From assembly GCA_021201815.1 (NCBI GenBank), contig JAJQEC010000061.1, forward strand, positions 1-64,000: DNA of 64,000 bases. The letters are read 5' to 3'. Source of the stretch: Candidatus Azobacteroides sp. GTDB taxonomy: Bacteria; Bacteroidota; Bacteroidia; Bacteroidales; WRGA01. The notes beneath the pieces were generated by a model, which was given only the letters and a program-made list of their open reading frames with translations, searched no databases and was not told the DNA's origin. Numbering within the stretch: the first letter of the stretch is position 1; the number at the start of each line of letters is the position of its first letter. Positions 1-64,000 of the stretch are shown piece by piece. The translations under genes were made by a program, and so were the position numbers.

Positions 1-1389
1 CACAGGGAAGTGCTGGAAGAAGATGTAGAACTGAAAAGAATGATTTATAAAAGTCATTTGCAGAATCTGGTTTTTAAAAATGTACATATTACCGGTGCCA
101 ACAGTGCACAGCAGGAATATATTGAGAATGCTATTCACCGGAGCGGGCAGAAATTTACATTAGAAGAATTTAAAACCTCTTATTTTAAATTACTGGCAGA
201 TTCAAAAATTTCGGAAATTATTCCTCATGCAGTATATAATCCGGAAGAGAAGTGTTTTGACCTGAACCTGGAAGTAATTATGGATGAAAATGTAATTATC
301 TCATTCGGTGGAAATATTTCTTCTTCCAATAGTAATCAGGCTTTTCTGGGAATTGGCTATCAGAGCCTGAGTAAATATGCTATTAATTATGACCTGCAGG
401 GAAACTTCGGGGATGCAAATAATAGTGTAATGTTATCCGGAAGGGTCGAGCTTCCTACCAGAAGTATTCCCATGTATTTACGTTTAATGGGGGTCTTCAT
501 GAACCAGAAATACTATAACAGTGACAACCTTTTTTACACGGAAGACGTATTGGCATTTATACGTCAAAAAGATATATATGTAAAAATGAGACTCGGTTTT
601 CCGTTTCTCATGAGAGGAAAGGCGGAGATTTCTTTAGGATACGGAGAATTACGGGATTATTACTATCAATCCAATAATGTGTCCTTTGCAGAGACGGATT
701 TTGATAAAAGTCGGTATAAATTAGGAGTAGGAACATTTCGTATCGAACACAATTCGTTGAATAATAAAATGTATGCGACAGAAGGATTGAGTTGGTATAT
801 GCTGGCCCAGCTTGTTGCAGGAACAGAATATTATAAATCGGCTCCTGTCAAGCTTGAGGGAGGTGTCACTGAAATTACGCATGAAAAAAAGGATCATTCC
901 TGGATGCAGATAAAAGGGGTGGTAAGGAATTATAACACCCTGTCTTCCGAATTTAATTTAGGCTATCATCTGGAAAGTGTAATCGCAGGAAAGAATTTTT
1001 TTAATAATTATACCTCTACCGTTCTTCAGGCTTCAGCCTTCCAGCCTACTCCTCATTCGAAAACCTCTTTCAATGAGAAGTTACGGGCGAATCAGTATTT
1101 TGCAGGCGGACTTATCCCTATATGGAAGATCAACCGGCTTTTTCATCTGAGAGGAGAATTTTATGCATTTCTTCCGTTTAATGAGATTATCCGTACCGAA
1201 GATAATAAAGCTTCTCAGGGGAAGTTTCTCCGGGATTTCCAATATCTGGGAGAGGCTTCCTTAGTATGCCAGTTGCCTTTTATGTCTATCGCAGTGTTTG
1301 CAAATAAATATAGTTATCCGGATAATAACTGGAACTTCGGGTTGAATATCGGTTATCTTATTTTCAATTCCAGGTTAATAGAGCAATAA
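1..1389 (+). CDS. Patatin-like phospholipase, C-terminal beta-barrel part (5' end outside window)
   Basis: The reading frame is open from base 1 to the TAA at 1387-1389, so the gene begins left of the window. What remains is a POTRA-like segment (first about 95 residues, starting with the LVFKNVHITGA region) followed by about 360 residues of alternating amphipathic beta strands. This is the tail arrangement of Bacteroidetes patatin-like proteins, where a secreted patatin lipase domain is followed by POTRA and an outer-membrane barrel. The lipase domain is not visible, so the name rests on architecture and family resemblance. It converges on prmA with only 10 bases between the stops. Another Omp85-type barrel protein is the main alternative. 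Confidence 0.62.
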   Translation, partial: HREVLEEDVELKRMIYKSHLQNLVFKNVHITGANSAQQEYIENAIHRSGQKFTLEEFKTSYFKLLADSKISEIIPHAVYNPEEKCFDLNLEVIMDENVIISFGGNISSSNSNQAFLGIGYQSLSKYAINYDLQGNFGDANNSVMLSGRVELPTRSIPMYLRLMGVFMNQKYYNSDNLFYTEDVLAFIRQKDIYVKMRLGFPFLMRGKAEISLGYGELRDYYYQSNNVSFAETDFDKSRYKLGVGTFRIEHNSLNNKMYATEGLSWYMLAQLVAGTEYYKSAPVKLEGGVTEITHEKKDHSWMQIKGVVRNYNTLSSEFNLGYHLESVIAGKNFFNNYTSTVLQASAFQPTPHSKTSFNEKLRANQYFAGGLIPIWKINRLFHLRGEFYAFLPFNEIIRTEDNKASQGKFLRDFQYLGEASLVCQLPFMSIAVFANKYSYPDNNWNFGLNIGYLIFNSRLIEQ

Positions 1390-1399
1390 ATAACCTGGC

Positions 1400-2242
1400 T
1401 TACTTTTTCCTGAAAGCAACTGCTGTCCAATTATTTTTTTCCATGTGATTTTTGAAAACCAATCCCAGGCTTTCGGCCTTTTCTCGTATGACAGGAATGT
1501 CTGATACATAAAAACCACTCATGTAGAGAAAGCTTCCCGAATCCATGCATTTCACATAGGCATCCATATCTTCAAGAAGAATATTGCGGTTGATATTGGC
1601 AAATATATAATCAAAAGTACCTTTTGTCTGTAATAATCCGGCACCACCCAGTTCTACGGATATATTTTTTGTTTTATTTAAAGTTATATTTTCTTTTGCA
1701 TTATTATATGCCCATTCATCGATGTCGATTGCTAGTACAGGGTCCGCCCCTTTCATGGCTGCAAGAATAGCCAGTACAGCAGTACCACATCCCATATCAA
1801 GAAAGGACTTTTTTTGGAGGTCAATTTCCAATAAAGAGGCGAGCATCAGGGATGTTGTTTCATGATGCCCTGTGCCAAATGCCATTTTAGGATCGATCAG
1901 AATGTCATATTCTGCTTCCGGAATATCCTGGTGGAAAGAGCTGTGAATGACACATTTGTTTTCTATAATAATTGGCTTGAAATAATGTTTTTCCCATTCT
2001 TCATTCCAGTTGGTCGGAGGAATATCCTTTATGGTATAATGAATTTCGTCTTTCACAGGAAGAGAACGGATAATTTCTTTTACTAAGGTTTCATCAAATT
2101 TTCCGGAAGGTATATATCCGCAAAATCCGCTTTCCTGTTCCGAAAAACTTTCAAAACCAATATCTCCAAGAAAAGCTGCTAGTAAGTCAAAAACAACTTC
2201 TTTGTTTTCAGATGTTAAAAAACAAACTTCTGTATAATGCAT
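1400..2242 (-). CDS. prmA: Ribosomal protein L11 methyltransferase
   Basis: This 280-residue protein is a class I SAM-dependent methyltransferase. The SAM-binding glycine motif appears as FLDMGCGTAVLAI near residues 147-159, preceded by the PrmA-type DPKMAFGTGHHETT segment and followed by the FANINRNIL catalytic-loop motif. PrmA trimethylates ribosomal protein L11 in the cytoplasm. Length is slightly under the E. coli enzyme (293). The first 100 residues correspond to the N-terminal substrate-recognition domain. It stands alone on the minus strand, divergent from the next gene. Confidence 0.95.
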   Translation of the reverse strand: MHYTEVCFLTSENKEVVFDLLAAFLGDIGFESFSEQESGFCGYIPSGKFDETLVKEIIRSLPVKDEIHYTIKDIPPTNWNEEWEKHYFKPIIIENKCVIHSSFHQDIPEAEYDILIDPKMAFGTGHHETTSLMLASLLEIDLQKKSFLDMGCGTAVLAILAAMKGADPVLAIDIDEWAYNNAKENITLNKTKNISVELGGAGLLQTKGTFDYIFANINRNILLEDMDAYVKCMDSGSFLYMSGFYVSDIPVIREKAESLGLVFKNHMEKNNWTAVAFRKK

Positions 2243-2297
2243 TATTTTTAAAAACGTTAAACTAGAGTAAATTAGCGGTAAAACTTAATATAAATAT

Positions 2298-2305
2298 TAT
2301 CTTTG
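2298..2305 (+). promoter_or_regulatory. Bacteroidetes -7 promoter element
   Basis: TATCTTTG matches the Bacteroidetes -7 consensus TAnnTTTG and lies about 137 bases before the start of the Trp/Tyr/Ser-rich secreted protein gene. No clear TTG -33 box is present at the usual spacing. Confidence 0.4.
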
Positions 2306-2441
2306 TAATGTAGAAGGAGCAAAAATAATGTCTTTTTATTTTTAACATATCATTTGATTAAACTTTTTATTTTAATTGTCGTCTAACTATTAACTAATAG
2401 TCATGATTTTTACGTAAAAAGAAAAAGAAAGGGTTTGAACC

Positions 2442-3791
2442 ATGAGAGAGTTTTTTAAAATATGTTTAACTGGATTCCTGCTTTCGGGCATGGTCTCCAC
2501 AATGGTTTATTCTCAGGACTATGTGGACGGGATTTATTACCGTCCGGATAAAAAAGCATCCGAGGTTCCGAAAAAGAGCGTGGAAGAAGCTTCTGCTCCT
2601 CAAAAGGAAACTTATCAGGATGTGTATGTCATTTCTTCAGATCAGCCACTCTCAATAAGTGTGGACGAATATAACCGCATCTCAGCGGCTCCGTCACAGG
2701 ATTTATCTTATGAACAGGATTCGCTGGATATTGATATCTGGGCAGATGAAGATGTATATGAATACACGACCAGAATAGATCGTTTTCATAACCCCGCCAC
2801 CATTAACATTGACGCGGAGAATGTGAATGTATATGTTCCGGACAATGGAAGTAGCAACTGGAATATTTATATCAACGGAAATTCCTATTATGGCTGGAAC
2901 AGGCCGTACAATAATTTCTATGTAAGCTGGGGTTATCCCTGGGGTTGGGGAGTTGGCTGGAATTACGGCTGGAGCTCCTGGTATTATCCATGGTATACTT
3001 CTTACTGGGGATGGGGATATCCGGGTTATTATGGATATTATCGTCCTCATTATCACTATTACGGGGGATATTATGGACATCATCACTACCACCGTCCTCC
3101 CTACTATTCTTATTCTAGAACAGGACAAAGAGGATATTCTTCTGCAGGCCGTTCCGGAATAAACAGGACCGGTTCTTCACAAGTGAGAAATAGTTCCGGT
3201 GCTCCATCTGTCAGCTCAGGTTCTGATAGAGTATCTTCCTCCAGAAGAAGTGCTGCCGGTACCAGTTCTGGTTCTAACGTATCCGGTACTACCCGGACAC
3301 GCCGTTCCGGAGAATATACATACGACGCTTCAACCGGAAAAGTAGTATACAAAGGCCGGGAAAATAATTCGGAAGCTACCAACAGGACAGGTACTAACAC
3401 CAGAACCCGTGTAGGTTCTACATCTACAGATAACAATAGCCAGAGTAGTTCTTCCGGTAATGTGAATACAGGTAGAACAAGAAGTTCAGGTACTACCAGC
3501 TCGGGAACCAATTCTTCTTCCGGAAGACAAAGCAATAGCAGTTACCGGACAGGTTCATCAAGCAACAGTTCAGGTAGTTCCGGTACTTCAACCAGAAGTT
3601 CTTCTTCTTACTCTACTCCTTCCAATTCTAAAAGTCGGAGTTCGAGTGGAAGTTATAATTCCGGATCATCAACCAGAAGCAGTTCCAGCGGAAGCTATAG
3701 CAGCGGTTCATCAAGCCGTAGCAGCAGCGGATCTGCAGGAAGAAGTAGCGGTAGCAGTGGTGGCGGACGCTCTTCCGGTGGTAGAAGATAA
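2442..3791 (+). CDS. Secreted low-complexity protein (Trp/Tyr/Gly-rich, then Ser/Arg/Gly-rich)
   Basis: This 449-residue protein starts with a signal peptide (residues 1-24, cleavage after VYSQ). A soluble stretch follows (25-130) and then a strongly aromatic segment (about 140-225) dominated by Trp, Tyr, Gly and His. From about 225 to the end it is almost entirely Ser, Gly, Arg and Thr. No enzymatic motif is visible. The composition suggests an exported, surface or matrix-associated disordered protein. I do not recognise a characterised family. It sits between prmA and the FadL-like porin gene. Confidence 0.75.
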   Translation: MREFFKICLTGFLLSGMVSTMVYSQDYVDGIYYRPDKKASEVPKKSVEEASAPQKETYQDVYVISSDQPLSISVDEYNRISAAPSQDLSYEQDSLDIDIWADEDVYEYTTRIDRFHNPATINIDAENVNVYVPDNGSSNWNIYINGNSYYGWNRPYNNFYVSWGYPWGWGVGWNYGWSSWYYPWYTSYWGWGYPGYYGYYRPHYHYYGGYYGHHHYHRPPYYSYSRTGQRGYSSAGRSGINRTGSSQVRNSSGAPSVSSGSDRVSSSRRSAAGTSSGSNVSGTTRTRRSGEYTYDASTGKVVYKGRENNSEATNRTGTNTRTRVGSTSTDNNSQSSSSGNVNTGRTRSSGTTSSGTNSSSGRQSNSSYRTGSSSNSSGSSGTSTRSSSSYSTPSNSKSRSSSGSYNSGSSTRSSSSGSYSSGSSSRSSSGSAGRSSGSSGGGRSSGGRR

Positions 3792-3942
3792 TTTTTATAT
3801 CCTTATTTAGTTGAATACATAACGAAAACAAAGAGTAAATTGATTTGTTGATATTAAAAAGGAAATACATCTTTTATATATGTAAGATATTTGAGATGCT
3901 ATTTCCTTTTTTCAATACTATCAATCGTAAAAAATCATCAAT

Positions 3943-5493
3943 ATGAAGAAATACCTAACATTTTCAGCTATTGCCCTTTTAAGTGCCAGCCTTTCCGGTC
4001 AGATCATAGAAGAGATGGATGCGCTGAAATATTCCCGTAGCCAGATTATGGGAAGTGCACGTTATATGAGTATGGCTGGAGCTTTTACCTCATTGGGAGG
4101 GGAAGTCTCCAGTATTAATCAGAATCCGGCCGGCATTGCCGTATTTCCCAAAAGTGAAATTTCCGGTACGCTCAATTTACGATTTCTCAATACCAAAGTC
4201 AATCAGAACGGGAGTACCAACAGTGAAGATCTGACAAAGTTCTCTTTGGATAATATCGGATATGTGGGTGCTGTAAATCTTAAAAATAGCGGAAGCGGAA
4301 TCATGAACTGGAATTTTGGTTTTGTTTATAACAGGACTTATTCCTTTGACAGGAATTATTATGGCCAGGGAAATACCAGTGGCTATAGTTCGTTACCTGA
4401 TTATATCGCCCGGAAGACCTCCACTTTCCGTCCTCCTATTTATGAAGATGAGTTCGGATATGGTTCGGATATTCCCTGGTTATCCGTCTTGGGGTATGAT
4501 GCTTCTCTAATATCTGCTATTGATGGCGGACCTTCTTATATAAATAATTTTAATGACCGTTTTACGGCTTCTTCTCTTAAAATGGTCGAAAGAGGACATG
4601 TCGATGAATATAATTTTGCCCTGGGATTTAATTATTCTCATTTATTATATGTCGGATTAAATGTGGGAATTACCGATATGGTGTATGACCAGAGCTCTTA
4701 TTACAATGAAGTATTTACAGGGACAGAAGGTTCGGATGGTTATGAACTGATTAATCACAGGAGCCTGGACGGTTCCGGAGTGAACGTAAAAATAGGAGCG
4801 ATTATACGACCTACGTATGCTTGGAGATTAGGAATTGCTTATCATTCTCCTACTTTCTATAATATGTCAACTTCTTATTACGGGGAAGTACGGAACTACA
4901 ATCCGGATTATGCTAACTCCGGTACCATTGGCTATGAACCCGGAGAATATTATCCGAGAACGGATTTTGACCTGCGCACTCCCCAGAAGCTTTTAGTAGG
5001 AACTTCTTTTATCGGAGATTACGGATTGGTCAGCGTCGATTATGAATATTGTGATTACTCCTCTATAAAAATAAAAGAAGACGGATTTAATGTCACACCT
5101 CCTTTGGATGAAACCCTCAGAGGTACGCATACCATTAAAATAGGAGGGGAGTATTTTATTAACAACAGTTTTTCTTTAAGAGCCGGATATGCGCATATTA
5201 CCAGCCCGGTAAAAAAAGAAGTACTGGACGGTGGGCTGGAAGTTTTTACAAGCGGAACTGTGCCTCATTATACGCTGGATAAAGGACAAAACTATTTTTC
5301 TCTTGGATTCGGATATCGATATAAAAGTGCATTTGTAGATATGGCGTATGTTCTGAATAGCTACAAAGAGGACCTGTATGCCTTTTCTCCGGTATTCGAT
5401 TCTACATCCGGTCAACAGGTAATTATGCCGGTTGTGTCTAAACTGACAAACAACCGGAGTAATATATTGTTGACATTTGGTGTGCAATTTTAA
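3943..5493 (+). CDS. OmpP1/FadL-family outer membrane transport protein
   Basis: This 516-residue protein has a signal peptide (residues 1-19) and the N-terminal hatch-like segment typical of the OmpP1/FadL/TodX family: ARYMSMAGAFTSLGGEVSSI followed by NQNPAGIAVF. About 14 amphipathic beta strands follow, and the last strand ends in the aromatic residue of FGVQF, as outer-membrane barrels usually do. Family members carry hydrophobic substrates across the outer membrane. In Bacteroidales such genes are often labelled hemin receptor without direct proof, so the substrate here is unknown. A FadL-like gene just before the aromatic operon is an order I associate with this group, but they are separate transcription units. 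Confidence 0.85.
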   Translation: MKKYLTFSAIALLSASLSGQIIEEMDALKYSRSQIMGSARYMSMAGAFTSLGGEVSSINQNPAGIAVFPKSEISGTLNLRFLNTKVNQNGSTNSEDLTKFSLDNIGYVGAVNLKNSGSGIMNWNFGFVYNRTYSFDRNYYGQGNTSGYSSLPDYIARKTSTFRPPIYEDEFGYGSDIPWLSVLGYDASLISAIDGGPSYINNFNDRFTASSLKMVERGHVDEYNFALGFNYSHLLYVGLNVGITDMVYDQSSYYNEVFTGTEGSDGYELINHRSLDGSGVNVKIGAIIRPTYAWRLGIAYHSPTFYNMSTSYYGEVRNYNPDYANSGTIGYEPGEYYPRTDFDLRTPQKLLVGTSFIGDYGLVSVDYEYCDYSSIKIKEDGFNVTPPLDETLRGTHTIKIGGEYFINNSFSLRAGYAHITSPVKKEVLDGGLEVFTSGTVPHYTLDKGQNYFSLGFGYRYKSAFVDMAYVLNSYKEDLYAFSPVFDSTSGQQVIMPVVSKLTNNRSNILLTFGVQF

Positions 5494-5513
5494 AAAATAA
5501 ATATAAAATTGCT

Positions 5514-5542
5514 TTGAGAATAAAAAAAAGATATTACTTTTG
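5514..5542 (+). promoter_or_regulatory. Promoter of the phe/tyr operon
   Basis: TTG at 5514-5516 (-33 box) and TACTTTTG at 5535-5542 (-7 box, consensus TAnnTTTG) are separated by 18 bases. Transcription would start near 5549, about 20 bases before the leader peptide start codon. Confidence 0.7.
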
Positions 5543-5569
5543 CACCCATAATAACTGAGACAAGCAGTC

Positions 5570-5647
5570 ATGAATCATTTTTCGTTTACATATTTTTATT
5601 TTTACTTTTACTTTAGCAACAAAGTGAAACGGGATTTTAATGTGTAA
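5570..5647 (+). CDS. Phe/Tyr-rich leader peptide of the pheA operon (25 aa)
   Basis: An ATG at 5570 opens a 25-codon frame ending at TAA 5645-5647. Seven of the 25 codons are Phe and four are Tyr. Residues 7-15 read TYFYFYFYF, giving eight aromatic codons in a row (5591-5614). It lies between the operon promoter and an intrinsic terminator, directly ahead of pheA. This is the arrangement of a transcription-attenuation leader such as the E. coli pheA leader peptide. Phe and Tyr codons together match an operon that makes both amino acids. It is too short to be found by ordinary gene calling. Confidence 0.8.
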   Translation: MNHFSFTYFYFYFYFSNKVKRDFNV

Positions 5648-5681
5648 ACAGAATACATATAAGAAATATGAAGAATCCCGT
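5629..5681 (+). promoter_or_regulatory. Attenuator antiterminator stem
   Basis: Bases 5629-5638 (ACGGGATTTT, inside the last codons of the leader peptide) can pair with 5672-5681 (AGAATCCCGT) in a 10-bp stem with one G-U pair. The right arm overlaps the left arm of the terminator hairpin, so the two structures exclude each other. A ribosome stalled in the aromatic run (up to 5614) would leave this stem free to form. A ribosome at the stop codon would cover its left arm. Confidence 0.7.
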
Positions 5682-5702
5682 CAATAATGGCGGGATTTTT
5701 TT
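5674..5702 (+). terminator. Attenuator terminator ahead of pheA
   Basis: AATCCCGTCA (5674-5683) pairs with TGGCGGGATT (5688-5697) in a 10-bp stem with one G-U pair and loop ATAA, and a run of seven T ends at 5702. It lies 18 bases before the pheA start codon, so it can only act as a conditional terminator. Confidence 0.82.
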
Positions 5703-5720
5703 GTTTTAATAATCAAAATA

Positions 5721-6566
5721 ATGAAAAAAGTAGCTATTCAGGGAATTGCAGGGTCCTATCACGAGATTGTCGCCAGAAGGTATTTTGACGAAGAGGAAGT
5801 GGAGATTATTGATTGTAAAACATTCCGTGATGTTTTTCAAACACTGGGAAAAGATGATGCAGAAATCGGCATAGTGGCTATAGAAAATACGATTGCCGGA
5901 AGTTTATTGCAGAATTATGAATTACTCAGAGAAAGCAATATGAAGATTTTCGGAGAGTATAAACTCCGTATTTCCCATACTTTCTCCGCTCTTCCGGGAC
6001 AAAGCCTGCAGGATATAAAAGAAGTTATCTCTCACCCGATTGCTATTATGCAATGCCGCAATTTCCTTGAAACTCTTCCTCATGTGAAAGTAATTGAAGG
6101 AGAAGATACAGCCGCAAGTGCCCGGGATATAAGTGTAAATAAAATATTAAATCAGGCCGCTATCTGTTCGGCAGGAGCGGCAGAAGTATACGGGCTGGAA
6201 GTGCTGGAAAGAGGAATTGAAACCAATAAACATAACTTTACCCGTTTTCTCTTCATCGCAGACCAATGGGTAGCAGATGATCTGATTAAGAAAGCGGATA
6301 TAAACAAAGCTTCTTTGGTTTTTTCTGTCCCTCATAATGAAGGAAGCCTTTCTCAGGTCTTATCAGTGCTTTCTTTCTATAGCATGAACCTTACAAAAAT
6401 CCAGTCTTTGCCTATCATCGGACGGGAATGGGAATATATGTTTTATGCGGATCTTACATTTACAGACTATACCCGTTACAAACAATCCGTGGATGCCATT
6501 ATGCCATTGATCAGGGATTTTAAAATACTGGGGGAATACGCAGAGGGAAAACAAAGTTTATCATAA
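5721..6566 (+). CDS. pheA: Prephenate dehydratase
   Basis: This 281-residue enzyme converts prephenate to phenylpyruvate in phenylalanine synthesis. The N-terminal PDT domain (about 1-180) includes the GIAGSYHEIVA start, the IAIENTIAGS substrate segment and the catalytic NFTRF motif near residue 173. A C-terminal ACT domain (about 195-275) should bind phenylalanine. Its usual ESRP motif is replaced by QSLP. The gene lacks a fused chorismate mutase, which is supplied by the DAHP synthase fusion two genes downstream. It is the first gene after the attenuator, so it is probably controlled by Phe/Tyr-tRNA charging as well as ACT feedback. Confidence 0.95.
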   Translation: MKKVAIQGIAGSYHEIVARRYFDEEEVEIIDCKTFRDVFQTLGKDDAEIGIVAIENTIAGSLLQNYELLRESNMKIFGEYKLRISHTFSALPGQSLQDIKEVISHPIAIMQCRNFLETLPHVKVIEGEDTAASARDISVNKILNQAAICSAGAAEVYGLEVLERGIETNKHNFTRFLFIADQWVADDLIKKADINKASLVFSVPHNEGSLSQVLSVLSFYSMNLTKIQSLPIIGREWEYMFYADLTFTDYTRYKQSVDAIMPLIRDFKILGEYAEGKQSLS

Positions 6567-6588
6567 ATTAAATAAACGGCTAGCAAAG

Positions 6589-7761
6589 ATGTCTATGATT
6601 GAAAATATAAAACCGGCTGTTCGATTAAATCAGGTTTCCGAATATTATTTCTCTAATAAATTAAAGGAAATTGCCCGGATGAATGCGGAGGGAAAAAATG
6701 TTATCAGTCTGGGAGTAGGGAGCCCGGATCTCCCTCCTTCGAAAGCAGCGTTGGATGTAATGTGTGAACAGACGCGAAGGAACGATACACATGGTTATCA
6801 ACCTTATGTCGGTATTCCGGAGCTAAGAAAAGGTTTTGCCGACTGGTATCACAAATGGTATGGGGTTGACTTAAATCCGGATACTGAAATTCAACCGCTT
6901 ATAGGCTCCAAAGAAGGAATTTTACATATTACCTTGGCTTTTATTAATCCCGGAGAAGGGGTATTGGTACCTAATCCCGGATATCCTACCTACAGCTCTT
7001 TGAGTAGTTTATTAGGTGCGGAGCTGAACTATTACAACCTGGAAGAAAAAAACGGATGGTATCCTGATTTTGAAGAACTGGAGAAAAGGGATTTAAGCAA
7101 TATAAAGCTTATGTGGGTGAATTACCCGCACATGCCAACCGGTACACCGGCTACAAAAGAACTGTTTGAAAAGATAGTGGCTTTTGGAAAAAAACATCAT
7201 ATTGTCATTTGCAACGATAATCCGTATAGCTTTATATTAAATGAGCATCCGTTAAGTATATTGAGTGTAGAAGGAGCGAAAGATATTTGTATTGAATTGA
7301 ATTCTCTCAGTAAATCTCATAACATGCCCGGTTGGCGTATCGGTTTGCTCGCTTCTAATCCGACATTTGTCAGCTGGGTGCTCAAAGTAAAAAGCAATAT
7401 TGATTCCGGAATGTTCCGGCCTTTACAGCTTGCTGCTGCCGAAGCCCTGAAAAGTGACAAGGCATGGTATGATAAAATGAATGCTGTATATAAAAGTCGT
7501 CGTAAAGTTGCCGAAGAAATAATGAAAACCCTGGGATGTGAATTTGACCCTGAACAGGTGGGCATGTTTCTGTGGGGTAAAATTCCTTCTTGCTACGAAA
7601 GTAGTAAGGAATTAGCGGATAAAATATTATACGGTGCCAATGTATTTCTTACCCCGGGATTTATTTTTGGCAGTAACGGAGAAAGATATATCCGGATCTC
7701 TCTTTGTTGCAAAGAAGAGAAATTGCAGGAAGCATTAGAAAGAATTAAAAATCTTAAATAG
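6589..7761 (+). CDS. PLP-dependent class I/II aminotransferase of aromatic operon
   Basis: This 390-residue fold-type I aminotransferase shows the substrate-side motif LGVGSPDLPPS near residues 40-50, the Asn-Pro-type loop (NYPHMPTGTPA) and the PLP lysine in NSLSKSHNMPGWRIG near residue 243. Placed 22 bases after pheA and before the DAHP synthase, it most likely transaminates phenylpyruvate and 4-hydroxyphenylpyruvate to Phe and Tyr. By sequence it also resembles LL-diaminopimelate and aspartate aminotransferases, so the specificity is inferred from context only. Confidence 0.88.
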   Translation: MSMIENIKPAVRLNQVSEYYFSNKLKEIARMNAEGKNVISLGVGSPDLPPSKAALDVMCEQTRRNDTHGYQPYVGIPELRKGFADWYHKWYGVDLNPDTEIQPLIGSKEGILHITLAFINPGEGVLVPNPGYPTYSSLSSLLGAELNYYNLEEKNGWYPDFEELEKRDLSNIKLMWVNYPHMPTGTPATKELFEKIVAFGKKHHIVICNDNPYSFILNEHPLSILSVEGAKDICIELNSLSKSHNMPGWRIGLLASNPTFVSWVLKVKSNIDSGMFRPLQLAAAEALKSDKAWYDKMNAVYKSRRKVAEEIMKTLGCEFDPEQVGMFLWGKIPSCYESSKELADKILYGANVFLTPGFIFGSNGERYIRISLCCKEEKLQEALERIKNLK

Positions 7762-7784
7762 TAACTCAACAATATAAATAGTTT

Positions 7785-8846
7785 ATGGAATTAGAATCAA
7801 TTTTACTACCCGGCATAGATGATAAACGTCCTTTGGTGATTGCCGGTCCTTGTAGTGCGGAAACAGAAGAGCAGGTAATGAATACGGCCAGGGCATTGGC
7901 TGATAAAGGAGTTAAAATATTCAGAGCAGGGATCTGGAAGCCAAGAACTAAGCCGGGAGGTTTTGAAGGAGTAGGTTCCGAAGGGCTGGGCTGGCTGAGG
8001 AATGTGAAAAAGGAAACGGGAATGTATGTCGCTACGGAAGTGGCTACCGCTAAACATGTATACGAAGCAATGAAATATGGCATCGATATGCTTTGGATCG
8101 GCGCGCGGACTTCTGCAAATCCTTTTGCCGTGCAGGAGCTGGCTGAAGCATTACAGGGGCTGGATATTCCTGTGCTGATAAAAAATCCTGTCAATCCTGA
8201 TCTGGAACTATGGATCGGAGCAATTGAACGTATTTACAATGCGGGTATTAAAAAAATAGGTGTGATTCACCGGGGGTTCAGTTCTTATGACAAAAAGATT
8301 TACCGTAACTTGCCTCAATGGCATATCCCTATTGAGCTTCGCAGACGGATGCCGAATTTACCTATTATCTGCGACCCAAGCCATATCGGTGGAAGAAGAG
8401 AGTTGATTGCTTCTTTATCTCAACAGGCGATGGACCTCAATTTCGATGGACTGATTATCGAATCTCATTGCAATCCGGATGCCGCATGGAGCGATAAAGA
8501 CCAGCAGGTGACACCGGATATCCTGGAATATATCTTAAATTTACTGGTAATCCGTGATACGAACCAGACAACAGAATGTTTATCCGAGCTGCGCAGCCAG
8601 ATTGATGAAATAGATAATCAATTACTCGAAGTACTGGCAAAAAGAATGCGGGTTTCCCGTGAAATAGGTCAATATAAGAAGGAACATAATATGACTGTCT
8701 TACAGACCGGCCGCTATGATGAAATTCTGAAAGACCGTATCGAACAGGCAGAGCAACTGGATATGGGAGGGGATTTTATAAAAACAATTCTGGAAGCCAT
8801 CCATGAAGAATCTGTTCGCCAACAGGTGAAAGTGATCAATCAATAA
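7785..8846 (+). CDS. Bifunctional DAHP synthase / chorismate mutase (type II)
   Basis: This 353-residue fusion opens with a DAHP synthase of the Ibeta type (about 1-255), showing VIAGPCSAET, the KPRTKPGGFEG phosphate-binding segment and CDPSHIGGRRE. An AroQ-type chorismate mutase helical domain follows (about 262-345: ELRSQIDEIDNQLLEVLAKR). It provides the first committed step of the shikimate route and the branch-point conversion of chorismate to prephenate, feeding both pheA and tyrA in the same operon. The mutase domain may also serve as the allosteric sensor of the synthase, as in related fusions. It is 23 bases from the previous gene. Confidence 0.94.
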   Translation: MELESILLPGIDDKRPLVIAGPCSAETEEQVMNTARALADKGVKIFRAGIWKPRTKPGGFEGVGSEGLGWLRNVKKETGMYVATEVATAKHVYEAMKYGIDMLWIGARTSANPFAVQELAEALQGLDIPVLIKNPVNPDLELWIGAIERIYNAGIKKIGVIHRGFSSYDKKIYRNLPQWHIPIELRRRMPNLPIICDPSHIGGRRELIASLSQQAMDLNFDGLIIESHCNPDAAWSDKDQQVTPDILEYILNLLVIRDTNQTTECLSELRSQIDEIDNQLLEVLAKRMRVSREIGQYKKEHNMTVLQTGRYDEILKDRIEQAEQLDMGGDFIKTILEAIHEESVRQQVKVINQ

Positions 8847-8857
8847 GCAACAGAGAA

Positions 8858-9631
8858 ATGAAAATTCTTATTTTAGGAGCAGGTAAAATGGGCGTCTTTC
8901 TGACAGACGTCCTTTGCTTTAATCATGAAGTAGCCTTATATGATGTAGATCCGAAACGGTTACGTTTTGTTTTTAACACGTATAGGATGACTGACATCAG
9001 CGAGGTGGCTGAATTTAAACCGGATCTGGTTATTAATGCCGTAACCGTGAAATATACGATCGATGCATTTAAACAGGTAATTCCTTATCTCGATTCCAAT
9101 TGCATTATCTCTGATATTGCTTCTGTCAAGACGGGATTAAAGGAGTTCTATGAATCGACCGGTATGCGGTACGTTTCATCCCACCCTATGTTTGGCCCTA
9201 CATTTGCTAATCTCAGCAATTTGTCATCTGAAAGTGCCATTATTATTTCTGAATCCGATCATCTGGGGAAAGTATTCTTTAAAGATCTTTACGGAACCTT
9301 AAAACTGAATATTTTCGAATATTCTTTTGATGAACATGATGAAACAATTGCTTATTCCCTTTCTATTCCTTTTGCTTCTACCTTGGTTTTTGCTTCTGTA
9401 ATGAAGCATCAGGACGCTCCGGGAACTACTTTCAAAAAACATATGGATATTGCAAGGGGGCTATTGTTAGAAGATGATTTCCTTTTGACAGAAATATTGT
9501 TCAATCCGCATACACAGGAACAGGTTGAAAAAATAAGAAAGCAACTGGGAGCATTACTGAATATTGTAAAGGAAAAAGATTCCGATGGAATGCAGAAATT
9601 TCTTACGGAAGTCCGGAAGAATATTGAGTAA
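8858..9631 (+). CDS. tyrA: Prephenate dehydrogenase
   Basis: This 257-residue protein has an N-terminal Rossmann nucleotide-binding motif (LGAGKMG, residues 6-12) and the catalytic-region motif SHPMFGPT near residue 108. It has a helical C-terminal dimerisation domain and no ACT domain. It oxidises prephenate to 4-hydroxyphenylpyruvate for tyrosine synthesis. It is the last gene of the operon, 11 bases after the DAHP synthase fusion. A 132-bp repeat with two hairpins starts 17 bases after its stop and may serve as the operon end. Confidence 0.93.
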   Translation: MKILILGAGKMGVFLTDVLCFNHEVALYDVDPKRLRFVFNTYRMTDISEVAEFKPDLVINAVTVKYTIDAFKQVIPYLDSNCIISDIASVKTGLKEFYESTGMRYVSSHPMFGPTFANLSNLSSESAIIISESDHLGKVFFKDLYGTLKLNIFEYSFDEHDETIAYSLSIPFASTLVFASVMKHQDAPGTTFKKHMDIARGLLLEDDFLLTEILFNPHTQEQVEKIRKQLGALLNIVKEKDSDGMQKFLTEVRKNIE

Positions 9632-9648
9632 AAGGAAAACAGGAAGGT

Positions 9649-9780
9649 TATCCAAAAACTTCACCTCTTTGATTTTCCTTTAAATTTGATAAGATACCAG
9701 ACAACTCTTCCCTTCTTTGAAGGGAAGTACCTTTTGACTACGTCAAAAGGGGTAGGGTTTACCCACGATAAAATACCCGG
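9649..9780 (+). repeat. 132-bp interspersed repeat, copy A
   Basis: This block and 10471-10602 are both 132 bp and in the same orientation. They are nearly identical over the central part and diverge in the flanks. The core carries two adjacent hairpins: CTTCCCTTC/GAAGGGAAG, then CCTTTTGAC/GTCAAAAGG with loop TAC, followed by GGTAGGGTTT. It looks like a REP- or MITE-type extragenic element. The tyrA-proximal hairpins could also end transcription, although no T-run follows. Confidence 0.8.
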
Positions 9781-9948
9781 TAGGGTAGGGTTGGACACAG
9801 GTCATAACGCGTCCGTCATCTCTGTTTGGCGAACCCAGAGAAGATATAAGGCTGGATTCGTAATCTTTAGTTTAAAAATTAAACTCAATGTTTTAAAAAA
9901 ACGCCTTATGATGCATGGAAAGAAATTAATTTATTAGTATTTTTGAAA

Positions 9949-10083
9949 TGACTTCCATACGCAAAGGCGGGTAAATATCGTTCTTATTATTTCCGGATAT
10001 TTTTTAATTTCCGGATTGAGAAATATGCAGTGTTACCCCTGTGTGGAGCGTTAATGCGCCCACTGCCTTTGTGGTGGAAGTCA
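9949..10083. repeat. Long imperfect inverted repeat upstream of symE-like gene
   Basis: The left arm 9949-9971 (TGACTTCCA...CAAAGGC...GGG) is the imperfect reverse complement of the right arm 10059-10083 (CCC...GCCTTTG...TGGAAGTCA). About 87 bases lie between them. TGACTTCCA occurs a third time, directly, at 10136. This could be a folded RNA or the ends of a small non-autonomous element. Confidence 0.55.
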
Positions 10084-10212
10084 ACAGGTCAGTAGCACTG
10101 TTTTTTATTTGCTGCTAACAAAAATTTATCTGTTATGACTTCCACAGAAAAGAAAACGTATTCAATCCGGAAAACCGCCGTCGTTTCAAAGAAAATATTC
10201 CTTCAGCCACTT

Positions 10213-10469
10213 ATGAAACAAAAGAGAAAAAAACGAAATTATCCGGAAAATCCCGGACACAGGCGATTCATATCCGTACCCTTACTATTTCCTATCAGAA
10301 TGTAGAGAGAGAACGGTGTATTTTTGATACCTGGGAAAATCCCGGTCAGATTCCTTTTATTAGATTAAGTGGCAGATGGCTTGAAAAAGCCGGCTTTAGT
10401 ATTTCCGGAAAGGTAAATGTAATCGTTAAAAATAACTTATTGGTTATTGAGCCTGTAGAAGAGGAATAA
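10213..10469 (+). pseudogene. symE: SymE-like toxin gene with a one-base frameshift
   Basis: In the frame ending at TAA 10467-10469 the protein carries the SymE signature: RTLTISYQ, then PFIRLSGRWLEKAGF and VNVIVKNNLLVIEP. That frame has no start codon before an upstream TAA. An ATG at 10213 (or one at 10135 in the same frame) opens a frame that joins the SymE frame exactly if one extra A is added to the A7 tract at 10227-10233. SymE proteins derive from the AbrB fold and act as SOS-linked RNA-targeting toxins in E. coli. The gene is either decayed or controlled by slippage in the A tract. It lies between two 132-bp repeats. Confidence 0.72.
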
Positions 10470-10470
10470 C

Positions 10471-10602
10471 TATCCAAAAACTTCCCATTTTTTATTTTCC
10501 GGTAAACTTAATGAAATACCAGACAACTCTTCCCTTCGGAGAAGGGAAGTACCTTTTGACTACGTCAAAAGGGGTAGGGTTTGATACAAGAAAATAACCC
10601 GG
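10471..10602 (+). repeat. 132-bp interspersed repeat, copy B
   Basis: This is the second copy of the element at 9649-9780, in the same orientation, starting one base after the stop codon of the symE-like gene. Both hairpins are conserved. The loop of the first differs (CGGA in place of CTTT around the turn) while the stem stays intact, which suggests selection on structure. Confidence 0.8.
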
Positions 10603-10822
10603 CCAATAAAAAAGAGATATCAACCAATTCCCCTCCAAAAAACAGCAGAAAAACTTGACTTCCCATTGAAAAAGCAGTATCTTTGTTATTCTCCGGAAAG
10701 AACGCTAAGGAACACGCGTATGGTGTTATAAGAAAACTCTGATGGTTTCTATTAGCTCTTTCAGAAGATCCGTACCCTTCTTCTATACGGAATATTTCAT
10801 CGGCTATCGGGTATTTCATCGT
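10603..10822. other. Intergenic stretch with an orphan promoter-like site
   Basis: No convincing gene is seen. TTG at 10655-10657 and TATCTTTG at 10678-10685 are 20 bases apart and fit the Bacteroidetes promoter pattern on the plus strand. No open frame of interest follows, so a small RNA or a lost gene are possible explanations. Confidence 0.35.
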
Positions 10823-10998
10823 CCCACATACGTCAAACGAACGTTCCACATATGTCAGGCGTTCGTCCCACATATGTCAAACGATCGCCCCACATATGTG
10901 GAACGATAACATTATGCTTTCGTTTGTACGACTTTATGCTTTCGTTTATATAACATGGACCTTTCATTTATATGACTTTACACTTTCGCTTTTATTGT
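10823..10998. repeat. Eight tandem units with exact 22-bp period, two families
   Basis: Four units (10823, 10845, 10867, 10889) share a CCCACATATGTCAAACGA-type core. Four more (10911, 10933, 10955, 10977) share a TTTATGCTTTCGTTTATAT-type core. All eight are 22 bases long with no indel. Each unit of the first family holds CATATG or a one-base variant. 22 bp is not a multiple of three, so this is not a coding repeat, and there are no unique spacers, so it is not CRISPR. Confidence 0.8.
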
Positions 10999-11316
10999 TT
11001 CATTCAGAGCTTTTAATTTTACCGTGAGAAAAATGACTTTTCCCTAAAAAGCGCGTTAATCTTTATTATAAATCCGGCATATAAGTGATGGAAGGTCATA
11101 AAACCGAATATATAAAATTATATTTCTTTCCTTGTAACTTTACCATCTTCTACTTAAAATGTTTTATAAATAATTCCGGATTTTCTTCCGGTTTTCTAAG
11201 TAAAACAACACTTCTTCAAGGAATAATCAATCTTTTTCTATTTCTGTTTTTTAAATTACTACTTTTGTCTATCAATTACCTGTTGAATTGATTCCGATTC
11301 TGTTTATATGTAATGT
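10999..11316. other. AT-rich intergenic region with promoter for the glycan cluster
   Basis: No gene is supported. Near its end TACTTTTG (11260-11267) matches the -7 consensus, about 50 bases before the ATG at 11317. A small inverted repeat, ATCAATT (11271-11277) with AATTGAT (11286-11292), lies in the resulting leader. Confidence 0.45.
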
Positions 11317-12645
11317 ATGGAAGACTATATTCTTTATATTATCCGACATTTGATTCCTGAACTTTCGGAAGAAAAGATAAAGGAAACAATCGGCTATACT
11401 TCTTTCCCTGAAGAGGCGGTTCAGTGTAAGATTATTTTTATTCCCTCCGGTTTTTTCAATAAGGAGATATATGGAACGGGATCTTCTTTACCTGTTACTC
11501 CGCTAAAAATGATTGAGGATATTCCATTGTTGTATGGCAAACCTTTTGTAGAAAGGATAAACGGCCAATTAATTATTCATGCGGATATTATTGCTTCTTC
11601 TTATTTTTTATTATCCCGTTATGAGGAATATGTAAAAAGAGAAGTCCGGGATATTCATGGACGTTTTCCTGGTAACCAGTCCCTGCCTTATAAAGAAAAC
11701 TTTATCCACAGGCCCATTGTGGAAGAATATGGAAATCTATTGAAAAGATGGCTGAAGGAAGTTGGAATAGAATTACCCCGGACACCTGAAAATTTCCATA
11801 AAATTTACTTTACCCATGATGTCGATGTTCCTTTTCTGTACAGAAGAACAAGAAGCCTAGTAAAAAGCTTATTTTCTCCGGGAAAAAGAAAAACTGCTTT
11901 TCATGCCTTTTTCGGAAAAGTAACCGATGATCCGGCGTTCACTTTTCCCTGGTTATTTAAAAGAAATAAAGGGTTATCCGTATCGATTCCCGGTATTCTC
12001 TGTGAAACGATTTTATTTTTAAAAGCAGGTGGGAAAAAGGAAGAAGATAAGCCATTTTACAAACTGTGGTCCAAAGATATTCAGTATTTATTATCTATCT
12101 GTAAAGAAGAAAATATAACGATCGGCTTGCATGCGAGTTATGATGCCGGACTTCATCCCTCTTTTATTAATGAAGAAAAAAGAAAACTGGAAGAAGCAGC
12201 TAAGGTAAAAATTAATATTAACCGCTATCATTATTTGTGTTCCCGGGAACCGGAAGACCTGCTTTATTTAATACTTGCCGGTATAAAAGAGGACTTCACA
12301 ATGGGATATGCAGATGTGGCGGGATTCCGTCTGGGGACATGCCGTCCGGTATATTGGATTAATCCGGCAGACAGAAAAGTTCATCCGCTTCTTCTGCATC
12401 CTATGCCTATCATGGAATGTACACTGTTAAGCCCGGACTATATGCAAATGAATTACAACCAATCTCTTGATTATTGCAAGACATTAATAAATCAGGTTCA
12501 GAAATTTAACGGGAATTTAGTACTTTTGTGGCACAATAATAATGTAGCTACTGACTGTTTAAGAAACCGACAATACAGAGAGTTATATAAAGATGTATTG
12601 AAATATATCCGGGAAACTCAAAAGGCTGATTCTACATTTTGTTAA
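11317..12645 (+). CDS. Polysaccharide deacetylase-like protein with DUF7033-type N-terminus
   Basis: This 442-residue protein has an N-terminal region of the type found ahead of NodB-like deacetylase domains in Bacteroidetes, then the metal-site motif FTHDVD at residues 165-170. A second conserved element, IGLHASYDAG, lies near residue 270, and LWHNN lies near the C-terminus. Such proteins are carbohydrate-esterase-family-4-like and probably remove acyl groups from a cell-surface glycan. It is followed by two glycosyltransferase genes, which supports a role in glycan synthesis. No signal peptide is seen, so it would act in the cytoplasm. Confidence 0.75.
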   Translation: MEDYILYIIRHLIPELSEEKIKETIGYTSFPEEAVQCKIIFIPSGFFNKEIYGTGSSLPVTPLKMIEDIPLLYGKPFVERINGQLIIHADIIASSYFLLSRYEEYVKREVRDIHGRFPGNQSLPYKENFIHRPIVEEYGNLLKRWLKEVGIELPRTPENFHKIYFTHDVDVPFLYRRTRSLVKSLFSPGKRKTAFHAFFGKVTDDPAFTFPWLFKRNKGLSVSIPGILCETILFLKAGGKKEEDKPFYKLWSKDIQYLLSICKEENITIGLHASYDAGLHPSFINEEKRKLEEAAKVKININRYHYLCSREPEDLLYLILAGIKEDFTMGYADVAGFRLGTCRPVYWINPADRKVHPLLLHPMPIMECTLLSPDYMQMNYNQSLDYCKTLINQVQKFNGNLVLLWHNNNVATDCLRNRQYRELYKDVLKYIRETQKADSTFC

Positions 12646-12656
12646 AAAATTATCTT

Positions 12657-13769
12657 ATGTCTTTTTTCAAAAAACGTGTTATCGTTTCCGTGACCAATGA
12701 CCTGGTAACTGACCAGCGGGTACATAAGGTGTGTACCACATTATCACAAAATGGATATACTATCTTACTGGTAGGAAGAAAGATGAAAGAGAGCCTTCCT
12801 GTTTACCGGGATTACCGGACCAAACGTTTTAAATTGTTCTATCGTAAAGGCCCTCTTTTTTATGCCGAATATAACCTGCGCCTGTTTCTGTTTTTATTAT
12901 TTGCCAAAGCAGATATTTTCCTGGCAAATGATACGGATGTATTATGTGCTAATTACATGGCGGCAAAGATAAAGAGGAAAAAGTTGGTTTTCGATGCTCA
13001 TGAAATGTTTCCGGAAGTACCGGAAGTTGTAAGCAGGCCTGTTATCAAATGGATATGGACAAAAGTCGAAGATCTTATCTTTCCCCATTTAAAGTATTGT
13101 TATACTGTTTGCCAGCCAATCGCTGATGAATACAATGAAAAATACGGGATATTCATGCAAGTAGTAAGAAATGCTCCGTTTTCAAATTTACCTGTATCCG
13201 AAAATAAAAATGTATTCTCAACAGATAAAAAAGTAATTCTGTATCAGGGCGCGGTAAATCTGGGCAGGGGAATAGAATGGATTATTGATGCCATGCCCTA
13301 TATTGACAATGCCGTATTTTATATTATCGGAGAGGGAGATAAATCCGAGGAATTAAAAGAGCGGGTAAAACATAAAAACCTGGAAGATAAAGTTATCTTT
13401 CTGGGAAGGATTCCATTCAACGAATTATCTGTCTATACAAAATCATCCGACCTTGGCGTCTGTCTGTTGGAAAAGCTGGGTAAGAACTATTACTACTCCC
13501 TGCCAAACCGTATATTCGATTTCATTCACGCGGATGTGCCTCTGTTAGCTACGGATTTTCCGGAAATACGGAAAGTGATAACCAACTACAAAGTAGGAGA
13601 ATTAGTTTCGGACTACCGACCTGCAGAATTAGCCAAAGCCATACAACGAACGTTGGAGAAATGGGATAAAAAAGAAAGAGAAGAAATAACGGCGACTTTT
13701 GAAAAAGCGAAAAAAGAACTTTGCTGGGAAAATGAAAGCATCACTTTGTTAAAAATTTTCAGTTATTAA
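12657..13769 (+). CDS. Glycosyltransferase, GT4-like (GT-B fold)
   Basis: The frame could open at a TTG at 12639, but the ATG at 12657 is preferred: it lies after the upstream stop and precedes the conserved start FFKKRVIVSVTNDLVTDQRVHKV. The N-terminal acceptor domain (about 1-180) includes the DAHEMFPEVPEV segment. The C-terminal nucleotide-sugar domain contains LYQGAVNLGRGIEWI, then IIGEGDKSEEL and the SLPNRIFDFIHADVPLL donor-binding region. It should transfer a sugar in lipid-linked or surface glycan assembly. It follows the deacetylase-like gene in the same direction. Confidence 0.85.
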   Translation: MSFFKKRVIVSVTNDLVTDQRVHKVCTTLSQNGYTILLVGRKMKESLPVYRDYRTKRFKLFYRKGPLFYAEYNLRLFLFLLFAKADIFLANDTDVLCANYMAAKIKRKKLVFDAHEMFPEVPEVVSRPVIKWIWTKVEDLIFPHLKYCYTVCQPIADEYNEKYGIFMQVVRNAPFSNLPVSENKNVFSTDKKVILYQGAVNLGRGIEWIIDAMPYIDNAVFYIIGEGDKSEELKERVKHKNLEDKVIFLGRIPFNELSVYTKSSDLGVCLLEKLGKNYYYSLPNRIFDFIHADVPLLATDFPEIRKVITNYKVGELVSDYRPAELAKAIQRTLEKWDKKEREEITATFEKAKKELCWENESITLLKIFSY

Positions 13770-13811
13770 AATAAGGGGTACAGGTCCTGATCATTCATTT
13801 TATATAGAGAT

Positions 13812-14693
13812 ATGTTATCCATTTGTATACCTATTTATAATTTTGACGTGCGTGCGCTGACGCATACACTGCGTGAGCAGGGGATACAACTTAATATCCC
13901 TTTCGAGCTTCTGTTAATAGACGATGCCTCGGAAGAAAACTACAGCAAAATCAACGCATCGTTATCAGATCTTTCTCATGTAACCTATCAGGTTCTGGAA
14001 AATAATACAGGACGCGCTAAAATACGGAATTTACTAGCCGAAAAGGCTACCTATGAACACCTGCTTTTCATAGATTGTGATTCTGCCATCTTATCTCCTG
14101 ACTACCTGAAGGCATATTTTGAGTTAATTATCACCAATACCTATGGGATTGTTTCCGGAGGCAGAAAATATACGGACTTACCTCCGGAAAAGGATTTTTA
14201 TTTCCACTGGTATTATGGGGTATACCGGGAGTCTGTTTCACCGGGTTTTATGTCCAACAATTTCCTGATCAGACGTTCGCTTTGGGAAAAAGTGCGTTTC
14301 AATGAAAATCTGACTAAATACGGGCACGAAGACACCCTCTTTCAAATAGAACTGCAACGGATAGGTATACCGGTCGGAAAAATAAATAATCCGGTTATAC
14401 ACATGGGATTAGATAATAATAAGGCCTTCATAAAGAAATCCGAAGATTGTATCGTGAATTCCTTATTTATCCTGGAAAATCAATTAATCCGGAATACCGA
14501 AGTAAAACATTTCCGCTTATTAGATATGTATCTGAAGATTAAGAAACTCCATTTAAATAAATTCTTCCGGTATGTGTACGGATTCACCCATAAAAAAATC
14601 CGGTCTTCCTTTTTTCATAGGAAACCGAATCTTTTTCTTTTTGATGTATATAAACTTTTGTATATCTGCTCGATCGCGGATAAAAAATCATAA
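13812..14693 (+). CDS. Glycosyltransferase family 2
   Basis: This 293-residue GT-A protein begins with LSICIPIYN and shows ELLLIDDASEEN near residue 37. The DxD-type nucleotide-sugar/metal motif is LFIDCDSA near residue 84, and YGHEDTLFQIEL near residue 173 is the usual C-terminal catalytic segment. No clear membrane anchor is present, although the C-terminus is basic and hydrophobic. It lies 42 bases after the GT4 gene and closes this glycan cluster. Its stop overlaps the convergent M16 gene end by 6 bases. Confidence 0.87.
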   Translation: MLSICIPIYNFDVRALTHTLREQGIQLNIPFELLLIDDASEENYSKINASLSDLSHVTYQVLENNTGRAKIRNLLAEKATYEHLLFIDCDSAILSPDYLKAYFELIITNTYGIVSGGRKYTDLPPEKDFYFHWYYGVYRESVSPGFMSNNFLIRRSLWEKVRFNENLTKYGHEDTLFQIELQRIGIPVGKINNPVIHMGLDNNKAFIKKSEDCIVNSLFILENQLIRNTEVKHFRLLDMYLKIKKLHLNKFFRYVYGFTHKKIRSSFFHRKPNLFLFDVYKLLYICSIADKKS

Positions 14694-15971
14694 TTTACCG
14701 GCTACGACTTCATAAAACGTGTCTTTTACCAGGTAGCGCTGTGCTAATTCTCTTAACTCCATGGCTGATATTTCTCTGATAATCCGGGCTCTATCTTCAT
14801 AGAAAGATTTTGTCAACCCGGCTTCCATTAGCCCCAGATAAATATCTGCAAAAGCGAAAGGATTATCAAATTTCCGGGATAATTCACCTAACAGATAGTT
14901 CCGTACTGTTGTTAATTCTTTTTCCGGCACCGGCTCCTGACATAACTTATCCATCTCCTTATAGATTTCAGAAATAGTGTTTTCCACGTGTTCTGTTCCC
15001 ACTTGTGTGGAAATAGCCAGATAGGCTGTATCCGGATAAGGAGATATGGAGGAGTAAATTCCGTAGGTATATCCTTTGTCTTCACGGATATTTGACATGA
15101 GGCGGCTGCCAAAATATCCTCCGAAAATTGTATTGAGAACAAATAATCCATGGTAATCAGGATGCGTTCGCGGAATAATTTGCTTTCCTACATATATAGC
15201 AGATTGCAACGCATCGGGTTTGTTTATCGGAATATACTTTTCCGGAGAAGGCATAAATTCGTAATTTTTCTTTTGCTTTTCTCCTTGTTTTCCCCAACAA
15301 TCTTGTCCGAAATACTGCTCCAGTTGTTGTTGCATTTCTGGTTGTATTTTACCGAACAAAGCAACTTCCATATTATTTGTGTAATAATTATCCCTGTAAA
15401 ATCTTTTTAATTCATCCAATGATAAGGTATCAAAATCTTCTAGGGAAGCTAACCTTCCATAGGGATGTTTTTCTCCGAAAATTACCTGTGGAAGTTTTCT
15501 GGCTGCCAGAAAATTTACTTTGTCCAGATTAATAAGAAAATCTTTTTTCCGGTTCTGAGATAACACATCAAATTCTTTTTCCGGAAATACGGGTTTTTTT
15601 AGAATTATATCCAGCAATGGCAATAGTTCATCAAAGAATTTATTCAATGTGTAAAGAGTTAACCAGGAAGAACGTTGAGTAGTAGAGGTTTGAAACCATG
15701 CCCCATGAAAATCCAGTTGCTCCGCAATTTCATTGCTAGTTAGTCTGCCGGCACCTTCTTTAAGCAGTTGATTGGTGAATTCAGCGACTAAAGGGCGGCT
15801 GGTTTCCCATTTACCCGAATTAATGATAATATCCACACGAACAACCTCTTCCTGTCCGATCTCCAGATAATGAAAAGGTACATTATTCGGCATGCGGATG
15901 GAAACCGGGTCCGGAATATCAATGCTAGTAATAGGTAAAAGCTGGGGTTGTATATTCCTGTTAAGAGACAT
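14688..15971 (-). CDS. M16B-type zinc peptidase homologue lacking catalytic residues
   Basis: This 427-residue protein has the two-domain M16 fold pattern, including the C-terminal substrate-binding motif SRLMSNIREDKGYTYG with the Arg/Tyr pair. The HxxEH zinc motif is absent: its position reads FTNQLLKEGAG. In other bacteria such non-catalytic subunits pair with an active HxxEH partner, but no partner gene is next to it here. It has no signal peptide. It begins the minus-strand block that runs back to the DksA-like regulator. Confidence 0.85.
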   Translation of the reverse strand: MSLNRNIQPQLLPITSIDIPDPVSIRMPNNVPFHYLEIGQEEVVRVDIIINSGKWETSRPLVAEFTNQLLKEGAGRLTSNEIAEQLDFHGAWFQTSTTQRSSWLTLYTLNKFFDELLPLLDIILKKPVFPEKEFDVLSQNRKKDFLINLDKVNFLAARKLPQVIFGEKHPYGRLASLEDFDTLSLDELKRFYRDNYYTNNMEVALFGKIQPEMQQQLEQYFGQDCWGKQGEKQKKNYEFMPSPEKYIPINKPDALQSAIYVGKQIIPRTHPDYHGLFVLNTIFGGYFGSRLMSNIREDKGYTYGIYSSISPYPDTAYLAISTQVGTEHVENTISEIYKEMDKLCQEPVPEKELTTVRNYLLGELSRKFDNPFAFADIYLGLMEAGLTKSFYEDRARIIREISAMELRELAQRYLVKDTFYEVVAGKL

Positions 15972-15977
15972 AAATTA

Positions 15978-16334
15978 TTAATTTAATATTCTGACATTGC
16001 TTTCAGTAAGCCAGAGGAATTTTTGCAAATCAATATTTTCTAATAAAAATACATGTATATTTCCCGAATCAGGATTTATTCTTCTTTCACTTACGGCATG
16101 AAAAACCTCCAGGACATGCTTATTAGTTTTGAAAAAGGACAGGATACTCTTTTCTATCTGTTCGGATTTTTGTTGATTTTCAACCATTAATATCAATCCA
16201 TTGTAAAATTCCACAGAATGGATTTCTTCTTCCAGAGGAAACAGCCGGAAGCTGCCTTCATCGGTTATTTCTATTATCTGATGATAATATAGCTGTTTTC
16301 CATCATATATGTATTGGGCCGAATATCTTTTCAT
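15978..16334 (-). CDS. Conserved hypothetical protein (118 aa)
   Basis: I do not recognise this protein. It is soluble and opens with RYSAQYIYDGKQLYYHQIIEI, which looks like beta strands. A short helical middle follows, with KSEQIEKSILSFFK. It sits 6 bases upstream of the M16-like gene and 19 bases from the DUF4296 lipoprotein gene, all on the minus strand, so it is probably co-transcribed and may act with the M16 homologue. Confidence 0.7.
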   Translation of the reverse strand: MKRYSAQYIYDGKQLYYHQIIEITDEGSFRLFPLEEEIHSVEFYNGLILMVENQQKSEQIEKSILSFFKTNKHVLEVFHAVSERRINPDSGNIHVFLLENIDLQKFLWLTESNVRILN

Positions 16335-16353
16335 GTTTCCGATAGGTAAAAGA

Positions 16354-17154
16354 CTATTCCTCCTGTAAGATGTCCGGAATGGGATCCGTTTCCGGTAATT
16401 TTTTCTTATGGATTCTCCAAAAACTTATGCTGTCGACAAAGACTTTTTCGTCCGGTTTTTCAATATTGAACCAAAGATTACTATAAATCTTCTCAGGAAT
16501 CAGAGAATCTGTTTCCATACGGAATACAAATGGACCATTACCGGAAATCTTTTTCTCTTCCACAAACAGAGAATCATTCGGGTATTTGAATACCATTACC
16601 ACTTTTGAAGATGGTTCTATTGAAGAAGAATCCGGAGCGGATAAACCTGAAATCCGCATACTCAGTTCATATATATCATTTGTATAGAAGGCAGTATCAG
16701 TAACAATTTCTTTATAAAGGTAATTATTATAAGGAAAGGAAGACGTAAAGGTCAGGTAAGATTTATCATTCCATATATTAACCGTATCACCGCTCTGTAA
16801 GGCTAAAGAATATGGAGACGACTGAGAAATTAATTTTTCCCTGTCCAGTAATTTTTTATTTACTTTTTCATACATCTTTATATATAGTTCCGAATTTCTA
16901 CCATACCAGTATAAAGAAGTATCCAATTCCTGTTTAGTTATCCCATGTTTATCCAGAACCGCTCTGTATAAAGCTTCTTTTTTTTCCACGGTATTAAATG
17001 TCCTGTAATCTTCCTGAATAAGGACATCCGCAATATGAACATCCACCAGTATTTCTTCCATATTTTCCTGAGGAATTACCCATGGAGGAGTTTTTCTACA
17101 GGATACTACAGAAAAAAGAATAACCAAAAACAGTATGTAAACCGGTTTATTCAT
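16354..17154 (-). CDS. DUF4296 lipoprotein
   Basis: This 266-residue protein has a lipoprotein signal peptide with cysteine after VVS (residue 19) and the DUF4296 core at about residues 30-115, including MEEILVDVHIADVLIQEDYRTF and YWYGRNSELY. Function is unknown. The gene overlaps lspA by 8 bases. Translational coupling to the lipoprotein signal peptidase fits its own predicted lipidation and a shared envelope role. Confidence 0.85.
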   Translation of the reverse strand: MNKPVYILFLVILFSVVSCRKTPPWVIPQENMEEILVDVHIADVLIQEDYRTFNTVEKKEALYRAVLDKHGITKQELDTSLYWYGRNSELYIKMYEKVNKKLLDREKLISQSSPYSLALQSGDTVNIWNDKSYLTFTSSFPYNNYLYKEIVTDTAFYTNDIYELSMRISGLSAPDSSSIEPSSKVVMVFKYPNDSLFVEEKKISGNGPFVFRMETDSLIPEKIYSNLWFNIEKPDEKVFVDSISFWRIHKKKLPETDPIPDILQEE

Positions 17155-17776
17155 TTACTTCTTCCGGCTTTTTATCCATCAGATGTTTGCGTTCGAATAA
17201 TAATAAAAGAATAACGCCCACGGAGATAGCGGCATCAGCAAGATTAAAAATAGGACGGAAGAATACAAAATCCCCTCCTCCCCATATAGGAATCCAATCC
17301 GGAACCTGGTTAATTTTTATAAGAGGAAAATAAAACATATCTACTACTTTGCCATGCAGGAAAGACGCATATCCTCCTTCTGCCGGGAATGCCGTTGCCA
17401 CAGAATAAGGAGTACTTTCACTGAAAATTATTCCATAAAATGCACTGTCAATAATGTTTCCCATTGCTCCGGCAAGTATTAAAGAAAGGCATACTACAAA
17501 TCCTGTATTAACTCCCTTCTTGATTACTTTATACAAATAATATATAATGACGAGAACCGCAATAATCCGGAAAATAGAAAGGAATAATTTGTTTAGTATT
17601 TCAATACCGAAAGCCATACCGGGATTTTCCACAAAACGGATGATAAACCAGGAGGTGATTTCAATATCTTCATACAGGCACATATTGGTCTTCACCCAGA
17701 TTTTAAGTATCTGGTCAAAAAGTAATATTAAAAAAACAACGAGGATTGCTATTTTTCCGTTAGATAGTTTTGCCAT
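17147..17776 (-). CDS. lspA: Lipoprotein signal peptidase (signal peptidase II)
   Basis: This 209-residue inner-membrane aspartic protease removes signal peptides from prolipoproteins. Four membrane segments are visible. The two conserved catalytic regions are present: GAMGNIIDSAFYG, with the first Asp, and FNLADAAISVGV, with the second. It is longer than the E. coli protein (164) because of an insertion between them, which is usual in Bacteroidetes. It lies between the DksA-like gene and the DUF4296 gene. Confidence 0.95.
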   Translation of the reverse strand: MAKLSNGKIAILVVFLILLFDQILKIWVKTNMCLYEDIEITSWFIIRFVENPGMAFGIEILNKLFLSIFRIIAVLVIIYYLYKVIKKGVNTGFVVCLSLILAGAMGNIIDSAFYGIIFSESTPYSVATAFPAEGGYASFLHGKVVDMFYFPLIKINQVPDWIPIWGGGDFVFFRPIFNLADAAISVGVILLLLFERKHLMDKKPEEVNE

Positions 17777-17892
17777 TTTTTAATAAATTAAAAGCCTTCT
17801 GCAACCTTTTTTTCAAAGGATTACAGAGGGCCCGTTCCATTAATTCAAACACATGATTTTATAATGAATCTTGATTTGAAAAATTGCTGTTT

Positions 17893-18270
17893 TTATTTCT
17901 GACTATTTTTTGCATCAATGCTCAACGTTGCATGAGGTACTGCACGTAAACGTTCTTTTGGAATCAATTTTCCTGTTTCCCTGCAAATACCATATGTTTT
18001 GTTCTCAATCCTGACCAAAGCTGCCTGAAGATGTTGTATGAACTTCATCTGACGTTGAGCCAGACGTCCGGCTTCTTCTTTAGACAAAGTTGCTGCTCCT
18101 TCTTCCAATACTTTGAACGTTGGTGATGTATCCGATACATCATTTCCGTCAGAATTCATGATAGTAGACTTCAACAATTCGTAATCTTTTTTTGCCCGGT
18201 CTAACTTGTCAAGAATTATTTCGCGGAATTCTTCTAGTTCTGCATCCGAATATCTAGTTTTTTCTCCCAT
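17893..18270 (-). CDS. TraR/DksA-family regulator
   Basis: This 125-residue protein has an N-terminal helical coiled-coil region (about 10-75) and the DksA C-terminal segment YGICRETGKLIPKERLRAVPHATL. The four-cysteine zinc finger is reduced to a single Cys, a change also known from Bacteroidetes homologues. DksA-like proteins enter the RNA polymerase secondary channel and modify the stringent response. In many Bacteroidales this gene lies between ileS and lspA. Here lspA follows, but no ileS is present upstream within the window. Confidence 0.9.
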   Translation of the reverse strand: MGEKTRYSDAELEEFREIILDKLDRAKKDYELLKSTIMNSDGNDVSDTSPTFKVLEEGAATLSKEEAGRLAQRQMKFIQHLQAALVRIENKTYGICRETGKLIPKERLRAVPHATLSIDAKNSQK

Positions 18271-18632
18271 GACATTACAATACTAAAGGTTTAACACTAC
18301 ATAATAACATTCAAATGTAAAAATAACATTTTCTGTGTTTAATTTTACGGTTTTTAATTTAACGTGCGAAGGTAAGCAAAATAGCAATAAAACGCATATA
18401 AATTGTATAAATATTCTCTTTTTAACAAATCGCCTTTTTCCTTTTAATTCACTAACAATTACTTGTTTTCCTCTCTTCCGGTAAAGGAAATAATATTTCT
18501 GTTCAAAAAGATACTATTTATTTATAACGTGCATAAAAAATAAAATAAACAGAAGTATTGCCTGTTAATTCTATGTTAAGTTTAATAGAATGGAATACAT
18601 CTGTTTATTTTATTATGTTTATTGACGGAATA
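18271..18632. other. Intergenic region with minus-strand promoter and hairpin
   Basis: No gene is seen in these 362 bases. On the minus strand TACATTTG (18312-18319) is a -7 type element 40 bases upstream of the DksA-like gene and probably drives the DksA-lspA-DUF4296 block. Confidence 0.5.
18539..18614 (-). terminator. Nested inverted repeat downstream of the phosphatase gene
   Basis: AATAAAATAAACAGA (18539-18553) pairs perfectly with 18600-18614 over 15 bp. ATTCTAT (18568-18574) pairs with ATAGAAT (18585-18591) inside the loop. It lies 19 bases beyond the stop of the minus-strand phosphatase gene and may end its transcript. The stem is AU-rich, so it is not a textbook terminator. Confidence 0.45.
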
Positions 18633-19682
18633 TTAATATAAATAAATAGCTTTCATTTTTTCAATATCTACATTCAATACCTCCTGCAGATAATTTATAA
18701 CAGAACCATGTTCTGCTTTTACTTTATCTAATCCTGCTTTTAGAAACTCGGGCCGAACTTCAAACAAAGATTGTAAATTAGGTTCTTCTTTTATATAAGC
18801 AATATATTTATTTCCCAGATAGGTGTTGGAAGTAACATAATCCTCAATAATTGCATCTTCATCAACCCCCAATGAGATTAAGAATAAAGCTGCTGCCATT
18901 CCGGTACGGTCTTTTCCCGCTGAGCAATGAAACAGTAAAGGGATATTACTTTCCTGCTGCAGAAGAGCAAAAAACTTTTTATATTGTTCGATACTTTCCG
19001 GGTCTGTTACAAAAGCTTTATTCATTTCCATCATAAGGCTATTCGTTTGCTCTGCAGTAATATTCTTAAAATCAGCAATTGAGGTAGCGGATAGATTACC
19101 CGGTGTAATGGAATAAGCCACATGATTTTTTACGGAAGAAGGAAGTTTATCCGGAGCCTGTTCAATTTCCTGGGCAGAACGGAAGTCTACAATAGTAATC
19201 AGTGGAATACTTGCCAGATAATGAAGGTCTTTTGAGGACAAATTCTGAAGGTCATCGGAACGGAAAATCTTTCCCCATTTGGTATACCTGCCATCAGCAG
19301 TTCTGATTCCACCCATATCTCTGAAATTATATCCTCCTTCCAAAGGAAGATGTTGTTCTGCAAGAATCGCAGCTCCGGCATGTGTCACTAACTGGAAATA
19401 ATACCGAATGGAATCCGGAGCACTTACAGGATAACGTCCCGGCCCATTTCCTTTTTCAATGGGTTTGGTTAAATCGATTTTATCTACGGAAGGACCTCCA
19501 TACAATGACCAGTCACCTCCGGTTTCGATATATAAGTATGCATCTTTAGTTCCTGCATCTCTCAGGATACTTGCAGAAATATCCGCACCTGCATAGGTCG
19601 GATTTTCTAATTTGGTACCGGAATCTTTACATGAAAGAAACAAACATGAAGATAATGCCATAGAAAATATTAGTTTTTTCAT
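18633..19682 (-). CDS. Tyrosine-protein phosphatase lipoprotein
   Basis: This 349-residue protein has a lipoprotein signal peptide (cysteine at residue 18 after LFLS). A beta-rich N-terminal domain (about 25-105) precedes a phosphatase domain. The Cys-x5-Arg signature HCSAGKDRTG places the catalytic Cys at residue 253, and the family-typical NFRDMGGIRTADGR lies near residues 119-132 with an Asp-containing VDFRSAQE loop near 165. It belongs to the bacterial Tyr phosphatases related to dual-specificity and PTEN-like enzymes and would act in the periplasm or on the surface. The substrate is unknown. Confidence 0.88.
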   Translation of the reverse strand: MKKLIFSMALSSCLFLSCKDSGTKLENPTYAGADISASILRDAGTKDAYLYIETGGDWSLYGGPSVDKIDLTKPIEKGNGPGRYPVSAPDSIRYYFQLVTHAGAAILAEQHLPLEGGYNFRDMGGIRTADGRYTKWGKIFRSDDLQNLSSKDLHYLASIPLITIVDFRSAQEIEQAPDKLPSSVKNHVAYSITPGNLSATSIADFKNITAEQTNSLMMEMNKAFVTDPESIEQYKKFFALLQQESNIPLLFHCSAGKDRTGMAAALFLISLGVDEDAIIEDYVTSNTYLGNKYIAYIKEEPNLQSLFEVRPEFLKAGLDKVKAEHGSVINYLQEVLNVDIEKMKAIYLY

Positions 19683-19704
19683 ATCTAACTATTTTTTTTG
19701 TTAT

Positions 19705-20937
19705 TTATTTTAAACTAGCCACGATATCTTGTAATATATCGTCTGAATTTTCTAATCCGACCGATAAACGTATTGTTTTCGGACTGATATGCATCTTCTC
19801 TTTTTCCTCTTTATTAAAATTTACGTAAATGGTACTTTCCGGATGGATTGCCAGTGATTTATTGTCAAATAAGTTTGTTGCCCTTTTAATGAATTTCAAT
19901 TTATTTAAAAAAGAAAAACAGGCTTCTTTGGATTGCAGGTCAAATGTAAGCATGGCTCCCGGATACTTTCCGAATTGTCGTTGGCTTATTTCATAAAACC
20001 TATTGTTTTCCAGACCAGGATAATTGATGCTTTCGATTCCTTCGACTTTTTGCAATGCCTGTGCCAATGCAAGGCATGTTTCTGCAGCCCTGTTGAAACG
20101 CAATGATAGTGTTTCTAAACCGATGGTCTGCTGATGTGCTGCCTGCGGGGTCATATAAGCGCCCAGATTCCGGTGTATTTCTTTTTTCATTTTATGGGTA
20201 AATGCCAATTTCCCGGCTTCCGAAGCATTACTTGCTAATTTTGTGGATTTACTCCAATCATAGGTGCCATAATCAACGATCATTCCTCCGATGCTCGTTG
20301 CCCCCCCTGAAATATATTTTGTGCTTGAGACAATCTCAATATCTATTCCGGCTTTTCCTGCATTAAACACACAAAAAGGGATAATTGTTGTGTCTGCCAC
20401 CAATGGAATCTCTTTTTCTTTTGCAATGGCAGCAAGTACATCCAAATTAACGACCTCCAATTGTGGATTTGTAATTATTTCCAGAAAAACAGCACAGGTA
20501 TTTTTATCAATATTAGCCTTCACGGCTTCCGGATCATTTAGATCACAAAAGCGGGCTTCCACTCCGAATGCTTTTAGAGTAGTATTCAATAAAGAATATG
20601 TATTTCCGAATAAATGCCGGGAAGTAACAATATTTGCTCCGCTATAACCCAAAGTTATAAATGTATTGCAAATAGCTGCCATCCCCGAATTTAGGGCAGT
20701 TACGCTTAATGCGCCGGTAATATTTTTAATCCGGTTTTCAAAATATTGTACAGTAGGATTGGAAATGCGGGAATATGTATGTTCACCGGATTGTCCGGCA
20801 AATGCCGCTTCCATTTCCTCTGCCGTATTAAACTCAAATGCCGCATTGTTATAAACAGGCATTTGCAGGGCATTATATACGTCTTCTCTGGGATAAGAAG
20901 ATTGATAAAGTTTATTTTCAAAGCTTAAATCTTTCAT
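19705..20937 (-). CDS. Cys/Met metabolism PLP-dependent enzyme (trans-sulfuration family)
   Basis: The open frame extends to 20979, but the ATG at 20937 (MKDLSFENKLYQSSY) is the better start because the extra 14 codons have no family resemblance and open with TTG. The protein has about 410 residues with the family features GEHTYSRISNPT, VADTTIIPFC and the PLP lysine in SSTKYISGG. It could be O-acetylhomoserine sulfhydrylase, cystathionine gamma-synthase or methionine gamma-lyase. The sequence alone does not separate these. A -7 element TATTTTTG (minus strand, 21018-21025) lies about 80 bases upstream. Confidence 0.85.
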   Translation of the reverse strand: MKDLSFENKLYQSSYPREDVYNALQMPVYNNAAFEFNTAEEMEAAFAGQSGEHTYSRISNPTVQYFENRIKNITGALSVTALNSGMAAICNTFITLGYSGANIVTSRHLFGNTYSLLNTTLKAFGVEARFCDLNDPEAVKANIDKNTCAVFLEIITNPQLEVVNLDVLAAIAKEKEIPLVADTTIIPFCVFNAGKAGIDIEIVSSTKYISGGATSIGGMIVDYGTYDWSKSTKLASNASEAGKLAFTHKMKKEIHRNLGAYMTPQAAHQQTIGLETLSLRFNRAAETCLALAQALQKVEGIESINYPGLENNRFYEISQRQFGKYPGAMLTFDLQSKEACFSFLNKLKFIKRATNLFDNKSLAIHPESTIYVNFNKEEKEKMHISPKTIRLSVGLENSDDILQDIVASLK

Positions 20938-21157
20938 TTCTTTGTATATTAAAAACCCTGAAAAGCACTCAGCCTTCAAGATAGAACAATTATATTCCGG
21001 TTTTGTTTTTACTGCTACAAAAATATATATAATTTATGTTTCCGGAAGAAAAAGGAAAAAATAAAAGTAAGAATGGAAATGGGAGAAAGATTATCATAAA
21101 AAAGAAAGCCACTTCTCTCCTTCTTTTTTATTTATCGTGCAACCTTATAAAAAAGTT

Positions 21158-21535
21158 CTAAAGTTTAGTAACTATCGTACCCAGATATACAGCCCCCAAA
21201 CCAACACCAACACTTAACAGAATGTTGAATAAAAATAAAAAATGCTGTCCCATTTCCAGTAAACGAAGATTGTCAGCGGAAAAAGTAGAAAAAGTAGTGT
21301 ATCCTCCGCAAAATCCGACCATTAAAAGGAGATTCAGTTCCTTAGGGATAAAAGTATATTTCATATTTATGCCAATGATAAGTCCAATCAAAAAACAACC
21401 TATCATATTGACACTAAAAGTAGCTAAAGGAAAAGCATGCATAAAATACTTATTGACCAATAAAGAAGACAGGTAACGGAAAATACTTCCTATTCCTCCG
21501 CCTAATCCTACTAAAAGTATTTGTTTAATCATCAT
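21158..21535 (-). CDS. crcB: Fluoride exporter CrcB
   Basis: This 125-residue membrane protein has four transmembrane segments with the Fluc/CrcB signatures GGGIGSIFRYLSS near the N-terminus and GFCGGYTTFSTFS near residue 75. It forms a dual-topology dimeric fluoride channel. A single copy is present, and no fluoride riboswitch is apparent upstream. It is followed on the minus strand by the PLP enzyme gene, about 220 bases away. Confidence 0.95.
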   Translation of the reverse strand: MMIKQILLVGLGGGIGSIFRYLSSLLVNKYFMHAFPLATFSVNMIGCFLIGLIIGINMKYTFIPKELNLLLMVGFCGGYTTFSTFSADNLRLLEMGQHFLFLFNILLSVGVGLGAVYLGTIVTKL

Positions 21536-21568
21536 GCAATGTAATAATCGTATTTTATTTTTATATCC

Positions 21569-22504
21569 TTAACTTTTATCTCTTTTTAAAAAGAGACGGC
21601 CTTGCCAGGTGTTCCTTTCCTGTAACCTTTTTTCCACTTTAGCGGTAAATTCATAATTTTTTAATCCCCAGTCAGGATATATAAGTAACTCTCTTGGTGA
21701 TTGAGAAACAAAACGCTCTAGAATAAACTCCGGATTTACTTTCTCAATAAAATCAATTACTAATTCCACATACTCTTCCACAGTATAAAAATGAAATAAT
21801 TCCGGCGCTTCTTTATATTGTTGTTCCATACGAGTTCCTTTTATAAGTTGAAGCTGGTGTAATTTCAGCGTGGTAAGTGGCAAAGCTGATATCCGTTCAC
21901 TATGCAAAAGAATTTCTTCCCGGCTTTCTCCCGGTAATCCGAGAATTAAATGTACTCCGGTGAGTATCCCTCTCTTTACGGTATTAAGAACCGCTTTTTC
22001 TACATCCTTATAATTATGGCCACGGTTTATAGAATGCAGGGTTTTATCAAGAGTAGATTCAACTCCGTATTCGACAAGTAAAAAATATTTCTTCGATAAT
22101 TCCTCCAGATAATCAAGGAGTTCCCCGGGCATACAATCCGGACGTGTACCAATAATTAATCCGACTACTCCAGGAAACCGGAGCGCTTCTTCATATTTCC
22201 TCATTAATACTTTCAGTTCTGCATAGGTATTGGTATAAGATTGGAAATATGCAAGGTATTTCATCGCCGGGTATTTTCGTGCGAAAAAATGTATTCCCTT
22301 TTCCAGTTGCTCCGTGATTGTATTTTCTTTTAAACAATACTCCGGACTAAAAGTTTGGTTATTGCAATAGGTACATCCGCCTGTCCCTTTGCTTCCATCT
22401 CGGTTGGGGCATGTAAAGCCGGCATGTACGGATATCTTCTGTACTTTTTCCTGAAAATATTTCTTTAGAAGAAAATTCAGATCCTTATAACGTTTTTCTT
22501 TCAT
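21569..22504 (-). CDS. TIGR01212-family radical SAM protein (YhcC-like)
   Basis: This 311-residue protein carries three cysteines at 32, 44 and 47 (TCPNRDGSKGTGGCTYCNN), the C-x11-C-x2-C cluster of the Elp3-like YhcC group. RGHNYKDVEKAV and VHLILGLPGESREEI follow as SAM-domain elements. It should bind a 4Fe-4S cluster and SAM. The substrate of this family is not established. It lies 33 bases from crcB on the same strand. Confidence 0.9.
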   Translation of the reverse strand: MKEKRYKDLNFLLKKYFQEKVQKISVHAGFTCPNRDGSKGTGGCTYCNNQTFSPEYCLKENTITEQLEKGIHFFARKYPAMKYLAYFQSYTNTYAELKVLMRKYEEALRFPGVVGLIIGTRPDCMPGELLDYLEELSKKYFLLVEYGVESTLDKTLHSINRGHNYKDVEKAVLNTVKRGILTGVHLILGLPGESREEILLHSERISALPLTTLKLHQLQLIKGTRMEQQYKEAPELFHFYTVEEYVELVIDFIEKVNPEFILERFVSQSPRELLIYPDWGLKNYEFTAKVEKRLQERNTWQGRLFLKRDKS

Positions 22505-22595
22505 CCGAATGTAAAGTCCAATACGTGTGTAAAAACTACGATTAATGAAAACCGGTTAAAAAGATTTTTTAGAAAAGACAAAGATAGGGTTAAGT

Positions 22596-22622
22596 TTGTA
22601 AATTTTATTATCCGTACTTTTG
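22596..22622 (+). promoter_or_regulatory. Promoter of the ACP phosphodiesterase gene
   Basis: TTG at 22596-22598 and TACTTTTG at 22615-22622 fit a Bacteroidetes promoter with a slightly short 16-base spacer. Transcription would start near 22629, which argues against the in-frame TTG at 22627 as start codon and favours GTG 22648. Confidence 0.55.
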
Positions 22623-22647
22623 CCCGTTGAAAAGAAAGCTTAAAAAC

Positions 22648-23232
22648 GTGAATTATTTAATGCATTTATATCTTTCTGATCATGTGGAGCATATTATGGT
22701 TGGGAATTTTATAGCGGATAGTGTAAAAGGAAAAAGAATAAACGATTACCCGTCCGGAATTTCCCGGGGTATTCTTTTGCATAGAAAAATTGATAACTTT
22801 TCGGATCAGCATCCTATGGTAAAAGCCAGTAAAAAACATTTCCATTCTGTATACGGAAAATATTCGGGAGTAGCTGTTGACATAATATATGATCATTTTC
22901 TAGCAGTAAATTTCCAACAATATACCTCTTTAATTTTAAATAATTTCGCAACGAATTGCTATAAGGTATTACTGAAACATTGGCCTATAATGCCATGGGA
23001 GGTAAAATTATTTCTTCCATTTCTAATAAAACATAAAAGGCTTCAATCATATGCTTGTTTTTCGGGTCTTTCCAATGCGTTGAATATCATGTCGCGACGA
23101 ACAAGTTTTCCGGATAAAACAAAAGAAGCCATAGAAACGCTTAAGGAATGTTATCCGGCTTTGCAAAAAGAATTTGAATGTTTTTTCGGGGATGTTGTTT
23201 TGTATGTAAAAAACTATCAAGAGAATGCATAA
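22648..23232 (+). CDS. Acyl carrier protein phosphodiesterase-like (AcpH, DUF479)
   Basis: The protein has about 194 residues from a GTG start at 22648 (MNYLMHLYLSD), chosen over the TTG at 22627 because relatives start with the MNYLxH motif and the promoter lies just upstream. Family features are IMVGNFIADSVKG, GILLHRKIDNFSD and the metal-binding VDIIYDHFLAVNF, with conserved His and Asp residues of the HD-like AcpH fold. AcpH removes phosphopantetheine from acyl carrier protein. Relatives in Bacteroidetes are usually assigned the same role without direct proof. Confidence 0.82.
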   Translation: MNYLMHLYLSDHVEHIMVGNFIADSVKGKRINDYPSGISRGILLHRKIDNFSDQHPMVKASKKHFHSVYGKYSGVAVDIIYDHFLAVNFQQYTSLILNNFATNCYKVLLKHWPIMPWEVKLFLPFLIKHKRLQSYACFSGLSNALNIMSRRTSFPDKTKEAIETLKECYPALQKEFECFFGDVVLYVKNYQENA

Positions 23233-23271
23233 GCGTTTTTATATTATTGGACACTTTGAATTTTATATAGT

Positions 23272-24168
23272 ATGTGGTTAGCTTTAGCTTTTATTTCTGC
23301 ATTTTTGTTAGGTTGTTATGACGTCTTCAAAAAAATTTCTTTAACAAAGAATGCGGTAGTGCCGGTCCTTTTTCTTAATACTCTTTTTAGCAGTATAATT
23401 TTCCTGCCTTTTATTCTCATTTCTTTTTATCAACCGGCAATTTTGGAGAATAGTATGTTGTTTGTGCCCAGAGCAGATTTAACGGCTCATTTATATATTT
23501 TCATAAAAGCATGTATTGTTTTATCTTCCTGGCTATTTGCCTATTTTGCGATGAAGCATCTGCCCCTGACGATTACTTCTCCAATCAAAGCAGCTCAGCC
23601 GGTATTGGTATTACTCGGAGCAATGGTGTTTTTTTCAGAAAGGCTAAATCTTTATCAGTGGGTCGGAGTAATCCTTGCCCTCTTCTCATTTTTTTTACTT
23701 TCTAAAACAGGAAAAAAAGAAGGAATACATTTTACCCATAACAAGTGGATTTTTTTTATTGTGCTGGCCATTATTACCGGAGCAACCAGTGGTTTATATG
23801 ATAAATATCTTTTAAGCAGGTTTGACAGGATGACTGTTCAGGTCTGGTACAACTTTTACCAATGTTTTATTATGGGAATAATTCTTATTGTCTTATGGTA
23901 TCCGATTCGTAAGAATAATCCTTTTCAGTGGCGATGGCAAATTATTTTTATTTCTGTTTTTCTTTGCATGGCTGACTTTGCTTATTTTTATGCGCTTAGT
24001 TATCCGGATGCTATGATTTCTGTTGTATCTATGATCAGAAGGAGTGGAGTAATAGTTTCTTTTACTGCAGGGGCTTTGTTCTTCCATGAGAAAAACCTAA
24101 AAAGTAAAGCATTGGATTTGTTTTTGGTTTTATTAGGGATGTTCTTTTTATATATCGGTTCAAAATAG
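23272..24168 (+). CDS. EamA/DMT-family inner-membrane transporter
   Basis: This 298-residue protein has ten predicted transmembrane helices arranged as two EamA repeats (about 2-137 and 158-296). FFSERLNLYQWVGVILALFSFFLL ends the first repeat and FFHEKNLKSKALDLFLVLLGMFFLYIG ends the second. The family exports metabolites or amino acids. The substrate is unknown. It lies 40 bases after the AcpH gene and may share its transcript. Confidence 0.88.
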   Translation: MWLALAFISAFLLGCYDVFKKISLTKNAVVPVLFLNTLFSSIIFLPFILISFYQPAILENSMLFVPRADLTAHLYIFIKACIVLSSWLFAYFAMKHLPLTITSPIKAAQPVLVLLGAMVFFSERLNLYQWVGVILALFSFFLLSKTGKKEGIHFTHNKWIFFIVLAIITGATSGLYDKYLLSRFDRMTVQVWYNFYQCFIMGIILIVLWYPIRKNNPFQWRWQIIFISVFLCMADFAYFYALSYPDAMISVVSMIRRSGVIVSFTAGALFFHEKNLKSKALDLFLVLLGMFFLYIGSK

Positions 24169-24198
24169 CTTGTCATAAAATACAAGATCAAAAATCTT

Positions 24199-24228
24199 TT
24201 GTGTATATCGGGATAATTATTACCTTTG
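24199..24228 (+). promoter_or_regulatory. tRNA-Arg promoter
   Basis: TTG at 24199-24201 and TACCTTTG at 24221-24228 are separated by exactly 19 bases, a close match to the Bacteroidetes consensus. The tRNA begins 12 bases after the -7 box. Confidence 0.75.
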
Positions 24229-24239
24229 TGCCGCATTTA

Positions 24240-24312
24240 GGCCCCGTAGTTTAGTGAATAGAACGTCAGATTCCGGTTCTGAAGGTCACAGGTTTGAGTC
24301 CTGTCGGGGTCA
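24240..24312 (+). tRNA. tRNA-Arg (anticodon CCG)
   Basis: The 73 bases fold into a full cloverleaf. The acceptor stem is GGCCCCG with CGGGGTC, the anticodon stem is TCAGA with TCTGA around loop TTCCGGT (anticodon CCG), and the T stem is ACAGG with CCTGT. The discriminator base is A. CCA is not encoded in the gene. Confidence 0.95.
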
Positions 24313-24318
24313 CAGAAG

Positions 24319-24352
24319 TCCCTGTAATAAGTTATTATTGCAGGGATTTTTT
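24319..24352 (+). terminator. Intrinsic terminator of tRNA-Arg
   Basis: TCCCTGTAATAA (24319-24330) pairs with TTATTGCAGGGA (24335-24346) in a 12-bp stem with one G-U pair and loop GTTA, followed by six T. Confidence 0.88.
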
Positions 24353-24699
24353 ATACTTTTCAGATCAGTTTAAACAAAAAAATAGGTTTTTAACCTATAA
24401 AATTACAACATCTAAAAAGGAAAAAATTAAATGGAAGGACAAAACATGGTTTTATATATTCTACTGATCATTCAAAGATAAATTTATAGCATTTAACTAT
24501 AAATTCTAATAATAGAAAAACTCATTTCTTGAATATGTAAGATTAACTTTCTTTTTTCATGGATGTCCTTATTATTTATTATAACAAAAACCATAAACTC
24601 TTACAAAGAAAAAATGTCTTTATAAAAGTCTATGGTTTTAGGTAATAATATAAATTTTTTTTAGCTCAATAGTTTAAATTATTAAAAATGAATAATTTT
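24353..24699. other. AT-rich intergenic region, nothing identified
   Basis: These 347 bases lie between the tRNA terminator and the 3' end of the XRE regulator. No open frame, repeat or clear hairpin was found. Confidence 0.5.
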
Positions 24700-25005
24700 T
24701 TATTCATTCTCCTCTTTTTTTATCTTTTCTACGATCTTTTCTAAATCTTCGATGGTATTTGCTTTATATAGATCACCTTTATAGTCAATCAAAGCCGTTA
24801 AGGTCTGCTTTGACAAGGAAGGTGTAAACAATTCCCAGATTTCTACATTAAGAGATTTCGCCATTCTTTCCAACAGAGGAAGAGAAGGAATACACTTGTT
24901 GTTTATTAAATTACTCATATAAGGTTGTGTTACCCCTATGCGATTTTTAAACTCAGTTGACTTGATGCCCCTTTCTTCCAGTAATATTCCAAGTCTTAAT
25001 TTCAT
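24700..25005 (-). CDS. XRE-family helix-turn-helix regulator
   Basis: This 101-residue protein has a Cro/C1-type HTH at about residues 3-60: GIKSTEFKNRIGVTQPYMSNLINNK, then PSLPLLERMAKSLNVEIWELF. A short acidic C-terminal extension ends in EKIKKEENE. No partner toxin gene adjoins it. A minus-strand -7 element TATATTTG (25038-25045) lies 33 bases upstream. The divergent region beyond carries repeated TTATATAA sites that are candidate operators. Confidence 0.88.
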   Translation of the reverse strand: MKLRLGILLEERGIKSTEFKNRIGVTQPYMSNLINNKCIPSLPLLERMAKSLNVEIWELFTPSLSKQTLTALIDYKGDLYKANTIEDLEKIVEKIKKEENE

Positions 25006-25045
25006 GATAAATATTTTTATTAGTTTTTTATTTCCTACAAATATA

Positions 25046-25505
25046 AGAATGTTATAAATATTTTAAACATATAATAACATATAATATCTTATTTTAAACT
25101 ATATTTAAATTTAGAATATATGCTATTATATTATATGAATTTTTAGCTTATATAATTATAACTTATATAATAGAATGTTATATAAGATAATAATTTATAA
25201 TATTCATTATTAATATAATCGCATTTATTATATTGCTATAAAATAAAGCCTGTTATATAAATAAATTATATTTATAATTTACATCTTTATGAACAATAAT
25301 TTACATACATAAATTTACAAACTCGCTTACAAAGTAAAATAAAAAATTTAAAATAACTGCCTTTTACAGCTTTATATTTTTTTTGATAATGAGAAAAAAT
25401 TTAATAAAAAAAGTTTGACCTCTGTTATAAATTCTTTTTTTATTTTAAAATAAAGTCGTTAATATATAACTGTTTTAGTTTAATTTTGCAAAAAAACTAT
25501 TAAAA
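25046..25505. other. Extremely AT-rich divergent intergenic region
   Basis: No gene is present. G and C are rare from about 25060 to 25480. A plus-strand -7 element TAATTTTG (25481-25488) lies 18 bases before the ATG at 25506. The palindrome TTATATAA occurs at 25148, 25163, 25178 and 25253. The first three are exactly 15 bp apart. Confidence 0.6.
25148..25260. repeat. Phased TTATATAA palindromes (iteron-like)
   Basis: TTATATAA lies at 25148-25155, 25163-25170, 25178-25185 and 25253-25260. Intervals are 15, 15 and 75 bp, all multiples of 15. These may be binding sites for the adjacent XRE protein. The AT-rich background raises the chance of random matches. Confidence 0.45.
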
Positions 25506-25530
25506 ATGCAGGCTCCTCAATTTCTTACTA

Positions 25531-25577
25531 TTAATTTTTCTTTGATATTAATTTTTCTTTGATATTAATTTTTCTTT
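25531..25577 (+). repeat. 17-bp tandem duplication inside a signal peptide coding region
   Basis: TTAATTTTTCTTTGATA occurs at 25531-25547 and 25548-25564, and its first 13 bases recur at 25565-25577. The ATG frame from 25506 meets TGA at 25560-25562 within the duplication. Removing one unit would join that ATG to the downstream frame. Confidence 0.85.
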
Positions 25578-26122
25578 CTTATTCGTTATTTTCCTTTTCT
25601 TCAGGAAAAGAAAATGAAGGAAAGGAAAGATTCTTTTCTTCTACAGACAGCCTAAATACGGAACTTTTAAGCATAAGAAATACAGAAAAAAGCTTATCGG
25701 ATTCCATTTATTATCTGAATCAGGAAATCCTGAAAGATCCGGAAAATGAGGAATTATTAAAAAAACTGGGAAATCTTCAGGTTAAGTTCAAACTAATGGA
25801 AGAAGCTTTCCTTACTTATTCCCGGTTAATCGGTATTAATGCAGAAAATCCGGAAGCATGTCTTTTTTTTGGGCATTATTATTATTTAAAAGGAAAAAAG
25901 AAATTACATATGGAAGATAGGAACTTCAGCAAAATCACACATCCTAAAAAAATGGAATACGCTACTTACCAAAATAATATAAAAAAAATACTAATGGAAG
26001 AATACACAAAAGCAATACAATATTTAGAAATTTCACAAAAAAGTAAAAGTTCTCCTAATGTAGATAAGATACTTGAAGAAATGAACTTCCGCATTTCCCA
26101 TCCGGACCCGTTGAAAAAATAA
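25559..26122 (+). CDS. TPR-like secreted hypothetical protein, 5' end shifted by duplication
   Basis: The downstream frame (187 residues from a weak TTG start) encodes a helical protein with TPR-like periodicity at about residues 45-165 (YYLNQEILKDPENEELLKKL, then AFLTYSRLIGINAENPEA). The natural start looks like the ATG at 25506, which has a promoter 18 bases upstream and begins MQAPQFLTINFSLI. It is out of frame because of a 17-bp duplication. With one repeat unit fewer, a complete signal peptide would join to SSGKENEGK. As it stands the gene is probably off or poorly expressed. Confidence 0.6.
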   Translation: MILIFLSYSLFSFSSGKENEGKERFFSSTDSLNTELLSIRNTEKSLSDSIYYLNQEILKDPENEELLKKLGNLQVKFKLMEEAFLTYSRLIGINAENPEACLFFGHYYYLKGKKKLHMEDRNFSKITHPKKMEYATYQNNIKKILMEEYTKAIQYLEISQKSKSSPNVDKILEEMNFRISHPDPLKK

Positions 26123-26185
26123 TTGTTTTAAGAATCTTTTTTTCTTTAAGAACCTTCTCTTTCTGAATTAGTTTTATTTTTATCG

Positions 26186-26193
26186 TATCTTTG
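26186..26193 (+). promoter_or_regulatory. -7 element upstream of nspC
   Basis: TATCTTTG matches TAnnTTTG and lies 38 bases before the nspC ATG. It probably serves nspC and the two glycosyltransferase genes after it. Confidence 0.5.
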
Positions 26194-26230
26194 TATTCAA
26201 TAAAGAATAGTATTTAAATCCGGAAAATAA

Positions 26231-27367
26231 ATGATTGATTTTAACAAAATACCTTCTCCCTGCTATATAATTGAAGAAGACCTTTTACGAAAAAATCTTA
26301 GCTTAATTCGTTCTGTTAAAGACCGTGCGGGAGTAAATATTATTCTGGCATTTAAAGCATTTGCAACCTGGAAAGCTTTTCCTATTATTCGTGAATATAT
26401 TTCTTATTCAACAGCCAGTTCCATTTATGAAGCACAACTGGCTTATGAGGAAATGGGAACTAAAGCTCATACGTATGCACCGGTATATACCAGAAAAGAT
26501 TTTCCTACAATTTTGAAATATAGTAGTCATATTACATTTAACTCTTTAAACCAGTATGAATACTTTAAAGAAGAGGTGAAAAATCATTCGGAAAAAGTAT
26601 CCTGTGGTTTACGTATTAATCCGGAGTTTTCAGTAGTTGAAACTGACTTGTATAATCCGGCATCTTCACAATCCCGTTTGGGGATTCCGGTTGCTAATCT
26701 CAAGGAACTTCCGGAAGGAATAGAAGGATTACATTTTCATGCATTATGCGAATCCTCTTCTTATGATCTGGAAAAAGTATTAAAAGCTGTCGAAAAAAAA
26801 TTCGGGCATTTTTTTCCCCGGATTAAATGGTTGAATATGGGAGGTGGACATCTTATTACCAGAAAGGATTATAATGTGGCACATCTGATTTCATTATTAT
26901 CCACTTTTAAGGAAAAATATCCTAATCTGGAAATAATTCTGGAACCGGGAAGTGCTTTTGTATGGCAAGCCGGAGTTTTATCTTCCGAAATTATAGATAT
27001 TGTAGAAAACGGTGGAATTAAGACTGCTATACTGGATGTTTCGTTTACATGTCACATGCCTGATTGCCTGGAAATGCCTTATAAACCTGTTATTCGTGGG
27101 GCAACGGATGAGATAGATGGAAAACCGACATACCGGATGGGAGGAAACAGTTGCCTTGCCGGGGATTATATAGGAAACTGGTCTTTCAATAAACCACTGA
27201 AAATCGGAGATAAAATTATTTTTGAAGATATGATCCATTATACAATTGTAAAAACAACTATGTTTAATGGTATTCCTCATCCCAGGATTGGTTTATGGAC
27301 AAAAGAAAATACTTTTGAATTATACCGGGAATTCGGTTATGAGGATTATAAAAACAGAGTTTCCTAA
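26231..27367 (+). CDS. nspC: Carboxynorspermidine decarboxylase
   Basis: This 378-residue fold-type III PLP enzyme has the PLP lysine at residue 42 (ILAFKAFATW), the HFHALCESS segment, the glycine-rich phosphate loop NMGGGHLITR and the active-site SFTCHMPDCLEMPYKP. It decarboxylates carboxynorspermidine or carboxyspermidine in the alternative polyamine route. The partner carboxy(nor)spermidine dehydrogenase is not in the window. Two glycosyltransferase genes follow closely on the same strand. Confidence 0.93.
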   Translation: MIDFNKIPSPCYIIEEDLLRKNLSLIRSVKDRAGVNIILAFKAFATWKAFPIIREYISYSTASSIYEAQLAYEEMGTKAHTYAPVYTRKDFPTILKYSSHITFNSLNQYEYFKEEVKNHSEKVSCGLRINPEFSVVETDLYNPASSQSRLGIPVANLKELPEGIEGLHFHALCESSSYDLEKVLKAVEKKFGHFFPRIKWLNMGGGHLITRKDYNVAHLISLLSTFKEKYPNLEIILEPGSAFVWQAGVLSSEIIDIVENGGIKTAILDVSFTCHMPDCLEMPYKPVIRGATDEIDGKPTYRMGGNSCLAGDYIGNWSFNKPLKIGDKIIFEDMIHYTIVKTTMFNGIPHPRIGLWTKENTFELYREFGYEDYKNRVS

Positions 27368-27406
27368 GTTTCATTAGCTATTATTTATTAAGACCATATA
27401 TAATCC

Positions 27407-28672
27407 ATGAAAATTGTTTTAATAAATACATCAGACAAAAAGGGAGGTGCAGCTATTGCATGTTACCGGTTGATGAAAGCTCTGCAGGCTATAGGAAGTG
27501 ATGCAAAAATGCTTGTCCGGGATAAGCAGAGAGAAGATCAGGATGTAATTTCTTTTTCCTGTTCTCCATTTCAGAAATTAAAAAACTTCATTCGTTTTAT
27601 CTGGGAACGTTTTATTATTTTTTTTAATAACGGATTCAGCCGTAAAAATCTTTTTTCTGTTTCCCTGGCTGATACCGGCACTAATCTGTCCGGACACCCA
27701 TTGGTAAAAGAAGCAGATATCATCCATCTTCACTGGTTCAATCAAGGCGCGTTATCTTTAAAAGATATCCGGGCATTAATAAAAACCGAAAAGCCTGTTG
27801 TCTGGACTTTACACGATATGTGGGCCTTAACCGGAATTTGTCATTATTCAGGTACATGTGCCAAATTCAAAGAAATATGCAATAATTGTTATTTTTTACG
27901 CTTTCCTTCGGATAAAGATTCTTCTTATAAAACTTTCGTAAAGAAAAAAGGATTATATAAAAAAGGAGAAATCCAATTTGTTGCCTGTAGTAACTGGCTG
28001 AAGGAAACAGGAAAAAACAGCTCTTTATTATCCGGCCAAAAAATTATTTCTATTCCGAACCCGATAAATACAAAAGTATTCAGGCCATTGGATAAAACAG
28101 CATGCAGAAAAATGTTCTGTTTGCCTACAGAGAAAAAAATTATTCTTTTCGGAGCTATGAAGGTGAATGATGAAAGAAAAGGATTGCATTATTTAGAGCA
28201 TGCTTTACAGCTATTAATATGCGAAAAACCTTTTACTCCAGACAAAACTGAAATTATGATATTCGGAGCTATGGAAAACAATTTTCCCGGGTTATCCGGA
28301 TTTGTTATTCATTCCATGAATTTCATAAAAGATACTACAAAACTCATTCAACTCTACAATGCTGCAGATATTTATATAACCTCTTCTCTAGAAGATAATT
28401 TGCCGAATACAATCATGGAAGCACTGGCTTGTGGAGTACCCTGTATCGGATTTAATACAGGGGGGATTTCGGAAATGATTGACCATAAGGAAAATGGCTA
28501 TTTAGCGGACTATAAATCCGCACAAGACTTAGCTAAAGGGATTGCCTGGTGTCTGGAAGAAGCAGACCTGAATAAACTTTCAGAAAATGCAAGAAGAAAG
28601 GTATTAGAAAATTACCAGGAAGAATACATAGCGGAAAAATATCTTGCTTTATATAAGGAACTGAACAAATAA
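27407..28672 (+). CDS. Glycosyltransferase, GT4 family
   Basis: This 421-residue GT-B protein has the N-terminal acceptor-side loop KKGGAAIACYRLMKAL and the characteristic WTLHDMWALTGICHYSGTC near residue 125. The C-terminal donor-binding motif is SSLEDNLPNTIMEALACGVP, with an E-x7-E-like pattern, followed by GGISEMIDHKENG. It resembles colanic-acid-type WcaC enzymes. It overlaps neither neighbour: 39 bases after nspC and 3 bases before the GT2 gene, so the pair is clearly co-transcribed. Confidence 0.9.
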   Translation: MKIVLINTSDKKGGAAIACYRLMKALQAIGSDAKMLVRDKQREDQDVISFSCSPFQKLKNFIRFIWERFIIFFNNGFSRKNLFSVSLADTGTNLSGHPLVKEADIIHLHWFNQGALSLKDIRALIKTEKPVVWTLHDMWALTGICHYSGTCAKFKEICNNCYFLRFPSDKDSSYKTFVKKKGLYKKGEIQFVACSNWLKETGKNSSLLSGQKIISIPNPINTKVFRPLDKTACRKMFCLPTEKKIILFGAMKVNDERKGLHYLEHALQLLICEKPFTPDKTEIMIFGAMENNFPGLSGFVIHSMNFIKDTTKLIQLYNAADIYITSSLEDNLPNTIMEALACGVPCIGFNTGGISEMIDHKENGYLADYKSAQDLAKGIAWCLEEADLNKLSENARRKVLENYQEEYIAEKYLALYKELNK

Positions 28673-28675
28673 AGA

Positions 28676-29413
28676 ATGAAGCAAAAACCCGTATTTTCGA
28701 TTATAACTATTACTTATAATGCAGAAAAACATATAAGGAGAACAATAGAAAGTATCATCCGTCAATCTTATTCCGGCATAGAATATATTATAGTTGATGG
28801 CAAATCTACAGATCATACAATAGATATTATCAATAGTTATCGGAATTTTATCTCCTGCTTTGTCTGTGAACCGGATGAAGGACTTTATGATGCCATGAAT
28901 AAAGGATTACTTAACGCAACCGGTGATTATATCTGGTTTCTAAATGCAGGTGACTCCTTATACAGCACGGATACGGTTGAGAAATTGTCACATGCCTTAC
29001 CCTCTTCTTTTCCTGATATATTATACGGGGATACGGCAATTATTAATGAAGCTGGAACATTTCTTTATCTGCGACATTTGCGTCCTCCGGAAAAGTTATC
29101 CTGGAAAAGTTTCCGTATGGGAATGACTGTATGTCATCAGTCATTTATTGTGAAAAGAGAAATAGCTCCGCTTTTTGATCTTACTTATAAATTCTCCTCG
29201 GATTTCGACTGGTGCATTCGCTGTATGAAGGAAACAGATTCTATATTCAACACAGGACAAATTCTTTCAAATTATATGAAAGGAGGTCTTACTTCTTCCC
29301 ACCACAAAGAATCCCTGAAAGAACGTTATGCTATCATGCAGAAATATTACGGAAGAATAACAACTTTTATAATGCATATCCGGTTTTTATTCCGCTATCT
29401 CAAAAATAAGTAA
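28676..29413 (+). CDS. Glycosyltransferase family 2 (WcaA-like)
   Basis: This 245-residue GT-A enzyme opens with FSIITITYNAEKHI and contains YIIVDGKSTDHT (nucleotide binding), WFLNAGDSL (DxD-like) and FSSDFDWCIRCMK near residue 178. It starts 3 bases after the GT4 stop. The pair probably extends one glycan, but no polymerase or flippase gene lies nearby. Confidence 0.9.
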   Translation: MKQKPVFSIITITYNAEKHIRRTIESIIRQSYSGIEYIIVDGKSTDHTIDIINSYRNFISCFVCEPDEGLYDAMNKGLLNATGDYIWFLNAGDSLYSTDTVEKLSHALPSSFPDILYGDTAIINEAGTFLYLRHLRPPEKLSWKSFRMGMTVCHQSFIVKREIAPLFDLTYKFSSDFDWCIRCMKETDSIFNTGQILSNYMKGGLTSSHHKESLKERYAIMQKYYGRITTFIMHIRFLFRYLKNK

Positions 29414-29759
29414 AGTTGTTTCTCTATTTTTTAATATGCATTTCTTTCCAAAGTGGAAAGTTAAAAACAAAATGATGCCATTTCTGTTATCCAGGTAAAA
29501 AGTTATCCTGAGCTTTTGTAGACCAAGCTTATGAGATAGAAGTAATTATTAAATAGAATTGCTGTAAATGCCAGTTTAATCGGATTTTCAAAAATAATTC
29601 ATTTACTATACTTCTTTACCTTGGTATTTGACAGAATTTTATAGAATTACCTATGAAGTTGTTTGTCCGAATTTATGAATTGAATAGTTGAAATTAATTT
29701 CATATAAAGTGTCTGAATAAATATATATTAAAATAACTTTTTATTCATTCTCATGATTA
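29414..29759. other. Intergenic region, nothing identified
   Basis: These 346 bases separate the GT2 gene from the convergent AI-2E permease gene. No frame, repeat or clear terminator stem was found. Confidence 0.45.
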
Positions 29760-30860
29760 TTAAGGAACGTCACCTTTTCCGGGTTCTTTTTTCTCCGGTC
29801 CTATCTTATCTTTTTGTAAAGCAACCGTTCCGATAGAACTTCTATTGGAATAATAAGTCAGGTATTCCCGTCTGTAAATGTTCAGAAATAAAATAAAAAG
29901 GGAAAGCAGTAAAGGCCCGAAAATTACCCCCCAGAAACCAAAGAGTTTTAGTCCCAAAATAACTCCGAAAACAGTTATCAGAGGATGAATATCCGCAAGT
30001 TTTTTCTGTAAAATAAACCGAAACAGATTGTCGACATTTGTTATTACCAGTGCTCCATACAGCAAAAGGCCAACCCCATTAAAAAGGTCCCCGTTCATAA
30101 TCATTACAATAGATAACGGAGTAAAAACTAATGCTGTTCCTAATAAAGGAATGATGGTAGCAAAACTAGTCAATATAGCGTAGAAAAATGCCTGATGTAC
30201 ATCAAATATTATATATCCGATATATGCAAATATTCCCTGGATAAAAGCTAGAAGAGGAATTCCAATTGCGTTTGCATGAATCATGCTATTCGCTTCATTT
30301 ACAATTGCTCTTTTATTCAATCTCTTGAAAGGAAGCATATCCCATAGGAAGTTATCAAATTCCCTGGCACGAATAAACAGGAAATAAAGGACAAAAATCA
30401 TAACAAAACTATTGATCACCAATGAGTACGCTCCCTGCGCAATTCCTTGCACTGTGGCAATTCCCCATCTTGGAAGGAAAGAGAGATTTTCTATTGTAAA
30501 TACTTTTACTCCCGTTTTTGCTTCTATAAAAGCAGCCCATTCATTTAATTTTGAAAGAATCAACTGGGGATCAATGTCAATCACTGATACCTTATCTGCC
30601 AGCATCAGGAAAATAAGAGAAATAGGAATTAAAAAGAATAAAATTGCTTCCACTAATAATAAGGCTGCCGCCAAGGCCGGTTTTAATTTTTTTTTCTCCG
30701 TCAAAAAGAACAATTGTTTACGCATCAATACATACAGAGTAAAAGCACCAAGAAAACCACTGATAAACTCCTGTAGTTCTTTCAATATTATTAATCCCAA
30801 TACAAGTAAAAGAATCAATAAGGAATTTTTCCATCTTCTTTCTTTAAACAATTTGTTCAT
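29760..30860 (-). CDS. AI-2E family transporter (permease)
   Basis: The protein has about 366 residues from the ATG at 30860 (MNKLFKERRWKNSLL). The frame extends further upstream into tamL but only as overlap. It shows the family pattern of seven to eight membrane helices with a large central loop and the C-terminal motif VFGVILGLKLFGFWGVIFGPLLLSLF. Members include the proposed AI-2 exporter TqsA and Na+/H+ antiporters, so the transported substrate is unknown. The start lies 10 bases after the tamL stop. Confidence 0.88.
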   Translation of the reverse strand: MNKLFKERRWKNSLLILLLVLGLIILKELQEFISGFLGAFTLYVLMRKQLFFLTEKKKLKPALAAALLLVEAILFFLIPISLIFLMLADKVSVIDIDPQLILSKLNEWAAFIEAKTGVKVFTIENLSFLPRWGIATVQGIAQGAYSLVINSFVMIFVLYFLFIRAREFDNFLWDMLPFKRLNKRAIVNEANSMIHANAIGIPLLAFIQGIFAYIGYIIFDVHQAFFYAILTSFATIIPLLGTALVFTPLSIVMIMNGDLFNGVGLLLYGALVITNVDNLFRFILQKKLADIHPLITVFGVILGLKLFGFWGVIFGPLLLSLFILFLNIYRREYLTYYSNRSSIGTVALQKDKIGPEKKEPGKGDVP

Positions 30861-30870
30861 TTTAATAATT

Positions 30871-33186
30871 TTAAAAAGGATAACCAATAGCAAAATGGAG
30901 CGCAAAATCTCTACTGAATTTAGGTTTGAACATAACCCAGGGATCATTCGGAAGACCGGGGTCATACGCTTTTATACCTGTATCCAGTCGTATCAGAAAA
31001 TAATTAAAATCCAATCTTAATCCTAAACCATAAGAAGCAGCAATTTGTTTATAAAACTCATTAAATTTAAATACACCTCCGGGTTGAGATTCATAACTTT
31101 TTATGGTCCAGATATTACCTGCATCAATGTAACCGGCAAGTTGAAATAACCAGAAAATATGAGAACGCCATTCGATATTCATATCCAGCCGTATATCCCC
31201 GGCCTGATTGGCGTAGTCCAGTGCCTGACCTGTATATTGATAGGTTCCTGGCCCTAAGGTTCTCACAGACCAACCTCTTACACTATTAGCACCTCCTGAA
31301 TAATATCTTTTTTCAAAAGGCATAATCGTAGCGTTCTTATAAGGGTAAGCCAGTCCAACACCAATATGATAAGTCAATGAGTTATCCTGGTCAATAATAT
31401 GTGTCTTTGCAAAATCAAAATCTCCTTTTATATATTGTGATATAGGGACATCAAAAAGACGGTATTGTCCTTTATCATTTTTACCCGCATTTGACAGTGT
31501 TGAGATTCCATATAATAAATTTCCGGAAGTTTCAACAGCAGCCTTTATAGAGTAAAGTGATTTCTTACTACTGGGAAACCCAAGATTACTGGTATAATAA
31601 GAATAGGAAACTCCGGAAATTACATGATCTTCAAAACTATGTAATAATGCCGGGTATTGATTCAGGTCGTCTTCAAAGGTCTTGGTCATACGGGGAATAT
31701 GCACATAATCAAAAAATAATGGACTGATACTATGGCGGAAACGTCCGTTATTTATAGACCAGTTATATTTCCATGAGCCGGAAAAGACGATTCTTTCATA
31801 TTCCGGACGTTCCTGCCAGCCAAAGGCCAGGCCATATTCCGTGGAAGCTCTCAAACGTTTTTTCAGATCTTTATTCAGAAATGGGAACTGAAATTTGGGA
31901 AATATTACGGAGGTTTCAGTTCCGATTTCTTTGTAACTATTTTTTAATAAATCTGAAATGCTTCCACTTAATGCTTCGTATGCCCCCCTTAATTTGATAT
32001 TGAAAACATCCGAAGCCTTGAATATATTGCGGTGCTGATAGCTTATACTTCCGGCAACACCGAGGTCCCCGGCAGAGTTTGTCCCTTCCAAAGATATGGA
32101 AGCAGTCTGCGTTTTACTGCTGGTCAGGGAAATATAACAGTCCACTACAGCCGAATCGGTCTCTTGAAAACGGATGTTTGCATATTGAAGGGCCTGTAAA
32201 GAGGCCAGAGAATTATAAGTAGCAGACACATCGGTTTCATTATACCGGGAATGGGGACGAATAAAGCAATTCTGGAGTAAAAAGGAAGGACGAAAAGTAT
32301 TATTCCGTTGAATAATATAATAATCTTCATGTAATAATGTATCTCTGAGGGAAGGTTCCGTGCCACGTCTCCTTGCATTCCGGCTACCATCATCCACTAA
32401 GAAGTAGACATTATTTACATAATAAACATTTTGTTGTATATTTTTCGATTGAATCGTATCAACAATTTGAACTCCAAAAGGAATATTACGGATACTGATT
32501 TTCAGTTTCACTTGGTGAGAAACATGAAAGCTGTCTGCAAAGCAATGGATGTTTTCTTTTGTAAATGAGTAATATCCTTGTTCCCGAAGTTTATTTGTAA
32601 TCCGGGTTCTTTCAAGGTTCAATTCATTCCCATCAAATATCATTCCTGTTTTTACAATACTATGTGTTGTATCTGCTAATACTATTTCTTTTATTTTTTC
32701 ATCCTGAATTTCATACTCCAGTTTCGAAATATAATAAGGTTCATTCGGATAAATATTATACGTAAGGGAAACCTTTTTCTTTTTAAATGTCGGGACAAAA
32801 TCTACCTGTACATCCATATATCCCTTATTAAAAAACAATTTCTGAAACTCTAGGGCCGTTTGTTCTGCTTGGGTTTCTTCATAGATAACAGGAGGGCTTC
32901 CGACATTCTTTAATGTACGGTTTATCCATTTGGTAGTGTCTGTTCCGGATAAGCTATAAATTCCTAAACGCATATTCCAGGTATCAAAAACCTTATAATT
33001 AGGTTTTTGTTTTACATAATCTTTTAATTCCTTTGATTCCATGACCCGGGGATGTGATTTTATACGCACATTTGTTAATAGATATTCTCCATCCGGCACA
33101 TATTTTGTTGTACTGCATGAAATACAACCTTCGATAATCAACACGAAAACAAAAAAATATTTACCTTTGTTCAACCAATTCCTCAC
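30871..33186 (-). CDS. tamL: TamL-type Omp85 lipoprotein
   Basis: This 771-residue protein has a lipoprotein-type signal peptide with cysteines at about 21 and 24, followed by STTKYVPDGEYLLTNV, the hallmark start of Bacteroidetes TamL. POTRA-like domains occupy about 30-320. The Omp85 barrel ends with the RYYSGGANSVRGWSVRTLGPG motif near residue 625 and a terminal FAIGYPF strand. TamL works with inner-membrane TamB in outer-membrane protein insertion. The tamB gene is usually adjacent but is not seen here, where a permease gene follows instead. A minus-strand TATCTTTG (33292-33299) may be its promoter. Confidence 0.87.
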   Translation of the reverse strand: MRNWLNKGKYFFVFVLIIEGCISCSTTKYVPDGEYLLTNVRIKSHPRVMESKELKDYVKQKPNYKVFDTWNMRLGIYSLSGTDTTKWINRTLKNVGSPPVIYEETQAEQTALEFQKLFFNKGYMDVQVDFVPTFKKKKVSLTYNIYPNEPYYISKLEYEIQDEKIKEIVLADTTHSIVKTGMIFDGNELNLERTRITNKLREQGYYSFTKENIHCFADSFHVSHQVKLKISIRNIPFGVQIVDTIQSKNIQQNVYYVNNVYFLVDDGSRNARRRGTEPSLRDTLLHEDYYIIQRNNTFRPSFLLQNCFIRPHSRYNETDVSATYNSLASLQALQYANIRFQETDSAVVDCYISLTSSKTQTASISLEGTNSAGDLGVAGSISYQHRNIFKASDVFNIKLRGAYEALSGSISDLLKNSYKEIGTETSVIFPKFQFPFLNKDLKKRLRASTEYGLAFGWQERPEYERIVFSGSWKYNWSINNGRFRHSISPLFFDYVHIPRMTKTFEDDLNQYPALLHSFEDHVISGVSYSYYTSNLGFPSSKKSLYSIKAAVETSGNLLYGISTLSNAGKNDKGQYRLFDVPISQYIKGDFDFAKTHIIDQDNSLTYHIGVGLAYPYKNATIMPFEKRYYSGGANSVRGWSVRTLGPGTYQYTGQALDYANQAGDIRLDMNIEWRSHIFWLFQLAGYIDAGNIWTIKSYESQPGGVFKFNEFYKQIAASYGLGLRLDFNYFLIRLDTGIKAYDPGLPNDPWVMFKPKFSRDFALHFAIGYPF

Positions 33187-33384
33187 TTTTGATATTCTTT
33201 CTGAATCTTTCTGTAAATGCAGTATTTTCAGGAAATTACTTTTTCTGCCAATTCAGTTTTTAAAATAATTTTCGTTCTGCATCACAACTTACAAAGATAT
33301 GGAAAAGTAATTTATAAAAAGTGTTATAAAAAAAGAAAGAATATCATTATAAGAATGTGATTATATAAATATAGATAGTAAAAA

Positions 33385-34581
33385 ATGGCTATGAAGCATT
33401 ATAATTTTGATGAAGTTATTAGTCGTAAAGGTACTAATAGTCTGAAATATGACATGTTAAAGGAAAGATTCGGCCGCGATGACCTTATCTCCTTATGGGT
33501 AGCAGATATGGATTTTCAGTCTCCGGAGGTTATTCTGGACGCAATCCGTGAACGATGTGATCATGGCGTGTTAGGATATACTTTTCCCGGTGAAGGTTAT
33601 TATCAGTCAATTATCGATTGGTTGAAAAAAAGACATGATTTCTGTTTGGAAAAGTCAGCTATCGGTTTTCTACCGGGTGTAGTATCCGGACTTGCCTTCT
33701 GTGTAAATTGCTTTACTTCTCCGGAAGATAAAATAATTGTACAACCGCCTATCTATCCACCTTTCATGTCTATTCCGAAACATACAAACCGTATGCTGGT
33801 GGATAATCCGCTGATTTTACAAGATGGGCAATACAGGATGAATTTTTCTCAACTGGAAGAAATAGCGAAAGATCCGGCTTGCAAAATGTTACTGCTGTGC
33901 AACCCTCACAATCCGGGTGGAAGGAGCTGGAGTAAGGAAGAACTGGCTATGCTTTCGGAAATTTGCATTAGCAATAATGTCTTCGTTGTATCCGACGAAA
34001 TCCATGGAGATCTTGTTCTGGAAGGACACAAACATGTACCTTTTGCGTCTGTTTCTGAAGGTGCAAGAAACAATAGCATCACGTTAATGGCTCCAAGTAA
34101 GACATTTAATATTGCAGGCATGGGCTCGTGCTTTTATTTTGCACAAAATAAGGAAATACATCTTACGTTCTCTTCCTTTTTGCAAAGAAATGAACTGGTA
34201 AACGGTCATATTTTTGCATACCTGACTTCTGAAGCTGCTTTTACATATGGAGAAGACTGGTTGGACCAACTTCTTGTATACATAAAAAATAATATTTCTT
34301 TTGTAGATACTTACCTGAAAGAGAATATTCCGGAAATTACTGCTATTATTCCCGAAGCTTCTTTTCTGGTTTGGCTGGATTGCCGGAAACTGGGTTTAAG
34401 TCAGGAAAAGTTAGTTTCTTTGTTTGTTAATGATGCCCATCTGGCTTTAAATGACGGGATCTCTTTTAGTAAAGAAGGAGAAGGCTTCATGCGACTAAAT
34501 GTAGGATGTGCCAAATCTATTCTGGAAAAGGCCATGCAGCAGCTAAAAGAAGCAGTAAATAAACGGAAAAATGAATCATAA
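33385..34581 (+). CDS. MalY/PatB-type C-S beta-lyase
   Basis: This 398-residue fold-type I PLP enzyme has the MalY/PatB start (RKGTNSLKYDMLKERFGRDDLISLWVADMDF), the CNPHNPGGRSWSKEEL substrate loop and the PLP lysine in APSKTFNIAGM near residue 238. Such enzymes cleave cystathionine or other C-S bonds to pyruvate, ammonia and a thiol. It is monocistronic and followed by a good terminator at 34646. A second ATG two codons in (33391) is an equally possible start. Confidence 0.9.
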   Translation: MAMKHYNFDEVISRKGTNSLKYDMLKERFGRDDLISLWVADMDFQSPEVILDAIRERCDHGVLGYTFPGEGYYQSIIDWLKKRHDFCLEKSAIGFLPGVVSGLAFCVNCFTSPEDKIIVQPPIYPPFMSIPKHTNRMLVDNPLILQDGQYRMNFSQLEEIAKDPACKMLLLCNPHNPGGRSWSKEELAMLSEICISNNVFVVSDEIHGDLVLEGHKHVPFASVSEGARNNSITLMAPSKTFNIAGMGSCFYFAQNKEIHLTFSSFLQRNELVNGHIFAYLTSEAAFTYGEDWLDQLLVYIKNNISFVDTYLKENIPEITAIIPEASFLVWLDCRKLGLSQEKLVSLFVNDAHLALNDGISFSKEGEGFMRLNVGCAKSILEKAMQQLKEAVNKRKNES

Positions 34582-35432
34582 GACATCTGTTTGTAAATAA
34601 ATCGCAGGTTTTCAGAAGAATTAACCCTAGAGTTACGAAGAATATCCTCTGTCTTCCCTCGAAGACAGAGGGTGTTTCTTTTTCTCAGGCCGTTATAAAA
34701 ACAAATAAGTCCGGATTTTATTTGGAAAATACAAAAGAAAATGGATATTTACAACAAGCCTGATTTATTATTTAAAAAATAACCGGTTTCCTACCTTTTG
34801 TTAACTTTTCTCCATCATAAATAATATTACCGTTTTACTGAAGTGGAGCGCTCCATTTGAGTGAGTCAATTATGTTTTTCCTTTATTTATATGACTTCAC
34901 CTTTTATAAAGGATTATTTAAGCAAGGTGATAACTTCTATTTCTCTTATTTTTATATTAAAAAAGAGAAATCATCGTCTTTTCAGGTATTTAAATCAGAG
35001 CTTTAAGTACTATTTGAATTCGTCGATTCTCGAAAACAACCTTTGTGATAGTTAAATGGAAAGTTTATGATTCAGAGCCTGTTTCGTGTTGCTCATCTTT
35101 CTCCAAATCCTTTTCCTGTTAGACTAATAGAAGCGATTTGAAAGTATTTTTTTGCTTTTTGGAGGATATCTGACCGGGAAAAAAAGGTTTCGTCATTTAT
35201 GATAAGGTCAATGTGAGTCTGAATGATAAGCGGTCTATTTTGAAACCTGCGGTTAAGTGAAAAGCTAATAAAAGGAAGGAACTGTCTGGAAAAGCCCTTT
35301 TTGTTTCTTTTCGGTAAAAGACAGATAATCGTAAAAAATAAGATGGAAACTACATTATTATAATATGAAAAGTCTTATTTATATTATATTGGTGAGAGTT
35401 CTGTATTTTTCTATTTCCTTTTATTCGTTGTA
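34582..35432. other. Long intergenic region
   Basis: These 851 bases hold a terminator at 34646 and a perfect 12-bp palindrome TGGAGCGCTCCA at 34844-34855. Open frames here (for example 34861-35055) are short, lack promoter context and show no recognisable domain. It may be a decayed region. Confidence 0.5.
34646..34680 (+). terminator. Intrinsic terminator after the PatB/MalY gene
   Basis: CCTCTGTCTTC (34646-34656) pairs perfectly with GAAGACAGAGG (34661-34671), loop CCTC, followed by a T-rich tract. It lies about 65 bases after the stop codon. Confidence 0.8.
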
Positions 35433-35912
35433 TCATTCATTAAAAAACTGTCGATGCACTATATTCTCCCAATCATTTCCTGTGGAACTCAGAGTTCCTA
35501 TTTTATGTCCGTTTTTGTTATATACGGTTACTGTGCCGGATGAGCTTTTCGTTGCACTTCCTATTTTGTGCCCATTTCTGTCACGATAAGTAACTGTACC
35601 GGAAGAACTGTTAGTTGCGCTTCCTGTCTTATATCCGTTGCTATTCTTGTAAGTTGTTTTCCCGGAAGAATTTACAGTTGAACTTCCTGTTTTTTGTCCG
35701 TTTTTATCATGGTAAATTGTGTTTCCGGAAGCGCTAGTGTTTGCAGTTCCTGTTTTGTTTCCCTTATTATCACTGTAAGTTATTTTTCTGGAAGAAGCGG
35801 TATTTGCGCTTCCTGTTTTTTGACCGTTGTTATTACGTACTATAGTTGTTTGGGAAAATGAAAAACATACAGATAAAACCGTAAAAATAAAAAGAAAGAT
35901 AAATTTTTTCAT
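35433..35912 (-). CDS. Small secreted protein of six 21-residue repeats
   Basis: This 159-residue protein starts with a signal peptide (cleavage after CFSFSQ, residue 21) and continues as six tandem 21-residue repeats with consensus TYxDxNGxKTGSAxxSSSGx. A short tail ends in NIVHRQFFNE. The repeats look like short beta hairpins, similar in spirit to MORN or YD repeats, but I do not assign it to a family. Unit boundaries correspond to 63-bp DNA repeats, which could expand or contract. A TTTGAC-CGG-GTCAAA inverted repeat lies just upstream. Confidence 0.75.
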   Translation of the reverse strand: MKKFIFLFIFTVLSVCFSFSQTTIVRNNNGQKTGSANTASSRKITYSDNKGNKTGTANTSASGNTIYHDKNGQKTGSSTVNSSGKTTYKNSNGYKTGSATNSSSGTVTYRDRNGHKIGSATKSSSGTVTVYNKNGHKIGTLSSTGNDWENIVHRQFFNE

Positions 35913-35942
35913 AATGCTTATTTTAATAGGTTATATATATAA

Positions 35943-35957
35943 TTTGACCGGGTCAAA
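35943..35957. promoter_or_regulatory. Operator-like inverted repeat
   Basis: TTTGAC-CGG-GTCAAA is a perfect 6-bp inverted repeat 30 bases upstream of the minus-strand 21-residue-repeat gene. It stands out as a GC-containing site in AT-rich surroundings. Confidence 0.35.
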
Positions 35958-36144
35958 GACAATAGGTTTAATATAGAAAAAAACTATTTTTTTCCTGTTC
36001 CTTTTTGTTCATATAGCATATAGTATCTATCTAAAAACAAATAAAAATTGTTAAAACTATTCCGGATTCTATTCTTAAATAATACAAAATTTCCTCAGGA
36101 ACAAAAAATAAAAGACTTATAGGTAAGAATTTTATAGGAAAATA

Positions 36145-36174
36145 TTGTAAGAATAAAATAATTAACTACCTTTG
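36145..36174 (+). promoter_or_regulatory. Promoter of the ribosomal super-operon (rpsL)
   Basis: TTG at 36145-36147 and TACCTTTG at 36167-36174 are 19 bases apart, a full Bacteroidetes consensus promoter. It shows that rpsL starts its own transcript here rather than continuing from rpoC. Confidence 0.75.
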
Positions 36175-36233
36175 CAACCCAATTTAGGAAATTATAAATT
36201 ATTAATAAATAAACGGAGTAAAAAAACTAGAAA

Positions 36234-36626
36234 ATGCCTACAATTCAGCAATTAGTAAGAAAAGGAAGGAAGGTATTGGTTGACAAAAGTAAATCACCGG
36301 CATTGGATTCATGTCCTCAGAGACGTGGTGTATGCGTACGTGTTTACACAACTACCCCTAAGAAACCTAACTCTGCGATGCGTAAAGTTGCCCGTGTTCG
36401 TTTAACGAATACAAAAGAGGTTAATGCTTACATTCCGGGTGAAGGACATAACCTGCAGGAACACTCAATCGTACTGGTTCGTGGTGGTCGTGTGAAAGAT
36501 CTTCCGGGAGTACGATACCATATCGTTCGCGGAACGTTGGATACAGCAGGGGTGAACGGACGTACACAACGTCGTTCCAAATATGGTGCTAAACGTCCGA
36601 AAGCCGGACAAGCTGCCAAAAAATAA
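36234..36626 (+). CDS. rpsL: 30S ribosomal protein S12
   Basis: This 130-residue S12 has the decoding-site motifs [25 protein letters not shown] and [12 protein letters not shown]. It is the first gene of the str cluster. No rpoB or rpoC lies upstream, although they often precede rpsL in Bacteroidales. Confidence 0.98.
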
Positions 36627-36781
36627 TTGACCAATAATTATTTCAAAAGTATTAAGAAAGTATTAAATTCGTTTGAGTTTATTGGATAAAGCTTTATAGC
36701 TAGGTTGAGTAAATAGTCCGGTGGGACTGTTGAAGACACACAAAGGCAACCAAAAACACGAACAAAAATTTTGCAAAAAAG

Positions 36782-37258
36782 ATGAGAAAAGCAAAACCTA
36801 AGAAGAGGGTCATATTACCTGATCCGGTCTTCAGTGATGTAAAGGTGACAAAATTTGTCAATCACCTCATGTATGACGGAAAAAAAAGCATCGCTTTTGA
36901 TATCTTTTATTCTGCTCTAGAAACAGTAAAAAGCAAACTTCCTAATGAGGAAAAAACACCTCTTGAAGTTTGGAAAAAAGCACTCGACAATATTACTCCA
37001 CAAGTCGAAGTTAAGTCTCGCCGCGTAGGTGGAGCAACTTTCCAGGTTCCTACCGAAATTCGTCCCGATAGAAAAGAATTCATTTCAATGAAAAATCTTA
37101 TTCTGTACTCTCGTAAAAGAGGCGGAAAAACTATGGCTGATAAACTGGCCGCTGAAATCATTGATGCATTCAACGAGCAGGGAGCAGCGTATAAACGGAA
37201 AGAAGACATGCATAGAATGGCTGAAGCGAACCGTGCATTTGCTCATTTCCGCTTCTAA
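36782..37258 (+). CDS. rpsG: 30S ribosomal protein S7
   Basis: This 158-residue S7 opens with [17 protein letters not shown] and contains the [14 protein letters not shown] rRNA-binding segment. It nucleates 30S head assembly. The 155-base gap before it holds a small hairpin (AGTCC-GGTG-GGACT, 36716-36729), a position where S7 autoregulation acts in other bacteria. Confidence 0.98.
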
Positions 37259-37299
37259 AATTTTTTAATTAAAAAGAACAAGAAAGGTTTAAATACAAA

Positions 37300-39426
37300 A
37301 TGGCTAAAGGATCAGATAAAAATTTGAAGTTTACCAGGAATATTGGTATCATGGCTCATATCGATGCCGGAAAGACTACTACTTCAGAGCGTATTCTTTT
37401 CTACACCGGTTTGACTCACAAAATCGGTGAAGTGCACGATGGAGCTGCTACTATGGACTGGATGGAACAGGAGCAGGAAAGAGGAATCACTATCACTTCT
37501 GCTGCTACAACCACCAGTTGGAATTATCTGAATGATAAATATAAAATCAACTTGATTGACACTCCGGGACACGTTGACTTTACTGTAGAGGTAGAACGTT
37601 CATTACGTATTCTGGATGGTGCTGTTGCTACTTTTTGTGCAGTAGGAGGTGTAGAGCCTCAATCAGAAACAGTATGGCGTCAGGCGGATAAATATAATGT
37701 TCCCCGTATCGGCTATATTAATAAAATGGACCGTTCGGGTGCTAACTTTTTTGAAGTAGTGCGTCAGATTAAAGAAATGCTTGGTTCAAACCCTTGTCCT
37801 ATTCAGATTCCTATCGGAGCTGAGGAAACATTTAAAGGGGTAGTGGATTTGGTAAAAATGAAAGCTATCTTCTGGCATGATGAAACAATGGGTGCGGATT
37901 ATACGGAAGAAGAAATCCCTGCGGAACTGCTAGCAGAAGCAGAAGAGTGGAGAGATAAAATGCTCGAAACAGTGGCTGAATCCGATGATGTTTTAATGGA
38001 GAAATTCTTCGATGATCCTTCCACTATTACAGAAGATGAAATTTTAGGTGCTATCCGTAAGGCAACCATCGCTATGGATATCGTTCCGATGATTTGTGGT
38101 TCTTCATTTAAAAACAAAGGAGTTCAGAAATTATTGGATGCAGTTTGTTCTTTCCTGCCAAGTCCACTGGATACAGGGGATATTGTGGGAACAGATCCAA
38201 AAAATCCGGAAAAAGAGATTATAAGAAAGCCTTCTTCGGACGAACCGTTAACTGCTCTGGCATTTAAAATTGCAACAGACCCGTATGTAGGACGCTTGTG
38301 TTTCTTCCGTGTGTATTCCGGAGAACTGGAAGCAGGTTCTTATGTATATAATGTCCGTTCTGAGAAAAAAGAACGTATTTCACGTCTTTTCCAGATGCAT
38401 TCCAACAAACAGAACCCAAAAGAATATATCGGTTGTGGTGATATAGGTGCAGGAGTAGGATTTAAAGATATCCGTACCGGAGATACCTTGTGTGATGAAT
38501 CTCATCCGATTGTACTTGAGTCTATTGACTTCCCGGATCCGGTAATCGGTATTGCCGTTGAACCTAAAACTCAGAAGGACCTTGATAAGTTAGGTATGGG
38601 TCTTAGTAAGCTGGCAGAAGAAGATCCGACCTTTACAGTAAGAACAGACGAACAAACAGGACAAACAGTAATTAGTGGTATGGGTGAACTTCACCTTGAG
38701 ATTATTATTGACCGTCTGAAACGTGAGTTTAAAGTAGAATGTAATCAGGGACGTCCGCAGGTTTCTTATAAAGAAGCTATTTCACAAACCGTAGAACTTC
38801 GTGAAGTTTATAAAAAACAATCCGGAGGTCGTGGTAAATATGCGGATATTCAATGTCGGGTAGGTCCTGCTGATGCTGATTTCGAAACCGGTTTACAATT
38901 TATTGATGAAGTAAAAGGTGGTAATATTCCAAAAGAATTTATTCCTTCGATCCAGAAAGGATTTCAAACAGCCATGCGTAATGGAGTACTGGCCGGTTAT
39001 CCGATGGATTCTATGAAAGTAGTTGTCTTTGACGGTTCTTATCACAATGTGGACTCAGACCAGTTATCTTTCGAGATTTGTGCAATCCAGGCATACAAAA
39101 ATGCATGTCAGAAAGCGAAGCCGGTATTACTTGAGCCTATTATGAAACTGGAAGTGGTTACTCCTGAAGAAAATATGGGAGATGTTATTTCTGACCTTAA
39201 CAAGCGTCGTGGACAAGTGGAAGGTATGGAATCCAACCGCTCCGGTGCTCGTATCGTAAAAGCGAAAGTGCCGATGGCTGAAATGTTCGGTTATGTAACT
39301 TCCTTACGTACTATTACCTCCGGACGTGCTACTTCCTCTATGGAGTTTTCTCATTATGCGGAGGTATCTACTTCAGTAGCTAAAGAAGTACTGACAGAGG
39401 TAAAAGGACGTGTAGATTTATTGTAA
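37300..39426 (+). CDS. fusA: Elongation factor G
   Basis: This 708-residue translocase GTPase has G1 AHIDAGKTT (19-27), the switch I RGITITSA segment, G3 DTPGH, G4 NKMD, and domains II-V complete through [20 protein letters not shown] near the C-terminus. It catalyses ribosomal translocation and, with RRF, recycling. It is the str-cluster copy. No tuf gene follows, unlike the classic str operon. Confidence 0.98.
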
Positions 39427-39446
39427 TATATTATCAGTAAAATAAG

Positions 39447-39752
39447 ATGAGCCAAAAAATCAGAATCAAACTTAAGTCTTATGACCACAATTTAGTAGAT
39501 AAATCTGCTGAGAAAATTGTGAAGACAGTTAAGGCAACCGGTGCTGTGGTTAGTGGTCCTATACCGCTTCCGACCCACAAACGCATTTTTACGGTAAACC
39601 GTTCTACTTTTGTGAACAAAAAATCAAGAGAGCAGTTTCAATTATCTTCATTTAAACGCTTGATTGATATCTATAGTTCTACGGCAAAAACAGTAGATGC
39701 ATTAATGAAACTGGAACTGCCAAGCGGAGTAGAAGTAGAGATCAAAGTCTGA
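39447..39752 (+). CDS. rpsJ: 30S ribosomal protein S10
   Basis: This 101-residue S10 (NusE) has [20 protein letters not shown] and [14 protein letters not shown]. It starts 20 bases after fusA and opens the S10 cluster. S10 also binds NusB in antitermination and NusG in transcription-translation coupling. Confidence 0.98.
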
Positions 39753-39802
39753 GAAGTCATAAATCAGATTTTTTAAATTTAAATTATCAAATTAAAAGAG
39801 AA

Positions 39803-40420
39803 ATGCCAGGATTATTAGGAAAAAAAATCGGAATGACATCCGTTTTCAGTGCCGAGGGTAAAAATGTACCATGCACTGTTATCGAAGTAGGTCCTTGTGT
39901 GGTTACTCAATTAAAAACTGTTGAGAATGATGGGTATGAAGCCATACAAATCGGTTTCCAAGAAAAAAAGGAAAAACATACCACAAAACCCCTGATGGGT
40001 CATTTTCAGAAAGCAGGAGTAGCTCCGCAAAGACACTTGGCCGAGTTCAAAGGTTTTGATAAAGAATTCAAATTAGGAGAGATAATTTCAGTAGACCTGT
40101 TTGAAGAAAATTCTTTTGTAGATGTAATCGGAACTTCTAAAGGAAAAGGTTTTCAGGGAGTTGTGAAACGTCATGGATTCGGTGGGGTAGGACAGTCTAC
40201 TCATGGACAGCACAACCGTCTTCGTGCTCCGGGTTCTATCGGAGCAAGTTCTTATCCTTCCAAAGTATTTAAAGGAATGCGTATGGCAGGAAGAATGGGA
40301 GGAGATAGAGTTACAGTACAGAATTTATTAGTGTTAAAGGTAATTCCGGAACATAATTTACTTATGGTAAAAGGTTCTGTACCCGGATGTAAAGGTTCAA
40401 TCGTATTAATTGAGAAATAA
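39803..40420 (+). CDS. rplC: 50S ribosomal protein L3
   Basis: This 205-residue L3 has the start [13 protein letters not shown] and the central loop [21 protein letters not shown] that reaches toward the peptidyl-transferase centre. Its stop codon overlaps the rplD start by one base (TAATG), implying coupled translation. Confidence 0.98.
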
Positions 40421-41049
40421 TGGAACTGAGTGTATATAACATAAAAGGTGAAGACACCGGAAGAAAAGTTACGTTAGACGAAACTATCTTCAATATTGAA
40501 CCTAACGACCATGCCATTTATCTGGCTGTTAAACAACATTTGGCTAACAAAAGACAAGGAACTCACAAAACGAAAGAAAGAAGTGAAATGTCCGGAAGTA
40601 CACGCAAATTAGGTCGTCAGAAAGGTGGTGGCGGTGCTCGTCGTGGGGATATCAATTCTCCTGTATTAGTAGGTGGTGCCCGTGTGTTTGGCCCTAAACC
40701 AAGAGATTACAGTTTCAAACTGAATAAGAAAGTTAAACAATTGGCTCGCAAATCCGCATTGGCATATAAGGCTAAGAATAATGAAATAATTGTTGTAGAA
40801 GATTTCACTTTTGAAGCTCCGAAAACAAAAGAATTTATTTCATTAACGCAAAACCTGAAAGTCGCTGATAAAAAGTTACTTTTGGTTTTACCGGAACAAA
40901 ATAAAAACGTATATTTGTCGGCTCATAATTTACAGAAGGCAAAAGTTACAAACCCTTCTGGTATAAATACTTATAGGATTTTGAATGCTTCATGTTTGCT
41001 GGTAACCGAGCAATCTTTATCAGCAATTAGCGAAAATTTTAAAGCATAG
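40420..41049 (+). CDS. rplD: 50S ribosomal protein L4
   Basis: This 209-residue L4 has the extended loop [26 protein letters not shown] that lines the exit tunnel. In E. coli L4 represses the S10 operon. No comparable leader is evident before rpsJ here. Confidence 0.97.
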
Positions 41050-41060
41050 GAGATAAAATA

Positions 41061-41357
41061 ATGGGAATTATTATTAAACCAATCGTTACGGAAAAGATGA
41101 CCGCGATTACTGATAAATTCAATAATCGTTATGGTTTTCGTGTAGATCCTAATGCGAATAAGTTACAGATTAAGAAGGCAATAGAAGAATTTTATAATGT
41201 GACTGTAGTTGATGTGAACACGGTAAATTATAGCGGTAAAAACAAAAGCCGTTATACAAAATCCGGTCTTATCAATGGAAAAACATCTGCTTATAAAAAA
41301 GCTATTGTTACTTTGAAAGAAGGAGATATTATTGATTTTTACAGCAATATTCAATAA
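41061..41357 (+). CDS. rplW: 50S ribosomal protein L23
   Basis: This 98-residue L23 opens with IIIKPIVTEKMT and contains VDPNANKLQIKKAIEEFYNVTVVDVNT. It forms the docking site for trigger factor and SRP at the tunnel exit. It ends 3 bases before rplB. Confidence 0.97.
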   Translation: MGIIIKPIVTEKMTAITDKFNNRYGFRVDPNANKLQIKKAIEEFYNVTVVDVNTVNYSGKNKSRYTKSGLINGKTSAYKKAIVTLKEGDIIDFYSNIQ

Positions 41358-41360
41358 GAA

Positions 41361-42185
41361 ATGGCAGTTAGAAAATTGAAGCCCACAACACCGGGGCAAA
41401 GACACAAAATTATTGGTACATTTGATAACATTACTGCAAGTGTACCAGAAAAATCTCTTGTAGTAGGGATACGTAAATCCGGGGGTCGTAATAACCAGGG
41501 AAAAATGACTATGCGCTACATCGGTGGTGGTCATAAACGTAAATTCCGTATCATTGACTTCAAGAGAAATAAAGACGGTGTTCCGGCCACTGTAAAAACA
41601 ATCGAATATGATCCGAACCGTTCGGCTCGTATTGCTTTGTTATTCTATGCCGATGGTGAAAAAAGATATATGCTTGCACCAAACGGACTGGAAGTTGGCC
41701 AAACAGTAATGTCAGGTAAAGATGCAGCACCAGAAATCGGAAATGCATTACCATTGCAGAATATTCCTATCGGAACAGTTATTCATAATATTGAGCTTCG
41801 CCCGGGACAAGGTGCCGCGATGGTACGTTCTGCCGGAACATTTGCTCAGTTGACTTCGAGAGAAGACAAATATGCAATAATCAAGTTACCGTCCGGAGAA
41901 ACCCGGAAGATCCTTTCAGCTTGTAAAGCTACTATAGGAAGTGTCGGAAATTCTGACCATGCACTTGAAAGATCAGGTAAAGCAGGTCGCTCAAGATGGT
42001 TAGGACGTCGTCCTCGTACACGTGCAGTTGTGATGAACCCGGTAGATCACCCGATGGGTGGTGGTGAAGGACGTGCTTCAGGAGGACATCCAAGATCACG
42101 CAAGGGATTATACGCTAAAGGACTGAAGACAAGAGCGCCTAAAAAAGCTTCTACTAAGTACATTATTGAAAGAAGAAAAAAGTAA
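41361..42185 (+). CDS. rplB: 50S ribosomal protein L2
   Basis: This 274-residue L2 has the RNA-binding core [15 protein letters not shown] and the conserved C-terminal [18 protein letters not shown], with the histidine implicated in the peptidyl-transferase centre. Confidence 0.98.
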
Positions 42186-42204
42186 TCTGATTAATTAAAG
42201 AATT

Positions 42205-42474
42205 ATGAGTCGTTCATTAAAAAAAGGACCGTATATTAATGTGAAGCTTGAAAAAAAAGTACTTGCTATGAATGAGTCCGGAAAGAAAACCGTGATCAAA
42301 ACATGGGCTCGTGCTTCCATGATTTCACCTGACTTTGTGGGTCACACGATAGCTGTTCACAATGGTAATAAATTTATTCCCGTATATGTTACAGAAAACA
42401 TGGTAGGACACAAATTAGGAGAATTTTCTCCTACTCGTACTTTCCGTGGACATGCAGGTAACAGAAAAAGATAA
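42205..42474 (+). CDS. rpsS: 30S ribosomal protein S19
   Basis: This 89-residue S19 starts [19 protein letters not shown] and ends [18 protein letters not shown]. It sits in the 30S head, where it contacts S13. Confidence 0.98.
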
Positions 42475-42518
42475 GAACGGGAAAAACAATAACCTGATAA
42501 AATAAAAAAGAAATAAAA

Positions 42519-42938
42519 ATGGGTGCAAGAAAGAGAATATCTGCAGAAGCAAAAAAAGAAGCCCGCAAAACCATGTATTACGCAAAATTGCGTAATGTGC
42601 CTACTTCACCACGCAAGATGCGTCTGGTTGCAGACATGATCCGTGGAATGGAGGTATTCAGAGCATTAGGGGTTTTGAAGTTTTCTTCGAAAGAAGCTGC
42701 CGGCAGAGTAGAAAAATTACTCCGTTCAGCAATTGCTAACTGGGAACAGAAAAACGAACGGAAAGCGGAAAGCGGAGAGCTTTATGTAAGCCAAATAAGT
42801 GTAGATTCGGCAACTATGTTAAAAAGACTTCGTCCTGCTCCTCAAGGTCGTGGATACAGAATCCGCAAACGTTCTAACCATGTAACCTTGTTCGTGGACA
42901 CAGTAAACAGTAAAAACGATAATCAAAATAACGCGTAG
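42519..42938 (+). CDS. rplV: 50S ribosomal protein L22
   Basis: This 139-residue L22 has [21 protein letters not shown] and the tunnel-lining hairpin [27 protein letters not shown]. The N-terminal extension is basic. It is 3 bases from rpsC. Confidence 0.97.
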
Positions 42939-42941
42939 TAG

Positions 42942-43676
42942 ATGGGACAAAAGACAAATCCGATAAGTAACCGTTTAGGAATCATCAGAGATTGGGATTC
43001 TAACTGGTATGGCGGCAAAAATTATGGAGATACTTTATTAGAAGACAGCAAAATCCGTAAATATTTGAATGTCCGTCTGGCTAAAGCAAGCGTATCCCGC
43101 ATCATTATTGAGCGTACGTTGAAGTTGATTACAATTACTGTGTGTACTGCCCGTCCGGGTATTATCATTGGTAAAGGAGGACAGGAAGTTGACAAGCTGA
43201 AAGAAGAGCTGAAGAAAATTATAGATAAGGATGTTCAGATCAATATTTTTGAAGTAAAGCGTCCGGAGTTAGATGCTGTAATTGTAGCAAACAATATCGC
43301 TCGTCAGCTGGAAGGAAAAATCGCGTATCGTCGTGCCGTTAAGATGGCTATTGCTTCTACCATGAGAATTGGTGCAGAGGGAATCAAAATCCAGATATCC
43401 GGGCGTTTGAACGGTGCTGAAATGGCTCGTTCCGAAATGTATAAAGAAGGAAGAACTCCTCTTCATACTTTCCGTGCCGATATTGATTATGCACAAGCGG
43501 AAGCACTGACAAAAGTAGGTTTATTAGGTATCAAAGTTTGGATTTGCCGTGGGGAAGTTTACGGTAAAAGAGATCTTTCACCTTCTTTCACTACTTCAAA
43601 AGACAATGCTCGTCAGGGTGGAAACTCAGGTGGCAACCGTGGCGGCGGTATGAGAAAGAGAAAAAATAATCGTTAA
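42942..43676 (+). CDS. rpsC: 30S ribosomal protein S3
   Basis: This 244-residue S3 starts [19 protein letters not shown]. It has a KH domain with [18 protein letters not shown] and a C-terminal Gly/Arg/Asn-rich tail (about 225-244). It forms part of the mRNA entry channel. Confidence 0.98.
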
Positions 43677-43698
43677 ACGAATTATACCTTATTAAGTA

Positions 43699-44130
43699 AT
43701 GTTACAACCGAAGAAAACAAAATTCAGAAGACAACAAAAGGGCCGCATGAAAGGAAATGCTCAGCGCGGTAACCAGTTGGCTTTTGGTTCTTTTGGCATA
43801 AAGACTTTGCAATCTAAATGGATTACAGGACGTCAGATAGAAGCTGCCCGTATTGCAGTGACACGTTATATGCAACGTCAGGGACAAATCTGGATTCGTA
43901 TTTTCCCTGATAAACCGATTACAAAGAAACCAGCCGAAGTACGTATGGGTAAAGGAAAGGGAGCTCCGGAAGGATTTGTGGCTCCTGTTACTCCAGGAAG
44001 AATTATTATTGAGATCGAGGGAGTACCGTTTGATGTGGCAAAAGAGGCATTGCGTCTGGCTGCTCAGAAACTTCCGGTGACTACTGCTTTTGTCGTAAGA
44101 CGGGATTATGATGAAAATCAAAATGCGTAA
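43699..44130 (+). CDS. rplP: 50S ribosomal protein L16
   Basis: This 143-residue L16 starts [19 protein letters not shown] and contains [28 protein letters not shown], which contacts A-site tRNA. The two features make the assignment secure. Confidence 0.98.
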
Positions 44131-44133
44131 GTT

Positions 44134-44331
44134 ATGAAAATTGGAGAAATTAGAGAATTAAACGACAAGGAACTCCTTGAGAGATTGGATGCGGAAGTTG
44201 CACGTTATGATCAGATGAAGATCAACCACAGCATCTCCCCATTGGATAGCCCTGCGCAGATTAAACAACAACGCAGGATGATTGCGCGTATTAAAACCGT
44301 GTTACGCCAAAGAGAATTAAATCAACAATAA
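44134..44331 (+). CDS. rpmC: 50S ribosomal protein L29
   Basis: This 65-residue helical L29 begins with EIRELNDKELLERLDAEVARY and ends in RIKTVLRQREL. It starts 3 bases after rplP. Confidence 0.96.
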   Translation: MKIGEIRELNDKELLERLDAEVARYDQMKINHSISPLDSPAQIKQQRRMIARIKTVLRQRELNQQ

Positions 44332-44344
44332 TTAAATTGTTCTG

Positions 44345-44602
44345 ATGGAAACGAGAAAATTAAGAAAAGAAAGAACTGGTGTTATTTCCAGCAATAAAAT
44401 GGATAAAACCATTACAGTTGCTATTAAATATAAAGAAAAACACCCTATATATGGTAAATTCGTTAGTAAGACGAAGAAATACCATGCTCATGACGAAAAA
44501 AATGATTGTAACATTGGAGACACTGTAAGAATCATGGAAACCCGTCCGCTGAGTAAGTTGAAAAGATGGAGATTAGTGGAAGTAATCGAAAGAGCTAAGT
44601 AA
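44345..44602 (+). CDS. rpsQ: 30S ribosomal protein S17
   Basis: This 85-residue OB-fold protein has [21 protein letters not shown] and [18 protein letters not shown]. It is one base from rplN. Confidence 0.97.
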
Positions 44603-44603
44603 G

Positions 44604-44969
44604 ATGATACAACAAGAAAGCAGATTAAAAATAGCGGATAATAGTGGTGGTAAAGAAGCACTATGTATCCGGGTGTTAGGAGGAACAAAAAAACGGTATG
44701 CCACAGTAGGAGATATTATTGTCGTAACTGTAAAAAGTGTTATTCCTGCCAGTGATGTGAAAAAGGGAACTGTTTCAAAAGCTATTATTGTTCGTACAAA
44801 GAAGGAAGTCAGACGTCCGGACGGATCTTACATTCGCTTTGATGATAATGCTTGTGTTTTATTAAATAATGCAGGGGAAATTCGTGGAAGCCGTATTTTT
44901 GGTCCGGTAGCCAGGGAATTACGTAATGAAAATATGAAAATTGTTTCATTAGCTCCGGAAGTATTGTAA
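44604..44969 (+). CDS. rplN: 50S ribosomal protein L14
   Basis: This 121-residue L14 starts [20 protein letters not shown] and contains the conserved [31 protein letters not shown] segment (shown in part). It contacts the 30S at bridge B8. Confidence 0.98.
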
Positions 44970-44989
44970 TTTTAAAAATCAAAGCAGTA

Positions 44990-45307
44990 ATGAGTAAATT
45001 ACATATTAAAAAAGGCGATATTGTATACGTAAATGCCGGTGAAGATAAAGGCAAAACCGGACGTGTACTAGAAATGTTGGTAAAAAATAAGAAAGCTCTT
45101 GTGGAAGGAGTAAACATGGTATCAAAACATACAAAGCCAAATGCACAGAATCCACAAGGAGGAATTATTAAAAAAGAAGCACCCGTACATATTTCCAATC
45201 TGAATGTAGTAGATCCTAAAACCGGAAAAGCTACCCGTATCGGTCGGAAATTGGTAGATGGAAAATTGGTGCGTTACGCTAAAAAGTCAGGGGAGGTAAT
45301 TAAATAA
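44990..45307 (+). CDS. rplX: 50S ribosomal protein L24
   Basis: This 105-residue protein has a KOW motif ([22 protein letters not shown]) and [20 protein letters not shown]. It initiates 50S assembly. Its stop overlaps the rplE start by one base. Confidence 0.98.
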
Positions 45308-45858
45308 TGAACACGGCAAGCCTAAAACAAACTTATGCAGAACAAATCGTTCCTGCATTAATGAAGGAATTTGGATATAAATCCGTGATGCAAGTTCCTG
45401 TTTTGAAAAAGATCGTAATCAATCAGGGATTGGGATATGCAGTGGCAGATAAAAAAATCATTGATGTAGCTATTAATGAATTAACTGCTATTACCGGGCA
45501 AAAGGCTGTTGCGACAGTATCTAAAAAAGATATCTCAAATTTCAAATTGCGGAAGAAAATGCCGATCGGGGTAATGGTGACATTGCGCCGGGAGCAGATG
45601 TACGAATTTCTTGAAAGACTAATACGGGTTGCTTTACCACGTATCAGAGACTTTAAAGGAATCGAAAGCAAATTGGACGGAAGAGGAAATTATACATTAG
45701 GAATTCAGGAACAAATCGTTTTTCCTGAAATAAATATTGATTCTATTACTAAAATTCTCGGAATGAATATTACTTTTGTAACCTCTGCGAAAACAGATGA
45801 AGAAGGGTATGCTTTATTAAAGAATTTTGGCTTACCTTTCAAAAATGCTAAAAATTAA
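45307..45858 (+). CDS. rplE: 50S ribosomal protein L5
   Basis: This 183-residue L5 has [31 protein letters not shown] and [12 protein letters not shown]. It anchors 5S rRNA and contacts P-site tRNA. Confidence 0.98.
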
Positions 45859-45872
45859 GAAATAGATAGATT

Positions 45873-46142
45873 ATGGCAAAGGAATCAATGAAAGCTCGTG
45901 AAGTGAAAAGAGCAAAACTTGTTGCTAAGTATGCTGCCAAAAGAAAACAACTGAAAGAAGAAGGCAACTACGAAGCATTACAGGCTTTGCCAAAGAACGC
46001 TTCACCTATTCGCTTGCATAACCGTTGTAAACTGACCGGCCGTCCGAAAGGATATATCCGTCAATTCGGAATTTCCCGTATTCAATTCAGGGAAATGGCA
46101 TCAGCAGGTCTTATTCCGGGAGTGAAAAAAGCAAGCTGGTAA
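45873..46142 (+). CDS. rpsN: 30S ribosomal protein S14
   Basis: This 89-residue S14 is of the long, zinc-free (C-) type. The C-terminal core [25 protein letters not shown] has only one Cys, and the N-terminal extension is helical and basic. Confidence 0.97.
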
Positions 46143-46164
46143 AGAAATATTTTTAGTTTCAAAT

Positions 46165-46188
46165 ATTGTCCCGGCTGTCGGGATCAAT
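46165..46188 (+). promoter_or_regulatory. Leader hairpin before rpsH
   Basis: ATTG-TCCCG (46165-46173) pairs with CGGGA-t-CAAT (46179-46188), loop GCTGT, with one bulged T. No T-run follows, so it is not a terminator. It is the strongest hairpin inside the spc cluster and lies 13 bases before the S8 start codon. S8 is the autoregulator of this cluster in E. coli. Confidence 0.45.
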
Positions 46189-46204
46189 TTAAACAATTTT
46201 AATT

Positions 46205-46600
46205 ATGACAGATCCAATAGCAGATTATTTGACCCGTTTACGGAACGCTATTAAAGCCAATCACAGGGTGGTGGAAGTTCCTGCGTCAAATCTGAAGAAG
46301 GAAATTACTAAAATTCTCTTCGAAAAAGGCTACATCCTTAATTATAAGTTTGTAGACGACAATGTTCAGGGTTCTATTAAGATAGCCCTGAAGTATGATC
46401 CTGTAAATAAAGTAAACGCTATCAAGAAATTGATCAGAGTTTCTACCCCGGGGTTGCGTAAATATGTGGGGTATAAAGAAATGCCAAGAGTATTGAACGG
46501 ATTGGGTATAGCGGTGTTGTCCACTTCTAAAGGCGTAATGACAGACAAAGAAGCCAAGAATCTCAAAATTGGCGGAGAAGTATTGTGTTATGTGTATTAA
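46205..46600 (+). CDS. rpsH: 30S ribosomal protein S8
   Basis: This 131-residue S8 starts MTDPIADYLTRLRNAIKANH and ends with VLSTSKGVMTDKEAKNLKIGGEVLCYVY (shown in part). It binds 16S helix 21 and, in E. coli, represses its own operon. It follows a 62-base gap with a hairpin. Confidence 0.98.
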   Translation: MTDPIADYLTRLRNAIKANHRVVEVPASNLKKEITKILFEKGYILNYKFVDDNVQGSIKIALKYDPVNKVNAIKKLIRVSTPGLRKYVGYKEMPRVLNGLGIAVLSTSKGVMTDKEAKNLKIGGEVLCYVY

Positions 46601-46610
46601 TTTTAAAAAA

Positions 46611-46615
46611 GGAGG
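46611..46615 (+). promoter_or_regulatory. Shine-Dalgarno sequence of rplF
   Basis: GGAGG lies 9 bases before the rplF ATG. Genuine SD sites are rare in this window and in Bacteroidetes generally. A second occurs before rpmD at 48071-48076, 8 bases from its ATG. Confidence 0.6.
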
Positions 46616-46624
46616 AAATAAACA

Positions 46625-47179
46625 ATGTCAAGAATAGGAAAATTACCCATCACAATACCGGCAGGTGTAACCGTATCTTTTAAAGATAATGTAGTTACAG
46701 TGAAAGGTCCGAAAGGTGAATTAAGCCAGAAAATCAATCCGGATATTACTATTGATATTCAAGATAGTGTAGTGGAAGTTAAAAGGCCTTCGGATGAAAA
46801 ACAACATCGTGCATTACATGGCTTGTACCGTGCACTGATTAATAATATGGTAGTTGGTGTATCTCAAGGTTATCGTAAAGAAATGGAATTGGTTGGTGTC
46901 GGATATCGTGTATCCAATAACGGACAACTCCTGGACTTTTCTTTGGGATATTCTCATAATATATTGTTACAATTGCCGAAAGAAATTAAGGTTGAAACCA
47001 AATCCGAAAGAAACAAAAATCCGTTGGTGATTCTTGAATCCTGTGATAAGGAACTTCTCGGAATGGTGTGTGCTAAAATACGGAGTTTCCGTAAACCTGA
47101 ACCATACAAAGGAAAAGGGATCAGATTTGTGGGAGAAGTTGTTCGTAGAAAATCCGGAAAATCGGCAGGTGCTAAATAA
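46625..47179 (+). CDS. rplF: 50S ribosomal protein L6
   Basis: This 184-residue L6 starts MSRIGKLPITIPAGVTV and ends with the conserved PEPYKGKGIRFVGEVVRRKSGK segment. It lies near the GTPase-associated centre and is preceded by a clear GGAGG site. Confidence 0.98.
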   Translation: MSRIGKLPITIPAGVTVSFKDNVVTVKGPKGELSQKINPDITIDIQDSVVEVKRPSDEKQHRALHGLYRALINNMVVGVSQGYRKEMELVGVGYRVSNNGQLLDFSLGYSHNILLQLPKEIKVETKSERNKNPLVILESCDKELLGMVCAKIRSFRKPEPYKGKGIRFVGEVVRRKSGKSAGAK

Positions 47180-47194
47180 TTAATATTATAAGAT

Positions 47195-47542
47195 ATGGCA
47201 ACTAATAAGCAAGAAAGAAGACAAAGAATAAAATATCATATACGGAGTAAAATCTCCGGTACTGCAGAACAGCCTCGGATGACCGTGTTCAGAAGTAACA
47301 AGCAGATTTATGTACAGATTATCAATGATGTGGAAGGTAAAACATTAGCTGCTGCTTCATCCTTGGGAATGCAGGAAAAAGTGACAAAGAAAGAACAGGC
47401 TGCAAAAGTCGGTGAACTGATCGCTAAGAAAGCTCAGGAAGCCGGTATTGCAAAAGTCGTATTTGACCGTAACGGTTATCTATATCACGGGAGAATAAAA
47501 GAATTGGCAGACGCAGCTCGTAAAGGAGGACTTAAATTTTAA
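47195..47542 (+). CDS. rplR: 50S ribosomal protein L18
   Basis: This 115-residue L18 has [29 protein letters not shown] and ends [26 protein letters not shown] (both shown in part). It binds 5S rRNA. Confidence 0.98.
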
Positions 47543-47548
47543 AAGGAG

Positions 47549-48067
47549 ATGGCAAGAATAAATAACAAAGTTAAATCGACTAACGATTTAGAATTAAAAG
47601 ACAGACTGGTTGCAATTAATCGTGTTACGAAAGTAACCAAAGGAGGACGTGCATTTAGCTTTTCTGCCATCGTTGTAGTTGGAAACGAAGATGGTATTGT
47701 CGGTTGGGGCTTAGGAAAAGCAAATGAAGTAACAACCGCAATAGCGAAAGGTGTTGAAGCTGCAAAGAAAAACCTTATTAAAGTACCGGTATATAAAGGG
47801 ACTATTCCTCACGAACAAGTAGCGAGATTCGGTGGTGCGGAAGTTTTTCTGAAGCCCGCTTCCCATGGTACCGGAGTAAAAGCCGGTGGTGCGATGCGTT
47901 CTGTTCTTGAAAGTGTTGGTATTACAGATGTATTGGCAAAATCCAAAGGTTCTTCAAATCCTCATAACCTGGTTAAAGCTACTATGGAAGCATTGAGTGA
48001 AATGAGAGATCCGATGATGGTTGCTCAGAACAGACAGATTTCAGTTGAAAAAGTGTTTAAAGGTTAA
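47549..48067 (+). CDS. rpsE: 30S ribosomal protein S5
   Basis: This 172-residue S5 has the double-stranded-RNA-binding part [21 protein letters not shown] and the C-terminal [20 protein letters not shown]. It functions in decoding accuracy. Only 6 bases separate it from rplR. Confidence 0.98.
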
Positions 48068-48084
48068 ATTGGGAGGAACAATAA

Positions 48085-48261
48085 ATGGCTATTATAAAAA
48101 TAACACAAGTAAGAAGCAGAATTAAGTGCCCGAAAGATCAGAAAAGAACACTGGATGCTTTGGGATTGAAAAAGCTGAATCGCACAGTGGAGCATGAAGC
48201 AACTCCTCAGATACTGGGAATGGTGGCAAAAGTGCAACACTTAGTGTCTGTCGAGAAATAA
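48085..48261 (+). CDS. rpmD: 50S ribosomal protein L30
   Basis: This 58-residue protein starts ATG at 48085 with AIIKITQVRSRIKCPKDQKRTL, the L30 pattern, and ends TAA 48259-48261. It sits in the expected place between rpsE and rplO and is preceded by GGGAGG at 48071-48076. It is small enough to be missed by length-filtered gene calls. Confidence 0.96.
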   Translation: MAIIKITQVRSRIKCPKDQKRTLDALGLKKLNRTVEHEATPQILGMVAKVQHLVSVEK

Positions 48262-48297
48262 TCAATCTATTGTTGGATAAAAATATTATAATATATT

Positions 48298-48744
48298 ATG
48301 AACTTAAGTAATTTAAAACCAGCTCAAGGCTCAACCAAGACAAGAAAGAGAATTGGCCGCGGATCCGGATCCGGCTTAGGGGGGACCTCTACCAGAGGAC
48401 ACAAAGGAGCGAAATCACGATCCGGCTATTCCAAGAAAATTGGTTTTGAGGGTGGTCAGATGCCTTTACAGCGTCGTATTCCTAAATATAGATTTAAAAA
48501 TATCAACAGAGTTGAATATAAAGCTATTAATCTTACAACGTTACAGGAACTTGCTGAGAAAGCAAATCTGCAAAAGATTGATATCGCAGCGTTGAAAGCC
48601 GCTGGTTTTATCAACAAAAATCAGTTGGTTAAAATCTTAGCGAATGGAACATTGACTACTAAAATAGATGTAGAAGCTCACGCTTTTTCTAAAGCAGCTG
48701 AAGAAGCCATTCAATCTGTTGGTGGAAACGTTGTAAAATTGTAA
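48298..48744 (+). CDS. rplO: 50S ribosomal protein L15
   Basis: This 148-residue L15 starts MNLSNLKPAQGSTKTRKRIG and contains the glycine-rich GRGSGSGLGGTSTRGHKGAKSR and FEGGQMPLQRRIPK. It is 4 bases from secY. Confidence 0.98.
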   Translation: MNLSNLKPAQGSTKTRKRIGRGSGSGLGGTSTRGHKGAKSRSGYSKKIGFEGGQMPLQRRIPKYRFKNINRVEYKAINLTTLQELAEKANLQKIDIAALKAAGFINKNQLVKILANGTLTTKIDVEAHAFSKAAEEAIQSVGGNVVKL

Positions 48745-48748
48745 TTAA

Positions 48749-50083
48749 ATGAGAGCAATTGAGACCATAAAAAACATTTGGAAAATTGAGGAATTAAGAA
48801 ACAGAATTCTCACTACAATTGCTTTAGTTGCCATCTACCGCTTTGGAACCTTTGTTGTGTTGCCTGGGGTAGATGCTGCTTCTTTAGCAGCGCTGAAAAA
48901 CCAGACAAGCGAAGGTCTTCTTAGTTTGTTGAATATGTTTTCAGGAGGAGCGTTCTCTAATGCTTCAATTTTCGGATTAGGAATTATGCCGTATATCTCG
49001 GCATCAATCGTAATCCAGCTTTTGACAATGGCTGTACCAGCCTTTCAGAAGCTTCAACGGGAAGGTGAAAGTGGGAGAAGAAAAATAAACCAATATACCC
49101 GTTATCTGACTGTGCTCATCTTGATCGTTCAGGGTCCGGTGTACCTTATTAATGCTAGAGCGCAAGGTGTAGTGATGCCTGATGATATATGGTTCAGAAT
49201 TTCATCGACCATTATATTAGCGGCTGGAAGTATGTTCATCATGTGGCTGGGAGAACGTATTACAGATAAGGGTATTGGAAATGGTATATCATTTATCATT
49301 ATGGTGGGTATTATTGCCCGTTTCCCTCAATCCATTGTTCAGGAATTTGTTTCCCGTACAACAGATGCTTCTAGCGGAGGGTTAGTAATGTTCTTAGGTG
49401 AGATTCTATTATTATTATTTGTTATTGCTGGTTGTATTTTGTTAGTACAGGGAACAAGAAGAATTCCGGTGCAATATGCAAAACGTATTGTCGGTAACAA
49501 ACAATATGGTGGTGCTCGTCAGTATATACCATTGAAAGTAAATGCAGCAGGAGTAATGCCTATCATCTTTGCTCAGGCAATTATGTTTATTCCTATTACG
49601 CTTGCCAGCTATGCGGATCCGGAAAATGTAGGAAGTGGATTCTTACGTTCCTTTATGGATATGAACGGTTTCTGGTATAACCTGGTTTTTGCTTTATTAA
49701 TTATTGCATTTACTTATTTTTATACTGCTGTAACAATTAATCCGACTCAAATGGCGGAAGATCTGAAGAAAAATAATGGTTTTATTCCGGGTATTAAACC
49801 GGGAAAAAGAACAGCTGAGTATATTGATACAATCATGTCCCGTATTACATTGCCGGGCTCTATATTCATTGCTCTTGTTGCTGTTATGCCGGCTTTTGCA
49901 AGTTTATTCGGAATTACCGGAGGATTTGCTCAGTTTTTCGGAGGAACTTCTTTATTAATTTTGGTAGGGGTTGTTCTGGATACATTGCAACAAGTTGAAA
50001 GTCATTTACTGATGCGTCATTACGACGGATTACTTAAATCAGGAAGAATTAAAGGCCGTTCCGGATCGGTGGCTGCTTATTAA
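48749..50083 (+). CDS. secY: Preprotein translocase subunit SecY
   Basis: This 444-residue protein has ten transmembrane segments. The conserved cytoplasmic segment PAFQKLQREGESGRRKINQYTRY and the C-terminal GRSGSVAAY are present. It forms the SecYEG channel. It follows rplO by 4 bases and map follows 7 bases later, the usual Bacteroidetes order. Confidence 0.98.
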   Translation: MRAIETIKNIWKIEELRNRILTTIALVAIYRFGTFVVLPGVDAASLAALKNQTSEGLLSLLNMFSGGAFSNASIFGLGIMPYISASIVIQLLTMAVPAFQKLQREGESGRRKINQYTRYLTVLILIVQGPVYLINARAQGVVMPDDIWFRISSTIILAAGSMFIMWLGERITDKGIGNGISFIIMVGIIARFPQSIVQEFVSRTTDASSGGLVMFLGEILLLLFVIAGCILLVQGTRRIPVQYAKRIVGNKQYGGARQYIPLKVNAAGVMPIIFAQAIMFIPITLASYADPENVGSGFLRSFMDMNGFWYNLVFALLIIAFTYFYTAVTINPTQMAEDLKKNNGFIPGIKPGKRTAEYIDTIMSRITLPGSIFIALVAVMPAFASLFGITGGFAQFFGGTSLLILVGVVLDTLQQVESHLLMRHYDGLLKSGRIKGRSGSVAAY

Positions 50084-50090
50084 GAAACGA

Positions 50091-50873
50091 ATGATTTATT
50101 TAAAAACAGATGAGGAAATAGAATTACTTCGCGAAAGTAATTTATTGGTTGGAAAAACGTTGGCCGAACTGGCTAAGCATATCAAACCCGGTGTAACAAC
50201 CAAACAGTTGGATAAAATAGCTTATGACTTTATTAAAAGTCATAATGCTGTCCCGGGATTTTTAGGCTATAACGGATTTCCAGGCTCAATTTGTACATCC
50301 GTTAATGAACAAGTTGTACACGGGATTCCCGGAGAATATATCTTAAAAGACGGAGATATTATTTCAATTGATTGTGGTGTATATAAAAATGAATTTCATG
50401 GTGATTCTGCTTACACTTTTTGTGTCGGTGAAGTAAAACCGGAAATCATGGATTTACTCAAAACAACCAGGGAATCTTTATATCTGGGTATCGAAAAGGC
50501 TGTTGAGGGAAACAGGACAGGAGATATCGGATATACTATTCAATCTTATTGTGAATCTAAAGGATATTCTGTAGTTCGTGAAATGGTAGGTCATGGGGTA
50601 GGCAAAAGTTTACATGAAGAACCGGAAGTACCTAATTATGGTAGACGAGGTTCCGGTGTGAAGCTTAAAGCTGGCATGGTTATTGCAGTAGAACCGATGA
50701 TCAATCTGGGAGAACGCCGGATCGTTATGGAACGGGATGGCTGGACTGTCAGAACAAAGGATCATAAACCATCTGCTCATTTTGAACACACGATCGCAAT
50801 TACAGAAGGAAGCGCTGATATTCTATCTTCTTTTGAATTTATTCAGGAAGTGTTAGGAGACAGAGCCTTTTAA
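50091..50873 (+). CDS. map: Methionine aminopeptidase, type I
   Basis: This 260-residue metalloprotease removes N-terminal Met. Metal ligands are visible in ISIDCGVYKNEFHGDSAYTF (two Asp), GHGVGKSLHEEPEVPNYG (His), AVEPMI (Glu) and HFEHTIAI (Glu). There is no N-terminal zinc-finger extension. Confidence 0.97.
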   Translation: MIYLKTDEEIELLRESNLLVGKTLAELAKHIKPGVTTKQLDKIAYDFIKSHNAVPGFLGYNGFPGSICTSVNEQVVHGIPGEYILKDGDIISIDCGVYKNEFHGDSAYTFCVGEVKPEIMDLLKTTRESLYLGIEKAVEGNRTGDIGYTIQSYCESKGYSVVREMVGHGVGKSLHEEPEVPNYGRRGSGVKLKAGMVIAVEPMINLGERRIVMERDGWTVRTKDHKPSAHFEHTIAITEGSADILSSFEFIQEVLGDRAF

Positions 50874-50924
50874 CCTTTAGAAAACCAACAGTAAATTAAA
50901 TTAGTGTACAATTAAAAAATAATT

Positions 50925-51143
50925 ATGGCGAAGCAATCAGCAATAGAACAAGACGGAACTATCGTAGAGGCATTGTCAAATGCAATGTTTCGTGTAGAAC
51001 TGGAAAACGGACATGAGATTATTGCTCATATTTCCGGAAAGATGAGAATGCATTACATCAAAATTCTTACCGGTGATAAAGTAAAAGTAGAAATGTCTCC
51101 GTATGATTTGTCTAAAGGACGTATCACTTTCAGATATAAATAA
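50925..51143 (+). CDS. infA: Translation initiation factor IF-1
   Basis: This 72-residue OB-fold protein has the signature [29 protein letters not shown] (shown in part) and [19 protein letters not shown]. It blocks the A site during initiation. Confidence 0.98.
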
Positions 51144-51163
51144 AAATAAAAAGAAAATACAAT

Positions 51164-51280
51164 ATGAAAGTCAGAGCATCATTAAAAAAGCGTACAGCCG
51201 ATTGTAAAATTGTAAGGCGTAAGGGTCGCTTGTATATTATTAACAAGAAAAATCCAAAGTATAAACAACGTCAAGGATAA
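51164..51280 (+). CDS. rpmJ: 50S ribosomal protein L36 (zinc-free form)
   Basis: This 38-residue protein starts ATG 51164 with [20 protein letters not shown] and ends [12 protein letters not shown]. Of the usual zinc ligands (Cys, Cys, Cys, His) only one Cys remains. The others read Thr, Asn and Tyr, so it cannot bind zinc in the normal way. It lies in the standard place between infA and rpsM. Confidence 0.96.
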
Positions 51281-51316
51281 TTTTATTATTTTTGCAAAAA
51301 ATATTTATCTAATTAT

Positions 51317-51697
51317 ATGGCTATAAGAATAGTTGGTGTAGATTTGCCGCAAAATAAAAGAGGCGAGATTGCGTTAACCTATATCTACGGAATTGGACGT
51401 AGCAGCGCAAATAAAATTCTGGCGGAAGCCGGTATTGATAGAGATATCAAAGTGAAAGACTGGAATGACGATCAAACTGCAAAGATTCGTGAGATTATTG
51501 GCAGTAACTTCAAAGTAGAAGGAGAACTCCGTTCTGAAGTACAACTAAATATCAAGCGTCTGATGGACATTGGTTGTTACCGCGGAATCCGTCACCGTAT
51601 CGGTTTGCCTTTAAGAGGTCAAAGTACTAAAAATAATGCCCGTACTCGTAAGGGTAAAAAGAAAACAGTTGCTAACAAGAAAAAAGCTACTAAATAA
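51317..51697 (+). CDS. rpsM: 30S ribosomal protein S13
   Basis: This 126-residue S13 has [32 protein letters not shown] (shown in part) and the C-terminal [22 protein letters not shown]-type tail that contacts P-site tRNA. A TATTTTTG at 51287-51294 resembles a -7 box but has no matching upstream element. Confidence 0.98.
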
Positions 51698-51705
51698 TCA
51701 TTGAT

Positions 51706-52095
51706 ATGGCTAAGAAAACAGTCTCAAATAAAAAAAGAAACGTTAAAGTTGACGTAAACGGACAGTTACACGTTCATTCTTCTTTTAATAATATTATTGT
51801 TACACTGGCAAATAGCGAAGGACAGGTTATTTCCTGGTCATCTGCCGGAAAAATGGGATTCAGAGGTTCTAAAAAAAATACTCCCTATGCAGCACAAATG
51901 GCCGCACAGGATTGCGCAAAAGTTGCATTTGACCTTGGCTTGAGAAAAGTAAAAGCATATGTAAAAGGTCCGGGTAACGGACGTGAATCCGCAATCAGAA
52001 GTATACATGGTGCGGGAATTGAAGTTACTGAAATCGTTGATGTAACTCCATTGCCACATAATGGTTGCAGACCTCCTAAAAAAAGAAGAGTATAA
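51706..52095 (+). CDS. rpsK: 30S ribosomal protein S11
   Basis: This 129-residue S11 has [36 protein letters not shown] (shown in part) and ends [18 protein letters not shown]. It lines the mRNA exit on the platform. Confidence 0.98.
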
Positions 52096-52144
52096 TAACA
52101 TATTTTATAGTAAGATCTCTTTGTCGTTGAATCCCTATATGAAA

Positions 52145-52198
52145 GATTACAAGTGACGCCTCTCTGTAATCGCGGCTGCATGTAGTATTTGGCTGCAT
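52145..52198 (+). promoter_or_regulatory. Structured leader before rpsD (possible S4 autoregulatory site)
   Basis: The 126-base rpsK-rpsD gap is unusually long for this cluster. GATTACA (52145-52151) pairs with TGTAATC (52165-52171), and GGCTGCAT is repeated at 52174-52181 and 52191-52198. S4 is the autoregulator of the alpha operon in E. coli and of its own gene in Bacillus, so a structured S4-responsive leader is plausible. Confidence 0.42.
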
Positions 52199-52221
52199 TG
52201 AGTTTGTTAAAACGAAAAAAA

Positions 52222-52827
52222 ATGGCAAGATATACAGGACCAAGAACAAAAATTGCACGTAAATTCGGTGAACCTATTTTCGGACCGGATAAAGTGTTAT
52301 CTAAAAAAAATTATCCTCCGGGACAACATGGTAACAGCCGGAAAAGAAAAACTTCCGAATACGGTATTCAGCTTCGTGAGAAGCAAAAAGCAAAATATAC
52401 ATATGGTGTATTGGAAAAACAATTCCGTAACTTATTCGACAAAGCATCCAGAACAAAAGGAATTACAGGGGAAGTGTTACTTCAGTTACTCGAAACCCGC
52501 CTGGATAATGTTGTTTATCGTTTAGGTATTGCTCCTACACGTGCAGCAGCCCGTCAGTTGGTTTCACACAGACATATTACCGTAGATGGGAAAGTAGTAA
52601 ATATTCCTTCTTATTCTGTAAAACCTGGACAAATCATCGGAGTTCGTGAGAAATCCAAATCCATGGAAGTAATTGATAATGCACTTTCCGGATTTAATCA
52701 CAGCAAGTACCCGTGGATGGAATGGGATCAAAGCTCTAAGTCAGGAAAATTTTTACATATTCCGGAAAGAGCGGATATCCCTGAGAACATTAAAGAACAA
52801 TTGATCGTTGAGTTATACTCTAAATAA
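52222..52827 (+). CDS. rpsD: 30S ribosomal protein S4
   Basis: This 201-residue S4 starts at ATG 52222 ([20 protein letters not shown]). An upstream in-frame extension to 52189 lies in the leader and is not conserved in character. It has no N-terminal zinc cysteines, and an S4 domain is present ([31 protein letters not shown], shown in part). It nucleates the 30S body. Confidence 0.97.
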
Positions 52828-52836
52828 TAAGAAATA

Positions 52837-53829
52837 ATGGCGATATTAGCATTTCAAAAACCAGATAAAGTGTTGATGTTGGAAGCTACCGACAACTACG
52901 GTAAATTCGAATTTCGACCTTTAGAATCCGGTTATGGTATTACAATAGGTAATGCTTTACGCCGCATTCTGCTTTCTTCACTTGAAGGTTTTGCTATTAC
53001 TTCAATTAAGATTGAAGGGGTAGAACATGAATTTGCCACCATTCCCGGTGTCATAGAAGATGTGATCAATATCATTCTTAATCTGAAGCAGGTAAGACTG
53101 AAACAAGTAGAAGAGGACTTTGAAGATGAAAAAGTAAGTATATCTGTTTCCGGAATAACAGAATTTAAAGCGGGCAATATTGGCAACAGTTTGACCGGTT
53201 TTAAAGTGCTGAATCCTGATCTGGTAATTTGCAGGATGGACAAAAGTGCTTCCTTTCAGATTGATCTTACAATAAATAAAGGTAGGGGATATGTGCCGGC
53301 GGAAGAAAACCGGAACGCAAATGATGAAGTAACGGTAATTGCTATTGACTCCATCTATACACCTATCAAAAATGTAAAATATACAATTGAAAACTTTCGT
53401 GTAGAACAAAAGACCGACTACGAGAAGTTAATTCTTGAAATTGAAACGGATGGTTCTATTCACCCGAAAGATGCGTTGAAAGAAGCAGCTAAAATATTAA
53501 TTCATCACTTCATGTTGTTCTCGGATGAAAAGATATCTTTGGAAACAAAAGATACCGATGGCAACGAAGAATTTGATGAAGAAGTATTGCACATGCGTCA
53601 GTTATTAAAAACAAAATTAGTGGAAATGGATCTTTCCGTTCGTGCACTTAATTGTTTGAAAGCTGCAGATGTAGAAACGCTGGGAGAATTGGTGTCATTT
53701 AATAAAACCGATTTATTGAAATTCCGCAACTTCGGTAAGAAATCCCTTACAGAACTGGAAGATTTATTGGATAATCTGAATCTTTCATTCGGTATGGATA
53801 TTTCAAAGTACAAATTAGATAAAGAGTAA
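52837..53829 (+). CDS. rpoA: RNA polymerase subunit alpha
   Basis: This 330-residue protein has an alpha-NTD (about 1-230, including the dimerisation segment [16 protein letters not shown]) and a C-terminal helix-hairpin-helix domain (about 245-320, with [17 protein letters not shown] and [16 protein letters not shown]). It starts 9 bases after rpsD. Confidence 0.98.
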
Positions 53830-53834
53830 ACGCA

Positions 53835-54431
53835 ATGAGACATAATAAAAAATTTAATCATTTAGGCCGTACAAATACGCACAGAAAAGCAATGTTGGCA
53901 AACATGGCTTCTTCTCTGATCAAACACAAGCGTATCAATACCACTACGGCTAAAGCGAAAGCTTTGAAGAAATACGTAGAACCACTGATCACGAAATCAA
54001 AAGAAGATACTACTCATTCCCGTCGTACAGTGTTCTCTTACCTACAGGATAAAAATGCCGTAACTGAACTTTTTAAAGAAGTATCACAGAAAGTGGCAGA
54101 TCGTCCGGGTGGATATACAAGAATTATCAAAACCGGTTTCCGTTTAGGGGATAATGCACAGATGTGTTTTATTGAATTAGTAGATTATAACGAAAACATG
54201 TTGAAACAAAAATCTGCTAAAAAATCAACAAGAACTCGTCGTTCACGTAAAAAAGCAGAAACGGATACTCCTGTAGAAGCAAAAGCTACTAAAGCAGAAG
54301 TGAAGGAAGAAGTTTCGATAGCTCCGGAAGTAAAAGAAGAGGTGAAAGCCAAAGTGGTAGAAACTCCTGTAGCTGAAGTAGAAAATGTAGAAGAAACCCC
54401 TGCTAAAGAAGAAGAAAAAACGGAAGAATAA
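53835..54431 (+). CDS. rplQ: 50S ribosomal protein L17 with acidic/basic C-terminal extension
   Basis: The first about 120 residues are a normal L17 ([20 protein letters not shown], then [25 protein letters not shown]). A tail of about 75 residues rich in Lys, Glu, Ala and Val follows, with repeated EVKEEV and AKAxK segments. It is therefore much longer than E. coli L17 (127). Extended L17 proteins occur in Bacteroidetes, and the tail is probably disordered and surface-exposed. It is the last gene of the ribosomal block, with a terminator 28 bases downstream. Confidence 0.96.
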
Positions 54432-54459
54432 TTTCTTATAGTTTCATGTAATTATATAA

Positions 54460-54487
54460 AGAGGGATAAGGAAAAACTTATCCCTCT
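54460..54487 (+). terminator. Terminator of the ribosomal super-operon
   Basis: AGAGGGATAAG (54460-54470) pairs perfectly with CTTATCCCTCT (54477-54487), loop GAAAAA, followed by an AT-rich tract with TATTTTA. It lies directly after rplQ. Confidence 0.8.
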
Positions 54488-54533
54488 TATTTTATATTAT
54501 TCATAATGTATATTCACTTAAATAAAGCCGGGT

Positions 54534-55163
54534 ATGAAGTTTGACGCGGAATTCAAAAAAGCCATTTCTTTGCTTCCTTCAGCGGAAAAAGACAAGTTGC
54601 TTTTGAGATTACTGAAACGGGATCGTATATTAGCCAGCCGCTTACATTTCCTTCTTTTAAAGGAAGAAACTTTATCAGAACGGAGAAGTAAAATGGCAGA
54701 CCGGGTCAGAAAAGAAATGGAAAGAATGAACTTTCATTTTTACTCTTTTGGTTATTTATTGACTGATGTTCGTTCTTTAAGTGCAGAAATTACGGAACAT
54801 GTCAAAATCACACTTGACAAATACGGAGAGGTAAGTCTGAATCTACTCATGCTTATTCAATTAATAAAATTATGTACCCTAAGGATTGCGCAGTCAGATC
54901 CCAAGGTAACTTATAAATTGAATATGTATATTATTGCCCGTGCTTTCAAGATTCTTGTTCTCATTCAATCTTTGAATGAAGACTATCGGGTGGAATTTGA
55001 AGATGACATGAAAGAGTTGGGACAGTTAATAGGAGATAATCCGGTTCTTATGGATATATCTATCAAAAATGGTTTTAATATAAATTGGCTTATCCAGACC
55101 TGCGTACCGGATGATATAGAAGCAATTTATAAAGAAAATCGTTCAAGAGGCTTTTTGAGGTAA
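54534..55163 (+). CDS. Conserved hypothetical helical protein (209 aa)
   Basis: I do not assign a function. The protein is soluble and mostly helical, with a charged N-terminal third (KDKLLLRLLKRDRILASRLHFLLL, ERRSKMADRVRKEMERM). A more hydrophobic middle follows (SLNLLMLIQLIKLCTLRI), then an acidic stretch with EFEDDMKEL. It has no signal peptide and is flanked by its own terminator, so it is an independent gene after the ribosomal block. Confidence 0.8.
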   Translation: MKFDAEFKKAISLLPSAEKDKLLLRLLKRDRILASRLHFLLLKEETLSERRSKMADRVRKEMERMNFHFYSFGYLLTDVRSLSAEITEHVKITLDKYGEVSLNLLMLIQLIKLCTLRIAQSDPKVTYKLNMYIIARAFKILVLIQSLNEDYRVEFEDDMKELGQLIGDNPVLMDISIKNGFNINWLIQTCVPDDIEAIYKENRSRGFLR

Positions 55164-55211
55164 GGTGCTTACCTTTCAAGTGAGAAATAATTTCCTGATA
55201 TTTGTAAAAAC

Positions 55212-55245
55212 GGGCTATCTTGAATACTCAGATAGCCCTTTTTTT
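55212..55245 (+). terminator. Terminator of the 209-aa hypothetical gene
   Basis: GGGCTATCT (55212-55220) pairs with AGATAGCCC (55230-55238), followed by seven T. It lies between two convergent genes and could also serve the minus strand. Confidence 0.82.
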
Positions 55246-55268
55246 GGCATATTTAAACCAGCTTTTCT

Positions 55269-58200
55269 TTATTCTACCAGAATCTTAATTTTCTTTCTCA
55301 AGGTAGAAATAATATATATTCCCTGAGCTGGCAACGTTATTTGTTGTTCCTGTCCATTATTAGCTATTCCCTGGGTAACAATATTGCCTAAAAGAGAATA
55401 AATCGTGTATACTTCCTGTTCTTTTAACCCTCTTATATAAAGTGTCTGGTTTTTTGCATATACTCTTACTTCGTTGTCCCCAACCGGATTTATCCCTGCT
55501 CCGTTTTGAATAAAATACTGAAAAGTAGCTACTTCACTATCAGCCATTCCTTCTTTGACAGCTATGGCTTTTATAATTATATTTTTTGTCAGGAGGATCG
55601 GTTCGGTATATTCAATACCGTTATTTTTATCCGGAGCTGTTTCATCGATAGTGTATAAAATCCGAGCATCTTCCGTATCAGAGAAGAGTTCAATAAAAGA
55701 ATTTATAGGCAGTGTTGTTCCGGAATCAACAGAGGCAGTCGGTTTACTAAGCTGGTTAGCAGGTTTAGGCAAACCTACTTTTGCTATTACCTCTGTTTTT
55801 AAATTCATCCCTTCCAGAGAGATGGTCAATACCGTAGTACCTGATAATTCTGCATTCACCGTAAGAGTTGCTCTTCCGTCTTTATCCAATATGGCTTCTT
55901 CTGTGATTGTTGCGATAGCAGGAGAAGCGGAACGCCCCATTATCTTTTTACCTGCAGCAGCCTCTGACGGTGCAACGGATATAACCAAATTTTCCCTGCC
56001 ATTATATTCGATTTCAATGGAAGGAACTACAAGAATACTCTTCGCTTCTTTCATGATTTCCACCTGTTGCATAAAATCATTTTCCATCGAGATACCGGCA
56101 TAACTCATTACTTTGCGGCTTACTGAAATAATAACCTGGTCAGTAATAGCAAACGGAGTATACGGAACAAAGCGCACGGTCGATGCAAATTCCTCATCCT
56201 TATTATAAGGATTACTCTCTGCATTAAGTAACTCCACAGCGCCGGCTTCCAGTATGCCATTACGGGTTACGACAATTTGGAAGGTCGTAAGAGTAGCCGG
56301 CATCATAAATTTGTCAAAAATAACTTCTATTCCGCTTTCATATCCCATAACCGCTTGGACATACGGTTGTGTATTTTGTACCATGCCTATATTGACATCC
56401 AGTTGAGGCGGAGGAACAGGCAACCACTCACTATACGTAGTTTCATATCCTTCTTTTTCATATTTGACCTGCCATTCACCGGATGGAACATCCCAGCCAT
56501 ATAGGCCATATTCATCTGTAACCAACGGATTTTCCTGGCTGTACTCACTGGCATCCCACAATACGATTTTTTCTTCCCGGTCACCGTACATATTTTCTTC
56601 CCATGTTTTATAATAAATAGTTGTAGTTGCTCCTGATAAACGATTGTCAGGAACGGCTTCATACACATATCCGGAAGGATCCATAACAAACGGAGCGTCT
56701 CCGGAACCGGATTTGCCACTTTTTCCTCCTCCATTTCCGTTTCCTTCATCATTATCATTATTATTGTCTTTATCCTTGTCATCGTCTTTTATGCACTCCA
56801 GGCGATCTATTCTTCGATTTATTTCGAGTTGTTTCTGTTTATTTGTCCAGTTAATCACTTGAGTGATGCCATAGCCTGCTGCAATTTTAAGAATACATAC
56901 CAGGGCAGGAGGGAGTGATGCTCCTCCAGTTGGTATTGCTAAACCAAGAGAGGTAGAAAACCCCCCCAAGGCGACTATATCCGAAAGGCAGGTTGCTACT
57001 CCATATCCACCTAATAATGTTCCAGCTATAATAATATCTCTTCTGATATTGTCCGCTTCTGCCGGTTGTTTTTCACATGGGTTTGGAACATTAATATATA
57101 ATGTCGTATAATCATATAAAGTAGTTACCATATTCCACCAATGGGTCAAAAAAGATATTGTCTTTATTGTGGCTGATATTTTTTCCGCGGTATTCAACCC
57201 AGTCTGAAGCAATTCTTTTTTTATTAATAAAGCGTTTAACGCTTCTTCCTGTTGTTTTACCAGATCATATTCCAAAGAAATTTCAGGATGATTTGAGTAC
57301 ATTTGAAGAAAAGCTGATTCTTCAGCAATTTGTAAGTCAATTCCTGTAATCAATTCTTTAAAGAGTTTCGCTACTGATTCCAGATCGCGTCCGGAAACTT
57401 CGAATATATCATTCACATTACTGATAAAACCATTAATTCTTGAAATAAACTCAAAAAGTATCTGTATGTCTTCACGCAAACCGTTGCTATTTTTTAAACC
57501 AACATGCGTAGTCGTCAGGCATATATTTTGCCTGAAATCAATATAAATAAATTCATCTTCTGATGTGAAAAGATAAACAGTATGTCCGTCTGTAGTGGGA
57601 TAAGAAACGAATCCTTGGGAAACTAATTCGGATTCCACATATTTCTCGCAGGTAGTAACTTCAAAATCCCCGATAACATCATAGATAGAAGCGTCAGCCA
57701 TAGAGTCGAAATTGAGATTCCCGGCTTCCGCTAAAAGGGAATTTGTTTTCTGTAAAGAAGATTCCATATAAGAAATTAAATCCTCTTTACTTAAGCTACT
57801 CAGATAATTATATATGGTTGTATCTATCTCTTTATTAGAATATCCATTACCCCCCATAAATATATCCAATTCATCCCGGAGCTCATTCAAGCGTTTCGTA
57901 TCAATCACTTCCTTTTTCATTTCTTCTTCCAGCAAAGCTGATATAGAATCAATAAATTGGACGTTATATACATACTCCATTGTTATTTGTTCCGGTAAAG
58001 CATAATATTCATTTATAAAATCATTATCCAATAAAGCTTCTTCCTTGTCTGTTAGATAGTCCACACTTAAATTAACCGGTAAACTGTGGGATTCGAAGTC
58101 TGTTTTTGCCAACCAGATATCCTTTATCTGGTCATATGAAGCAGGAATCGGGACAATATCTCCTGAAGAGGTAGAAACATATAATGTTACATCAGACACA

Positions 58201-60446
58201 TATTCCGGATCATTGTTTGTAAAATCTATTTTGAACGTAAATTCCGGATATTCCGGCCAGTACCAATAAGGTTCCAGGGTGCTTTTGGGATTCTGAAAAT
58301 CAAATTCGGTTATATATTCACAGAGATCCGAAGAGGTTGCCGGATGAGCTATGTTAATCATTGTCACCTTGGAAACTTCAATGGCATTGATATTGTAAGT
58401 TACTTTTTTAGCTTCGGTAAGTATTCTTATATTTTGTGGTGTTGTTACAGTTGCATGGATAGTATGAGAGGATAAATTATACGGTTTATATAATTCTCCT
58501 TCTAATGACCAGCTTCCATTGGCTAAAGCAACTGTTTTTCCTATAAGAACAGTATTATCATATACTTCTATTTCCGATTTTGCAATAGCAATACCCCGGA
58601 TGGTTATACTATTTCGGGCAACTGTCTTTGGAACCACAAGCGTTAAATCCTCCGACGTAAAATTCGCTTCTCCGATCGGCTGTCTGATAGTATACCCGTC
58701 CAGCTCAAATTCTGCAAAACCATTCGGTCTGAAATTACCACCTTGAGTAGGAATAACACAAAAACGTACCTGATCCATATAATCCTCAAGTGGAATGATG
58801 AGTTTATCCCTGTCTAAGGTGTAGTTGGTTTTGACCTTACTACCTTCCATCACCGAGTTTTCCACAAAAGAACAACCTTCAGGCAGATCGATGATCATTT
58901 TGACATTGCTCACTTTATTAGTATAATTTTCCTGAAAATCTATCGTTCCGCTCAGTGTGATGTAATTACCAGCAACAATGGAAGGCTTATTAGCACGGAA
59001 AAATGTGTTGTTTCCCGTATATAACAGCTTATTCTCATCCATTGCCGGAATAGTGGAAACAGAAATATCTTTCACAATCCCACTTTCAATCGCAATCACT
59101 GATTTTACGAAATCCGTATTTTCCACAAGACCGCTAGTCGTCAGTTCGGATAATTTAAGGATGGAATTATATTTTCGGCTGTCTGCCATTGAAACCAACG
59201 TATAGTTCCCATCCGGCAATCCTTTGAAGGTAGCGGCTTGATTGGAATAGGAGATTCTTTTAACCTGTTCTCCCGACGGCCCATAAAGAATAGCCACATT
59301 GGAAGGGTTTTCACTGCTTAAATAAGAGACTTTCACAGCGCCCAATTCTATAATATCAATTTGTGCGATTGCTTTCTCATTTTCATCGATGGTAACTACA
59401 TATTCAACAGGCATAAAGTCTCCTGATTTGCTGGTAGCCGTAATTCGTATCCGGTCACCGGTATCCGCTGGTTCCAGTAAAACGATAGATGGATACTGGA
59501 CGGATATATTTGTGAGAGGTGTGTCTTTGGTAATATTATAAAGAGAATAAGCAATGTTCTGATAATTAGAATATCCTTCTAATTTTAAAGGAATTTCATC
59601 CTGAGAAACAGCCGACGTATAACTTAAATTAGTTGTAATAGTAACTCCATCGATAATAGCCAGCCTTACCGTATCCAGCACACTGCCATTACTAAAATCA
59701 TTTACAGACAGATTCTTATTGATATAGTCCGGTACCGAAACCGTAATATTACTTATATCATTATATACTTCCAGCGCATACCTGCCATATCTATCGGTTG
59801 TACTCATAAATGTTTTGGTATGCTTTCCGTTCAGTAGTTGGGAAACGGATACAATGGCTTCCGCAAGTGCTTGTTTGTCTTCATCTGTAACGACTCCCCG
59901 GATGGTTACTTTTTCAATGGGCTGCAGGTTGTATGTGATCTCATTTTCCGAAGCGAATACCGTATACTCCTGTTGAGAAGGTGATTTATATTCCTCTCCC
60001 AATATATTATTTAATTCAATCAGATAACTAACCTTTTTATTTTCTGTCAGCCCGGATACGTTCGCATCTTGAACTAAAAACGTGCCATTCTCCGAATACC
60101 AGCGTATTGTCGTTTGTCCGGTAACTTCCGTGCCGTTCTTGTCCATCACTTTTATACTTACTGTATGCAGGAAAGGCAATGAAGAAAAACCGACCCGTGT
60201 ATCATTATCTGTAATCTCCACATCCAACATTTCTGCCAATACTTCTTCATTACTATTTTTAAGATAAATATGATGTTTACTTCCTGTTAACAGACCCCTG
60301 AAAGTGTATTCTTTTTTATCGGTGGTGACAAATCGTTGTTTGCGTGCATTTCCGGCATCTATCAGGTCCAGGAATAAATTTTTATACATCCCGGACGTTT
60401 CAGGAAGAGATACGGTTAACGAAGCGGATTCCTCCGTAAGAGGCAT
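55269..60446 (-). CDS. Giant modular surface protein, main part (downstream of in-frame TAG)
   Basis: This 1725-residue open frame has no signal peptide and starts at an internal-looking ATG. It is in the same frame as the next ORF upstream, separated only by TAG at 60462-60464, so it is most likely the bulk of one split gene. Visible parts are: a carboxypeptidase-regulatory-like domain (about 180-250: VTIRGVVTDEDKQALAEAIV), Ig-like repeats, a coiled-coil-rich middle (about 800-1120), a hydrophobic stretch (about 1134-1190), an Asp/Asn/Gly linker (about 1219-1247), SbsA-like Ig modules, a chitobiase-C-terminal-like domain (about 1572-1649) and a C-terminal secretion-type domain ending KKIKILVE. 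Confidence 0.75.
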   Translation of the reverse strand: MPLTEESASLTVSLPETSGMYKNLFLDLIDAGNARKQRFVTTDKKEYTFRGLLTGSKHHIYLKNSNEEVLAEMLDVEITDNDTRVGFSSLPFLHTVSIKVMDKNGTEVTGQTTIRWYSENGTFLVQDANVSGLTENKKVSYLIELNNILGEEYKSPSQQEYTVFASENEITYNLQPIEKVTIRGVVTDEDKQALAEAIVSVSQLLNGKHTKTFMSTTDRYGRYALEVYNDISNITVSVPDYINKNLSVNDFSNGSVLDTVRLAIIDGVTITTNLSYTSAVSQDEIPLKLEGYSNYQNIAYSLYNITKDTPLTNISVQYPSIVLLEPADTGDRIRITATSKSGDFMPVEYVVTIDENEKAIAQIDIIELGAVKVSYLSSENPSNVAILYGPSGEQVKRISYSNQAATFKGLPDGNYTLVSMADSRKYNSILKLSELTTSGLVENTDFVKSVIAIESGIVKDISVSTIPAMDENKLLYTGNNTFFRANKPSIVAGNYITLSGTIDFQENYTNKVSNVKMIIDLPEGCSFVENSVMEGSKVKTNYTLDRDKLIIPLEDYMDQVRFCVIPTQGGNFRPNGFAEFELDGYTIRQPIGEANFTSEDLTLVVPKTVARNSITIRGIAIAKSEIEVYDNTVLIGKTVALANGSWSLEGELYKPYNLSSHTIHATVTTPQNIRILTEAKKVTYNINAIEVSKVTMINIAHPATSSDLCEYITEFDFQNPKSTLEPYWYWPEYPEFTFKIDFTNNDPEYVSDVTLYVSTSSGDIVPIPASYDQIKDIWLAKTDFESHSLPVNLSVDYLTDKEEALLDNDFINEYYALPEQITMEYVYNVQFIDSISALLEEEMKKEVIDTKRLNELRDELDIFMGGNGYSNKEIDTTIYNYLSSLSKEDLISYMESSLQKTNSLLAEAGNLNFDSMADASIYDVIGDFEVTTCEKYVESELVSQGFVSYPTTDGHTVYLFTSEDEFIYIDFRQNICLTTTHVGLKNSNGLREDIQILFEFISRINGFISNVNDIFEVSGRDLESVAKLFKELITGIDLQIAEESAFLQMYSNHPEISLEYDLVKQQEEALNALLIKKELLQTGLNTAEKISATIKTISFLTHWWNMVTTLYDYTTLYINVPNPCEKQPAEADNIRRDIIIAGTLLGGYGVATCLSDIVALGGFSTSLGLAIPTGGASLPPALVCILKIAAGYGITQVINWTNKQKQLEINRRIDRLECIKDDDKDKDNNNDNDEGNGNGGGKSGKSGSGDAPFVMDPSGYVYEAVPDNRLSGATTTIYYKTWEENMYGDREEKIVLWDASEYSQENPLVTDEYGLYGWDVPSGEWQVKYEKEGYETTYSEWLPVPPPQLDVNIGMVQNTQPYVQAVMGYESGIEVIFDKFMMPATLTTFQIVVTRNGILEAGAVELLNAESNPYNKDEEFASTVRFVPYTPFAITDQVIISVSRKVMSYAGISMENDFMQQVEIMKEAKSILVVPSIEIEYNGRENLVISVAPSEAAAGKKIMGRSASPAIATITEEAILDKDGRATLTVNAELSGTTVLTISLEGMNLKTEVIAKVGLPKPANQLSKPTASVDSGTTLPINSFIELFSDTEDARILYTIDETAPDKNNGIEYTEPILLTKNIIIKAIAVKEGMADSEVATFQYFIQNGAGINPVGDNEVRVYAKNQTLYIRGLKEQEVYTIYSLLGNIVTQGIANNGQEQQITLPAQGIYIISTLRKKIKILVE

Positions 60447-60461
60447 TATCAGTAATTCGTT

Positions 60462-61508
60462 CTAGCCTTCCTTTTCCATATAGCCGGGGATTGCAGCCTG
60501 CATTACCTGCACAATGAGGTTTTCATTTATATTTATGAATGCATATCCGCCCAGCATTGGAGGATCAAAAGCATAACAGATAAGTTCGGTCAGATTCCGG
60601 CAATCATTAAAAGCATATTCACCGATTTCTTCTATGTCAGCAGATAAGATAATTTTATTCATTCCGAAATAAGAAAAAGCATATGCCGGAATTCTGTTGA
60701 GCCCAGTTACCCGGCTGAGGTCCACTTCTGAACAGTTCGTTAAATTTCTTATTACTCCCACATCATAATCCGACATTTCCCCGACAACAATAAGTCTTAA
60801 AACCTTGTCGGTGTTACCTGCTATGGTATTATTGATAGCATTATAAAGCTGTCCACTTTTAAAATCATCCATAATAAGTTCTCCGGTGAGGGCATTCCAG
60901 TAATTTGTATTGGGACCCGAAGGGTTTTCAGGTTCATAACGGAATACGCCTGTTACTGAAATATCATTTTTTCCGAACGTTATTTCATAAGAAGGGCTGG
61001 TGGAAACAATTTTCCCCTCAATTTTCCACCCTTCAAACGCATAGTTCATATTCGGATATGCCTGGATGGTAAATCTTTCCCCTTCTCTGAATATAGTTTC
61101 GCTGTTTACATTAAAATAACCTCCTTCCGCAGGAGAAGAATCTATGAATAGCTTTCTCTGTAAAGGAATTGCTTCCGGTTCGTCCGGATTCACAGGGTCG
61201 TACTCAAAAACGGCTGTTAACTGGATATGTTCAGCAGGCATCATATAATTAAAAGACGGATACGTAGAAATAACATTATTCCCGAGTTTCCACTCTTTGA
61301 AATTATAATTCCGGTTTGCATACGCCGCTATGGTTATTTCCTGACCGGCAGTCTGTTGAGTTTCACCGATGGAAGGATAAGTATAACCTGCATTTTCAGG
61401 TGAAACATGTATCGTAAGCGGATATGAAGTTCCCGGATCCGGTTTTTCCTGGGCAACCAGCAATAAATGGTGCAGGATAAAGAAGAATAGGATGATTTTA
61501 TATTTCAT
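60462..61508 (-). CDS. Giant modular surface protein, N-terminal part (ends at in-frame TAG)
   Basis: This 348-residue frame has a signal peptide (residues 1-20, ending LLLVAQ). Two InlB B-repeat-like domains follow (about 28-105 and 118-195; FKEWKLGNNVISTYPSF and FEGWKIEGKIVSTSPSY align). A BspA-type leucine-rich repeat segment (about 200-348) comes next: IPAYAF, then IGEYAFNDCRNLTELICYAF. It stops at TAG in the sequence EKEG-stop-NELLIM, where BspA repeats normally have GW. The frame continues without shift into the 1725-residue ORF. Together they give about 2079 codons. Confidence 0.78.
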   Translation of the reverse strand: MKYKIILFFFILHHLLLVAQEKPDPGTSYPLTIHVSPENAGYTYPSIGETQQTAGQEITIAAYANRNYNFKEWKLGNNVISTYPSFNYMMPAEHIQLTAVFEYDPVNPDEPEAIPLQRKLFIDSSPAEGGYFNVNSETIFREGERFTIQAYPNMNYAFEGWKIEGKIVSTSPSYEITFGKNDISVTGVFRYEPENPSGPNTNYWNALTGELIMDDFKSGQLYNAINNTIAGNTDKVLRLIVVGEMSDYDVGVIRNLTNCSEVDLSRVTGLNRIPAYAFSYFGMNKIILSADIEEIGEYAFNDCRNLTELICYAFDPPMLGGYAFININENLIVQVMQAAIPGYMEKEG

Positions 61509-61528
61509 GATAATATTACCTTTATTGA

Positions 61529-64000
61529 TTAGAAGAGTACAATCTTATGGGAATTGCCATTTACTATCACAATATATATGCCGGGTAAAGCTTCTAACCG
61601 GGTGATGGATTGCTGTGAACATAGTTTATTCACAATAATCCCGGAGGCGGATATCACGGTAATATCGCTACCTCTTTCAGCCTCAATGATAATTCCGGAG
61701 GCTTCTGCTTTAACGATTACCGGTTGTTGGATTGTATTTTCCATATTCGTCTCTGCCTGGCTGATGCGTAATTCGAACCGTTCCGGAAAACTTCCTGCTT
61801 TGCTACTGAAAGTATATTCAGAAGAAGATAGATCTATCTTTTTTTCTTTTAATTTGTCTATCAGCCAAACAGTTGAATTACCCGCACCCTGTACTGACAA
61901 TGAAAAGGTATAATCACCGGTTTCTCCGGCATAAAATCCCAGCGCAACAATGCCATCCTCCAGAGGACGTTCATTAATCGCGTATCGGGTCTGCTCTTTA
62001 TCCATTGTAAATAATAATGGAACCTTATTATCCGGACTTATGAACTTCGAAGCATCTTTATCTATTTCATACTCCATTTTTGCTTCGGGATTAATAACAA
62101 TCCGGGTTTTGTCGGAATATCGATTGTTCTTTACAGTCAGGTTATATATGGTTCTTAAGGTTAAATTTCCGGAAATACCGGCATTTCTGGTAGAAGGATT
62201 ACCAACGGTTTGTCTTCCGTCCGGATGATAGATGATTTCCTCTGTTCCGACAGGCTTTTGTACGAAAAATGCCTGCATGGGTCTTAAGATATATTTATCA
62301 TCCGTTAAAGAGAGAGCTAGATAATTGTTATTCTCCCAGACAGTAATTGGTGCTGTGTACTCCATTCCGGCGATATCGAAATAACAGGGAAACGGATTCC
62401 CGGTAAAATTCCAACTCCGGTTGTGAGTGAATTCGGACGGATATTCCTGAAGATTGACTTTTATGATATTATCGGAAAATAGTTTGTTTTTATTTTCATT
62501 GTTAATAGCTTTTATCCGGAATTCTTTCACCATTTTATTGAATTGAATAATGTAACCCTGGTTTGCATATAGTATATCATTTTCTGTTATATTTTCCCAA
62601 CTGTCACCGGCGCCGTTGCCAGCCCGTGTCGCACCATTATAGCGGCGGATGGCGTATAATACATCTCCGGAAACTTCAATATCTGATACCTGTGCATCAA
62701 AAGGAACGGAAAAGTAATGCCATTCATCCGGACTTGCGGTGATTGTTATTATTACACTATCGGCACGTAGGAGGGAAGTTTCACTTATTAAAGAGCTATT
62801 TAATTCTCTTAATGTGTAATATCCATCTTCATCGTTGTAATAATAAGGCCGACTTGTCAGTTGATGCCTTTGAGTATATTTACTCATATTGAAAACCGTA
62901 TTTTCTCCTACGGATATACTTCCTTCCGGAAACAGAACCGTTTCTGGTGTTCCGGTTGGTAAAATGCTGTCTTTCAATGTCAGGTTGCCGAAAACAGGAA
63001 GATAGTCCACCGGAAGGTTATGAGTAGAATAGATTTGGAAATTTTTCCAGTAATCCGCTAGTTTATACATCGACTCTGCCCACACCGGAACTATTAACTC
63101 ACAAGCAGGGCTGATTCCATTAAAGGCATCATATTCTAATATTGGCGGAGTTGCCTGTAAGCAGGTGACTTTTTTTAATCCGGAACAATAATTAAATGCG
63201 CCAGAAAGTTCTTTTAGCCCCGCAGGTAATATAATTTCTTCCAGGTTTGTGCATCCGTAAAAAGCACTGTTTTGAAGAGAGCGTAATCTGGCCGGTAGTT
63301 GTATAAAGCGTAAAGATTTACATTCTGCGAAAGCAGAAGGCCCTATGATGGTTAAATCCTCGGGAAAAATAATTTCTTTCAATGAGGAACAATTATAAAA
63401 CGCAGCCTCCCCTAGTTTTGTTAAGGTTGCAGGAAAATGTACTGAGATCATATTTACACAAGATTTAAATCCATCTCTTTCAATTATTTCCAGTAAATCT
63501 GGCAAATCCGGGGTAATGATATTATTACAATTTTCAAATGCCGAGCGTGTAATTTCCAGTAGCGTAGCCGGAAATTCAGGGGTTGTAAGGGCATGGCAAC
63601 TCCAAAAACAATAAGTACCGATTTTCTTTAATCCGGCAGGGAATTTTACTTCCAGTAATCCGGGACGGTTATAAAACAGATTTTCCGGTAATTCTTCATT
63701 CATACATTCGGACATATCTACTTTAATAAGAGATGTCATATCGTTTTTGATGTAATTGAAATCGGTATCATTTAGCGTACCGGAGACGATAAGCACATTT
63801 ACATCCCGTAAAAAGGCAAACTGTTCCAGTACTTTCTCTCCCAATGTTCCTGGAGTGGTAATATGCAAGGTAATACTTGTTGGGGTATCCCCGTCAATGA
63901 TTATCTTTTCTTTCCAGTAATCCGCACTCCTGTATTCCTCTGCAGAACTGGCAGGTACATATACTGTTTTTACATCTCCCAGAAAACTTTGTTGTGTAAC
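61529..64000 (-). CDS. BspA-type leucine-rich-repeat surface protein (5' end outside window)
   Basis: The frame stays open to the right edge. The upstream part reads VPASSAEEYRSADYWKEKI, the normal end of a BspA LRR block, so the TTG at 63868 is not the start. At least ten LRR_5 units are visible (for example IGTYCFWSCHALTTPEFP, IIGPSAFAECKSLRFIQLP), then a beta-rich region and a C-terminal domain with ASGIIVNKLCSQQSITRLEALPGIYIVIVNGN ending in KIVLF. This resembles the C-terminal sorting domains of type IX secretion cargo. It is 20 bases upstream of the split giant gene on the same strand, so the two are probably one operon of surface adhesins. Confidence 0.8.
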   Translation of the reverse strand, partial: VTQQSFLGDVKTVYVPASSAEEYRSADYWKEKIIIDGDTPTSITLHITTPGTLGEKVLEQFAFLRDVNVLIVSGTLNDTDFNYIKNDMTSLIKVDMSECMNEELPENLFYNRPGLLEVKFPAGLKKIGTYCFWSCHALTTPEFPATLLEITRSAFENCNNIITPDLPDLLEIIERDGFKSCVNMISVHFPATLTKLGEAAFYNCSSLKEIIFPEDLTIIGPSAFAECKSLRFIQLPARLRSLQNSAFYGCTNLEEIILPAGLKELSGAFNYCSGLKKVTCLQATPPILEYDAFNGISPACELIVPVWAESMYKLADYWKNFQIYSTHNLPVDYLPVFGNLTLKDSILPTGTPETVLFPEGSISVGENTVFNMSKYTQRHQLTSRPYYYNDEDGYYTLRELNSSLISETSLLRADSVIITITASPDEWHYFSVPFDAQVSDIEVSGDVLYAIRRYNGATRAGNGAGDSWENITENDILYANQGYIIQFNKMVKEFRIKAINNENKNKLFSDNIIKVNLQEYPSEFTHNRSWNFTGNPFPCYFDIAGMEYTAPITVWENNNYLALSLTDDKYILRPMQAFFVQKPVGTEEIIYHPDGRQTVGNPSTRNAGISGNLTLRTIYNLTVKNNRYSDKTRIVINPEAKMEYEIDKDASKFISPDNKVPLLFTMDKEQTRYAINERPLEDGIVALGFYAGETGDYTFSLSVQGAGNSTVWLIDKLKEKKIDLSSSEYTFSSKAGSFPERFELRISQAETNMENTIQQPVIVKAEASGIIIEAERGSDITVISASGIIVNKLCSQQSITRLEALPGIYIVIVNGNSHKIVLF

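Follow-up and report, generated by a model that had tools for sequence, protein, structure and literature searches.

A predicted ribosome-mediated Phe/Tyr attenuator upstream of pheA, conserved in Bacteroidia and occasionally found in tandem

The window (the whole stretch of 64,000 nucleotides analysed here) carries on its plus strand a regulatory region consisting of a promoter, a leader ORF and a T-tailed hairpin, followed from position 5721 by pheA. The pheA gene (5721 to 6566) encodes a prephenate dehydratase (Pfam PF00800, E-value = 6.5e-57) and would be the first gene under control. Three further plus-strand genes come after it: a class I/II aminotransferase (6589 to 7761, PF00155), starting 22 nt after pheA, a DAHP synthase-chorismate mutase fusion (7785 to 8846, PF00793 and PF01817), and the prephenate dehydrogenase tyrA (8858 to 9631, PF02153), starting 11 nt after the preceding gene. 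We presume that the four genes belong to the same operon. Since the aminotransferase, DAHP synthase-chorismate mutase and prephenate dehydrogenase genes tightly follow pheA, this presumed operon should yield both Phe and Tyr. Such a gene content agrees with an earlier note on this DNA, in which the mixed Phe and Tyr codons of the leader were taken to fit an operon making both amino acids. Upstream, an outer-membrane protein gene on the same strand (3943 to 5493) ends 177 nt before the terminator hairpin. Two near-identical hairpins (CTTCCCTTC...GAAGGGAAG, then TACCTTTTGA) were seen downstream of the operon at 9707 to 9727 and 10529 to 10549, perhaps representing a dispersed repeat. An Rfam scan of the window matched only tRNA and the S4-Bacteroidia ribosomal protein leader (RF03139, 52145 to 52178, barely over the threshold); no amino-acid leader family (Phe_leader or others) reached its gathering score, and at the pheA leader itself no riboswitch, T-box or RF01692 scored above threshold.

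A Bacteroides-type promoter (TTTG/TAnnTTTG) can be read at 5513 to 5542 on the plus strand, with the boxes TTTG (5513 to 5516) and TACTTTTG (5535 to 5542) separated by an 18-nt spacer; the transcription start would lie near 5549. The leader ORF (5570 to 5647) encodes the peptide MNHFSFTYFYFYFYFSNKVKRDFNV in 25 codons followed by TAA, and lacks a Shine-Dalgarno site. Its codons 8 to 15 (5591 to 5614) are an uninterrupted (Tyr-Phe)x4 run, and its stop codon (5645 to 5647) lies 73 nt 5' of pheA. The 5' arm of the antiterminator (arm A, ACGGGATTTT, 5629 to 5638) is located within the leader ORF and pairs with arm B (AGAATCCCGT, 5672 to 5681), which is shared, being at once the 3' arm of the antiterminator and a part of the 5' arm of the terminator. 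The promoter, the leader, its eight aromatic codons and the antiterminator are all located as the earlier note had them, and the positions that it gave for them are right to the base. The terminator sharing the antiterminator arm is also present, but its stem is longer than the 5674 to 5697 given there: the intrinsic terminator (5670 to 5701) has 14 base pairs (5670 to 5683 with 5688 to 5701), a 4-nt loop (5684 to 5687) and a T tail. Its folding energy is -18.7 kcal/mol (5648 to 5705), and it is the sole terminator-like site in the 361-nt region from 5400 to 5760, where 0.1 would be expected.

RNA folding also reveals a further hairpin (5584 to 5649), in which leader codons pair with the region holding arm A. 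On the folding model this is the 1:2 protector that completes a classic four-segment attenuator. The classic geometry proposed earlier stands as regards spacing and ribosome-masked folding (see below), but it had missed this fourth segment. The leader RNA folds with a z-score of -5.3. Among 148 homologous elements, arm A is paired to upstream codons in 138 of the predicted folds, and the leader folds more favourably onto the A region than onto shuffled A regions (mean z-score of -2.2). Outside the aromatic run, the leader peptides conserve residues such as FTY and SN(K/E)VKR, a conservation probably explained by the protector hairpin, in which TTTACATAY pairs with GTATGTAAA.

We collected PheA relatives and their upstream DNA from one-per-species genome sets, which gave a dereplicated set of 171 loci, each with 250 nt or more of upstream sequence. 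An ATG-to-stop ORF with at least six Phe/Tyr codons out of eight was found in 132 of these (0.6% in shuffled sequences); 115 loci reached at least seven of eight (shuffles 0.1%), and 70 all eight (shuffles 0%). Many of the leaderless pheA loci come from genomes of the same phylum but of another class, and others, of which we noted five examples, lie one codon below the threshold. Other families of the same class have the aromatic leader as well (most of 27 loci), and the element is also present at loci of Bacteroides and Phocaeicola. The conservation of the leader frame in relatives, which the earlier note had proposed as a check, thus extends across Bacteroidales and to the wider Bacteroidia. 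A hairpin with a U tail lies between leader and pheA in 131 of the 132 leader-bearing representatives. In a control using the upstream regions of other genes, 14 of 670 reached seven of eight aromatic codons, and two further matches were obtained at six of eight; judging by their positions, all of the 14 sit at alternative pheA starts and hence are not independent. For the window, the 240 nt 5' of pheA were dinucleotide-shuffled 5000 times without once producing an ATG-to-stop ORF with even seven of eight aromatic codons, compared with eight of eight in the actual leader. A pattern search of the genome, however, returned 50 seven-codon aromatic runs against 37 in the reversed control. Such a run by itself is therefore not rare in this AT-rich genome, and conservation is the decisive evidence.

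Phe and Tyr both occur in 147 of the 148 homologous leaders, and synonymous codons are freely used (TTT 640, TTC 205, TAT 270, TAC 292). A TAnnTTTG motif is found within 60 nt 5' of the leader ATG in 105 elements, compared with 5.6 expected from shuffles. The sequence 5' of the ATG is A-rich and includes an SD-like site in only four leaders, in line with the earlier remark that translation in this phylum starts mostly without Shine-Dalgarno pairing.

The three arms covary in relatives, as had been anticipated for the CGGGATT/AATCCCG/CGGGATT triplet. In the 148 elements, the mean score for pairing of arm A with its own arm B is 24.0, against 16.4 ± 0.3 (sd) when the arms are permuted; the highest value in 5000 permutations was 17.6. 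The A arm of the window ranks only 19th of 148 against the window's B arm, since many relatives share the CGGGATT core. Compensatory pairs are frequent in an alignment of 90 relatives: one A:B position is G-C in 58, A-T in 13, C-G in 3 and T-A in 2 of them, and another is G-C in 53 and A-T in 24. In the same alignment the B:C pairs of the terminator are 97% intact. Arm A starts a median of 11 nt after the last aromatic codon, the middle half of the 148 elements falling between 9 and 12 nt. A ribosome extends about this far downstream of its A-site codon, so that the spacing is as an attenuation model predicts.

We consider it very probable, from sequence comparison and modelled folding, that the element is a ribosome-mediated transcription attenuator sensing charged tRNA-Phe and tRNA-Tyr and controlling the operon of pheA, aminotransferase, DAHP synthase/chorismate mutase and tyrA. 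Transcription would begin near 5549, and a ribosome would initiate on the SD-less leader. When Phe or Tyr is short, the ribosome would stall in codons 8 to 15 and open the 5584 to 5649 hairpin, leaving arm A free to pair with arm B once B has been made; this pairing would block the terminator and let the polymerase continue into pheA. When both amino acids are plentiful, the ribosome would reach the stop codon and cover arm A, B would pair with the 3' arm of the terminator, and transcription would end near 5701. With no ribosome loaded, the protector hairpin would compete for arm A and favour termination. We modelled these states by folding a nascent RNA ending at 5685 with the ribosome masked, assuming that it covers the RNA from 18 nt upstream of the A-site codon to 11 nt downstream of it. 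The computed A:B pairing probability was 1.00 with the ribosome on codon 8, 11 or 15, 0.53 without a ribosome, and 0.00 with the ribosome on the stop codon. For the complete transcript, the terminator (-17.8 kcal/mol) is favoured over the antiterminator (-14.0 kcal/mol) and wins in every modelled state; we thus infer that the switch must act during transcription. The decision would fall after B has emerged and before the terminator 3' arm does, as in classic systems, and the model needs a close coupling of transcription and translation in the organism.

It might be argued that the hairpin does no more than terminate the outer-membrane protein gene upstream, the aromatic ORF having arisen by chance from a pyrimidine tract. 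That gene does lie on the same strand and ends close by, and aromatic runs of seven codons are not rare in the genome. Yet the leader and its terminator recur together at pheA loci across Bacteroidia, the aromatic frame is far more frequent there than in shuffled sequences, a promoter motif directly precedes the leader in most of the homologous elements, and the three arms covary, which makes this explanation extremely improbable. A sensor other than the ribosome (a riboswitch, a T-box or an RNA-binding protein), with the ORF incidental, would also be compatible with mutually exclusive hairpins, as these fit a ligand-switched terminator equally. We hold this to be just as remote, given the lack of a riboswitch or T-box match at threshold in the Rfam scan of the locus, the fact that it is the aromatic reading frame that is conserved while synonymous codons vary freely, and the way in which leader codons track the pathway in other operons (Trp for trp, Ile/Leu/Val for ilvD, Thr for thrA, His for hisG; see below). 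The riboswitch, T-box and plain-terminator readings were accordingly rejected, on the absence of an Rfam match, the conserved aromatic frame and the covarying arms.

The leader could instead act mainly on translation or RNA stability, by reinitiation or by a stall-dependent exposure of the pheA start, rather than on termination. Initiation without SD pairing makes reinitiation thinkable, and reinitiation after short leaders has been proposed for Bacteroidetes (PMC4833913), but the leader stop codon is 73 nt away from pheA, whereas the reinitiation peak in this phylum is at 11 to 14 nt (PMC4833913). Together with the U-tailed hairpin that separates nearly every leader from pheA, and with an antiterminator arm that pairs with a terminator arm, this leaves a control at the translation level very unlikely. 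Transcription attenuation remains the preferred reading, and on comparative grounds the pheA element is best described as a ribosome-mediated Phe/Tyr attenuator conserved across Bacteroidia.

With the proteobacterial attenuators of pheA, trp and his (e.g. E. coli pheL-pheA), the window element shares a leader peptide in which the end-product amino acids abound, three hairpins (protector, antiterminator and terminator), and the position of the terminator just 5' of the structural gene. It differs from them in having no Rfam match, in its mixed Tyr/Phe run before a joint Phe/Tyr operon, in its SD-less leader and in its Bacteroides-type promoter. A survey by Lopatovskaya et al. (2010; Mol Biol 44:128) may already include attenuators of Bacteroidetes. 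Before their own finding of leader-peptide systems in Firmicutes, Naville and Gautheret (2010) stated that none were known beyond Proteobacteria and Actinobacteria (PMC2965389). The suggestion of the earlier note that such elements are rare in Bacteroidetes was nevertheless too strong, since the phylum has precedents in Flavobacterium psychrophilum (PMC9723704) and in the Bacteroid-trp family (RF01692). The F. psychrophilum transcriptome study reports strong indications that amino-acid operons are attenuated through leader peptides, as well as conserved structured elements 5' of pheA and hisG in Flavobacteriaceae, the pheA one being without an Rfam match (PMC9723704). That pheA element is alike in that other class-level relatives in our data carry the same aromatic leader; the main text of that study, as far as it could be consulted, describes no Phe/Tyr leader and no extension to Bacteroidales (PMC9723704). 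Bacteroid-trp shares the phylum and the architecture of the window element but has Trp instead of Phe/Tyr and a different sequence; it is tabulated by Weinberg et al. (2010) as cis-regulatory and not a switch (PMC2864571). A transcript map of B. thetaiotaomicron also noted short ORFs in 5' UTRs reminiscent of leader peptides (PMC7366714). The element is thus real, widespread and ordinary in its mechanism: its kind is known and its phylum has precedents, and comparative evidence makes the Phe/Tyr element itself, which has no Rfam family, a well-supported prediction. With strong comparative support, it would extend the classic attenuation logic to Phe/Tyr synthesis in a lineage that is dominant in the gut and starts translation without SD pairing. 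Because attenuation works only if a ribosome closely follows the polymerase, the conserved leaders make transcription-translation coupling in Bacteroides directly testable.

The window locus has a single attenuator. At 21 other loci, corresponding to 17 of the 171 dereplicated ones (about 10%) and coming from many families, two aromatic leaders lie in series within 420 nt 5' of pheA (e.g. L013, L017, L023, L080, L089, L102, L149, L184, L192). Nearly every one of these leaders is accompanied by an antiterminator and a terminator of its own; the first hairpin of L008 has no good U tract. A promoter motif precedes the first leader in 17 of the 21 loci and the second in none, and the second leader usually starts 14 to 30 nt after the first terminator; the two attenuators are therefore likely, from this arrangement, to act serially on one transcript. 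A YFM-like motif is often seen at the end of the second leader. In a literature search for published tandem ribosome attenuators we found only the Salmonella mgtCBR operon (PMC3641672), where two leader-ORF attenuators likewise lie in series. In mgtCBR, two different signals are sensed, ATP and proline (PMC3641672), whereas the tandem pheA loci repeat the Phe/Tyr signal. The tandem pair is the most novel by-product of this analysis, the interest of which lies in this variant and in the breadth of the attenuator within an SD-less lineage.

Leaders of the same design with matching codons precede the trp genes, ilvD and a thrA-like gene in this genome. The trp leader contains WWW (MSKQLVNTFWWWCLQLKQVVRS), is followed by an attenuator terminator, and falls within RF01692 (L142:1520-1660; G000:C73:59405-59537); in this copy one terminator arm is repeated in the distal part of the leader. 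In all ten RF01692 matches that we examined, a short ORF containing WW or WWW precedes a U-tailed hairpin. The analysis thereby suggests a function for this family as well as for a large number of short ORFs that lack annotation. The ilvD leader of this genome is MISNSLHILLLIVVLLVTKRKEKGCAVA, followed by the terminator hairpin AAAGCCTTTCTCA, and leaders rich in Ile/Leu/Val are found 5' of ilvD at 13 loci, this one included. Leaders with a His run precede hisG in most of 30 Bacteroidales loci (e.g. MRFYSRHRVHHHHHHLSG); a his leader was sought in this genome and not found. It seems rather more probable than otherwise that in Bacteroidia most amino-acid operons (those for phe/tyr, trp, ilv, thr and his) are controlled through an old, SD-independent, ribosome-mediated attenuation, the pheA leader having been doubled in several families into two serial attenuators for the same amino acids behind one promoter, with a steeper response. 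Two hisG loci appear to have two His leaders in tandem. The thrA-like gene of this genome is preceded by the leader MQINPKYLFSYTTTTTPWGV, and at four such loci, including this one, a conserved PWG (PWGV) was noticed after the Thr run.
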